From the NCBI GenBank assembly GCA_028278625.1, contig JANQDY010000172.1, forward strand, positions 1-40,121: DNA of 40,121 nt, written 5' to 3'. The notes below the pieces were generated by a model that saw nothing but the letters and a program-made list of their open reading frames with translations, searched no databases and was not told the DNA's origin. The stretch comes from Thermodesulfobacteriota bacterium. GTDB lineage: Bacteria > Desulfobacterota > DSM-4660 > Desulfatiglandales > Desulfatiglandaceae. A program made the translations under genes and the position numbers. Shown piece by piece: positions 1 through 40,121 of this stretch (within the stretch, counting starts at the first letter, position 1; every line of letters starts with the position of its first letter).

Positions 1-167
1 TGGTTAAACGATGCAAATTTGAATTTGGTTTTTTCATGAATATTCCAGAAATTCTTATATCTGTGTGACGGTTAAGCGCTACGCGAAAATCGGTGTTAAG
101 TGAAAAGAACGATTACAAGAATCTTTACTTATCGAATAACCTGAGGTTTCAAACTCCCATTGCGGAT

Positions 168-1295
168 TTAGAATTCAGCTACAAGACGGAGTCCAAAAAT
201 CCAGCCATTGGGGCTGTCATTGACCTTCATGGAATCTTTCATGTACTGGATATCTCCGGTTACGGCAAAGATGTCGGTCAGGGCAAATCTGCCATAGATC
301 TCGAATATGTCCGTATGATCCACATCCAGGTTTCCCCCCCTCAGGTGGCCGTAACCGATCCCGATATTGTCATCCGCGCGGCCCCAGAGGTTGCCGTTGA
401 TGTTCAAACCCCCGGAATAGATGGCCGTGTAATCGACGGCAGCCGCATCGTTCTGCCACCCGAAGCGGACCCACGCCCCCAGAATCTCCCCCAGTTGTTG
501 GTCAAAGGAGATCAGGGCGCAACGCAATGGTTCTTTTTTCGTCTCTTCCACATTGCTGAAATCACTGCTCGTGGTGGCCAAAATGAGCCGGTAGTTTCCT
601 TCGCCCAGCCCAAAGTCCGGGTTGTACCCGATCTGCATGCCAAAGAAATTGTACGGTTCATCCAACTCGCCTTCTTCCCCATTGGAACCGATTGCCATTG
701 CCACGCCTCTCACTGAAAAACCGCTGATGTCCCATTCAATGGCGCCACCATAGTCGTAAGAGGGCAAAAAGGCATTTGGACCATTCACCAGGGCCTCGTT
801 CATAAACTGGGTGTACTCATCGTTGGCAAAGGCGTTTTCATCCATATAGTCGGTGGCATCGATGATGCCGGCCGTGAGTCCGAGGGAATGGTCATCGGTG
901 AATTGGAAGGTGTGCTTATACCAGGCCGTCAGCAGGTAACTGCGATTCCGTCCGTTGATGTCCTTGTAGTCATCCTGGGCGTTTCCCCCCCACGGGGCAA
1001 GGATAAATGGAGACTTCCCGTCCCCGGCCAGACCGTTTCCCGCCCCAAACCCGAATTTGGCGAAGAATTCGTCGTTTTCCGTGGGTGTGAAACTGACTTC
1101 AGGTTCAAAAAGCAGGATTCCCCTTCCGTCGTTTTGATAATCTGGGGCATCGCTGACGCTTTGTTGCTGGAAGATACCCGCGACCACGCCGCCAATTGAA
1201 AGCATGTCGTTGATCTCATAGCCGTGCCCATGAGATACCGAGAAAAGAAGCCCCAGGATTGCCGGCAAAAACGTTAATCCCATTGGTTTTTTCAT
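168..1295 (-). CDS. outer-membrane porin, OprB/carbohydrate-selective type (probable)
   Basis: A 375-residue protein that should form a beta-barrel pore in the outer membrane. It opens with a signal peptide (MKKPMG followed by a hydrophobic stretch ending near SHGHGYE) and ends in Phe (RLVAEF), the usual C-terminal signature for outer-membrane barrel insertion. The body is made of alternating aromatic/glycine strands such as FGFGAG, YKHTFQF and RFGWQND, with acidic loops and almost no cysteine. A longer reading is possible upstream, but ATG at 1295 is preferred because an AGAGGG ribosome site precedes it and the signal peptide starts there. It lies 28 bases after the chemotaxis-receptor remnant on the same strand. 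The family call rests on overall pattern, and the substrate is unknown. Confidence 0.6.
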   Translation of the reverse strand: MKKPMGLTFLPAILGLLFSVSHGHGYEINDMLSIGGVVAGIFQQQSVSDAPDYQNDGRGILLFEPEVSFTPTENDEFFAKFGFGAGNGLAGDGKSPFILAPWGGNAQDDYKDINGRNRSYLLTAWYKHTFQFTDDHSLGLTAGIIDATDYMDENAFANDEYTQFMNEALVNGPNAFLPSYDYGGAIEWDISGFSVRGVAMAIGSNGEEGELDEPYNFFGMQIGYNPDFGLGEGNYRLILATTSSDFSNVEETKKEPLRCALISFDQQLGEILGAWVRFGWQNDAAAVDYTAIYSGGLNINGNLWGRADDNIGIGYGHLRGGNLDVDHTDIFEIYGRFALTDIFAVTGDIQYMKDSMKVNDSPNGWIFGLRLVAEF

Positions 1296-1323
1296 TGTTG
1301 ATTCCCTCTTTTGCTCAAAAAAG

Positions 1324-2054
1324 CTACGCTGCTTCGCCAGGGGCTTCGGAAAATGATGGGGGAAGGGCCTTATGGTTTGCGCCTTTTGTGAGATGAACCA
1401 TCTGCTCAGCACCATCTGTAATCCTTTTACCGGCACCGGTAACCAGTGCAACAAGATTTTCAACCATCCTTTTCATTTCTTCGGATTGTGCGCTCAATTC
1501 CTCTGACGCGCTTGCCGACTCTTCCGCATTAGCGGCGTTTTGCTGGACAACCTTGTCCATCTCCACCACCGCCTTGTTGATCTGTTCGATCCCTTGGGCG
1601 TGCTCATTGGATGCGGCAGCGATTTCTCCCACCAGTTCTCCGATTTTGCCGGCACTTTCCGCAACCTGCGCAAATGCTTCGCTGGTCCCGTGAACCAGAT
1701 CCGATCCGCCGTTGACTTTTGTCACGGTCCCTTCTATCAGATCAGCGGTGTTTTTGGCGGCATCCGCCGCGCGCATGGCAAGGTTTCTCACTTCGTCCGC
1801 CACAACAGCGAACCCGGCGCCTGCCTCTCCGGCCCTGGCCGCCCAACTGCCGCGTTTAAGGCCAACAGATTGGTTTGAAAAGCAATGTCATCAATGGTTT
1901 TGATGATCTTGGATGTTTCGTCGCTGGCTGCGGTGATGTCCCGCATGGAAACGGTCAGATCCCCCATGGATTTCATTGCCTGCCCAACCACCCGGTTGGT
2001 TTCTTTCATGAGGTTGTCCGCTCCAAGGGCGTTTCCGGCGTTCTGTTTTCTCAT
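1324..2054 (-). pseudogene. methyl-accepting chemotaxis protein remnant, truncated and frameshifted
   Basis: The conserved signalling hairpin of a chemoreceptor is present in two frames. The upstream piece has IDDIAFQTNLLALNAAV and the downstream piece has VADEVRNLAMRAADAAKNT, followed by the descending helix (QSEEMKRMVENLVALV). Between them the usual Glu codon after NAAV has lost one base: reading GTT-GAG-GCG-GCC, the sequence shows GTT-GGG-CGG, at about 1842-1845. Restoring one base gives an uninterrupted AARAGEAGAGFAVVADEVR tip. Periplasmic, membrane and HAMP domains are missing. The frame is open only a few codons before the first Met at 2054, which aligns with the middle of the ascending helix. 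So the gene is broken twice, unless the one-base change is a sequencing error; the 5' loss would remain either way. Confidence 0.85.
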
Positions 2055-2849
2055 CCCATAACCTGATCCGAAATCGCTATATAAACAGTCAAATATCTGA
2101 CACCGGTTATCTCAAGCTGTTCAACTCAATTCCCTGATTCCCGTTCTTTTTTCCCCCGTTGCGAGATTCTTTATTGACTGCTTTGTTTGCTTTTGTTTTT
2201 CTGAATTCCTCATCAAATGGCGCAAGAACAGCGAATCAAAGGACCTATCTCTTGAAAATCGATGCTTGCCCCTTTTCCAATCCATGACAGTTGGGGAACA
2301 AGAACTCCCATCGCTCTTGCACGTGGATAATACAAATAGCGTGCCAAAGGAGCAAGGCTCCCAACTTTTGAATAATTGGAAGTAATTTCCAGTTGAAATA
2401 TAGCAAAAGGGTAAGGTTTAAGTATAAATGAAACGGAAGAATGGTCAAAAGGCAAGACAATGAACCGCAGTCCGGAACAAACGGACCGCATCCGAAAAAA
2501 TCGGACAGGCTGATCCGCTGGAAATAAGGCCTGCAAATAGGTCTGATACATCCGTTGAGGAGTAGACTGTTTGAGAGGCGCAAATCACCGCCATCCTCTT
2601 GCACGGCGGTTTTGTGCCCTGGATTCTGTTCCATGATCTTCGTGTAGCCAGGTTCAAGGAAATGTTGTAGAATGGAATCATGCGATACCGAGACCTCACC
2701 TTGGTCAACATCTCGCCACTGTTTTTCTCGCTTCCATCTACTGTCTCATTGTCGGCAAATCCAGGTGGTCCCCATTCTTCGGGCAATCCATAAAGGAGAG
2801 AATAGGCACATCCATTTTAAGCTGATTTCCATTTAGGAGGTTGAATCAA
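2055..2849. other. 795-base gap without a recognisable gene
   Basis: No reading frame here resembles a protein I know. Three overlapping minus-strand frames (2213-2786) lack a ribosome site and have the odd composition of chance frames. A small hairpin, GGAGC-AAG-GCTCC, lies near 2348-2361. The part up to about 2200 is T-rich. The last 20 bases hold the AGGAGG ribosome site for the next gene. The upstream half may be what remains of the region that once held the 5' end of the chemoreceptor. Confidence 0.5.
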
Positions 2850-4850
2850 ATGAAGACGGCAATCGTGGTTCTAATGTTGATTCTCCCTGTTGCAGCGGCG
2901 GATGCCCAGATCTCCTATTGGACGGAATCGGCCACGGTCAAAATACGCCCCTCGGACCTCCCTAACACGACACGATCCGTCAATATAAAAGCGGCAAGGA
3001 ATGAATATGAATCCTTTCAGGTGGCAGTTCAAGGGACCGAAGCCCTCACCATAACGGATATATCGGTTACCGATCTGACACAGAATTCACTCACATTCTC
3101 AAAAGACAACATAAAGATATATCGTGAGGGCTACATTGAAATTGTCACCCCTTCCAATCTTGAAGGGAGCACCGGTCCTTGGCCGGACCCCTTGATCCCC
3201 AAGAAGGATGTTTTCTTTAACGAAACCAGAAATGCCTTTCCCGTCACAGTGCCGGCGGGCCGGAATCAGGCGTTCTGGTTTGATATCTTCATTCCCCTCT
3301 CCACCGGGAGCGGCACGTATACCGGTGAATTGACCGTTACCGCAAAAGACCACCCGCCCATAGACATCCCTTTGACGCTAACCGTCTGGGGGTTTAGAAT
3401 CCCCGCCACATCAAGCCTGATCAGCGCCTTCGGGTTTGACGGTTGGGACTTTCAACTGGGTCACTTCGGCGATTTAGAGCATTATGATCAGACTGTGCCC
3501 CTGAGCCGGCTTTATGCCCAGGCGGGCCTCATGAACCGCTTGACCCTCAGCAGCGTCACAAAAGAAGACTGGTCCATATTGTGGCCGGAACCCCCCAACA
3601 TTGATTGGACGGAATTCGACGCCAACTGGGGACCGTTCTTCGATGGCATGGATTTGCCATTCGGACCCAAAAATGCCCGGTTCACATCCCTTGAGACGGT
3701 TAATTCGGGGGACACTGACCCGGAAAGAATCGCTTTCTGGCAGAGCTTTAGTTCCCATTTCAAGGAAAACGGATGGTTTCATCTCTTGGTGAACTACACC
3801 TGGGATGAACCCAATGATGCAGGGGATTTCGCGGAAATCAAACGGATCTCTCATCTCGTCCACCAGGCCGACCCGGAATTGCGAACCCTGGTTACCACGG
3901 ATATTCAACAGGGAGAGACCCATGACATCGTCGATGATGTGGATGTCTGGGTCCCTCTCATCAATTTCATGGACAACAAGCCGGGAGAGACCTGCTGGCA
4001 ATCGCCATACGCCGGCAACCAGCGGGATCTCTACACCCCCTTGATCACAGCCGGAGATGAACTCTGGTGGTATCAGTCGTGCATGAGTCACGGGTGCGAC
4101 GGCTCTGATTCATCCTCTCCCTGCTATACCGGCTGGCCCAGCTACATGATCGATATCCCCGCCATCTACAACCGCATCATGGAATGGGAGAGTTTTAAAT
4201 ACGCAGTATCCGGAGAGCTCTATTTTGAGGTCACATGGGCCTACAAGGGCATATCCGGCAATAAGGACGCCTGGAACAATCAGTATTATTTCGGTGGAAA
4301 CGGAGACGGGACCCTCTTTTATCCGGGCAGACCGGACAAAATCGGCGGCACCCGTCACATACCGGTGGAGAGCATCCGGCTGAAGATGATCCGGGAGGGG
4401 ATGGAAGATTATGAATACATGAAAAAGCTGAAAGACCTTGGAGAGACGGGCTTTCTTGACCAGCAGCTGGCAACGGTTGTCACCAATGCCCATACCTTCA
4501 CTCACGATCCTTCTCTTTTGTACCGGGTGCGTGAAGGCATGGCTGAAAGAATCATTGCCGTAAACGGTCAAGCTACCCTCTATGTTGAGACCGAAGGCAT
4601 CTGCGGCGGGAATCAGCCGTGCCACGCAACCATACAAGGTGCCATTAACATGGCGAAATCGGGTGCAACCATCAAGATTGCCGGGGGACGTTATCCCGAG
4701 AGCATCACATTGGACAAAGAGATCAGTTTAAGTCTTCAGGGAGACTGGAATACGTCTTTTACCCAACAGAAACCCCAAACGACCATATTTGAAGGGATTA
4801 CGGTTCAGGCAGGTACCCTGACCCTTCAAAACCTGATTCTCAGGCCCTAA
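2850..4850 (+). CDS. secreted GH123-like (DUF4091) protein with short beta-helix tail
   Basis: A 666-residue exported protein. The start is ATG 2850, nine bases after AGGAGG; the TTG at 2841 directly touches that site and is unlikely. Residues 1-20 form a signal peptide ending ADAQ. An N-terminal beta-sandwich (about 21-185) is followed by a glycosidase-like barrel. The barrel carries W-D-E-P at 318-321, which matches the acidic pair of GH123/DUF4091 enzymes, and the family's closing helix (REGMEDYEYMKKLKDLG, about 513-530). From about residue 575 a different segment begins (IQGAINMAKSGATIKIAGGRY), typical of the first turns of a parallel beta-helix, but it stops after roughly 90 residues. 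Substrate is unknown; GH123 enzymes act on beta-N-acetylgalactosaminides, while most DUF4091 members are uncharacterised. Confidence 0.7.
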   Translation: MKTAIVVLMLILPVAAADAQISYWTESATVKIRPSDLPNTTRSVNIKAARNEYESFQVAVQGTEALTITDISVTDLTQNSLTFSKDNIKIYREGYIEIVTPSNLEGSTGPWPDPLIPKKDVFFNETRNAFPVTVPAGRNQAFWFDIFIPLSTGSGTYTGELTVTAKDHPPIDIPLTLTVWGFRIPATSSLISAFGFDGWDFQLGHFGDLEHYDQTVPLSRLYAQAGLMNRLTLSSVTKEDWSILWPEPPNIDWTEFDANWGPFFDGMDLPFGPKNARFTSLETVNSGDTDPERIAFWQSFSSHFKENGWFHLLVNYTWDEPNDAGDFAEIKRISHLVHQADPELRTLVTTDIQQGETHDIVDDVDVWVPLINFMDNKPGETCWQSPYAGNQRDLYTPLITAGDELWWYQSCMSHGCDGSDSSSPCYTGWPSYMIDIPAIYNRIMEWESFKYAVSGELYFEVTWAYKGISGNKDAWNNQYYFGGNGDGTLFYPGRPDKIGGTRHIPVESIRLKMIREGMEDYEYMKKLKDLGETGFLDQQLATVVTNAHTFTHDPSLLYRVREGMAERIIAVNGQATLYVETEGICGGNQPCHATIQGAINMAKSGATIKIAGGRYPESITLDKEISLSLQGDWNTSFTQQKPQTTIFEGITVQAGTLTLQNLILRP

Positions 4851-5341
4851 ACCGTTTCCAAATGTGAAAGGCGGGAAATGAATATCTAATCCCCGCCGCA
4901 ACCACCGCTGTGAATCTCCCCATCTATGCAAACGGTCTCGAAGACTGAGAGGTTTGTTTCCGGGTCTACCGCTCTAATCGGCCCAACACGTCAGGCCGCA
5001 CCGCGTGTCCTTTTGCGTGAAGCGCGGCCTTAATGCCGGTTCTTCAAAAAAGGATCGGGTCCCGGGAAATCCGCACGGGCCCATCGTGGTAAAAAAATTG
5101 CAAAACATTTACGATTTCATGAAGGGTTCCAGATAATCGCTTTACGAACGGATGATAATCTCCCTTTTAAACATTCGACGGTTGCCACACCCCGCCAGTC
5201 GGAAAACACGCATGATAGAGATTTACGATTCATTTGATTTCCTACAGTTAATCGAGTAGGGTTGTTTAAGAGGAGAGGCAGGGAAGCATTCTTGGGCTTT
5301 TCCAATGTTTTTTGCCGTCACCAAAGCGAAGGAGTGAACAC
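4851..5341. other. 491-base gap; two weak hairpins, no gene seen
   Basis: No convincing coding frame. Two modest inverted repeats are visible: GGCGGG (4870-4875) with CCCGCC (4892-4897), 20 bases after the GH123-like gene, and AGGCCGC (4993-4999) with GCGGCCT (5024-5030). Neither is followed by a T-run, so neither is a good intrinsic terminator. The last 15 bases hold the ribosome site of the next gene. Confidence 0.5.
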
Positions 5342-5770
5342 ATGCGCATTTTGATAACAACCATTTCGGCCTTTTTCTGTTTGGCCCTGGCTGCGGGTCC
5401 CGCATGGGGGGATGTTACCGCCGACATTAGCATCTACGTGGAAAACGACGACTATGAAAGCCACCCGTTTTTATTGAGTAATAGCCTTGAAAAATACAAG
5501 ACCGTGGATTCGGGCGATACCTATCACTATAGCCATGCCGACATAGCCTATTGGCTGGTTGATACAACTTATACCTACTTTCTGACCGTGTACGACCACT
5601 CAGGCGATTATGAAATCTGCTATACTGAGATAACGTTTACAATTTCCACCCTCTTCGGCACGGCGATTGTGGCAGATTGCTCCGCCACCAGTTTCCAAAC
5701 CGACGGGTGCTCGTTGGACTATTCCACAAGTGGGACCACCTGCAATGTTACGGCGACCATAAACGACTGA
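5342..5770 (+). CDS. small secreted cysteine-patterned protein, copy 1
   Basis: A 142-residue protein of unknown function. ATG 5342 is chosen because GAAGGAG precedes it and a signal peptide (MRILITTISAFFCLALAAGP, then AWG-D) starts there. The mature part is acidic, rich in Tyr and Thr, and probably all beta. It contains four cysteines at 93, 113, 123 and 134. From Cys93 onward it matches the protein encoded just downstream: Cys-x9-TLF, then Cys-x9-Cys-x10-Cys with shared residues around each Cys (C.AT, G.TC.V, TI at the end). The two genes are therefore diverged tandem duplicates. Location is expected to be periplasmic or extracellular. I do not recognise a named domain. Confidence 0.7.
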   Translation: MRILITTISAFFCLALAAGPAWGDVTADISIYVENDDYESHPFLLSNSLEKYKTVDSGDTYHYSHADIAYWLVDTTYTYFLTVYDHSGDYEICYTEITFTISTLFGTAIVADCSATSFQTDGCSLDYSTSGTTCNVTATIND

Positions 5771-5874
5771 ATTCCGACGTCCGGAATCCGTGAAAATGGA
5801 TCTCGCGGACGCCGATGAAGGACCGTTGCCACGTTCAGCAACATTTTGATTGTAGATTTATCAGGGAGGATGAA

Positions 5875-6471
5875 ATGCGATTTTTAGTGATTTTAGCCGC
5901 AAGCCTTTTGTGTCTGGCCCCATGCAAGCAGGGGATAGCCTCGGAAACCGGAGCGGGTCCATCTGAACAAGGGAGTTCCTGGAAGCCCGGCCCGGTAAGG
6001 GTCCATAACCGGTTTCCCACCATTACCGTCATCAACGACACGGAGAAGACCCATTATGTGGATGTGGATTACGCCCGTGGTTTTAAGAGACTGCAAATCG
6101 GCGGCAAGGTCCAAGTGGACAAAATTGTATATGACGGCAAGACATACGAGAGCGTGACGACCGGAAAGGTCATTCACAAAATTACTTTCAATCCCCCTCC
6201 CCCTTCCAGAAAACCTTTTCTGGAGGACATCCACCGGTACGAAATTGCCGTCTACGAAAAGGGGAGCGAGGAAAAAATGTGTTCCTCCATTATTCGCGTG
6301 GCCCCCGGAACCCTCTTCTCGGGCCCCTCAGCTTCGGACGGGGCCGGCACTGAAACCAGTTTCGTGGGCGAGGGGAATTGTATCGCCACCGTGCCTCAAA
6401 ACAGCGCCTGCACAATGAAAGCCAAAGCCTTCGGCCCCACCTGCCAGGTGGAGCTCACCATCTCCGAGTGA
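5875..6471 (+). CDS. small secreted cysteine-patterned protein, copy 2
   Basis: A 198-residue exported protein of unknown function, paralogous to the preceding gene. ATG 5875 follows GGGAGGA with good spacing; an ATG 60 bases upstream has no such site. The signal peptide is MRFLVILAASLLCLAPCKQG. The N-terminal part has an extra low-complexity linker and a charged beta-rich region (YVDVDYARGFKRL) not found in copy 1. The C-terminal 75 residues keep the pattern: Cys136-x9-TLF, then Cys169-x9-Cys179-x10-Cys190 and a closing TISE where copy 1 has TIND. The equal spacing suggests conserved disulfides or metal ligands, which is inference. A clear terminator follows 45 bases later, so the two genes probably share one transcript. 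Confidence 0.7.
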   Translation: MRFLVILAASLLCLAPCKQGIASETGAGPSEQGSSWKPGPVRVHNRFPTITVINDTEKTHYVDVDYARGFKRLQIGGKVQVDKIVYDGKTYESVTTGKVIHKITFNPPPPSRKPFLEDIHRYEIAVYEKGSEEKMCSSIIRVAPGTLFSGPSASDGAGTETSFVGEGNCIATVPQNSACTMKAKAFGPTCQVELTISE

Positions 6472-6781
6472 ATTAATTGACGGGAACCCTTTTATATTCA
6501 AATAACGACAACGGTCTCCCTGCAAAGGGAGTTTTCTGTTCCGGGAAACTGCAGACGGTTTGGTATTTCCCTGGACTGGTAAAAAGTATTTGCAAATAAT
6601 AGAGAAAGCCCCTATGAAATAGATGCGTGGGGCGATCCTCTTCTTCCCCGCACAACAAAAATGGTGCTTTAAGTTTCCCGCGCCATCCTTTTGGTAACCA
6701 AAAAGAGACCGTCATGAATGGGATCAGGTTTGCCAAGGTTGTTCTTGGATTGTGCATCTTCCATCCGCTGGGGAATATTTC
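6472..6781. other. 310-base gap between the secreted pair and the MFS gene
   Basis: Apart from the terminator at 6516-6537 and the GGGGA ribosome site just before 6782, nothing recognisable is present. No coding frame on either strand has a plausible start or family resemblance. Confidence 0.5.
6516..6537 (+). terminator. intrinsic terminator after the secreted-protein pair
   Basis: CTCCCT (6516-6521), a GCAA tetraloop and AGGGAG (6526-6531) form a perfect six-pair stem followed directly by TTTTCT. It lies 45 bases after the stop of the second small secreted protein and is well placed to end that transcript. Confidence 0.7.
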
Positions 6782-8068
6782 ATGAGTCAACCAAAAGCTT
6801 CTGAAAAGCCTTCCGGATACCGCTGGGTCGTGTTTTGTCTGCTAGCCTTCGGCTACTTGCTGGTTTATTTCCACCGTCTCTGTCCGGCGGTGGTGGCCTT
6901 GGATATGCAGGCGGACCTGAAGACCAGCGGCGCATTGTTGGGTTTTCTGGCAGCCGCCTATTTTTATCCCTATGCCCTGATGCAGCTTCCGTCGGGCCTG
7001 CTCTCCGACTCGTGGGGACCGCGAAAAACCATCACAGCCTTTTTTGCCCTGGCCGGCGGTGCTTCTATTTTATTGGGCGTGGTTTCATCATTGGGATTGG
7101 CGATTTTGGCCCGGATCCTGGTGGGATTGGGAGTGGCCATGCTATTTGTACCCACCATGAAAGTGATGACCCAATGGTTCAGAACGGACGAGTTCGCCAG
7201 GATGACCGGAATCCTCATGGCCGTTGGGGGGCTGGGGGCCTATACCGCCTCGCGGCCGTTGGCCTGGCTGAGTGACAGCATCGGCTGGCGGGGGAGTTTT
7301 GTGGTGATCGGAGCGGTCACCATCGTGGTGGCGGTCGCTATCTGGTTCCTGGTGCGCAACACGCCCGAGGACATGGGGCTCCCCATGGTCAATAAACCGG
7401 CCGAAGACAACCCCGAAAAAGCCATCGGGCTGGGCCAGGGGATTAAAATGGTGCTTACCTCAAGGCCGTTCTGGTTTCTGGCGGCCTGGTTCTTCTTCTC
7501 CTTCTCCATTTTTTTCAGCTTCGGAGGGCTGTGGGGAGGTCCCTATCTGATGCAGGTCTACGGTCTCAGCAAAGCCGAGGCAGGCAACATCCTCGGCATG
7601 CTGGCCCTGGCCATGATCGTGGGGAGTCCCTTTTTCAGTTGGTTGTCGGACAAGGTGTTTCGTTCCCGGAAGAAAGTCATCATTTTGGCCTCGGTCATAA
7701 CTTTGGGCCTCACCATCCCTCTGGCCTTTTTCCCGGATGCCATGAACAGGCCCTCCCTCTATCTCTTATGCTTCCTCTTGGGGTTGTTCAACAGTGCCAA
7801 TGTGGTGGTGGCTTTCACCTCGGCCAAGGAGCTGTTCCCGGTGGAAATCGCCGGTACATCGGTGGGGTTGGCAAATCTGTTCCCTTTTTTGGGCGGTGCG
7901 GTGGCACCCCCGATACTGGGAGCCATTTTGGAACTCCAGGTGAAAACCGCAACAGGGTACTCCGCTGAAGCCTATTCCAAGGCCTTTTTCCTATACTTCA
8001 TATTCGCCCTTTTGGCACTGGGAGCATCCTGCTTCATCAAGGAGACCATGCACAGGACCTCTGAATAA
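6782..8068 (+). CDS. major facilitator superfamily transporter
   Basis: A 428-residue inner-membrane carrier with about twelve hydrophobic helices in two halves. ATG 6782 follows GGGGA. The first half has the MFS loop 2-3 signature (SGLLSDSWGPRKT, where the family pattern is G-x-L-x-D-R-x-G-R-R), and the second half has the related SWLSDKVFRSRKK. The length is usual for the superfamily. Helix 1 is GYRWVVFCLLAFGYLLVYFHR, slightly like the nitrate/nitrite and sugar-phosphate permease groups, but no residue set fixes the substrate. It stands alone in its orientation between a terminator and a convergent glycosyltransferase operon, so context does not reveal the cargo. Confidence 0.85.
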   Translation: MSQPKASEKPSGYRWVVFCLLAFGYLLVYFHRLCPAVVALDMQADLKTSGALLGFLAAAYFYPYALMQLPSGLLSDSWGPRKTITAFFALAGGASILLGVVSSLGLAILARILVGLGVAMLFVPTMKVMTQWFRTDEFARMTGILMAVGGLGAYTASRPLAWLSDSIGWRGSFVVIGAVTIVVAVAIWFLVRNTPEDMGLPMVNKPAEDNPEKAIGLGQGIKMVLTSRPFWFLAAWFFFSFSIFFSFGGLWGGPYLMQVYGLSKAEAGNILGMLALAMIVGSPFFSWLSDKVFRSRKKVIILASVITLGLTIPLAFFPDAMNRPSLYLLCFLLGLFNSANVVVAFTSAKELFPVEIAGTSVGLANLFPFLGGAVAPPILGAILELQVKTATGYSAEAYSKAFFLYFIFALLALGASCFIKETMHRTSE

Positions 8069-8114
8069 GCGTTTCGGAAAATCCCCTCAAAAGATGACAG
8101 TAGTCGGTGTATTC

Positions 8115-9875
8115 TTAATTTTTCGGCGCTGACCGGGCAGGGACCAGCCATTCACGGCAGAACAAGTGCTTTTTAACCTTGCCCATGGCCATTTCCCGGA
8201 TTTGCCAGGCTTTGTGCCTGCTTGTTACATTGATGCGGCTGCCGATGGCGTCTGCCGGAGCCGGCGCATCCAGGGGCAGACGAACCGCCAGAAGGTCGCC
8301 CTTTCCCACATTTGCCGGGTCCGGGCCTTTTTCACCGGCCGGATAGCCTCGCACCACCGCATTGGGCAACAGAAAACGATGGGTTTCCGCTTTGGACCGA
8401 AACTTTTCCGGCACCCAGACCACACGGTTATTGGTGGCCTCGGCCACATGGGCATCAAACACCCCAAGGGGCGCGTCAAAGACCGACAAAAAGCTGGACA
8501 AAGAGAGGTATACCGCAAATACCGAGATGCCGGTGCACATGGCAACCTGCCGTTTCTTGCAGATGGCGGTTACCGCAAATAGGATGGCGGCAATCGCCAC
8601 CGGTACATGCCACCATGGGAACACCTGCAATCCCAATTCATTGGCCAACAACAAAGTCATCCATAGGATGGCCAACAGGATCGCAATAGCGAAGCCCAGG
8701 GAAATCAGGAAGAAGGCGCGCCACACATATTGGCAACGGGTGGCCATCAACACCGCCAGGGCGGGCATGGCTTCCAGCAGATATCTTCCGCTGCGCTGGC
8801 TGGGAATACAGAAAACGATGAAAATGGCGAACACCCAAATCCAGAGGAGTTTCTCCTCGTCCGACAGGGTGCGGCGGTGCTTCCAGCTCTCCACCATCAA
8901 GCCGAACAAGGGGAACGCCAGCAGCCCGGCGTTAGCGAACCAGCTTCCGGCGAGGGACCAGACAGTATCCCCGCTCCACAGAAATCCTTTGATCCAGGAT
9001 CCGAAGGTATTGGCCATTTTTCCCATGTTCTCACCAATTACGAATTCACGCCAGATGGCCACGGGGTCGGGATCAAAAAAGAACCACAAAGAGAATATTC
9101 CCAGGGACAGCAATACCATCCAAATGATGCCGGGAAGCGAGTATCGTGCAAATGCGGCCGGCCGCCAGCCCCGCACATGGAGGTGCCACAAGCATATTCC
9201 CAATCCAATGGGCACGATTTGGGCAAAGCTCTTGGTCAAGAGCGCCATCCCCGCCAGTACGCCCATGAAGGTGGGGAAGACAAACCGCGAATCAAAAGAC
9301 CTGGGCTTCCACCACAACATGACAAAAAAACAGGCAAAGACCCAGAATGTTTCAGGCGGATTTGTAAGGTACGGCCGGCCGTAACGGTAGGTACTGTAAA
9401 AGGCCAGGTAGAAAATCGCAGCCAGGACCCCTTTGAATACGTCTTTCCCGCTAAGACGCCACCCGAGTAAACCGCAGAAAACGGCCGTACCGAAGGTCCA
9501 CACCAGGCTCGGCCATCGCAGAGCCTCCACTGACCAGTGGTTCCCCCATTGTGTACTCAGAAGCCCCTGCCAGAACAACAGCGGCGGTTTGGTATTACTC
9601 ATGCCGGGAATCCCCTCGATGGGCAGCCACCGGTTTGCCATGCTCGTCACACGTGTGATGTGCATATATACCAATTCGTCGCCGTTCCGAAGAATGTGAA
9701 TGGAGCCTAAGCCGTGCAGATAGGTAACGAAACCGAAAATGAGTCCCCCAATGGAAAGCAGTGCCGCGGACCACACACGCTTTGACGGCCTGTTTTCACG
9801 ATCCATGTCCCCGTGGGATGAATCTGGAATACGCCCGGAAACCATGGAAACAATTGAGAGTAAAGGTTTGTTCAT
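8115..9875 (-). CDS. GT-C membrane glycosyltransferase, ArnT/PMT_2-like
   Basis: A 586-residue polytopic membrane protein. The first periplasmic loop carries the acidic pair of the ArnT/PMT class (NGDELVY, where ArnT has DET-R-Y), followed by TKPPLLFWQ in the place of ArnT's FEKP-x-x-YW. About eleven to twelve hydrophobic helices follow, then a C-terminal soluble part. Such enzymes move a sugar from an undecaprenyl-phosphate carrier to lipid A, a protein or another envelope acceptor. The start is uncertain: ATG 9875 has no clear ribosome site, and an internal Met (MDRENRPSKR) is preceded by GGGG and sits just before helix 1. It lies 28 bases after the second ArnT-like gene in the same direction, so the two are likely co-transcribed. 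Confidence 0.75.
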   Translation of the reverse strand: MNKPLLSIVSMVSGRIPDSSHGDMDRENRPSKRVWSAALLSIGGLIFGFVTYLHGLGSIHILRNGDELVYMHITRVTSMANRWLPIEGIPGMSNTKPPLLFWQGLLSTQWGNHWSVEALRWPSLVWTFGTAVFCGLLGWRLSGKDVFKGVLAAIFYLAFYSTYRYGRPYLTNPPETFWVFACFFVMLWWKPRSFDSRFVFPTFMGVLAGMALLTKSFAQIVPIGLGICLWHLHVRGWRPAAFARYSLPGIIWMVLLSLGIFSLWFFFDPDPVAIWREFVIGENMGKMANTFGSWIKGFLWSGDTVWSLAGSWFANAGLLAFPLFGLMVESWKHRRTLSDEEKLLWIWVFAIFIVFCIPSQRSGRYLLEAMPALAVLMATRCQYVWRAFFLISLGFAIAILLAILWMTLLLANELGLQVFPWWHVPVAIAAILFAVTAICKKRQVAMCTGISVFAVYLSLSSFLSVFDAPLGVFDAHVAEATNNRVVWVPEKFRSKAETHRFLLPNAVVRGYPAGEKGPDPANVGKGDLLAVRLPLDAPAPADAIGSRINVTSRHKAWQIREMAMGKVKKHLFCREWLVPARSAPKN

Positions 9876-9903
9876 AAAGCAATCGGAAAATCTTTTTGGT
9901 TAT

Positions 9904-11553
9904 CTAATAAACCACGAAAACGAAATGCTTGTCCGTATCCGTAAAGAGAGGTGCGGGCAAGCGCGTTTTATGGTTCTCATAATGGTCCTTCATCAGAATC
10001 AGAATCACGGGACGTTTTCCTCTGTTTTCCAGGATCATGGCGTTTAACCCCTCAACACTCAGAACATCTCCTGATCCGTCTTGGTCCCGTTTCAATCCAT
10101 AAGCGAGTTCTCCGGCCAATTCAAGTATCAGAACGTCATCTCGCTTGAAAAACCAGCAGACCGCACGGATCACATTATCGTTGGACACCAGCACGGCGTC
10201 TGAGGTTACCCTGGATAGATTTTTGGTGAGGATCTTTCCGGGAGTTTTGCGATCCAATGCCCTGTTGGGAACAGCAAAATCCGCCATGAGAAAAAAGATG
10301 GCAATCCCCACGCAATAAAGAACCAGTTTTTTCGGATATGCTTTCACCCGAAGGGAGGCAATCAGAAAAAAGGCCAACAGAAAGGCGCCCATGGCCCCCA
10401 GCAGCCATTTGATTGTTTCTCCTTTTTCATATAAGTGGATCATCTCAAAATTGCCGGAGCCGAAAAGCATGAGAAACAGACCGCTCGCACCGAAAAGGAT
10501 GGCCATCACCCAGGAGGCAACTGAAAAGGCGCGTCTTTTTCCGGCTTCAAAATAGGTGACAACACCGATGGCATAAACAATGGCAAGTGGCGGAAAACAC
10601 GGCAGGATATAGGGAATAAGCTTGCCGCTGCAAACGGAGAAGAAAAGGAAGGGGAAAAGAAACCAGCATATGGCGAAACGGGTTATGGGATTCTTCAATT
10701 CGAATCTGAAAATCATGGGAATGGCAGCCGCGCTCTGGGCCACCCAGGGAAAAGCGCCGCCCACGAGAATGGGCAAGAAATACCACATAGGTTTCGGATG
10801 CTGTCCTCTTATCGGATCCAGAAATCTTGCGATATGTTCGATCCAGAAAAAGTAGTTCCAAAAATCCCCTTCTCGAAAATGAATCATCAAAGACCATGGC
10901 AATGCAACCAAAAAAGCCGTCATCAGGGGGATCCACGGTATCTTGAGGAGATCTCTCGCACGCCCCTCCCAAACCAAGAACGGGCCCGCCGCCAAAACGG
11001 GGACTGCGAAGGCCAGAAATCCCTTTGTGAGAAAAGCCAGCCCGCAGAAAATCCCCATGAGGGCCAGCAGAAGCGTCCTTTTCATCCTGCCTTGGGCCAT
11101 ATGGGCAAAGAAAAAAGAGACCATGGCCCCGGTCAGGAGCATGGAAAGGAGGCTGTCAAGCAGATTGATGCGACCGATGGCCAACACAATGGGACTGGTC
11201 AGGAAAATGGCCGGGGCCAAAACGGAAACCGCTTTCCTCTTTTTAAACCGCCTGGCCAGCAGAAAGATCATAAGGGCCGAAACAGCGACCGATAAAGCGG
11301 ATGGAAGGCGCAGGGCAAAGGCGTTCTCTCCGAAAAGAGCGATGGATGCTGCATTTGCCCAGTAGCCGAAAACCGGCTTTTCAAAGTATTTCAAACCGTT
11401 GAGCCTGGGAACAACCCAGTCTCCGGAAACCAGCATTTCCCTCGGTATTTCACCGTATCTGGTTTCATCCGGACTGGTGAGCGGTCGAAGGCCAAGGGGA
11501 AGGATATAGAGAAAAACAAAAATGCCAAAAAGCGTAATGTAAATTCTTTTCAT
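9904..11553 (-). CDS. ArnT-like lipid-carrier glycosyltransferase
   Basis: A 549-residue membrane protein with the same length as E. coli ArnT and a nearly complete copy of its first-loop signature: SPDETRYGEIPREML, SGDWVVPRLNG and YFEKPVFGYW. The acidic D-E pair in this loop is the catalytic feature of the family. About twelve helices follow, then a soluble C-terminal domain ending HFVFVVY. ArnT transfers 4-amino-4-deoxy-L-arabinose from undecaprenyl phosphate to lipid A. No genes for making that sugar (arnA, B, C, D) are in the window, so the sugar may differ, and I give no symbol. First gene of a two-gene minus-strand operon. The weak ribosome site makes the exact start less certain. Confidence 0.8.
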   Translation of the reverse strand: MKRIYITLFGIFVFLYILPLGLRPLTSPDETRYGEIPREMLVSGDWVVPRLNGLKYFEKPVFGYWANAASIALFGENAFALRLPSALSVAVSALMIFLLARRFKKRKAVSVLAPAIFLTSPIVLAIGRINLLDSLLSMLLTGAMVSFFFAHMAQGRMKRTLLLALMGIFCGLAFLTKGFLAFAVPVLAAGPFLVWEGRARDLLKIPWIPLMTAFLVALPWSLMIHFREGDFWNYFFWIEHIARFLDPIRGQHPKPMWYFLPILVGGAFPWVAQSAAAIPMIFRFELKNPITRFAICWFLFPFLFFSVCSGKLIPYILPCFPPLAIVYAIGVVTYFEAGKRRAFSVASWVMAILFGASGLFLMLFGSGNFEMIHLYEKGETIKWLLGAMGAFLLAFFLIASLRVKAYPKKLVLYCVGIAIFFLMADFAVPNRALDRKTPGKILTKNLSRVTSDAVLVSNDNVIRAVCWFFKRDDVLILELAGELAYGLKRDQDGSGDVLSVEGLNAMILENRGKRPVILILMKDHYENHKTRLPAPLFTDTDKHFVFVVY

Positions 11554-11710
11554 GGGAAGTTCTTATGGGATTTTTGCAGCAGTGATAGCTTTTTTCAGGC
11601 ATTTTGTCCACCCTTGTCCAACCCCAGACGGTTTCGAGGCCATAATTCTCGCCGGTTGTTGCTTTTTTTTGGGCTTTCCTGAATAAGATGATTGAAGAGG
11701 GGGGGGCTGT

Positions 11711-13243
11711 TTAATCCTTGCTGCTTCTCCCATAGTCTATTCCCAGCTTTTTCATCCGGTTTCGAAGGGTGCTGGGATTGATGCCCAGAAGGGCGGCAGC
11801 CCCATCTTCGCCGCTCACCTTGCCCTTTGTTTTAGATAGTGCGCGGCGAATATGGTTGCTTATGACGTCATCCAGGCGTTCCGTTGCTTCATCTGCTCTC
11901 CGGAAGTTCTCGGATCGGTGGGGGGAAGCGATGCTGATATCCTCGGGTGACAGGGGGCCTGAGGGGTTCAGGATCAGGGCCCGTTCGATGATGTTCTGCA
12001 GTTCCCGGACATTGCCCGGCCAGTGATAATCCATCATGATGTCCATTGTTCCGGAGGAGAGCGTTGGAACGTGGGGCAGTTTCAATTCCCTCGATTTGAG
12101 GGCGATGAAATGCTGCACCAGGGTCGGAATGTCGGACTTCCGCTCCCTGAGCGGCGGTATCCATATGGGAAATACGTTGAGCCGGAACCACAAATCCTCG
12201 CGAAACCGCTCCTCTTCCACCATTTGTTCCAGGTTTCGGTTGGTGGCGGCGATGATGCGGATATCCAAAGGGATGGTCTTGACGCCCCCGACGCGCTCAA
12301 TCTTTCGGTCCTGAAGAACGCTCAGCAGCCGCACCTGGGCCTGGGGCGGCAATTCACCTATTTCATCCAGTAAGATCGTACCCCTGTTGGCACGCTCAAA
12401 ACGGCCCCGCTTCTGGGAGAGGGCTCCGGTGAAGGCGCCTTTTTCATGCCCGAAAAGCTCGCTGTCAATGAGGGTGTCCGGAATGGCGCCGCAGTTGACG
12501 CTGACGAATGGGCCATTGTGTCGTTGGGATGAATAATGGATGGCATTGGCAATCACATCCTTGCCGGTACCGGTTTCTCCCAAAAGCAACACCGGGCTGT
12601 CCAGGGAAGCCACCTGTCGCACCTTTTGTGTGACGCTTCTGAGCCCGAAATCGGCCCCTACGATTTCGTCTCCGGACAGGCGCCGCAGTTCACCTGCCAA
12701 ATACCGGTTGTGGTCGGCCAGGAGATCATTGAACTTCACCACTTCCCTGTGCTTCAAGGCATTGGACATGGCAATGACGAGTGGCTCCTTTAGCATAAGC
12801 ACCCATTCGAGATGCTCATATTTGAGTTTTTCCGGCTTTTCAGAAGCGAGAACAAAATAACCGAACGTCTCCTTGTCCGTTCTCAGCACCATGACGATGA
12901 CGGAAGTCGTCTCCAAGTGGTGAAATTCCGTCATTTCACGGCTGATGGGAAATGTTTTGGGATCTCTGATAAGAAACACATCCTGTTCAGTGGGCGCGTT
13001 TCCGGCGTGTTGTTTGGCCGCTTCCGACAGAGGGGTCAGCAGGTTCAGCTTTTGACAGTCTGTTTCAGTGGCCTGGGCAATGGTTCGCATGGCTGCATAA
13101 TTCCGGTCATAATACTGCAGATAAGCGCTTGTCACCGGCATGAAACCCGCCAACAAAATGACAAGTGCCTGCAAAGCTTCTTCGATCTCCAGATTCCCGC
13201 AGATTCTTAGGGTCGCCTCACGGAAAAACGCGTCTTTGTCCAT
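11711..13243 (-). CDS. sigma-54-dependent transcriptional activator with GAF-like sensor
   Basis: A 510-residue bacterial enhancer-binding protein. Residues 1 to about 165 look like a GAF sensory domain. The AAA+ domain has Walker A GETGTGKD (222-229), the sigma-54 contact loop GAFTGA (269-274), Walker B DEIGE (293-297) and an R-finger region (FREDLWFRLNVFPI). A Fis-type helix-turn-helix closes the protein (AALLGINPSTLRNRMKKLG). All parts needed for ATP-driven sigma-54 activation are intact, and there is no receiver domain, so control is likely by a ligand bound to the GAF domain. It is divergent from a small cassette whose upstream region holds a candidate -24/-12 promoter and a palindrome, suggesting that the cassette is its target. 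The nearest ribosome site, GGAG, is only two bases from ATG 13243. Confidence 0.92.
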   Translation of the reverse strand: MDKDAFFREATLRICGNLEIEEALQALVILLAGFMPVTSAYLQYYDRNYAAMRTIAQATETDCQKLNLLTPLSEAAKQHAGNAPTEQDVFLIRDPKTFPISREMTEFHHLETTSVIVMVLRTDKETFGYFVLASEKPEKLKYEHLEWVLMLKEPLVIAMSNALKHREVVKFNDLLADHNRYLAGELRRLSGDEIVGADFGLRSVTQKVRQVASLDSPVLLLGETGTGKDVIANAIHYSSQRHNGPFVSVNCGAIPDTLIDSELFGHEKGAFTGALSQKRGRFERANRGTILLDEIGELPPQAQVRLLSVLQDRKIERVGGVKTIPLDIRIIAATNRNLEQMVEEERFREDLWFRLNVFPIWIPPLRERKSDIPTLVQHFIALKSRELKLPHVPTLSSGTMDIMMDYHWPGNVRELQNIIERALILNPSGPLSPEDISIASPHRSENFRRADEATERLDDVISNHIRRALSKTKGKVSGEDGAAALLGINPSTLRNRMKKLGIDYGRSSKD

Positions 13244-13304
13244 TCCATTGCTCCGCGCGAAATAAATGCCCCATGGGACAACTCATATCAAAATCGCCTT
13301 ATTT

Positions 13305-13323
13305 GGCAAGCAGAATTTGCCAT
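13305..13323. promoter_or_regulatory. palindromic candidate upstream activator site
   Basis: TGGCAA (13305-13310), seven bases, then TTGCCA (13318-13323): a perfect six-base inverted repeat in the gap between the activator and the cassette. Its centre is about 95 bases upstream of the start point expected from the sigma-54 promoter, a usual distance for a Fis-type enhancer site. Binding by the adjacent activator is inference. Confidence 0.45.
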
Positions 13324-13383
13324 ATATGATAGTTCCGCAACCTCTCTGCTTTTAACTAATTAATATTGCTGTATATTTTATTG

Positions 13384-13399
13384 TGGCATGAAAATCGCA
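13384..13399 (+). promoter_or_regulatory. candidate sigma-54 (-24/-12) promoter
   Basis: TGGCATG-AAAA-TCGCA has GG at 13385-13386 and GC at 13397-13398 separated by exactly ten bases, and matches about 10 of 12 conserved positions of the TGGCACG-N4-TTGCA consensus. Transcription would start near 13410, ahead of the ribosome site at 13446-13451. It makes the ATG at 13388, which overlaps the element, an unlikely start for the first gene. Confidence 0.6.
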
Positions 13400-13459
13400 G
13401 CTTTTTCAAATGAAAGCATCACAAATTGGCAAACAACCTCAGAACAGGAGGTACTGAAT

Positions 13460-13636
13460 ATGGATCTGAATTTAGTGGAATCTCTGGCAAGAGAGCGGCA
13501 GCGCCGAATATCTGAGGCGTCAAGGCGAATTCAAACATCTCAAACAACCGAAAAAGGGGGAATGGCATTCCTAAGGAAGCTCTTGCGCGGATTCGGCATT
13601 CATTTTTCAAAAGGGGTATGTGCAGCCGAAAAATGA
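13460..13636 (+). CDS. 58-residue basic protein, first gene of the sigma-54 cassette
   Basis: Unknown function. ATG 13460 is chosen because AGGAGG ends nine bases before it and it lies downstream of the predicted sigma-54 start point; an in-frame ATG at 13388 sits inside that promoter. The N-terminal half is a charged helix (VESLARERQRRISEASRR) with strong coiled-coil or amphipathic character. The C-terminal part is basic with one Cys near the end. There is no signal peptide or membrane helix. Its TGA overlaps the next gene's ATG as ATGA, which indicates translational coupling. Confidence 0.55.
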   Translation: MDLNLVESLARERQRRISEASRRIQTSQTTEKGGMAFLRKLLRGFGIHFSKGVCAAEK

Positions 13637-13932
13637 GTAAACGGATGAAATGGATAGAAGTAATACAGCTGAGGTCCCTGAACCGCAACCGGAAAAGCCT
13701 TGCGTCAACACTTAAAAGACTGATGAGGGAAGTGGAAGCGGAAAACAAGGGACAGTCGGTCAAGATTTACGGCCGGGAGAGGATCGATACCGATTTCTCC
13801 ATCGTTCTGTTTAGCCGTGCGGAAAAAAGACAAATAGGCGGAAGTGCGCTGGGCCTGGCCCTTGCCGATGCCTTAAAAGCGTTTGGCATGGTTCGTCACA
13901 CCGTATGGCTTGAGATGGAAGAGGAAATATGA
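13633..13932 (+). CDS. 99-residue conserved-looking protein of unknown function
   Basis: The ATG at 13633 overlaps the stop of the previous gene (ATGA), and its own TGA overlaps the next ATG at 13929 in the same way, so it is embedded in a coupled operon. The product begins MSKRMKWIEVIQLRS, has a central helix rich in Arg, Lys and Glu, then YGRERIDTDFSIVLFS, a Gly-rich turn (IGGSALGLALADALKAFG) and ends with HTVWLEMEEEI. The alternation of strands and helices looks like a small alpha/beta ferredoxin-like fold, by eye only. I do not recognise a named family. No cysteines, signal or membrane segment. Confidence 0.6.
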   Translation: MSKRMKWIEVIQLRSLNRNRKSLASTLKRLMREVEAENKGQSVKIYGRERIDTDFSIVLFSRAEKRQIGGSALGLALADALKAFGMVRHTVWLEMEEEI

Positions 13933-14369
13933 CGCTTAAGTCAAAATGGATTGAGACTATCTACTGCCTGGCCACAAGCAGCAGGGGCGTCCGGAACTTC
14001 TTTACGCCCCTGAGAGCGATATTCTACGGTCTGCTGATATTCGCTTTTGTCCTGATGGGGCGCTATTTGGACCACAGGCTTGGTTTGGGGGATTTGTTTC
14101 CGCGGGCAATCGGAATCCCCCTTTCCTTGCCCCTTTTTCTTCTGGCCTTACTCCTCATCGGTTGGTCGGTTCATCGCTTTTTTAAGGCAAGGGGGACCCC
14201 GGTTCCTTTCAACCCGCCAAACCGGCTGGTGACGTCCGGTCCATACGCCCATAGCCGGAATCCCATGCTTAGCGGCGTGTTTTTTCTGCTTTTCGGTATG
14301 GGCGCATTTTTGGGCTCAATCTCTTTATGTTTGATATTTACGCCCCTTTTTATTTTGCTCAATGTCTAG
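13929..14369 (+). CDS. isoprenylcysteine/phospholipid methyltransferase-like membrane protein, cut by in-frame TAG
   Basis: 146 residues up to a TAG at 14367-14369. Membrane helices lie at about 27-45, 58-80 and 110-145. The middle carries the ICMT/PEMT signature (GTPVPF, RLVTSGPYAHSRNPMLSG), whose SGPY-x-x-x-RNP motif binds S-adenosylmethionine. In this family the catalytic C-terminal piece is a Glu-Pro-Glu-Leu...Phe/Leu-Gly...Tyr...Pro segment. That piece is present after the TAG, in the same frame: KEPELIKRLGREY, then RERTPMFFP. No further stop occurs before the next gene's ATG, so the frame runs on into it. The annotated product thus lacks part of its active site unless the TAG is read through or is a sequencing error. 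Start overlaps the previous stop (ATGA). Confidence 0.8.
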   Translation: MTLKSKWIETIYCLATSSRGVRNFFTPLRAIFYGLLIFAFVLMGRYLDHRLGLGDLFPRAIGIPLSLPLFLLALLLIGWSVHRFFKARGTPVPFNPPNRLVTSGPYAHSRNPMLSGVFFLLFGMGAFLGSISLCLIFTPLFILLNV

Positions 14370-14486
14370 GAGGTAAAAGCCATCAAGGAACCGGAGCTGA
14401 TAAAAAGGCTTGGGCGGGAATACGTTCTATATCGAGAGCGCACCCCCATGTTCTTTCCAAATCCTTTTTGTCCCAGGGAGGTTGTA

Positions 14487-15359
14487 ATGCGCAAGGAAAA
14501 ACCGAGCCGAACGGCGCTTAAGGTGGCGCTCAATATGGTAACTCTTTCAGCAAAGCAGGGAATGGATGAATGCTTTCCACCAGGCACCGTGGAAGCCACG
14601 GAGAAATTACTGGCCGCCGCCGGCCTTGTCAGCCAAAGAACCTTACGATGGTGCCGTTCCAGATGGATGGTTTCCCTGTACGAGTCTTTTGACTGGATGC
14701 TGCCGGGTCAGTTCGAGGCATTTGCGCTGAGGAAGGCGTTCTGTGAAAAGCAGGTAAGAGCTGGCATACAAAAAGGTGCCAGGCAGATCCTTGTCCTGGG
14801 AGCCGGCTACGACACCATGGCGTGGCGATTGGCACCGGAATTCCCTGAAGTGAGATTCTTTGAAATCGATCACCCGGCCACCGCCCGCATAAAAATAAAG
14901 GGAATCGAGGCCATGGGGCGGCGGGAAAATCTCTATCTGATTGCAGAGGATCTCGGCAAACAGAGGCTGACGGATGTCCTGGCCGTGGGCCAATGGGATG
15001 GATATGCACAAACCGTTGTCGTGGCCGAAGGCCTGGTGATGTATCTTTCTCCCGATGCGGTGGAGGGTCTGTTTCTCCAATGTGCCGAGGTTACAGGTTC
15101 AGGCAGCCGGATGGCCTTTTCCTATATTCCGGCCGGCGCGGACGGCCGTCCGGATGCCGGCCCATGGACCGGCTTGATGCTGTGGCTTCAGAAAGCCGGC
15201 GGAGAGCCATGGCGCTTTAGCATAACACCCGAGGATCTCGGCCCTTTTCTGGAGGAAACGGGCTGGACAATCGCACCGGCGATGTTTGAGAGCATTCGAA
15301 AGTACGGTGTGGAATTCTACGCTGTGGCGGAAAGAAATGAAACGGGCAAAGTGAGATAG
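14487..15359 (+). CDS. leucine-carboxyl-methyltransferase-like (LCM family) SAM methyltransferase
   Basis: A 290-residue soluble class I methyltransferase. ATG 14487 follows AGGGAGG at good distance; an in-frame ATG at 14448 lies within the tail of the preceding methyltransferase and has no site. Motif I is VLGAGYDTMAWRL (GAGYD at 105-109), motif II ends in an acidic residue (FFEIDHP, Asp128), and the AEGLVMYL block is typical of the LCMT/PPM1 and TIGR00027 groups. These enzymes O-methylate carboxylates or polyketide-like substrates; the substrate here is unknown. It shares its frame with the upstream ICMT-like gene, separated only by one TAG, so it could be a separate product from its own ribosome site, part of a readthrough fusion, or both. 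Confidence 0.85.
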   Translation: MRKEKPSRTALKVALNMVTLSAKQGMDECFPPGTVEATEKLLAAAGLVSQRTLRWCRSRWMVSLYESFDWMLPGQFEAFALRKAFCEKQVRAGIQKGARQILVLGAGYDTMAWRLAPEFPEVRFFEIDHPATARIKIKGIEAMGRRENLYLIAEDLGKQRLTDVLAVGQWDGYAQTVVVAEGLVMYLSPDAVEGLFLQCAEVTGSGSRMAFSYIPAGADGRPDAGPWTGLMLWLQKAGGEPWRFSITPEDLGPFLEETGWTIAPAMFESIRKYGVEFYAVAERNETGKVR

Positions 15360-15483
15360 CAGCATTGTTTCCGGGAGTTTTCCGCAAAAGGGTGCGTGAA
15401 TCTTCACGGTGTGTGCCTGGTTCTCAATGGTACGATGCGTAAACGGTATTGTTCATTCCCAATTGACGGATTTTAAAAACATT

Positions 15484-15512
15484 TTGAGTATTCGGCTTGC
15501 TTTTGTTACAAA
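15484..15512 (+). promoter_or_regulatory. candidate sigma-70 promoter for the cold-shock gene
   Basis: TTGAGT (15484-15489), 17 bases, TACAAA (15507-15512) with an extended TG just before the -10. An alternative, TTGCTT (15497-15502), 16 bases, TATTGT (15519-15524), overlaps it. Either one would start transcription upstream of the hairpin at 15541, giving a leader of about 120 bases. Confidence 0.4.
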
Positions 15513-15540
15513 AGGTGTTATTGTAAAGCCTGTCAACACG

Positions 15541-15572
15541 GCCCGGCTTTTAACTCGCCGGGCGATTTTTTT
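15541..15572 (+). terminator. strong intrinsic terminator in the leader of the cold-shock gene
   Basis: GCCCGGC (15541-15547) pairs with GCCGGGC (15557-15563), followed by GA and seven T. It lies 180 bases after the methyltransferase cassette and 78 bases before the cold-shock start. It can end the cassette transcript, but if the candidate promoter just upstream is used it also sits inside the cold-shock mRNA leader. Confidence 0.7.
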
Positions 15573-15649
15573 CTGAAGGACCGTTCAAATCGCTTTGTTT
15601 CATCCTCCAGTTTGAAATTTTGATAATTATATGAAAGGAGGATGTGCCC

Positions 15650-15850
15650 ATGTTTAAAGGAACCGTAAAATGGTTCAACGACCGTAAAGGCTTTGGCTTT
15701 ATCGAGCAGGAAGATGGCCCCGATGTTTTTGTCCATCATTCAGCCATCAATGGAAGCGGCTTTAAAAGCCTCAGCGAGGGTGACCGGGTATCTTTTGATG
15801 TTGAACAAGGTCCTAAAGGACCGGCTGCCGCCAATGTTACCGTCGTATAA
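15650..15850 (+). CDS. cold-shock domain protein, CspA family
   Basis: A 66-residue OB-fold RNA/ssDNA-binding chaperone. It has both RNP motifs: KGFGFIE (RNP1) and VFVHHSAI (RNP2), preceded by GTVKWFND, and full family length ending ANVTVV. ATG 15650 follows AAGGAGG with eight bases of spacing; a GTG at 15644 is too close. These proteins melt RNA hairpins and act as transcription antiterminators. The gene is flanked by a terminator on each side, one in its putative leader, so control at the RNA level is plausible but inferred. Monocistronic. Confidence 0.95.
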
Positions 15851-15874
15851 GCAATAGCTGTTGAAACCAAAAAA

Positions 15875-15914
15875 GGGGTACGCCTCCTAAATAGGGAGCG
15901 TGCCCCGTTGTTTT
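15875..15914 (+). terminator. intrinsic terminator after the cold-shock gene
   Basis: GGGGTACGCCTCC and GGGAGCGTGCCCC pair over about thirteen positions with one mismatch and two G-T pairs around a TAAATA loop, followed by GTTGTTTT. It lies 24 bases after the cold-shock stop and faces the convergent alanine dehydrogenase gene. Confidence 0.75.
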
Positions 15915-15952
15915 CTGATGGCCCTGATTCTTTCGGTGCGTCTGAGGATTAC

Positions 15953-17053
15953 CTAAATCGGCGTATACGGCAGCCCCACACTTTCGGCAACGGCCTTGTG
16001 GACCACGCGGCCTTTGATGACGTTCATCCCCCTTAAAATGGCCGGGTCTTCCCCCATGGCTTTCTCATGGCCCAAATTGGCGATCTTGAGAGTATAGGGC
16101 AGCGTGGCGTTGGTGAGCGCCATGGTGGAAGTACGGGGAACCGCGCCGGGCATGTTGTTGACGCAGTAATGGACAATTCCCTCTTCCACGTAAGTGGGGT
16201 CTTCATGGGTCGTGGGGCGGCTGGTCTCGCAGGCCCCTCCCTGGTCTATGGAGATATCGACGATGGCGGCCCCAGGCTTCATTTTGGTGAGCAGTTCCCT
16301 TGAGATCAGCTTGGGGGCTGTTGCTCCGGGAATCAGAACGGAACAGATCACCAGATCCGCTTTGATGACCTCTTCTTCCAATATGCCCTCGTTGCTCATG
16401 AGGGTGGTGACACTGCCCCGCATGACGTCGTTGATGTAATCCAGACGTTCCTGGTTGATGTCCAGAATGGTGACCCGTGCACCTGTTCCCACGGCACCAA
16501 AGCAGGCGTGCAGGCCGGATACGCCGCCTCCGATAATGACCACGTAGGCGGGTCTCACGCCCGGTACGCCGCTCAGAAGTACCCCCATGCCGCCTGATTT
16601 GGCTTCAAGGCAATAGGCACCGGCCTGAACCGAAAGACGTCCGGCAACGGCACTCATGGGTGCCAGGAGGGGGAGGGCCCCCGCATCCGTTTGAATGGTT
16701 TCATAGGCAATGCCCACCACCTTCTTCTCAACCATTTTTTGCGCCAGTTCCCTGGCTGCCGCCAGATGAAGGTAGGTGAAGATGATCTGGTTTTCACGCA
16801 TGAGATCATATTCTTCGGGAAGGGGTTCCTTAACCTTTACGATCATGTTGGCATCCGCCCAGATGTCCTTGGAATGAACAACGATCTGTGCACCGGCTCT
16901 GATATACTGTTCATTGGGGAAACCGCTTCCCAGGCCCGCATTGGATTGCAGCAGGACCAGGTGGCCGTTCTGAACAAGGGTTCTGACGCCGGAAGGGGTT
17001 ACCGCCACTCTTTTTTCAGCAACTTTTACTTCTGCCGGTACACCGATGATCAT
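15953..17053 (-). CDS. ald: alanine dehydrogenase
   Basis: 366 residues, the normal length. Catalyses reversible NAD-dependent deamination of L-alanine to pyruvate and ammonium in the cytoplasm. Key residues occur at the positions known from the mycobacterial enzyme: Lys75 (KVKEP), His96 (YLHLA) and Asp270 (SIDQGG). The NAD-binding glycine motif GGGVSG is at 175-180 and the ribose-binding Asp at 198. ATG 17053 is preceded by GAGGAGGAG and the product starts MIIGVP as usual; a longer upstream frame runs into the patatin gene and is not used. It lies 22 bases after the patatin-like gene in the same direction, so both probably come from the promoter at 18403-18431. Confidence 0.96.
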   Translation of the reverse strand: MIIGVPAEVKVAEKRVAVTPSGVRTLVQNGHLVLLQSNAGLGSGFPNEQYIRAGAQIVVHSKDIWADANMIVKVKEPLPEEYDLMRENQIIFTYLHLAAARELAQKMVEKKVVGIAYETIQTDAGALPLLAPMSAVAGRLSVQAGAYCLEAKSGGMGVLLSGVPGVRPAYVVIIGGGVSGLHACFGAVGTGARVTILDINQERLDYINDVMRGSVTTLMSNEGILEEEVIKADLVICSVLIPGATAPKLISRELLTKMKPGAAIVDISIDQGGACETSRPTTHEDPTYVEEGIVHYCVNNMPGAVPRTSTMALTNATLPYTLKIANLGHEKAMGEDPAILRGMNVIKGRVVHKAVAESVGLPYTPI

Positions 17054-17075
17054 GGTTTCTCCTCCTCGCCCATAA

Positions 17076-18359
17076 CTAAGCTGCCATGGGAAGCATCCCT
17101 TCCCGGGCAGGGGTGGCAAACTTGGGATTGGTTTTGATGCCGTGGGCCGTCAGAATCTCATTTAAAATGTCATAATCCTTGCTGATGGATTCCCGAACCG
17201 AATCGTACCCTCGCTTGGCGGCCACACGCCGTTCCCAAAAACCCATGGGGTTCATGTCAAAGAATTTGTCGTCATATTCCGTTGGCTCAACCAGAATAAT
17301 GTCACCCCTAAAATCCGGATTCTTGCGATAGAGTGAAATCCCGTGCATGAGACGGGTATGGAGCATGGTCCGCATCACCTGATTGAAAATGGCGTAAATG
17401 CCGTCTTTTGCAATGCGGATTCTGTCTTGGTTCGCTTCACACTGCTCGCAGAACAAATCGAGATTAAAAGGGCGAAACGGGTTGTAGCAGATGATCAGAT
17501 CGGCATCCTTTGCCACGGCCAGCTCCATGTGGGTGGTCTGGATCACCGCACCATCCACGTAATCCACGCCGTCGATGTTGACCGGTTTGTAGAAAAAAGG
17601 AATGGCAATGGAGGCTTCCATGGCTTTTGAGATGGATACCGTATTGATTTCGTCATGGCCGAAAACCGCCCGCGTTGCGCAGTCCAGGTTCATGGAAACG
17701 GTGTAGAGTTCTTTGCCCCTCTTTTTGTAGAGAGCGGTGAAATCATTATTGAGACCGTGGGCTTCCAGGTTCTTTCGAATGGCCCGCTCAAAGGGATGGG
17801 TGGTGAAAATGCCGTTAGGGAGATAATGCCAGGGCCAACTCGTACGGTTGGCATCGGGGTTTCCGTCCTTGAGGCAATAGGCCAGGAAGTCCCCGACGGT
17901 CTTGTAGGTCGGTTTCAGGACCGTTTTGATGAGCCGGTGCCGGAAGTCCTCCCTGAAAATGTTCTTGTACCGCACAATATCGTGGAGTCGTTTGGGTACG
18001 ATGGAAAACAAATGCCCGAGAATGTGTGGCGGCATTTCCAGAAATCCCTGAAGATTGGGCCAGTAAAGATCCCAGGCCCTGACCGGGTTCAATTTGCCGG
18101 GAAGCCCCTCCAGGCTGTCCGACAGATCCTTGGAGGAGATACCGTTGGCCAGAAAGGAGGCAATAATGGCGCCAACGCTAACACCGACGAATATGTCGAA
18201 ATCCCTGAGCCGCCGGTTGGTCATGAAGCTGCTCAAGGCGTTCAACCCGCCGATCTTAAATGCACCGCCGGAAATGCCGCCGCCCGAGAGCACCAGGGCC
18301 ACTTTCGGATTGGGTTTGGGATGATTCAGGTCGCTTTTCTGTACAATGGTGATGCCCAA
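17076..18359 (-). CDS. patatin-like phospholipase
   Basis: A 427-residue lipid acyl hydrolase. The catalytic set of the family is visible: the oxyanion-hole loop SGGGISGG (25-32), the nucleophile elbow G-V-S-V-G with Ser61, and the dyad Asp269 in DGA. The start is a TTG at 18359 seven bases after AGGAG; no ATG or GTG lies before the oxyanion loop, so the TTG is well supported. There is no signal peptide or membrane helix, so it probably acts on membrane lipids from the cytoplasmic side. A cysteine pair (FCEQCEANQD) appears after the catalytic Asp. It has its own promoter and is followed closely by alanine dehydrogenase, a pairing with no obvious metabolic logic. Confidence 0.9.
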   Translation of the reverse strand: MGITIVQKSDLNHPKPNPKVALVLSGGGISGGAFKIGGLNALSSFMTNRRLRDFDIFVGVSVGAIIASFLANGISSKDLSDSLEGLPGKLNPVRAWDLYWPNLQGFLEMPPHILGHLFSIVPKRLHDIVRYKNIFREDFRHRLIKTVLKPTYKTVGDFLAYCLKDGNPDANRTSWPWHYLPNGIFTTHPFERAIRKNLEAHGLNNDFTALYKKRGKELYTVSMNLDCATRAVFGHDEINTVSISKAMEASIAIPFFYKPVNIDGVDYVDGAVIQTTHMELAVAKDADLIICYNPFRPFNLDLFCEQCEANQDRIRIAKDGIYAIFNQVMRTMLHTRLMHGISLYRKNPDFRGDIILVEPTEYDDKFFDMNPMGFWERRVAAKRGYDSVRESISKDYDILNEILTAHGIKTNPKFATPAREGMLPMAA

Positions 18360-18402
18360 CAGGTCTCTCCTAAATTATAATAACATGCTAAATTTAAAGA
18401 CA

Positions 18403-18431
18403 ATTGTAGGCCGAATCAATTCTTTTGTCAA
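18403..18431 (-). promoter_or_regulatory. sigma-70 promoter of the patatin-ald operon
   Basis: On the minus strand TTGACA (18431-18426), 17 bases, TACAAT (18408-18403). Perfect -35, five of six at -10 and ideal spacing. It lies in the 102-base gap after the alcohol dehydrogenase gene, about 45 bases before the TTG start of the patatin-like gene. Confidence 0.75.
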
Positions 18432-18461
18432 GTCTTGAACCAGGTTGTGTCACAGCAATTG

Positions 18462-19637
18462 TCAATAGGCCTTTCGGTAGATGGCAAGGGCATCTTCATA
18501 TGTGACCTCCCGGGGATTGTAGATCAGGGCCCCGTCATTGATGGCCGCTTCCGCCGCTTCAGGCAGTTGATCCTTTTTGACGTTTGCATCGCGCAGTTTC
18601 TCGGGAATTCCTGAGATTCCGCTCAATTTTTTAAGCAGATTTCTGATGAGGGAAACGGTTTCCTCCGCCTGCTCAGAGGGCGATAGATAGCCCTGGGCCC
18701 CTCCCAGAAGCCCGGAGAGCTCCGCAATAAACTCGGGAACCTTTGAAATATTGTATTCAAGGCACCAGGGAAGCAGGATGGCATTGGCCACTCCGTGGGG
18801 GACATGGCAGACACCGCCCAGGGCGTGTGCCAGGGCGTGTACCATCCCCACCATGGAATTGCTGAAGGCAATTCCCGCAAAAAGGGCCGCATTGGCCATG
18901 CCCATGCGTGCTTCCATGTTCTTGCCATCTTTTGTGGCCAAAACCAGATACCGGCGAATCAGATCCATGGCCGTTTTGGCGAAAATGTCGTCAATGGGGT
19001 TTTTCTGAATGCAGATGTAGGCCTCCACGGCATGGGTCAGCGCATCCATGCCGGTGGCGGCCGTAATCATGGGCGGCATGGTTAGCGTCATGCGGGGATC
19101 GATGACCGCAAGATCGGGGTAGAGCTTGTCAGAGACAAAGCTCATTTTGGTTTCGGTGGTTTCATTGTAGATCACCGCCACTTTTGTCACTTCACTGCCG
19201 GTTCCGGCCGTTGTGGGGATGGCGATGTGCGGGTGCAGATCGCTGGTAATCTTGTCAGCCCCCTGATAATCAAGGATGTTGCCGGAATCCGCTGAAAGCA
19301 CGATATTGGCCCCTTTGGCCGAATCGAGAGCACTGCCGCCGCCAACCGCAATCAGGCAGTCGCATTGTTCGGTCCTGAAAATCCGGGCAATGCGGTTGGC
19401 GGTTTTGTCACTGGAATCCTGAGGGACCTCATCAAAGATGTGTCCGATTTTCGCATCCGAATCCGCGAAGGCTGCTTTGACAATATCCATGAGTCCTGCT
19501 TTGACCACGCCTTTGTCGGTGACAATCATGGCCCGCTTGCATCCCAGAAGACTCATTTCAAAAGGAATATTGCTGACGGCCAGCTGGCCGGAGAGGATTT
19601 TCACGGGGCAATAGAACTGATAATAATTGGGCAACAT
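18462..19637 (-). CDS. iron-containing alcohol dehydrogenase (type III)
   Basis: 391 residues, normal length. An NAD(P)-dependent oxidoreductase interconverting alcohols and aldehydes. Metal ligands sit in the family positions: Asp198 and His202 (DALTHAVEAY), His267 (VHALAHALGG) and His281 (PHGVANA). The nucleotide-binding GGGSALDSAK is at 99-108 and TTAGTGSEVT at 142-151. ATG 19637 follows AAGGAGG. It begins 12 bases after the stop of the SCP2-like gene, so the two are an operon. The exact alcohol (ethanol, butanol, 1,3-propanediol, methanol) cannot be told from these motifs. Confidence 0.94.
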   Translation of the reverse strand: MLPNYYQFYCPVKILSGQLAVSNIPFEMSLLGCKRAMIVTDKGVVKAGLMDIVKAAFADSDAKIGHIFDEVPQDSSDKTANRIARIFRTEQCDCLIAVGGGSALDSAKGANIVLSADSGNILDYQGADKITSDLHPHIAIPTTAGTGSEVTKVAVIYNETTETKMSFVSDKLYPDLAVIDPRMTLTMPPMITAATGMDALTHAVEAYICIQKNPIDDIFAKTAMDLIRRYLVLATKDGKNMEARMGMANAALFAGIAFSNSMVGMVHALAHALGGVCHVPHGVANAILLPWCLEYNISKVPEFIAELSGLLGGAQGYLSPSEQAEETVSLIRNLLKKLSGISGIPEKLRDANVKKDQLPEAAEAAINDGALIYNPREVTYEDALAIYRKAY

Positions 19638-19649
19638 GTCGATTCCTCC

Positions 19650-20237
19650 TTATCCTTTCCCGAGGGCGCATTTAAGGCCGTTACTGATCAGGGCCGGACC
19701 CATGGCCGCGTAAATAATCCCTTTGGTTGCCAGTTGATAAAGGTTCAGAACGGGCGGCCGTTTAATAATCCTGCTGAGTATGAACTGTGGAAAGAGGTAG
19801 GTTTCCACAATGGCCATGGCCCGGTTGAATTCCATTCCGTAGCTGAGCTGTCCGTCCAACAAAATCCGGCTTTCGGCCAGGGCCTGATGGGTGCTCATCT
19901 GGGCAGTCAGCACCAGGAGTGCCGAGTCCAGGTTCTTGAAAAGAAATGTCATGTGCGGATCGGCCCTTCTTTTACCCAGATAACGAATGCGGTGATCGGT
20001 TTTTTCAAGGGTGATAAAAGGACCTTTGGGAAGAACCCCCAGGGCACAACGCCTGCCGTCATCCCATGCCAGTATTTCCCGCCTGAGTTCGGGGGCGCGC
20101 TTTGACACCTCTTCAAAGGCAACGCCAATGACCGTGAGGGTCAAATCGACGAGTTCGTATTTGCCGGCGGACTGGATGGCCGGATAAAAGGGAATGGCAC
20201 GTAACTGGGCAAGTCCTTTGGTAATGATAACATCCAT
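19650..20237 (-). CDS. uncharacterised protein, possibly SCP2-like lipid-binding
   Basis: A 195-residue cytoplasmic-looking protein without signal peptide. The central part (about 70-145) resembles an SCP2/sterol-carrier-like fold by pattern: a strand pair around FITLEKTDHRIRYL, then FLFKNLDSALLVLTAQMSTHQALAESRILLDGQLSYGMEF, where SCP2 proteins carry a basic beta-sheet followed by an amphipathic helix and a Gly turn. This is a weak, by-eye assignment. ATG 20237 is preceded by GGAGAAG. It is the first gene of a two-gene unit with the Fe-alcohol dehydrogenase, so it may help present a hydrophobic alcohol or aldehyde, which is inference only. Confidence 0.45.
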   Translation of the reverse strand: MDVIITKGLAQLRAIPFYPAIQSAGKYELVDLTLTVIGVAFEEVSKRAPELRREILAWDDGRRCALGVLPKGPFITLEKTDHRIRYLGKRRADPHMTFLFKNLDSALLVLTAQMSTHQALAESRILLDGQLSYGMEFNRAMAIVETYLFPQFILSRIIKRPPVLNLYQLATKGIIYAAMGPALISNGLKCALGKG

Positions 20238-20394
20238 GGCGTCTTCTCCGTAAGGGTCATGGAAGAGGGGTTTTGATCAATCTGTATTGGTACACCCGAT
20301 GGGTAGGGTTAAACAAGGAAAAAATGATGTTAAAAGGTGTTGAAGATGGCGTTTTGAGAGGGTGTTGGACGGGGTTGCCCCATAAGGATTTATC

Positions 20395-20423
20395 TTGAAA
20401 TCAAAAAGTCGATCGTATATAAC
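20395..20423 (+). promoter_or_regulatory. sigma-70 promoter ahead of the DUF1992 gene and liv operon
   Basis: TTGAAA (20395-20400), 17 bases, TATAAC (20418-20423): five of six matches at each hexamer with ideal spacing. It lies about 36 bases before ATG 20459, and no other convincing promoter is seen before livM, so it may also drive the transporter operon. Confidence 0.6.
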
Positions 20424-20458
20424 CAAGTCAACTCAATTCGGGACGGACCAACCAATTC

Positions 20459-20830
20459 ATGTTTGCATTTCAAAAGATCATTGAAAAACGGATTCAAGAA
20501 GCACAGGACAATGGAGATTTTGACAACCTTCCGGGAAAAGGAAAACCCATACAATTTGAAGACGACCGCAACATTCCCGAAGAACTCCGTTTGACCTATA
20601 AAATCCTCAAAAACGCCGACTGTCTACCGCCGGAACTGGAACTGAGGAAAGAGATCAGGACCATGGAAGACATGCTGGACAGTATCCCGGACGAAAAAGA
20701 AAAGGTCCGCCATATCAAAAGAATCAACTACAAGATCATGCAGCTCAACATGATGGGCAAGGGTTCCCCGCTGCTGGGAGAGTCGGAATTCTACTACCGG
20801 AAAGTGCTCGATAAAACGGATCATAAATAG
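20459..20830 (+). CDS. DUF1992 (DnaJC28-like conserved domain) protein
   Basis: A 123-residue small cytoplasmic protein covering the whole DUF1992 domain. The family signature is clear: ERRIQEA-type opening (EKRIQEAQDNGDFDNLPGKG), KPIQFEDD, then EELRLTYKILKNAD and PPELELRKEI. The same domain occurs in DnaJ homologue subfamily C member 28 of eukaryotes; its molecular role is not established. The ribosome site (GGACGG) is weak. It lies 58 bases before livM in the same direction and has the best promoter of the region, so it is probably the first gene of the transcript, though a functional link with transport is not evident. Confidence 0.85.
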   Translation: MFAFQKIIEKRIQEAQDNGDFDNLPGKGKPIQFEDDRNIPEELRLTYKILKNADCLPPELELRKEIRTMEDMLDSIPDEKEKVRHIKRINYKIMQLNMMGKGSPLLGESEFYYRKVLDKTDHK

Positions 20831-20888
20831 AACGGATCAAACATAATTGGCGGTCCGCATTCTTGCGGCTGAAGGAGCGTACTTATCC

Positions 20889-21938
20889 ATGGACATGAAA
20901 AGGGACTATTACGAAGATGTGCGGCTCTTTTCTTCAGGCGTGGTGGTCTTTTGGTTCGTGGCTTTGATGGTCTGCCTGGGGCTTTTTCCATTCTTTGTCA
21001 AAAACTATTATGTCTATATGGCCAACTACATGGCCATCAACATCATCGTGGCCGTTGGCTTGAACCTTCTGGTGGGCTATACCGGACAGATATCCCTGGG
21101 CCATGCCGGTTTCTTCGCCATCGGTGCCTACGGTACCGTGGTTTTCATGTTGAAAGCGCATCTTCCCTTTCTTCTGGCCCTGCCCGCCGGCGGGTTGGTG
21201 GCGGCCCTGTTCGGTTTCCTGCTGGGAATACCAGCCCTCCGCCTGGAAGGACCGTACCTTTCCATCGCCACCTTGGGATTTGGCCTGACCATTACCCAGG
21301 TGATCGGACGGATGGATCTTTTCGGCGGGAGGCAGGGGCTCCATACGCCGCCCCTGACCGTCGGTCCGTTGCACCTGGAAACGGACCGGGATTTCTATTA
21401 CCTTCTGATTTTTATTACCGTCATTCTGGTTCTGGCCGCCCGCAATATCATCAAAACCAAAGTGGGCCGCGCTTTCATTGCGATCCGCGATGCGGATATT
21501 GCGGCGGAAACCATGGGTGTCAACCTGACCTACTACAAAACACTGGCCTTTGCGGTGAGCGCCTTTTATGCGGGAATCGCCGGCGGGCTCTATGCCTTTG
21601 TGTTAAGGTTCATTGAGCCTGAAATGTTCGGTCTCATGATGTCCGTTATATTCTTGGGCATGGTGGTGGTGGGGGGGCTGGGGTCTATTTTCGGCGGTAT
21701 TGCCGGGGCCTGTCTTTTGAGCTGGCTGGACCTGGAGCTGCGGAACATCCTGAGCATCCCCTATCTTGGCCAGTGGCTTGAGGCGCTGAGCAAGAACTAT
21801 TTCTCCATCACCGGGGTCAGCAACATCCAGTTCATCATTTACGGACTCATCATGGTGTTGATCATGCTTTTTGAACCGCTGGGCATTTACGGGTTCTGGA
21901 TCCGCACCAAGATCTACTGGCGTACCTGGCCGTTCTAG
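20889..21938 (+). CDS. livM: branched-chain-amino-acid-type ABC transporter permease LivM
   Basis: A 349-residue inner-membrane permease with eight to ten hydrophobic helices. The LivM hallmark GYTGQISLGHAGFFAIGAY is at about residues 59-77, and the cytoplasmic coupling loop IRDADIAAETMGVNLTYYK is at about 201-219. It pairs with LivH to form the translocation path. ATG 20889 follows AAGGAG at eleven bases; the TTG at 20847 has no site. It lies at the head of the transporter genes, an order (M-H-K-G-F) different from the E. coli K-H-M-G-F. The stop is TAG. Confidence 0.93.
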   Translation: MDMKRDYYEDVRLFSSGVVVFWFVALMVCLGLFPFFVKNYYVYMANYMAINIIVAVGLNLLVGYTGQISLGHAGFFAIGAYGTVVFMLKAHLPFLLALPAGGLVAALFGFLLGIPALRLEGPYLSIATLGFGLTITQVIGRMDLFGGRQGLHTPPLTVGPLHLETDRDFYYLLIFITVILVLAARNIIKTKVGRAFIAIRDADIAAETMGVNLTYYKTLAFAVSAFYAGIAGGLYAFVLRFIEPEMFGLMMSVIFLGMVVVGGLGSIFGGIAGACLLSWLDLELRNILSIPYLGQWLEALSKNYFSITGVSNIQFIIYGLIMVLIMLFEPLGIYGFWIRTKIYWRTWPF

Positions 21939-21950
21939 CTTTTAGCTCTT

Positions 21951-22009
21951 GGCTCATGGCTCATAGTAGGCAATAAGATGCTACAGCCATGAGCCATCAG
22001 CCATGAGCC
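21951..22009. repeat. inverted repeat with two alternative 3' arms between livM and livH
   Basis: GGCTCATGGCT (21951-21961) is perfectly complementary to AGCCATGAGCC, which occurs twice (21985-21995 and 21999-22009). Only one of the two stems can form at a time. The second right arm ends four bases before the AGGAGG of livH (22013-22018), so the choice of stem could affect access to that site. It may also simply be a dispersed palindromic repeat. Confidence 0.7.
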
Positions 22010-22023
22010 AGCAGGAGGCTTTA

Positions 22024-22899
22024 ATGCTTGAATTCATCCAAACCGTTGCCAGCGGTATTGCCGTGGGAAGTTCCTATGCCCTCATGGGGCTTGCCATGGT
22101 GCTTATCTACAAAACCTCCGAAGTGGTCAATTTCGCACAGGGGGAAATGGCCCTGGTCGCCAGTTTTCTCACCTACATGGTGTTGGAGTACCACGGTTTC
22201 CCCTTTTATGTGGCGTTTCCTTCGGCCCTTGTTTTTGCCGCTTTCTTGGGTTTTTTTCTGGAATTTGCCGTGCTGAGGCGTGCCAAGGAGCCCAATGTCC
22301 TCGGCATGATCATCATTACCATCGGCCTTGAGATGATCCTCATGGGAATTGTTTCCTGGAAATTCGGGGCTGATCCCAAAACCATGCCTTTTCCCCTCTC
22401 TCCCTACGACAGTGTGGAAATCGGAGAGGTTTATGTGAGTGCCCTTGAAGTACTCACCTTTGTGGTGGCGCTATCCGTCATGATCATCATATTTCTTTTT
22501 CTTAAGTATTCCAAACTGGGCGTTGCCATGAAGGCGACCCAACAGAACCATACGGCCGCCCGCCTCATGGGGATTCGAACAAACCGCATTCTCATGGTGA
22601 CCTGGGGAATTTCATCCATGGTCGGATGTCTGGCAGGTCTTCTGATATCACCGGTCACCATGCAGCCCTACATGATGTGGGATCCCATGCTGAAAGGATT
22701 TGCCGGAGCTGTGATGGGCGGCATGACATCTCTTCCCGGATCTGTTTTTGGTGCTTATATCATCGGCATCATTGAGAATCTTTTTGGGCTCTATGTCTCC
22801 ATAGAGTTCAAATCCGTTGTGGCTTTTGCCATCATCGTTCTGGTTCTTTGCATCAAGCCTTCGGGGCTTTTTGCCAGGCACTATGTGAAGAAGGTGTGA
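22024..22899 (+). CDS. livH: branched-chain-amino-acid-type ABC transporter permease LivH
   Basis: A 291-residue inner-membrane permease. It shows the LivH opening (GIAVGSSYALMGLAMVLIYKTSEVVNFAQGEMA, of which the VNFAQGE block is diagnostic) and the coupling loop ATQQNHTAARLMGI (about 179-192). About eight helices. ATG 22024 follows AGGAGG at five bases; the ATG at 22003 lies inside the inverted repeat and lacks a site. It forms the heterodimeric channel with LivM. It is followed by the binding protein after an 80-base gap. Confidence 0.93.
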   Translation: MLEFIQTVASGIAVGSSYALMGLAMVLIYKTSEVVNFAQGEMALVASFLTYMVLEYHGFPFYVAFPSALVFAAFLGFFLEFAVLRRAKEPNVLGMIIITIGLEMILMGIVSWKFGADPKTMPFPLSPYDSVEIGEVYVSALEVLTFVVALSVMIIIFLFLKYSKLGVAMKATQQNHTAARLMGIRTNRILMVTWGISSMVGCLAGLLISPVTMQPYMMWDPMLKGFAGAVMGGMTSLPGSVFGAYIIGIIENLFGLYVSIEFKSVVAFAIIVLVLCIKPSGLFARHYVKKV

Positions 22900-22979
22900 G
22901 GAATGCGGATTGCGGGCCGCGGAATTCCGTGGGCCGCGTTCGAGTTGTTTTGTCAACCATTGATGGAAAGGAGAAGGGC

Positions 22980-24176
22980 ATGAAAATGAAAAGATTTCTG
23001 ACAGGATTTGCAGCAGTTCTTCTGGTGTTGGGGACGGCGTTTGGGGCCATTGCTGAAGAAGGGGTAACGGATACGGAAATCCATATCGGTCAATGGGGAC
23101 CACAGACCGGACCTGCCGCTCCGTGGGGCTCGGTGGCGAGGGGTACGGATGCCTACTTCAAGATGATCAACGCACAAGGAGGCATTCATGGTAGAAAACT
23201 GATTCATCACATGTTTGACGACGGTTACAATCCGGCCAAAACCAAGGCGGGCGTAAAGGAACTGCAAGAAGGGACCGGCATGTTTGCATGGGTGTCAGGC
23301 GTGGGCACGGCACCGGGACTTTCGGTGGTGGATTATTTGATGGAGCGGAACATTCCCTGGGTAGGGCCTTCGTCCGGTTCCCTTCATTGGATCGAGCCCC
23401 CGCGCAAGTATCTCTTTGCGGTGTATCCCCTTTACTACATCGAAGCCAAGGGCCTTGTTCGGTATGCCGTTCAGAAGCTGGGGAAAAAGCGCATTGCCAT
23501 CGCTTATCAGAATGATGACTACGGCAAAAACGGCCTCAAAGGGGCTTCGGAAGAGCTGGAAAAGCTGGGTTTCAAGCTGGTGGCCCAGATTCCCGTGGAA
23601 AAAGCCGATACGGACATGAAACCCCACGTCATGAAATTGAAAAAGGCCAAGGCGGATGCGGTGCTCCTGTGGGTGACGCCCGTTCACGCGGTAAGGATTG
23701 TGGGAACCAGCAAGGCCATGAAATTTGCGCCCCAGTGGATGAGCACCAGTACCTGTTCCGATTTCCCGCTCATGTACAAGATCAGCAAAGGGCTTTGGGA
23801 AGGCGTGATCGCCGCAACATTCGGGGAGTTGCCGGATTCGGACAACGCCCTGCTTCAGAAGTACAAAAAAGACGCTTATGAAAAATATGCGGCAAAGGGT
23901 GAACGCTGGGGCCTGTTTTTCTATGCGGGCATTCTTTTTGCGGAGCCGCTGGTGGAGGGGATCAAACGGTGCGGCAAGGATCTGACCCGTGAACGGCTGG
24001 TTCAGGAAATGGAGAAGATCAAGAACTTCAAAGGGATCGGCGGGAAAATCAGTTACGGCCCGCTTGATCTGGCCGAACCCTACGAATGCCGGCAGGGACA
24101 GAAGGAAATCTTCCTGGTCAAGTGCTTAAAAGGCGGTAAGTACGAAAAACTGACCGACTGGATGGAGATTCACTAA
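22980..24176 (+). CDS. periplasmic substrate-binding protein of the Liv-type transporter
   Basis: A 398-residue exported type I periplasmic-binding-protein fold (Peripla_BP_6 group). The signal peptide is MKMKRFLTGFAAVLLVLGTAFG, probably cut near AIAEE. Characteristic blocks: IHIGQWGPQTGPAA at the first strand, the ligand-hinge region SGVGTAPGLSVVDYL, YQNDDYGKNG and a C-terminal GKISYGP. ATG 22980 follows AAGGAGAAGGG. True branched-chain amino-acid binders are usually near 345-370 residues; this longer form, and the ligase gene in the same operon, fit the subfamily that binds aromatic, dicarboxylic or other carboxylates. I therefore do not call it LivK/LivJ. Confidence 0.88.
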   Translation: MKMKRFLTGFAAVLLVLGTAFGAIAEEGVTDTEIHIGQWGPQTGPAAPWGSVARGTDAYFKMINAQGGIHGRKLIHHMFDDGYNPAKTKAGVKELQEGTGMFAWVSGVGTAPGLSVVDYLMERNIPWVGPSSGSLHWIEPPRKYLFAVYPLYYIEAKGLVRYAVQKLGKKRIAIAYQNDDYGKNGLKGASEELEKLGFKLVAQIPVEKADTDMKPHVMKLKKAKADAVLLWVTPVHAVRIVGTSKAMKFAPQWMSTSTCSDFPLMYKISKGLWEGVIAATFGELPDSDNALLQKYKKDAYEKYAAKGERWGLFFYAGILFAEPLVEGIKRCGKDLTRERLVQEMEKIKNFKGIGGKISYGPLDLAEPYECRQGQKEIFLVKCLKGGKYEKLTDWMEIH

Positions 24177-24189
24177 CATTTGAACCGCA

Positions 24190-24258
24190 GAATATCGAAC
24201 AAGGAACAATGAATGTGGAAGTGAAACTTCATAATTGCACATTCCTTGTTCGATATTC
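24190..24258. repeat. 17-base perfect inverted repeat between the binding protein and livG
   Basis: GAATATCGAACAAGGAA (24190-24206) is exactly complementary to TTCCTTGTTCGATATTC (24242-24258), 35 bases apart. The loop holds a second small hairpin (GAAGT-GAA-ACTTC). There is no T-run, so it is not a simple terminator. It lies 13 bases after the binding-protein stop, where a stem could protect the upstream mRNA from exonucleases, as REP elements do. It may be a mobile palindromic repeat. Confidence 0.8.
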
Positions 24259-24305
24259 GACATTTACTCTATAAATTTCAAATATCTTCGGTTAGTTAGG
24301 GGTTT

Positions 24306-25079
24306 ATGACCTTTTTCAAGGTAGAGGGGCTGGGCATCTCCTTCGGAGGCCTCGTGGCCCTGGAAGACATCAATTTTGAGGTTCAAAAAGGGAACATCTT
24401 CGCCATTATCGGTCCCAACGGCGCGGGAAAGACCACCCTGTTCAATTGTATCAACGGTATTTACAGGCCCAATCGGGGCCGGATTGCTTTCAAGGGGAAG
24501 GAGATTCAAGGGAAGAAGCCCGATCGCGTGGCGAAAATGGGTATTGCCCGCACTTTTCAGAATATCGAACTGTTCAGTCACATGAGTACCATGGAGAACC
24601 TTATGGCGGGCCGGCACAATTTTATGAAAACCGGCCTTTTCAGAGGATCTTTCATGTGGGGAAGGCGTTCCTTCGCGGGCCGGGAGGAGATCAATCACAG
24701 GCGAAAGGTTGAGGAAATCATTGACCTTCTGGATCTTCAGCCGGTGCGCAACAAGTTCGTGGGGGCGCTTCCCTACGGCACGCAAAAACAGGTGGAACTG
24801 GGGCGGGCCCTGGCCCTTGAACCGGAACTGCTGTTGCTGGACGAACCGTGCGCAGGAATGAATTCCGAAGAAAAGCAGGATATGATTTTCTGGGTCAAGG
24901 ACATTCAGGATGAACTGGGCGTGACGATCCTGCTGATTGAGCATGACATGAAGATGGTTATGGACATCTCCGATAGGATTCTGGTGATCAACTTTGGCAA
25001 GCCCATTATGGAGGGCGGCCCGGAGGAGGTTCAGAAAAACCCGGAAGTGTTGAAAGCGTATCTGGGAGAGGACGAATAG
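24306..25079 (+). CDS. livG: ABC transporter ATP-binding protein LivG
   Basis: A 257-residue cytoplasmic ATPase. Walker A is GPNGAGKTT (about residues 37-45), the Q-loop lies in ARTFQNIELF, Walker B is LLLLDEPCAG, the switch His is in LIEHDMK, and the signature is degenerate (PYGTQKQVELGRAL in place of LSGGQ), which is typical for LivG. The insertion between Q-loop and signature (RHNFMKTG...) is also LivG-like. ATG 24306 has only a weak TAGGGG site, after the long inverted repeat. Pairs with LivF beneath LivH-LivM. Confidence 0.94.
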   Translation: MTFFKVEGLGISFGGLVALEDINFEVQKGNIFAIIGPNGAGKTTLFNCINGIYRPNRGRIAFKGKEIQGKKPDRVAKMGIARTFQNIELFSHMSTMENLMAGRHNFMKTGLFRGSFMWGRRSFAGREEINHRRKVEEIIDLLDLQPVRNKFVGALPYGTQKQVELGRALALEPELLLLDEPCAGMNSEEKQDMIFWVKDIQDELGVTILLIEHDMKMVMDISDRILVINFGKPIMEGGPEEVQKNPEVLKAYLGEDE

Positions 25080-25080
25080 A

Positions 25081-25857
25081 TTGACGACGCTGCTTGAAAT
25101 CAAGAATATCGAAACCTTCTACGGCCTCATTTACGCGTTAAGAGGGATTTCCTTGACCGTTGATGAAGGGACCATCACGGCGATTTTGGGAAACAACGGC
25201 GCGGGCAAATCCACCATATTAAAGACGGTGATGGGTCTGCTGGATGATCAACCGGACAAAGGGACCATCGAATTTTTGGGAAAACGCATCGATGGAAAGG
25301 ACGCGGAAGTCATTGTCCGAATGGGGATTTCTTATGTGCCTGAGGGCCGTGAGGTCTTCGAGGAACTGACGGTGCGGGAAAATCTGATGATGGGGGCCTA
25401 TATCCGTCGGGACCGTTCCGGTATCCGGAAGGATGTGGAGAAGATTTTCGAACGATTTCCCGTCTTGAAAGAGCGGCACGGGCAATGGGCCGGGACCCTT
25501 TCAGGGGGTGAGCAGCAGATGCTGGCCATCGGCCGGGCACTGATGAACAGGCCCAAGCTTCTCTTCCTGGATGAACCCTCATTGGGGCTTTCACCCATTT
25601 TGGTGAACGAAATTTTCAAGATTATTCAAACCATCAATGACCAGGGCGTGACAATCCTTTTGGTGGAACAGAATGCCCGTATGGCCCTTTCCATCAGTGA
25701 TACGGGGTTGATTCTCGAAAACGGGCGGTTCGTCATGAAAGGGAGCTCAGAGGAGTTGATGGAAGACCGGGATGTGAAGGAATTCTACATGGGCATCCGG
25801 AGCGAGGAGTCGGCAAAAGGGTTTCAGCGGTGGAAACGGAAGAAACGATGGCGATAG
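25081..25857 (+). CDS. livF: ABC transporter ATP-binding protein LivF
   Basis: A 258-residue ATPase with Walker A GNNGAGKST, a Q-loop/proline region ISYVPEGREVFEELTV, signature LSGGEQQ, Walker B LLFLDEPSLG and switch His replaced by Gln (LVEQNAR), all as in LivF. The start is TTG 25081, one base after the livG stop, with GGAGAGG ten bases before it. The C-terminal tail is unusually basic (QRWKRKKRWR) because the end of the gene is shared with the start of the ligase gene in another frame. The stop is TAG at 25855-25857. Confidence 0.94.
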   Translation: MTTLLEIKNIETFYGLIYALRGISLTVDEGTITAILGNNGAGKSTILKTVMGLLDDQPDKGTIEFLGKRIDGKDAEVIVRMGISYVPEGREVFEELTVRENLMMGAYIRRDRSGIRKDVEKIFERFPVLKERHGQWAGTLSGGEQQMLAIGRALMNRPKLLFLDEPSLGLSPILVNEIFKIIQTINDQGVTILLVEQNARMALSISDTGLILENGRFVMKGSSEELMEDRDVKEFYMGIRSEESAKGFQRWKRKKRWR

Positions 25858-27659
25858 AGACTGTCCCCTTGATGTTCAAAACCACGGTGGCCAAATACGG
25901 TGACCGGACGTCCATGCGCAAAAAGGAGTACGGCCTGTGGCACGATATTTCGTGGAATGAGTACTATGAGCGGGCCAGCAGCCTGGGGGCGGCGCTCATG
26001 GCCATGGGGCTCGAAAAAGGGGATTGTGTTTCCATCATCGGTGACAACTGCCCGGAATGGGTGATCATCGATATGGGTGTCCAGTGCGCGGGCGGCACCT
26101 CCGTGGGCGTTTATTCCACCAATGCGTGGCCCCAGGTGGAGTATGTGATCGGCAATTCCGACTCCAAATTCTTCTTTGTGGAAAATGAAGAACAGCTGGA
26201 TAAGTGGCTTCAGTTCAGGGATAACGTCCCCCATCTCAAGAAAGTCGTTGTTTGGGATCTGGAAGGGTTGCGGCATTTTGAAGATGAGATGGTCATGACC
26301 TATGATGAAATCCTTGAGATGGGCGGTGATGTATTGAAAAAGGACCCGGAACCCTTTGAATCCAGAATGGCACAGGTGGCGCCGGAAGATCTTTCAATGC
26401 TCATTTACACCTCCGGCACCACGGGTCCTCCCAAAGGGGCCATGTTGACCCACCGGAATCTCATGTGGATGGGCCGGGCCATCACACAAGAGAACCCCAT
26501 GAGCGATGCGGACGAGGTCCTCTCCTTCCTCCCCCTTTGTCATGTTTTCGAACAGCTCTTTTCGGTGATGGGACATATCACCCACGCGTACACGGTCAAT
26601 TTTATCGAAAATCTGGAGACGGTGACTGACAATATGGTTGAAGTTTCTCCCACCGTCGGGTACGCGGTGCCCCGTATATGGGAAAAATATCTGTCGGCAG
26701 TCTATATTCGCATGTCCGATGCCACCTGGTTTAAAAGGCTGGTGTTCGGGGCAGCCCTTAAAACTGGCAAGAAACGGGCCTCGCTCATGATGGATTTCAA
26801 GCAGGTTCCGGGGGGGGTGGAATTCTTTTACAGACTGGCCCATTTTGCCGTGTTCAGGAAGCTGAAAGAACGGATGGGGTTCGACCGCATGCGGATCGCC
26901 TATTCCGGTGCTGCGCCCATCTCTCCTGATGTGCTCCATTTCTTCCAGTCCATCGGTGTGAATCTCATAGAAGGGTACGGCCAGACGGAAGGAACCGGCG
27001 TGACCTGTGTTTCCCGGGTGGGAAAGGTGAAGTTCGGCACCGTGGGTCCACCGATAACGGGAACCAAAATCAGGATCGCGGAAGACGGCGAAATACTGGT
27101 GAAATCCCCCAGCGTCTTCAAAGGGTATTACAAGAATCCCGAAGCCACGGCGGAAACCATTCGGGACGGCTGGCTCTATTCCGGTGATGTGGGGGAGATT
27201 GACGAAGACGGGTATCTCAAGATCACGGACCGGAAAAAGGACATCATCGTTACCGCCGGCGGGAAGAACATTACGCCCCAGTATATTGAGAACAAACTGA
27301 AATTCAGCTCCTACATTAACGATGCCGTGGTGATCGGCGATCAACGCAAATTCATCACTGCCCTGATCATGATCGATGAGGACAATGTGGTGAAATTCGC
27401 CCAGGATAACAAGGTCCAGTTTTCCACCTACAAAGACCTGACACAAAGCCCGGAAATCAACCGGCTCATCCAGGATGAGGTAAACCAGGTGAATGAAACC
27501 CTGGCCCGGGTGGAGCAGGTCAAGAAATTCACAATTTTACCCAAGAAGCTTTATGAAGAAGACGGGGAAGTGACCCCCACCATGAAGGTCAAACGGAGTT
27601 ACGTCAATAAAGCCTTCGGCGATCTCATTGAGGCCATGTACAAACGGCCCAAGGTTTGA
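25848..27659 (+). CDS. long-chain-type acyl-CoA synthetase (AMP-forming)
   Basis: 603 residues from ATG 25848, overlapping livF by ten bases; a GTG at 25830 is also possible and would add six residues. It adenylates a carboxylic acid and transfers it to CoA. The P-loop YTSGTTGPPKGAM, the A5 motif GYGQTEGTG, A7 YSGDVGEI and the hinge DRKKDIIVTAGGKNI with the following catalytic Lys region are intact. The lid is of the FAA1/COG1022 type, as in long-chain-fatty-acid ligases. Being the last gene of the Liv-type transporter operon, it likely activates the imported acid to its CoA thioester. The chain length or ring structure of the acid cannot be read from the sequence. Confidence 0.9.
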   Translation: MAIETVPLMFKTTVAKYGDRTSMRKKEYGLWHDISWNEYYERASSLGAALMAMGLEKGDCVSIIGDNCPEWVIIDMGVQCAGGTSVGVYSTNAWPQVEYVIGNSDSKFFFVENEEQLDKWLQFRDNVPHLKKVVVWDLEGLRHFEDEMVMTYDEILEMGGDVLKKDPEPFESRMAQVAPEDLSMLIYTSGTTGPPKGAMLTHRNLMWMGRAITQENPMSDADEVLSFLPLCHVFEQLFSVMGHITHAYTVNFIENLETVTDNMVEVSPTVGYAVPRIWEKYLSAVYIRMSDATWFKRLVFGAALKTGKKRASLMMDFKQVPGGVEFFYRLAHFAVFRKLKERMGFDRMRIAYSGAAPISPDVLHFFQSIGVNLIEGYGQTEGTGVTCVSRVGKVKFGTVGPPITGTKIRIAEDGEILVKSPSVFKGYYKNPEATAETIRDGWLYSGDVGEIDEDGYLKITDRKKDIIVTAGGKNITPQYIENKLKFSSYINDAVVIGDQRKFITALIMIDEDNVVKFAQDNKVQFSTYKDLTQSPEINRLIQDEVNQVNETLARVEQVKKFTILPKKLYEEDGEVTPTMKVKRSYVNKAFGDLIEAMYKRPKV

Positions 27660-27721
27660 CCTTTAAGCGATCGCGAAAACCTTTGATTTCATATTGTCCA
27701 GGAACCTGTGATTTCAGGGCG

Positions 27722-28126
27722 TCAGCTGGGGGCAATCGTCCAATTGGCAAGCTTCAGTCCCTCTATCCGCTGAAAATGTGCGAGGTTGTTTGTTACGAGG
27801 GTCAGATTGTGGACCATCGCGCAAGCGGCGATGATCAAATCGAAGTCATCCAGACGGAGCCCCGACTTTTCCAACGTGGCCTTCAACATCCCAAAAATTT
27901 CCGCCGATTCCTTCCCCGTGGGTAGAATTTCGAATTCCGCCTCCAATCTCTTGACCTTTGCAAGATTGCTGGCGACTCTTCGGGACTTGTGGGCGCCGTA
28001 GTACAACTCCAAAAGCGTTATGATACTCATTTTCATTGGGTCTTCAATATGCAGTCTCAGGTGTTTATTGACGGCTTCATTCCCTTTTAGAGTGTAAATG
28101 ATGGTGTCGGTGTCAAGGAGGTACAT
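27722..28126 (-). CDS. vapC: VapC-type PIN-domain toxin ribonuclease
   Basis: A 134-residue PIN nuclease. Acidic metal ligands are in place: Asp5 (YLLDTDTII), Glu40 (TLLELYYG) and Asp94/Asp96 (LDDFDLIIAACA), followed by the closing block LVTNNLAHFQRI. Such toxins cleave tRNA or rRNA and are held inactive by the partner antitoxin. ATG 28126 shares its A with the antitoxin stop (TGATG), the usual coupled arrangement. It is convergent with the acyl-CoA ligase gene, 62 bases away. Intact by eye. Confidence 0.88.
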   Translation of the reverse strand: MYLLDTDTIIYTLKGNEAVNKHLRLHIEDPMKMSIITLLELYYGAHKSRRVASNLAKVKRLEAEFEILPTGKESAEIFGMLKATLEKSGLRLDDFDLIIAACAMVHNLTLVTNNLAHFQRIEGLKLANWTIAPS

Positions 28127-28398
28127 CAGAACCCTTCCGTGAGTTTGCGAGACCTTTTCCTGGCGTTTTTCAAGCTTTCAATAATCTCTTCAGGCGCTCT
28201 TTTATCTTCCCATGAGCCGGAGAGTTCGAGCAGGACTTCCGCCGGGGTTTTTGCTGATTTCTGATGATTTGCTCTTGCCAGATAGGCCCGAACCAGAAAA
28301 AGAACTTGCTGGCTAACGGATCGATGTTCCGAAGCGGCAAGCGCTTTTAAGTGGGCATAAATGTCGTCGTCGATCCCCTTAATTTGCAGATTCGCCAT
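28126..28398 (-). CDS. vapB: ribbon-helix-helix antitoxin (VapB/FitA-like)
   Basis: A 90-residue antitoxin. The N-terminal half is a ribbon-helix-helix DNA-binding domain (LQIKGIDDDIYAHLKALAASEHRSVSQQV), as in FitA-like antitoxins. The C-terminal half is charged and probably wraps the toxin (SWEDKRAPEEIIESLKNARKRSRKL). It is first in the operon and coupled to vapC by TGATG. A promoter and CATG-containing palindrome lie just upstream, consistent with autorepression. FitA and VapB names are both used for this architecture. Confidence 0.8.
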   Translation of the reverse strand: MANLQIKGIDDDIYAHLKALAASEHRSVSQQVLFLVRAYLARANHQKSAKTPAEVLLELSGSWEDKRAPEEIIESLKNARKRSRKLTEGF

Positions 28399-28408
28399 AT
28401 CGAAGCCC

Positions 28409-28460
28409 TTTCATGGCTATGTTTCATGAAATTGTATTCTTAATGCATGAATATCGTCAA
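28409..28460 (-). promoter_or_regulatory. vapBC promoter with palindromic operator
   Basis: On the minus strand TTGACG (28460-28455), 18 bases, TACAAT (28436-28431). Directly after the -10 comes the palindrome TTTCATGAAA (28422-28431), and a further half-site TTTCATG lies at 28409-28415. The spacing of these CATG sites, 13 bases apart over the start point, suits cooperative binding of ribbon-helix-helix dimers. Repression by VapB or VapBC is inferred. Confidence 0.65.
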
Positions 28461-28650
28461 GAGAAAAAAAGGAGGGGACGACAATCCCAATGCTGAAGAA
28501 ATAATGGAACCATGTTCAAGCGGCCGAAAGTCTAGCCGCATTGCGCCGTTTGACATCCGTCCCCCACGATGGTACGGTTCTCAGAATGCCGGGTTTGAGG
28601 AAAACGCGAGAGCATCAAACAGCGGTTTAGCGTTAAGGAGAGCCGTGAAA

Positions 28651-29067
28651 ATGCAAACCCTTGGTCAACAGCGAATCACCAAACTAGAGGAAATCTTCCG
28701 CAAAAAGGACGAGGTTCTTTCCGCCTATCTTTTCGGTTCAATGGCCGAAGGTCACCAAAACAGGCGGAGCGATGTTGATATTGCCGTACTTGTGAAGCCC
28801 GGGTTAAATGCCATTGATAAACACAAGATCCGAATGGATCTTATAGAATCGATCGAGCAGTTCTTTGGGCGCCAGGCGGACATTGTGGTATTGAATGACG
28901 CCTCATTAAAGATGAAACACCAGGTCTTCAGCCATGGAAAGCCGATTTATATAGAAAACGACCTAAAGGAAGAGTCGTTCCGGTTGCGCAGCCAAAAGGA
29001 GTATTTCGATTTTCAATACTATTTGGAAAAAGAGCGCAGGGATTTGAGGGCATTTTATGAATGCTGA
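28651..29067 (+). CDS. mntA: MntA-type nucleotidyltransferase antitoxin
   Basis: A 138-residue minimal nucleotidyltransferase. The active site is G29-S30 followed ten residues on by S40-D41-V42-D43 (family pattern G-S-x10-D-x-D), with the third Asp at 77 (ADIVVL). In characterised type VII modules MntA adds AMP to the HepT toxin and neutralises it. ATG 28651 follows AAGGAG at ten bases; the longer open frame from 28447 has a composition unlike the domain and is not used. Its end overlaps the start of hepT by eleven bases. All three catalytic acids are kept, so the antitoxin should be active. Confidence 0.88.
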   Translation: MQTLGQQRITKLEEIFRKKDEVLSAYLFGSMAEGHQNRRSDVDIAVLVKPGLNAIDKHKIRMDLIESIEQFFGRQADIVVLNDASLKMKHQVFSHGKPIYIENDLKEESFRLRSQKEYFDFQYYLEKERRDLRAFYEC

Positions 29068-29515
29068 AAGTGTGGGCAAATCTGTAAACCGTGAAGTTAT
29101 TGAATCCAAATTGCGATTCTTGAGGGAGTATGTCGAAGATCTCGCGGAGTACGAATCCATTACACTTTCAAATTACCGGAAAAGCAAGAAAGACCAACGG
29201 TTTGTAGAAAGAACCCTTCATCTTGCCTGTGAATCCTGCATCGACACTGCCGCGCATATCGTCTCACGAATGGGATTGAGAGAACCCCGCGACAATAAGG
29301 ATTTGTTCATAATCTTGACTGAAAACAGTATCCTTTCGGAATCGGTTGGCAGCGCCATGATCGGCATGTCCAAATTCCGGAACATTGTTGTTCATGATTA
29401 CGCCCGCATTGATCCGGAAATCGTTGTGGGTATCCTGCGAAAGAACCTCAGCGATTTAAAGGGATTCGCCCGTGAAATCCTTCATTTCATAGACACGCTT
29501 CCGTTGGAAGAATAG
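29057..29515 (+). CDS. hepT: HepT-type HEPN ribonuclease toxin
   Basis: A 152-residue all-helical HEPN (DUF86) protein. It carries the complete R-x4-H-x-Y motif: Arg108, His113, Tyr115 in RNIVVHDY. Arg and His form the RNase site; Tyr is the residue AMPylated by MntA in studied pairs. It overlaps mntA by eleven bases and is translationally coupled. The last 34 bases overlap the end of the convergent exonuclease gene. The stop is TAG. Together with the divergent vapBC it forms a block of two complete toxin-antitoxin modules. Confidence 0.9.
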   Translation: MNAESVGKSVNREVIESKLRFLREYVEDLAEYESITLSNYRKSKKDQRFVERTLHLACESCIDTAAHIVSRMGLREPRDNKDLFIILTENSILSESVGSAMIGMSKFRNIVVHDYARIDPEIVVGILRKNLSDLKGFAREILHFIDTLPLEE

Positions 29516-30258
29516 GAAGTGAAAGGGAATGTTTTCGTCTTCATTTGATGAAATGCGAACTCCATCAAGGGTCTAAGGTTCACGATATCCGCGCTATTGT
29601 AGCGGATAAGGGTTGAAAGGGCATCATCGTCTCCCCACTGGTAAGCCTGCCACAACCGGACCGCCTCAAATCCGTCCATGCCGTCGATGTCGTCATGGCG
29701 GGAGATACCAAGATCCTTCTCGATGGTTTTAAGACCGCCGCCATAGCCCAGCTTCTTGAGGATAAACCGAAGATCAATGTGCCCTTCGGGCAGTGAAATG
29801 CCGGGAAAAGATCGCCTTATAAAGGGGAGGTCGAAACAGGCGCCGTTAAAGGTGATCACCAGATCGTATTTGGCGATGGCTATCTCAAAAGATTCCAGGT
29901 TCTTCCCGCTGACAAAGGTCTGAACATCACTGCCGTCATAGAGGCCGATGACGGTGATGTCGTTGGTCCATTGATCGTAGCCGCTGGTTTCAATGTCCAG
30001 ATAGACGGCCCGATCCCTGAACGCCTCAAAAAGGCGCCACATCTCCGCCACCGGCAACCGTTCACTGAAATAGCCGATGTTGTCCCGGTTCAAAAGGGAT
30101 CTTTCCAGATGTTGATGAATGAGGAGGTCTTTTGCCCGGGAAAAGACAGGCTTTTCCTGCTCAATGAAGTCCCGCCATCTGAAAATGCCCATATCCCAGA
30201 GTCTCTGTTCGGTTTTGGGGCCGATCCCCGGGATATGGATGAAGGTGTTTTCCAGCAT
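29482..30258 (-). CDS. YprB-type RNase H-like 3'-5' exonuclease with N-terminal HhH
   Basis: A 258-residue protein. The N-terminus has a helix-hairpin-helix (IPGIGPKTEQRLWDMGI) likely to bind DNA. From residue 84 comes an RNase_H_2/YprB domain with DEDD-type acids: Asp88 and Glu90 (YLDIETSG), Asp143 (NGACFDLPF) and Asp224 (RYNSADIVNL). This predicts metal-dependent exonuclease activity on nucleic acid; the substrate is not known. ATG 30258 follows AAGGAA. It is the last gene of the minus-strand operon after the M29 peptidase (54-base gap), and its 3' end overlaps hepT. Confidence 0.85.
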   Translation of the reverse strand: MLENTFIHIPGIGPKTEQRLWDMGIFRWRDFIEQEKPVFSRAKDLLIHQHLERSLLNRDNIGYFSERLPVAEMWRLFEAFRDRAVYLDIETSGYDQWTNDITVIGLYDGSDVQTFVSGKNLESFEIAIAKYDLVITFNGACFDLPFIRRSFPGISLPEGHIDLRFILKKLGYGGGLKTIEKDLGISRHDDIDGMDGFEAVRLWQAYQWGDDDALSTLIRYNSADIVNLRPLMEFAFHQMKTKTFPFTSYSSNGSVSMK

Positions 30259-30312
30259 GCGGTGTTTCCTTGAGAAAACTGATAACTGTTCACTGACAAC
30301 TGAAAACGCTTT

Positions 30313-31512
30313 TCAACACTTAAACATCCCCTCCTCATAGACCACCATTTTTTCACCCGACTTCAAATGGGCGGTGACCGTCTTTGCCTCGGTATTCACC
30401 AGGTCCCAGTGAAGGGCTGAGTCGTTAAAGCCCAGATCCTTTTTGACCTCTTCGGTCAGCGTCGACGGATCTCCGTCAAAGGTGTCTGAGTAGGAGGCAC
30501 CCACGGCCAGATGACAGTTGCCGTTGTCCCCCCCGAAATTTTCGTCATACAGGGTGCTGGCCATGAAGCGGTCGATTTTGGAGAAACGTTTATCCGTTAG
30601 ACTGAACTCCCCGATGCGACGGGCCCCCTCATCCATGTCCAATTGCTTCTGTGTGAAGGTTTCCCCTTTGGTTGCTTTGATTTCGGTGACGATTCCGTCT
30701 TTAAATGTCAGGTGAACCCCTTCCACGTAATTTCCGCTTCTAAAGGATGGTTGGTTGGCGTAATAGGTACCTTGGGTGCCACGCCAGTCCGGGGAGATGA
30801 AGAGTTCAAAACTGGGAATGTTATGCCCGGATATGCCGATCCATTTTCTTTGATGTCCCGGCGTGATCTTAAGATCGATGTTTTCGGATGCCACATGGTA
30901 AAACTCAACATCCATCCGGTTCATCCATTTCTTGATCTCCATGGCGTCCTTATAGATCTCATTCCAGGCGCTGACCGGATCCGCTTGATCCAGGTAGCAG
31001 GCCTTGACGATCTGTTGGGTGTATTCTTCCAGGGTGAGTCCGGCATGCTGGGCAAGGGCGCGGGTGGGAAGGGCACACAGGGTCCATCCCAGCTTTCCCT
31101 GCTCTTCACGTTTGCGCATGATGTCCCGCAGGGGTTTCATGGCCACGGCCACCTTGCCGATCCGTTTGGGATCGATATCCGCCAGATGCGTCAGGGAGGT
31201 GGGGCCGTGGAGGAAGATCCTGCCGTTTAAATGCCTGAAGAGTTCATCATCCCAGGGACCTCTGAAAACCAGCTGATTTTCATCGGATTTTTCATAGAAA
31301 TCGTGTTCCATGACAATGGTTTTGCTCAACCGCATGACCGGATGCGCTCCCATGTCCAGGAGCTTTCCGTGCAGCACTTCGGCCAGTTCCAGGGCGGGGA
31401 GGTCGAATTGAACCATGATCACGTCCCCTTTCTCGAAGCTTTCGGTCCTGGCTGTTTTAAGACCCCACAACAGGACATCGGCGTATTTTTCTATCTGAAG
31501 ATTTGTCAACAT
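30313..31512 (-). CDS. M29 family aminopeptidase
   Basis: A 399-residue cytoplasmic metallo-aminopeptidase of the thermophilic aminopeptidase (AmpS/AmpT) family. The metal ligands occur in family order: Glu236 (PSFELF), Glu302 (IGEFSL), His334 (NCHLAVG), Tyr341, His368 and Asp370 (ALHWDLV). ATG 31512 is preferred over a TTG five codons upstream because GGAG lies eight bases before it. It removes N-terminal amino acids from peptides. It begins 25 bases after the RNA-methyltransferase C-terminal frame and is presumably co-transcribed. Confidence 0.92.
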   Translation of the reverse strand: MLTNLQIEKYADVLLWGLKTARTESFEKGDVIMVQFDLPALELAEVLHGKLLDMGAHPVMRLSKTIVMEHDFYEKSDENQLVFRGPWDDELFRHLNGRIFLHGPTSLTHLADIDPKRIGKVAVAMKPLRDIMRKREEQGKLGWTLCALPTRALAQHAGLTLEEYTQQIVKACYLDQADPVSAWNEIYKDAMEIKKWMNRMDVEFYHVASENIDLKITPGHQRKWIGISGHNIPSFELFISPDWRGTQGTYYANQPSFRSGNYVEGVHLTFKDGIVTEIKATKGETFTQKQLDMDEGARRIGEFSLTDKRFSKIDRFMASTLYDENFGGDNGNCHLAVGASYSDTFDGDPSTLTEEVKKDLGFNDSALHWDLVNTEAKTVTAHLKSGEKMVVYEEGMFKC

Positions 31513-31537
31513 TGTCTCTTCTCCCAATATCTATCAT

Positions 31538-32077
31538 TCATTTAAGCATCTCTTCTCTGATCTGTTTTCCTGGCAGCTGAGACCGAAGGCGACCACCATC
31601 GTAGAACCCAAGGCCTAAGGCTACATCATTTTCCAGGGTGAGAATGACATACCCTTTATCCAGGTGGAGATCAACGCTAATCTCACCTTCCAGAACCAGA
31701 GTTTTGAGCTGCGGCACTTTCAATTGGCATACGCCTTTTGTGGCATATTGACCAAACATCTGAATGAAACGGGTCGTTGGCTTGATGAATTGACCCACTT
31801 TTCTGAAAGCCCTGAGGCCCACCTTGGAAACTTTGAGATGGGCGCCTCTCTTGATCTGTTCCGACTTTCGAAGAATGAACCAGCTCCTTTTCCTTTCAAG
31901 GAGGTGATACGGGTCAAGAACTCCGGGAGGGATTCCGAAGCGTTCCAGCAAATAGGTTGTTACCTGCAGCCGGCTTTCATCTTCGGCCAATTCTGGCCAT
32001 GAAGAATCCCACCGAATGGGTGTGGTGGGGGTAGAAACGGGCGGCTTTTGTAAGGCGTTTGTCGTATGTTTCATCAT
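31538..32077 (-). CDS. C-terminal RNA-binding domain of the NSUN methyltransferase, in a shifted frame
   Basis: This frame overlaps the end of the methyltransferase frame by about 100 bases in the +1 register. The first ~34 codons are only the alternative reading of that gene. The meaningful protein begins near DESRLQVTTYLLERFGIPP, just past the upstream stop (31977-31979), and continues through a PUA-like C-terminal domain (FILRKSEQIKRG, VGLRAFRKVG, PTTRFIQMFGQYATKG, GYVILTLENDVALGLGFYDGG). In homologous NOL1/NOP2/Sun proteins such a domain is part of the same chain. I see no ribosome site for an independent start. So this is either a frameshifted gene, a sequencing error or a recoding event. 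Confidence 0.65.
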   Translation of the reverse strand: MMKHTTNALQKPPVSTPTTPIRWDSSWPELAEDESRLQVTTYLLERFGIPPGVLDPYHLLERKRSWFILRKSEQIKRGAHLKVSKVGLRAFRKVGQFIKPTTRFIQMFGQYATKGVCQLKVPQLKTLVLEGEISVDLHLDKGYVILTLENDVALGLGFYDGGRLRSQLPGKQIREEMLK

Positions 32078-32879
32078 TCCATTCCGTCAGTCCCGGTTCA
32101 AAAGGGATTCCCAGTTCAATGGGCAGCAATTCCGCGTCCCTGTTCTTCAGCAGGAAATCCACCACCGATTCGTTTTCCGCCGGGTTGTAAGTGCAGGTTG
32201 CGTAGAGCATTTTCCCATTCTCTCTGAGCAGGTCAAATCCGCGCAAAAGGATTTTCTTCTGGGTATCGTAAAGTCGGTTTCTCCCTTTGTCTTCGCGATA
32301 GGACATTTCCCTTGATGTGATTCTGAATTTTCCTTCGCATGAACATGGGACATCCGCCAGCACATAATCAAATTGCTGCCGCAAGGGGAATTCCTGGGCC
32401 TGATAGCCGGTCACCACGGAATTCTGAACGCCCAGCCTCGAAAGGGTGTGCCCCAAAGATACGTGACGGTTGGCAAAAAGATCGTTACAAATCATGAAAC
32501 CGGTGTTTTCCGTCAAATCCGCCAGATGAGCGCTTTTACCCCCCGGTGCAGCGCACATGTCCAGTACCAGGGCGTCCTTTCGAGGGCCAAGGGCGATGGC
32601 GGCCAGGGCTGAAGTGAGTGCCTGGGGGTGAAAGTAGCCCAAATAGTACTCCAGAAGATTCCCGGGGTAAGGAAGATTTCGAGCAATATAGAGCGTATCA
32701 TATGGCCGTGAAACCCTTGTCAGCCCAATTCCTCTCTTCTTAAGAGCGGAAACCGTCCTCTCGGGCGTTGTTTTCAGCCGGTTTATTCTTAAATGAACGG
32801 GGAAGGGTTCCTTGAGGCTTTCCTGAAAACGGGAAAAGTCAGGAATCATATGTTGATAGTCTAAAAAGGCGGCCTCCAA
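31977..32879 (-). CDS. NOL1/NOP2/Sun-family RNA (cytosine-5) methyltransferase
   Basis: A 300-residue catalytic module. Motif I is DMCAAPGGKSAHLA (107-120), motif IV DVPCSCEG with Cys179/Cys181, and motif VI ATCTYNPAENE with the nucleophile Cys229. Both catalytic cysteines of m5C RNA methyltransferases are present. The likely target is rRNA or tRNA. The start appears to be TTG 32879, eleven bases after AAGGAG; no better ATG is available. Transcription starts from a strong promoter at 32927-32955. The frame ends just after GFFMARIGR, and the expected C-terminal domain follows in another register. Confidence 0.85.
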   Translation of the reverse strand: MEAAFLDYQHMIPDFSRFQESLKEPFPVHLRINRLKTTPERTVSALKKRGIGLTRVSRPYDTLYIARNLPYPGNLLEYYLGYFHPQALTSALAAIALGPRKDALVLDMCAAPGGKSAHLADLTENTGFMICNDLFANRHVSLGHTLSRLGVQNSVVTGYQAQEFPLRQQFDYVLADVPCSCEGKFRITSREMSYREDKGRNRLYDTQKKILLRGFDLLRENGKMLYATCTYNPAENESVVDFLLKNRDAELLPIELGIPFEPGLTEWNDETYDKRLTKAARFYPHHTHSVGFFMARIGRR

Positions 32880-32926
32880 AGCCCGTGATTCTCCTTTTGA
32901 AAATATGTTCCATCAAAATCGCGGCA

Positions 32927-32955
32927 ATCTTAAATTTTCCGACTTTTATTGTCAA
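32927..32955 (-). promoter_or_regulatory. sigma-70 promoter of the RNA methyltransferase operon
   Basis: On the minus strand TTGACA (32955-32950), 17 bases, TAAGAT (32932-32927). Perfect -35, five of six at -10, ideal spacing. It lies in the short gap after trpA and gives a leader of about 40 bases containing AAGGAG. Confidence 0.75.
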
Positions 32956-33005
32956 TCCGCAATTGGGTGGTATTGTGCCGGGGGAGAATCGACGGACCGG
33001 AGTTC

Positions 33006-33773
33006 CTAAGATGTCCGCAAACCGGAGATGAAGTCAAAAACGGCCCCGGCACCGGACGCTTCCATGATGCGAAGGGTTTGGGTTCCGATGACGGCGATGT
33101 CCGCTTTCCCTATCAGGTAGTCCACGTCCCTTTTTTCGCTGACCCCGAAACCGACCGCCAGGGGAAGGGATGAGGCGTTGCGGCATCTTTTTAGATAGTG
33201 ATCCAGATCGTCGTCAAAATCGGTCCTGGCCCCGGTGACCCCCTTTCTCGCCACACAGTAAATAAACCCCGCTCCAAAACCGTTCAAATACCCCATGCGA
33301 TCATCAGAGGTGGTGGGGGAGTAAATGAGCACCGGAGAAAGATCCCGGGCTCTCATGGTTTCCAGGTATTCACGGCCCTCTTCAGGCGGAAGATCCGGGA
33401 TGATGGCCCCTCTGATGCCGGTTTCGGCCATGCGGGAAATGAAAGATGTCACGCCGTATTGATACAGAATGTTGTAGTAGGTCATGATGAGAAATGGAAT
33501 GGTGAATTCAACGGCTGCCTTTTTGGCAAAGGCAAGGCATTTGTTCACGGTGGCGCCCCTCTCGAGGGCCGTCTGGTTGGCGCGCAGAATAACGGGCCCG
33601 TCGGCAATGGGCTCCGAAAAAGGGATCTGCAGTTCCATTAAGTCGACTCCCGCCTTCACCATTTCCCGAACCAGTTTCATGGACGCCGAAAAGGAGGGGT
33701 ACCCCACCACAATATGGGTCATGAGAAGTATCGGCTTCTCCTTCAGGCGCCCTTTGATATAAGTTTCAAGCAT
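33006..33773 (-). CDS. trpA: tryptophan synthase alpha subunit
   Basis: 255 residues. Cleaves indole-3-glycerol phosphate to indole and glyceraldehyde 3-phosphate and passes indole to TrpB. The catalytic pair Glu47 and Asp58 lies in MELQIPFSEPIADGP, a slightly unusual version of the ELGVPFSDP block. ATG 33773 follows GGAGG and overlaps the end of trpB by eight bases; longer upstream starts fall inside trpB. It is the last gene of the operon. No strong terminator is visible after it before the next promoter at 32955. Confidence 0.95.
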   Translation of the reverse strand: MLETYIKGRLKEKPILLMTHIVVGYPSFSASMKLVREMVKAGVDLMELQIPFSEPIADGPVILRANQTALERGATVNKCLAFAKKAAVEFTIPFLIMTYYNILYQYGVTSFISRMAETGIRGAIIPDLPPEEGREYLETMRARDLSPVLIYSPTTSDDRMGYLNGFGAGFIYCVARKGVTGARTDFDDDLDHYLKRCRNASSLPLAVGFGVSEKRDVDYLIGKADIAVIGTQTLRIMEASGAGAVFDFISGLRTS

Positions 33774-35037
33774 GGTAGGCCTCCGCTTTTTCCTGAATGA
33801 ATCTCTTCCAGCCGGGGTCATCAAATGCGTCGGCAACGGTAAAGATGTCCTTGTCCCCCCGGCCGGATTGATTGATCAAAATGACATCCTCTTCTGACAT
33901 ATGGGGCGCTTCCTTAAACGCCTGGGCAAAGGCATGGGCCGATTCAAGGGCGGGAATAAGCCCTTCCGTTTTAAGGGCAAGGCTCACGGCGTCCATGACT
34001 TCCAGGTCCGTGGCCCCTTCAAAGCGAACCCGACCACTGTCCCCCAGTGCCGCCAGAACAGGACTGACACCGATATAGTCCAGACCGGCGGCCACACTAT
34101 GGGTCTCTTTCATCTGGCCGTCCTTGTCCTGGAGAAAATAGGTTTTGTACCCCTGGGCCATACCCGGGCTACCGTCTCCCGATGCCATTCGCGAGGCGTG
34201 TTTCCCCGTATGAAGCCCTTTTCCGGCGGCCTCGGCACCCACCAGTTCCACGGGTTCATCCATGAAACCACTGAATATCCCCAGCGCATTGGATCCGCCG
34301 CCCACACAGGCAAAAACACGTGTGGGCAGCTTTCCCGCCTGTGCCATGATCTGTTCCCTGGCCTCCCGGCCGATAATGGACTGGAACCAGGAAACCATTT
34401 CAGGATAGGGATGCGGCCCACAGGCGGTGCCCAGAACATAATGGGTGTTCTCCATGTTGGATACCCAGTCCCTGAACGCTTCATTGATGGCATCCTTCAG
34501 TATTCTTGATCCGTCCGTAACGGGGATGACCCGGGCACCCAGCCGCTCCATCCAGAACACGTTGGGCCGCTGGCGCAAGACATCCGTTTCTCCCATGTAG
34601 ATGGTGCATTCAAACCCGTATTTGGCGGCCATTGTGGCGGTGGCCACACCGTGCTGGCCGGCACCGGTTTCCGCGATGACCCTGGTTTTTCCCATCCTTT
34701 TGACCAGGAGTCCCTGGCCCATGACATTATTGGCCTTGTGGGCCCCCGTGTGGTTGAGATCCTCCCTTTTGATGTAGATGCGGGGGCCTTTGAAATGGCG
34801 GGTGAGATTGCCGGCATAGGTCACCGGTGTGGGCCTGCCGGAATAATTGTGCATGATCTCTTCATATTCATTCCAGAACGAGGCATCCCTTTTGGCGTCT
34901 TCAAAAGCCCGAACCAGTTCATCAAAGGTGGAGACCAGTATTTCCGGGATAAATGCGCCGCCAAATTCTCCGTAGTATCCGCGTTGATTCATTCCTGTGT
35001 TTGCCTCCGGTAAAAGCTGTGACTCTGTTTCCTTCAT
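33766..35037 (-). CDS. trpB: tryptophan synthase beta subunit
   Basis: A 423-residue PLP enzyme joining indole and serine to make tryptophan. The PLP lysine is Lys101 in HTGAHKANN, the phosphate-binding GGGSNALG is present, and GRGDKD closes the protein. It belongs to the TrpB1 class. The start is uncertain: ATG 35037 gives a short extra leader, while Met16 (MNQRGYYGEFGGAF) would give a more usual length, with AGGA very close. It lies 12 bases after trpC and overlaps trpA. Confidence 0.95.
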   Translation of the reverse strand: MKETESQLLPEANTGMNQRGYYGEFGGAFIPEILVSTFDELVRAFEDAKRDASFWNEYEEIMHNYSGRPTPVTYAGNLTRHFKGPRIYIKREDLNHTGAHKANNVMGQGLLVKRMGKTRVIAETGAGQHGVATATMAAKYGFECTIYMGETDVLRQRPNVFWMERLGARVIPVTDGSRILKDAINEAFRDWVSNMENTHYVLGTACGPHPYPEMVSWFQSIIGREAREQIMAQAGKLPTRVFACVGGGSNALGIFSGFMDEPVELVGAEAAGKGLHTGKHASRMASGDGSPGMAQGYKTYFLQDKDGQMKETHSVAAGLDYIGVSPVLAALGDSGRVRFEGATDLEVMDAVSLALKTEGLIPALESAHAFAQAFKEAPHMSEEDVILINQSGRGDKDIFTVADAFDDPGWKRFIQEKAEAYHA

Positions 35038-35049
35038 TCCATAAGCCCG

Positions 35050-35832
35050 TCAGGCGGCGCCCGCCGCCACCAGTTTTCCCGCTTCCTTCCCCGGATCCTC
35101 CGCACTCATGAGAGCCGTGCCCACCAGCACCGCATCAATGTTCAAACCTTTCAGCAGCGCGATATCCTGATCTGAACCGATGCCGCTTTCACAAACCAAC
35201 AGGCGATCTTCGGGAACGAGGGGCGCCAGTTGAAACGTGGTGTTTAAATCGATTTTGAAAGTATCGAGATCCCGGTTGTTGATGCCGATGATGTCCGCGT
35301 CGCAGGTTAGTGCTTTTTCAAGGTCTTCCCGGTCGTGAACTTCGGTGAGTACGGCAATACCATAATTGCGCGATACACCAAGCAGGTCTTTCAATTGCTC
35401 AAAGGAGAGTATCCGGGCAATCAAAAGGATGGCGTCGGCGCCAAATGAGGCCGATTCCCTGACCTGTATGTCATGCAGGATGAAGTCCTTTCTCAAAATG
35501 GGCAGACGAATCCTTTCTTTGAGTTCAGGCAGGTGCTTGAGATCTCCTTTGAAGAACTTTTTGTCCGTCAAAAGGGAAATGGCGGCCGCACCGTTCGCCT
35601 CATAGGCCGTTCCGATGCGAAACGGGTCGGACCCGTGCCGGATAGTTCCGGCAGATGGGGATCCGAATTTGATTTCCGCGATCAGATCAATGCCGCAAGA
35701 CCCTGAAATCACCTTTTTGAAATCGCGTCGGTCCGCTGACGGGTCAACTTCCAGTGCCGAGGGACCGATGCTCTTAAGAGATGCTATTTCCGCCTCTTTT
35801 TCCTTTAGGATTTCCGCCAGCTTGGCGTGCAT
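35050..35832 (-). CDS. trpC: indole-3-glycerol-phosphate synthase
   Basis: 260 residues, the length of a stand-alone IGPS without a fused TrpF domain. Catalytic residues are visible: Glu53 and Lys55 (AEIKFGSPS, where KR-A-SPS is usual), Lys115 (LRKDFI), and the INNRDL and CESGI phosphate-binding blocks. Its ATG follows directly after the trpD TAG with no intervening base. Because no trpF is fused or adjacent, phosphoribosylanthranilate isomerase must come from elsewhere in the genome. Confidence 0.95.
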   Translation of the reverse strand: MHAKLAEILKEKEAEIASLKSIGPSALEVDPSADRRDFKKVISGSCGIDLIAEIKFGSPSAGTIRHGSDPFRIGTAYEANGAAAISLLTDKKFFKGDLKHLPELKERIRLPILRKDFILHDIQVRESASFGADAILLIARILSFEQLKDLLGVSRNYGIAVLTEVHDREDLEKALTCDADIIGINNRDLDTFKIDLNTTFQLAPLVPEDRLLVCESGIGSDQDIALLKGLNIDAVLVGTALMSAEDPGKEAGKLVAAGAA

Positions 35833-36912
35833 CTAGAGCTCCTTTCGAACGAAGTCGGTACAGCCGCGGGTGAATTCAACCAGCGCATTCAGCTTTTGCC
35901 GTGCCATTCCAGAATCGATCACCGATTCCGCCCGTTTAATCCCTTGGGCAAAATCATTGTCCAGGCCGGCGGCCACATAGGCCGAGGCAGCGTTTAAAAG
36001 AACCATTTCCCGTTTGGGGCCCTTTCCACCATCGAGGATCTCTCTTACGATTTCCGCATTCCGTTTGGCATTGCCACCCTGGATCTCCTGGGGTTCGGCC
36101 CGCTTAAAACCGTATGTTTCCGGCGCCATATAAAAGGTGTCCATTTGACCGTTTTTGAGATGAGTCACTTTTGTTTTGCCGCAAATGCTGATTTCATCAT
36201 AGGTCCCTTCACCGCACACCACAAACGCCTGGCGCGTTCCCAGATTGTTTAAGACACTGGCCATCATTTCGGTTAGGTCCTGGGCGTACACGCCCAATAC
36301 CTGTACGTTGGCATTGGCGGGGTTGGTGAGAGGACCCAGCAGGTTGAAAACGGTTCTTAGCCCGATTTCCCGTCGCGGATTGGCTGCGTATTTCATGGCG
36401 CCGTGAAAACTGGGAGCGTACAAAAATCCGATGCCCACTTCATTGACGCACCGTTCCACATCCGCGTGGTTGATGTCCAGGTTCACGCCCAGGTTCTCCA
36501 GCACGTCGGCGCTGCCGCAAAGGCTCGACACCGCGCGATTGCCGTGTTTGGCCACGCGCAGGCCTGCTCCGGCCGCCACGAAAGCAGTGGTGGTGGAGAC
36601 ATTGAAGGTTCTGGTGCCGTCCCCTCCGGTTCCCACAATGTCCAAAAGGGTTTCATCTTCCGCATTGATTTCATCACGGTCGATGTTGACCAGGTGATTG
36701 TTTACGTCAATCTTGCCGGCTTTTTCCCGCATGACCTTGGCGGCCCCGGTGATTTCGGTCACGGTTTCCCCTTTCATTCGAAGGGCGGTGAGAAAGGCAC
36801 CGATCTGGGAATCGGTTGTCTTTCCGGTCATGATTTCGCTCATGGCGGATACCATTTCCGGTTCGGTCAGGTCCTCACCGTTTACGACTTTGGCGATGGC
36901 TTCTTTGATCAT
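35833..36912 (-). CDS. trpD: anthranilate phosphoribosyltransferase
   Basis: 359 residues. Joins anthranilate and PRPP. The PRPP loop GTGGDGT is at 94-100, NVST at 104-107, and KHGNRAVSS follows, all as expected. There is a small insertion before the loop (VNIDRDEINAEDETLL, about 75-90) that makes it somewhat longer than the usual 330-345 residues. ATG 36912 overlaps the trpG stop by four bases. The stop is TAG, touching trpC. Confidence 0.95.
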   Translation of the reverse strand: MIKEAIAKVVNGEDLTEPEMVSAMSEIMTGKTTDSQIGAFLTALRMKGETVTEITGAAKVMREKAGKIDVNNHLVNIDRDEINAEDETLLDIVGTGGDGTRTFNVSTTTAFVAAGAGLRVAKHGNRAVSSLCGSADVLENLGVNLDINHADVERCVNEVGIGFLYAPSFHGAMKYAANPRREIGLRTVFNLLGPLTNPANANVQVLGVYAQDLTEMMASVLNNLGTRQAFVVCGEGTYDEISICGKTKVTHLKNGQMDTFYMAPETYGFKRAEPQEIQGGNAKRNAEIVREILDGGKGPKREMVLLNAASAYVAAGLDNDFAQGIKRAESVIDSGMARQKLNALVEFTRGCTDFVRKEL

Positions 36913-37481
36913 TGGTCTATCCTCCCTAAAAAGTTTTTTATCATATCCATACCGGCATCGGTCAGGATCGATTCCGGGTGAAACTGTACGCCTTCCATTG
37001 GGTACTCCCTGTGCCGGATTCCCATGACCTCCCCTTGCTCGGTCCAGGCACTCACCTCAAAGCCTTCAGGTACCCGGCCCCGGTTTACCAGGAGGGAATG
37101 ATAACGAATGGCGGAAAAGGGGTTGGGCAGGTCACTGTAAAGGGTATGTCCGTCATGAAAGACCCGGCTTGTCTTTCCGTGCATGATGCGGCCGGCACGG
37201 ACGACTTCACCGCCAAAAGCCGCCGCCATGGATTGATGGCCGAGACAGACCCCGAGAATCGGTATCCGGTCTCCGAACCGGCGGATGGCATCCATGGAGA
37301 TGCCGGCATCATCGGGTGTTCCGGGACCGGGCGAGATCACCAGGGCCGCGGGGCTGAGTGTTTCCAAGTCTTCAATACTCACCTGATCATTCCGCCTGAC
37401 GGAAATGGGTCTTCCCAGCATCTGTATCATCTGAACCAGGTTGTAGGTAAAAGAGTCGTAGTTATCGATCATGAGAATCAT
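36909..37481 (-). CDS. trpG: anthranilate synthase glutamine amidotransferase subunit
   Basis: 190 residues, a stand-alone class I glutaminase not fused to TrpD. The catalytic triad is Cys79 (GVCLGHQ), His168 and Glu170 (QFHPES). It supplies ammonia to TrpE and could also serve aminodeoxychorismate synthase, as many PabA/TrpG proteins do; no pab gene is in the window. It overlaps trpE and trpD by four bases each, so translation is coupled along the operon. Confidence 0.94.
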   Translation of the reverse strand: MILMIDNYDSFTYNLVQMIQMLGRPISVRRNDQVSIEDLETLSPAALVISPGPGTPDDAGISMDAIRRFGDRIPILGVCLGHQSMAAAFGGEVVRAGRIMHGKTSRVFHDGHTLYSDLPNPFSAIRYHSLLVNRGRVPEGFEVSAWTEQGEVMGIRHREYPMEGVQFHPESILTDAGMDMIKNFLGRIDQ

Positions 37482-38950
37482 TGCGTTTGCGTCCTCCTGA
37501 TGGCCTGCAACATGGCACCGGCCTTGTTGAGTGTTTCCTGATATTCATTTTCCGGATCGGAGTCGGCCACGATGCCGGCCCCCACCTGAAAGGAGAGACG
37601 GTCTTTGTGACGGGCCATGGTACGGATGGTGATACAGAAATCCATGTTCCCGTTGAAACCGAAATACCCAACGGCCCCCGCGTAAGGACCCCTGGGGGAA
37701 GGTTCCAGTTCATCGATGATTTCCATGGCGCGAATCTTAGGTGCCCCTGAAACGGTACCCGCGGGAAAAGCGGCCATGAAAAGGTCAAAGGCGTCTTTTT
37801 GAGGCTTCAGGCTGGCTTCCACCCGGCTTACGATGTGCATGACGTGGGAGTAGCGTTCCACTTCCATGAGCCTTGGAACGGTCACCGACCCGGGTGCCGC
37901 CACCTTTCCGGCGTCGTTTCGGCCCAGATCCACCAGCATGATGTGTTCGGCACGCTCCTTGGGATCCGCCATGAGCTCTTCTTCGAGGCTCCGGTCCTCC
38001 TTCTCGTTCTTTCCCCTGGGGCGGGTTCCGGCGATGGGACGCAGTTCGATGAGGCCGTCCGTAAGGCGCACCAGAATTTCGGGGGAAGCGCCGATGAGCC
38101 TGCTTTCCCCGAAGTTGAGATAGAACATGTAGGGGGATGGATTGACACTTCTCAAGTTTCGATAGAGGATGAAATCGTCACCGGATACATGGCCCTCGAA
38201 GCGCTGTGAGAGAACCACTTGAATGGCGTCGCCCGCGACGATATACTCCTTAGTCCTGTCGACGGCGGCCATGAAGGCTTCTTTCTCCATATTGGCATTA
38301 AGTTCTGAGATCTTAAGGCCGTCTTTGGGCACGTGATTGGGCACCGGTTCCATGAGTTCGGCCATGGTTTCCTTGACGGCGTTGCAGGCGTCATCATAGG
38401 CTGCTTCCGGATCACTCTCTTCATGAAGGCGGGCATGGCTGACCACAATGATTCTGTGGGTCAGGTGGTCGAAAATGATCAGTCTTTCGGATGCGGTGAA
38501 AAGGCATTCCGGCATGTCTTCATAAAGGGGGTCCCCTGGAACCGGTTCCCAGGTGCGAATGAGGTCATAGTTCAGGAATCCCACGAGGCCTCCCTGAAAA
38601 GGCGGCAAATCCTTTGAAGTGACGGAACGGTATTCCGTTGCCAGGGACCTTAAAATTTCCAGAGGGTTGTCTACGGAACCCAAGCGCCTGGTTTTTCTAT
38701 TTGCGGTGATTTGCATTTCCCGGTCTCCATAACGGACGACCAGGAGGGGCTTATAGCCGATAAAGCTGTATCTTCCCCATGTGGCCCCACCGTCGGCGCT
38801 TTCAAGAAGATATGAAAAATCTTTTTCTTTTATTTTCAAATAGGCGGAAACCGGGGTTTCCGTGTCAGCGAGAAACTCTCCGTAAACCGGGATGAGGTTT
38901 CCCTCTGAAGCCATTCCTTTAAAATCCGTAAGAGAAGGTTTTATTTCCAA
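37478..38950 (-). CDS. trpE: anthranilate synthase component I
   Basis: 490 residues. Converts chorismate and ammonia to anthranilate. The tryptophan feedback site LLES is at 48-51, and the C-terminal chorismate-binding domain has PIAGTRPRG, ERAEHIMLVDLGRND and FPAGTVSGAPKIRA. The start is TTG 38950, about ten bases after GAGGT and only 17 bases after the attenuator T-run; no ATG lies nearby. It is the first structural gene after the leader. The intact LLES motif suggests normal feedback inhibition in addition to attenuation. Confidence 0.96.
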   Translation of the reverse strand: MEIKPSLTDFKGMASEGNLIPVYGEFLADTETPVSAYLKIKEKDFSYLLESADGGATWGRYSFIGYKPLLVVRYGDREMQITANRKTRRLGSVDNPLEILRSLATEYRSVTSKDLPPFQGGLVGFLNYDLIRTWEPVPGDPLYEDMPECLFTASERLIIFDHLTHRIIVVSHARLHEESDPEAAYDDACNAVKETMAELMEPVPNHVPKDGLKISELNANMEKEAFMAAVDRTKEYIVAGDAIQVVLSQRFEGHVSGDDFILYRNLRSVNPSPYMFYLNFGESRLIGASPEILVRLTDGLIELRPIAGTRPRGKNEKEDRSLEEELMADPKERAEHIMLVDLGRNDAGKVAAPGSVTVPRLMEVERYSHVMHIVSRVEASLKPQKDAFDLFMAAFPAGTVSGAPKIRAMEIIDELEPSPRGPYAGAVGYFGFNGNMDFCITIRTMARHKDRLSFQVGAGIVADSDPENEYQETLNKAGAMLQAIRRTQTQ

Positions 38951-38966
38951 CGGTTTGTGACCTCAC

Positions 38967-39003
38967 AAAAAAAGGGCCGTGAAGCATTTGCCCCACGGCC
39001 CTT
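38967..39003 (-). terminator. trp attenuator terminator hairpin
   Basis: On the minus strand AAGGGCCGTG (39003-38994), a 12-base loop, CACGGCCCTT (38981-38972) and five more T: a perfect ten-pair stem and T-run ending 17 bases before trpE. Its left arm contains CCGTGG, complementary to CCACGG in the upstream hairpin, so the two structures compete. Confidence 0.85.
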
Positions 39004-39027
39004 CTTTTCTTGGTTGTGATCATAACA

Positions 39028-39062
39028 AAACCGTGGCGCGTTGATGAAGCGTGCCACGGTTT
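39028..39062 (-). promoter_or_regulatory. trp leader hairpin competing with the terminator
   Basis: AAACCGTGGC (39062-39053) pairs with GCCACGGTTT (39037-39028). The right arm can instead pair with the terminator's left arm (CCACGG at 39036-39031 with CCGTGG at 38998-38993, extended by G-T pairs), forming an antiterminator. It can also pair with the Trp-codon segment (GTGGCGC at 39132-39126 with GCGCCAC at 39039-39033). Confidence 0.7.
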
Positions 39063-39089
39063 GTTTGTCTCAGTATGTTGCTGGTGTCT

Positions 39090-39182
39090 CTAACTCCGGT
39101 CGGCACACCCCTTCTGTGTCAGGCTGCGCCACCACCAGTTTCTCAAATGAATCGTGCTCTTTTTTATTCCACATGTTTCCAT
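39090..39182 (-). CDS. trpL: trp operon leader peptide with three consecutive Trp codons
   Basis: A 30-codon frame from ATG 39182 to TAG 39090-39092 reads METCGIKKSTIHLRNWWWRS, then ten more residues. Codons 16-18 (39137-39129) are TGG-TGG-TGG. It lies directly after a strong promoter and before two competing hairpins and trpE, so it is a classical attenuation leader: low charged tRNA-Trp would stall ribosomes at the Trp run. The start is unsettled. ATG 39182 is almost at the predicted transcription start and has no ribosome site, so it would be leaderless; a TTG at 39146 would give an 18-residue peptide (MRNWWWRS...) closer in size to known leaders. No other Trp-rich frame is present. Confidence 0.75.
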   Translation of the reverse strand: METCGIKKSTIHLRNWWWRSLTQKGCADRS

Positions 39183-39190
39183 GGCCGGAT

Positions 39191-39219
39191 TTATTACCCT
39201 TTTCAAAATCGTATGTCAA
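39191..39219 (-). promoter_or_regulatory. trp operon sigma-70 promoter
   Basis: On the minus strand TTGACA (39219-39214), 17 bases, TAATAA (39196-39191). Perfect -35, five of six at -10, ideal spacing. The expected start is near 39184, about 235 bases before trpE, leaving room for the leader peptide and attenuator. No clear TrpR-type operator palindrome overlaps it. Confidence 0.85.
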
Positions 39220-39344
39220 GATCTTTTTGATTCCATGGAACAAAAATGAGAAACCGAAAACCGGCATTATGGGCCTTGACAAATTCCCCACTTGTTTTCA
39301 AAGTGAGAGGGGAAACGGAAAAAGCCCTTCAAAAGGAGAAAAAA

Positions 39345-40121
39345 GTGACGATTGTCTTAAAAACCATGAAACGGTGGTCCGGAAAGATCCTTCACCATAT
39401 GGCTTTTCCGATTCTTCTCATCCTTTTGGGATCCGTGTGTCCGGTGGAAGGTGATGAGTTAGATGATTTCAGGGTGGTATCAGAAAGTACGAAATTGATC
39501 GATCCTCGATCGATTCTGTCCGGATTTTCAAATGGGCAGTCCGAAAGCCGCATCATTGTAAACTTGAGACAACCTGCCGGGATCAATGCACCTTTGAACC
39601 TTAAGAGCAAAGCGGTTCGCACGATGCTTTCAAATGATGTAAACGGTGCAATAGACGCCGTTGTTGCAGGTATGGACTCACAAGATGTTACCATTACCAA
39701 TCGCTTCAAATATGTTTACGGGTTTTCAGCAAGGGCGACGCTCGAAGGATTAGAAGCACTGATTGCCAACGGGGAAGTGCTTTCCATAGAAGAAGACATT
39801 CTTGTTTATCCCAATCTGGCTCAGGGCATACCATTGATCAACGCATCTATTGCCAGAAGTACCTACAATGGAAGCGGTCTCTCCGTGGCCATTTGCGATA
39901 CGGGGATAGACTATACGCACCCCCGGTTGGGTGGCGGCGGATTTCCCAATTCCAAAGTCATCGGCGGTTACGATTGCGGTGAGAACAAAAGCGATCCCAT
40001 GGATGGAAACGGGCACGGTACCGCCTGTGCTGGAATCGTCGCCGGCGATCTCGGGACCGTTGGCGATTACATCGGCGGGGTGGCATATAACGCGAAGCTT
40101 TATGCACTAAAGATGACGTAT
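39345..40121 (+). CDS. secreted subtilisin-like (S8) serine protease, cut by the window end
   Basis: 259 codons are visible and the frame is open at the edge. GTG 39345 is preferred because AAGGAG lies six bases before it; an in-frame ATG at 39366 has no site. A signal peptide (hydrophobic core MAFPILLILLGSVCPVEG) is followed by an inhibitor-I9-like propeptide (FKYVYGFSARATLEGLEAL, then VLSIEEDILVYP). The catalytic domain begins about residue 165 with Asp185 in VAICDTGIDYTHP and His224 in DGNGHGTACAG. The Ser block lies beyond the window. The propeptide implies self-processing after export. The gene is divergent from the trp operon. Confidence 0.92.
   Translation, partial: MTIVLKTMKRWSGKILHHMAFPILLILLGSVCPVEGDELDDFRVVSESTKLIDPRSILSGFSNGQSESRIIVNLRQPAGINAPLNLKSKAVRTMLSNDVNGAIDAVVAGMDSQDVTITNRFKYVYGFSARATLEGLEALIANGEVLSIEEDILVYPNLAQGIPLINASIARSTYNGSGLSVAICDTGIDYTHPRLGGGGFPNSKVIGGYDCGENKSDPMDGNGHGTACAGIVAGDLGTVGDYIGGVAYNAKLYALKMTY

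Follow-up and report, generated by a model that had tools for sequence, protein, structure and literature searches.

A probable nonsense-interrupted ICMT-like membrane methyltransferase gene in frame with an intact LCM-family methyltransferase gene

We examined an open frame at positions 13929–15359 of the window (the whole stretch of DNA analysed, 40,121 nucleotides of contig JANQDY010000172.1 from a Thermodesulfobacteriota bacterium), in which an ICMT-like membrane methyltransferase and a soluble LCM-family methyltransferase are separated by one amber codon. A nonsense mutation that turned a Trp codon into TAG has probably inactivated the ICMT-like gene, which also lacks its own terminator and is most likely a pseudogene lying beside an intact LCM gene. 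A nonsense-interrupted gene is ordinary, and the locus serves as a caution that one in-frame stop separating two methyltransferase genes is, alone, no signal of recoding.

Layout of the frame at 13929–15359

Translation of the frame gave a single internal stop, TAG 14367–14369, and a final stop, TAG 15357–15359, as the first-pass annotation of this DNA had described for two methyltransferases in one frame with only one TAG between them. All features at the locus are on the plus strand. The ICMT-like ATG overlaps the TGA of a preceding 104-aa ORF (13618–13932; the overlap reads ATGA), to which no family could be assigned: it had no Pfam or NCBIfam match and no match at E 0.001 in 58 loci, the best value in a search of 12 loci being E 0.12. 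The truncated integral membrane methyltransferase ORF (PEMT, PF04191; 146 aa, 13929–14369) scored 27.6 bits over residues 67–142, above the gathering cut-off of 25, and contains the stretch GPYAHSRNPM. The amber codon, codon 147, lies within the ICMT-like domain; when it was entered as X, the PEMT score rose to 29.8 bits over residues 67–155. The C-terminal motif that the earlier annotation had placed past the TAG, KEPELIKRLGREY...RERTPMFFP, is indeed read there, within the remainder of the ICMT-like C-terminus (14370–14459, up to TPMFFP), which is untranslated or reached by read-through only. Nine in-frame codons (14460–14486) follow without the terminator usual in relatives; thereafter comes the LCM-family SAM-dependent methyltransferase gene (PF04072, TIGR00027; 14487–15359), which is apparently complete.

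The LCM frame scored from 14448 gave 122.6 bits against TIGR00027 (curated cut-off 93.55), and 100.8 bits were obtained against PF04072. Past the amber codon, the frame first reaches an ATG at 14448, which is the Met codon within TPMFFP, the ICMT motif. The LCM product read from MRKEKPSRT aligned with MRKDKPSRT... (locus L001) and MHKNRPSMT... (L002), and the sequence AGGGAGG (14475–14481, within the nine codons) ends five bases upstream of ATG 14487; the LCM start was therefore placed at 14487. The ribosome site ascribed earlier to the LCM gene is thus present, and the frame does pass without further stop into this gene, but the ATG at 14448 belongs to the ICMT motif and not to the LCM start. 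In the reading we favor, an intact LCM-family methyltransferase would be translated from this ribosome site, beginning at 14487.

The continuity of the two frames is hardly more than chance, since one-stop neighbours in the same frame are common in the window. When the stop was ignored, 5 of the 33 listed ORFs (not all of them certain genes, as some lack any family match) continued in frame for at least 200 codons, namely ICMT, a 195-aa ORF, M29, trpC and trpD; trpD and trpC share a frame, the TAG of the first standing directly before the ATG of the second. The only unusual point at the ICMT-LCM locus is the position of a TAG inside a domain.

The amber column and C-terminus in ICMT-like relatives

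With the read-through ICMT sequence as query, 879 proteins matched at E 0.001. Of the 120 best, all but the ORF of the window itself were aligned, giving 119. ICMT loci comprised 22 places in 20 of 389 genomes (the class of genome G003; E 1e-25) and one further locus. Among the aligned relatives, drawn from the best 120 of the 879, the amber column was Trp in 118 of 119 and Leu in the remaining one; its codon was TGG in 19 of the 23 loci and CTG, TCG, TCG and GTG in the other four. A stop at this column was found in none of the 23 loci and none of the 119 proteins, although protein collections may hide such cases, as a TAG would normally end the predicted protein. Alignment of homologous loci, the comparison that the first-pass annotation had proposed for this codon, thus gave a sense codon in 23 of 23, TAG in none, and an ICMT-LCM fusion in none.

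The relatives in PF04191 (mostly 187 aa, at most 69% identical to the window protein among the best 120 of 879, some carrying names that assign them to Desulfobacterales and Deltaproteobacteria) are homologous to it across the whole domain, with a SRNPM-type motif and the C-terminal layout EPEL.KRLG..Y..YR..TPMFFP. The window gene departs from them in that the Trp column holds an amber codon, residue 153 is Lys in place of Glu, and a terminator of its own is missing ahead of the next gene. Residue 153, which lies past the TAG, was Glu in 142 of 142 aligned relatives. In 113 of the 119 relatives (best 120 of 879) the motif could be recognised by its pattern, and tails of 7–21 residues came after it; at the DNA level the ICMT-like gene ended with its own stop close behind the motif in 22 of 23 loci, with L043 reading on further. 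In the window, the nine codons behind the motif lead to the LCM ATG with no stop between; it is thus by chance, the terminator being absent, that the ICMT frame continues into the next gene.

The Glu-Glu pair near the C-terminus is a defining feature of the PEMT/ICMT-like family and has a catalytic role. This pair and the following segment with RLG.EY, conserved in relatives, are absent from the 146-aa ORF, which ends at residue 146. Change of the Trp codon to TAG at 14367–14369 would inactivate the gene, because translation would halt within the long C-terminal helix, ahead of the Glu-Glu pair and of the later helices; the 146-aa product is therefore probably inactive. An intact ICMT relative was modelled with one helix spanning residues 131–161, which a stop at residue 147 would cut; the three best structural matches of this model were ICMT structures, aligned to residue 178–180. 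A PDB sequence search with the read-through ICMT gave no match at E 0.01, and one paper calls the ICMT fold unknown (PMC1282579).

Two products by design, a functional 146-aa ICMT-like protein and a separate LCM enzyme that need no readthrough, might be suggested by the score above the Pfam cut-off and by the retained GPYAHSRNPM stretch; we judge this rather improbable, as the shortest relative among the 119 matches listed besides the window ORF was 173 aa and the 146-aa ORF has neither the conserved Glu-Glu pair nor RLG.EY.

If the ICMT-like gene was inactivated, as we think probable, the event appears to be recent. Past the amber codon the window gene differs at 2 of 16 near-invariant columns, whereas 21 of the 23 loci differ at none or one; only L035 (2 changes) and L054 (3 changes), both far more distant, reached the window's number. 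Over the whole ICMT gene 5 of 76 columns were changed, versus 6 and 6 in L045 and L046; its conservation is thus in line with its distance, and any inactivation looks recent. An excess of decay over the whole gene had been considered from a first count (5 changed, versus at most 4 in the 119 relatives) and was dropped when similarly distant relatives showed 6.

That same conservation would also be expected from an error of base calling or consensus, with a true sense codon at 14367–14369, an intact ICMT-like domain, and a gene possibly reading on into the LCM frame. The protein cluster of the ICMT ORF consists of one sequence from one contig, that of the window, and a possible frameshift at 31538–32879, in a stretch encoding an RsmB/F-type protein, would fit errors in the contig. 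We nevertheless regard such an error as unlikely: long ORFs without interruption underlie most of the window's Pfam matches, the frame 13929–15359 has no other internal stop, and Lys 153 and the missing terminator would be left to explain.

Fusion proteins and gene neighbourhood

Five longer proteins with an ICMT-like domain were found at E 0.001, two with a second domain and three with N-terminal extensions; an ICMT-LCM fusion was not among them. The second domains were a soluble FkbM-type methyltransferase in P0125 (477 aa) and a PF14539 domain in P0122 (345 aa). No LCM relative was detected at E 0.001 in the 23 ICMT loci (2.2–3.5 kb each), and the best ICMT match in the LCM loci L001–L007 and L036 (about 20 kb for L001–L004 and a few kb for the others, L005 repeating the L001 place) was only E 0.23. 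Close LCM relatives were rare, with 4 loci in the genome scan and 2 of 395 phylum-sample genomes at E 1e-60. The window LCM protein is 71% identical to that of L001 and, as a member of TIGR00027, shows no notable difference; its upstream neighbours differ from those in the LCM loci examined.

As no ICMT-LCM fusion was found and no examined locus had relatives of the two genes side by side, the reading of this locus as one fusion gene is unsupported. Of the first proposal of the earlier annotation, a nonsense mutation or sequencing error in a fusion gene, the nonsense or base-call part is thus best supported, and the fusion part found no counterpart. The same loci bear on programmed readthrough, in which near-cognate tRNAs would decode the TAG to yield a minor ICMT-LCM fusion. 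One continuous frame and the precedent of an ICMT relative fused to a soluble methyltransferase in P0125 are consistent with this, but the five long relatives, the separate location of the two genes in the loci compared, a TAG that is not conserved, and RNA with no structural signal (see below) make it extremely improbable.

Pyrrolysine in near relatives

We considered if the amber codon could be decoded as pyrrolysine. TAG ended 12 of the 33 listed ORFs of the window, including ICMT and LCM and all seven genes that the first-pass annotation had named as ending in TAG. For ORFs of at least 250 aa (counted mechanically, longest first, without annotation), TAG ended 8 of 24 in the window, 27 of 109 in genome G065 (21 stretches) and 24 of 107 in genome G001 (20 stretches). 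The annotation had taken its TAG terminators as grounds against reassignment; this argument does not hold for pyrrolysine, because G065 has pyl genes and yet uses TAG as a common terminator. Frequent TAG terminators should accordingly be read with caution and do not exclude pyrrolysine.

The relation of the window to these genomes was assessed from TrpB, compared with 30 genomes picked for ICMT, LCM or PylS matches, of which 21 matched at E 1e-60. G065 (TrpB 86% identical) and G001 (85%) were the nearest of the 30, although a nearer genome may exist elsewhere; the window TrpB was also 88% identical to one protein and 87% to TrpB of delta proteobacterium NaphS2. The AMP-binding protein was 91% identical in G065 and 90% in G001. 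A TAG flagged in the G001 AMP-binding gene was merely its terminator and was set aside; one TAG was also flagged inside the TrpB match of genome G003 (G003:C5:9104-10342).

In G065 a single contig of 7,981 bases, C19 (locus L064), carries at 1699–6274 pylB, tRNA-Pyl, pylSc, pylC, pylD and pylSn. Each protein gene exceeds its cut-off, and ARAGORN places tRNA-Pyl(CTA) at 2867–2940; an Rfam search of this contig at E 0.1 gave nothing, although ARAGORN finds the tRNA. Among the 85 genomes searched in the order holding G065 and G001, PylS exceeded the cut-off in one, G065; in the phylum sample it did so in 5 of 395 genomes. G001, equally near to the window, had no PylS over the cut-off. MTTB-family searches at E 1e-40 gave one match each in G065 and G001, neither with an internal stop, so that pyrrolysine use in G065 is unproven. 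No ICMT relative was found in either genome, both of which may be incomplete; this agrees with an inactivated gene and speaks against pyrrolysine at the locus. The window itself has no tRNA and no Rfam family at gathering score. We found no literature pairing NaphS2 with pyrrolysine, and one paper naming both Desulfatiglans and pyrrolysine; a report on Deltaproteobacteria places pyrrolysine in trimethylamine methyltransferase (PMC8318568).

Amber suppression in a pyrrolysine-decoding cell would have tRNA-Pyl read the TAG in part, giving the full ICMT and an ICMT-LCM fusion at a low or growth-dependent level. The pyl set of near relative G065 beside its many TAG terminators is compatible with this, as is the belief, expressed in PMC3639795, that some genes in tRNA-Pyl genomes gained in-frame ambers by neutral change. 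Set against it are the scarcity of PylS in the order and phylum sample, the equally near G001, the uninterrupted MTTB-family match of G065, and the amber column itself, which is Trp in a predicted helix and holds a stop in no relative examined. Moreover, RNA downstream of TAG 14367–14369 was no more structured than its shuffles (folding z -0.66); mttB, according to PMC3639795, likewise has no common RNA structure. Taking these together, we consider such suppression quite improbable. Because the column is nearly all Trp, no relative examined has a stop there and the RNA is not structured, the gene itself provides no positive evidence for pyrrolysine or for regulated readthrough, both of which the first-pass annotation had offered as options.

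The analogy with mttB and other pyrrolysine-decoded methylamine methyltransferases lies in a TAG that interrupts a methyltransferase ORF in frame and in a relative genome with pyl genes; unlike these, the window ICMT belongs to another protein family, and its TAG is not conserved and occupies a column that is Trp in relatives. By that analogy, it is very doubtful but conceivable that the organism decodes pyrrolysine, the amber being a tolerated Trp-to-Pyl replacement and read-through adding the soluble LCM enzyme as well; in that case a fusion enzyme would have arisen from a chance amber codon, with its level tied to the methylamine-linked pyl genes. The difference between G065, with pyl genes, and the equally near G001, with no PylS over the cut-off, makes the question of amber suppression testable through the genome of the organism.

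Two other arrangements in the window were observed. On the minus strand at 31538–32879 a 300-aa ORF for an RsmB/F-type rRNA methyltransferase and a 179-aa ORF read in a different frame overlap each other, and the shorter one matches the RsmF PUA-like domain weakly (E 0.0084, which falls short of the Pfam cut-off); this represents either a two-gene arrangement or a frameshift. At 28447–29515 a nucleotidyltransferase and a HepT-like protein are encoded as a pair, which is a probable toxin-antitoxin module.
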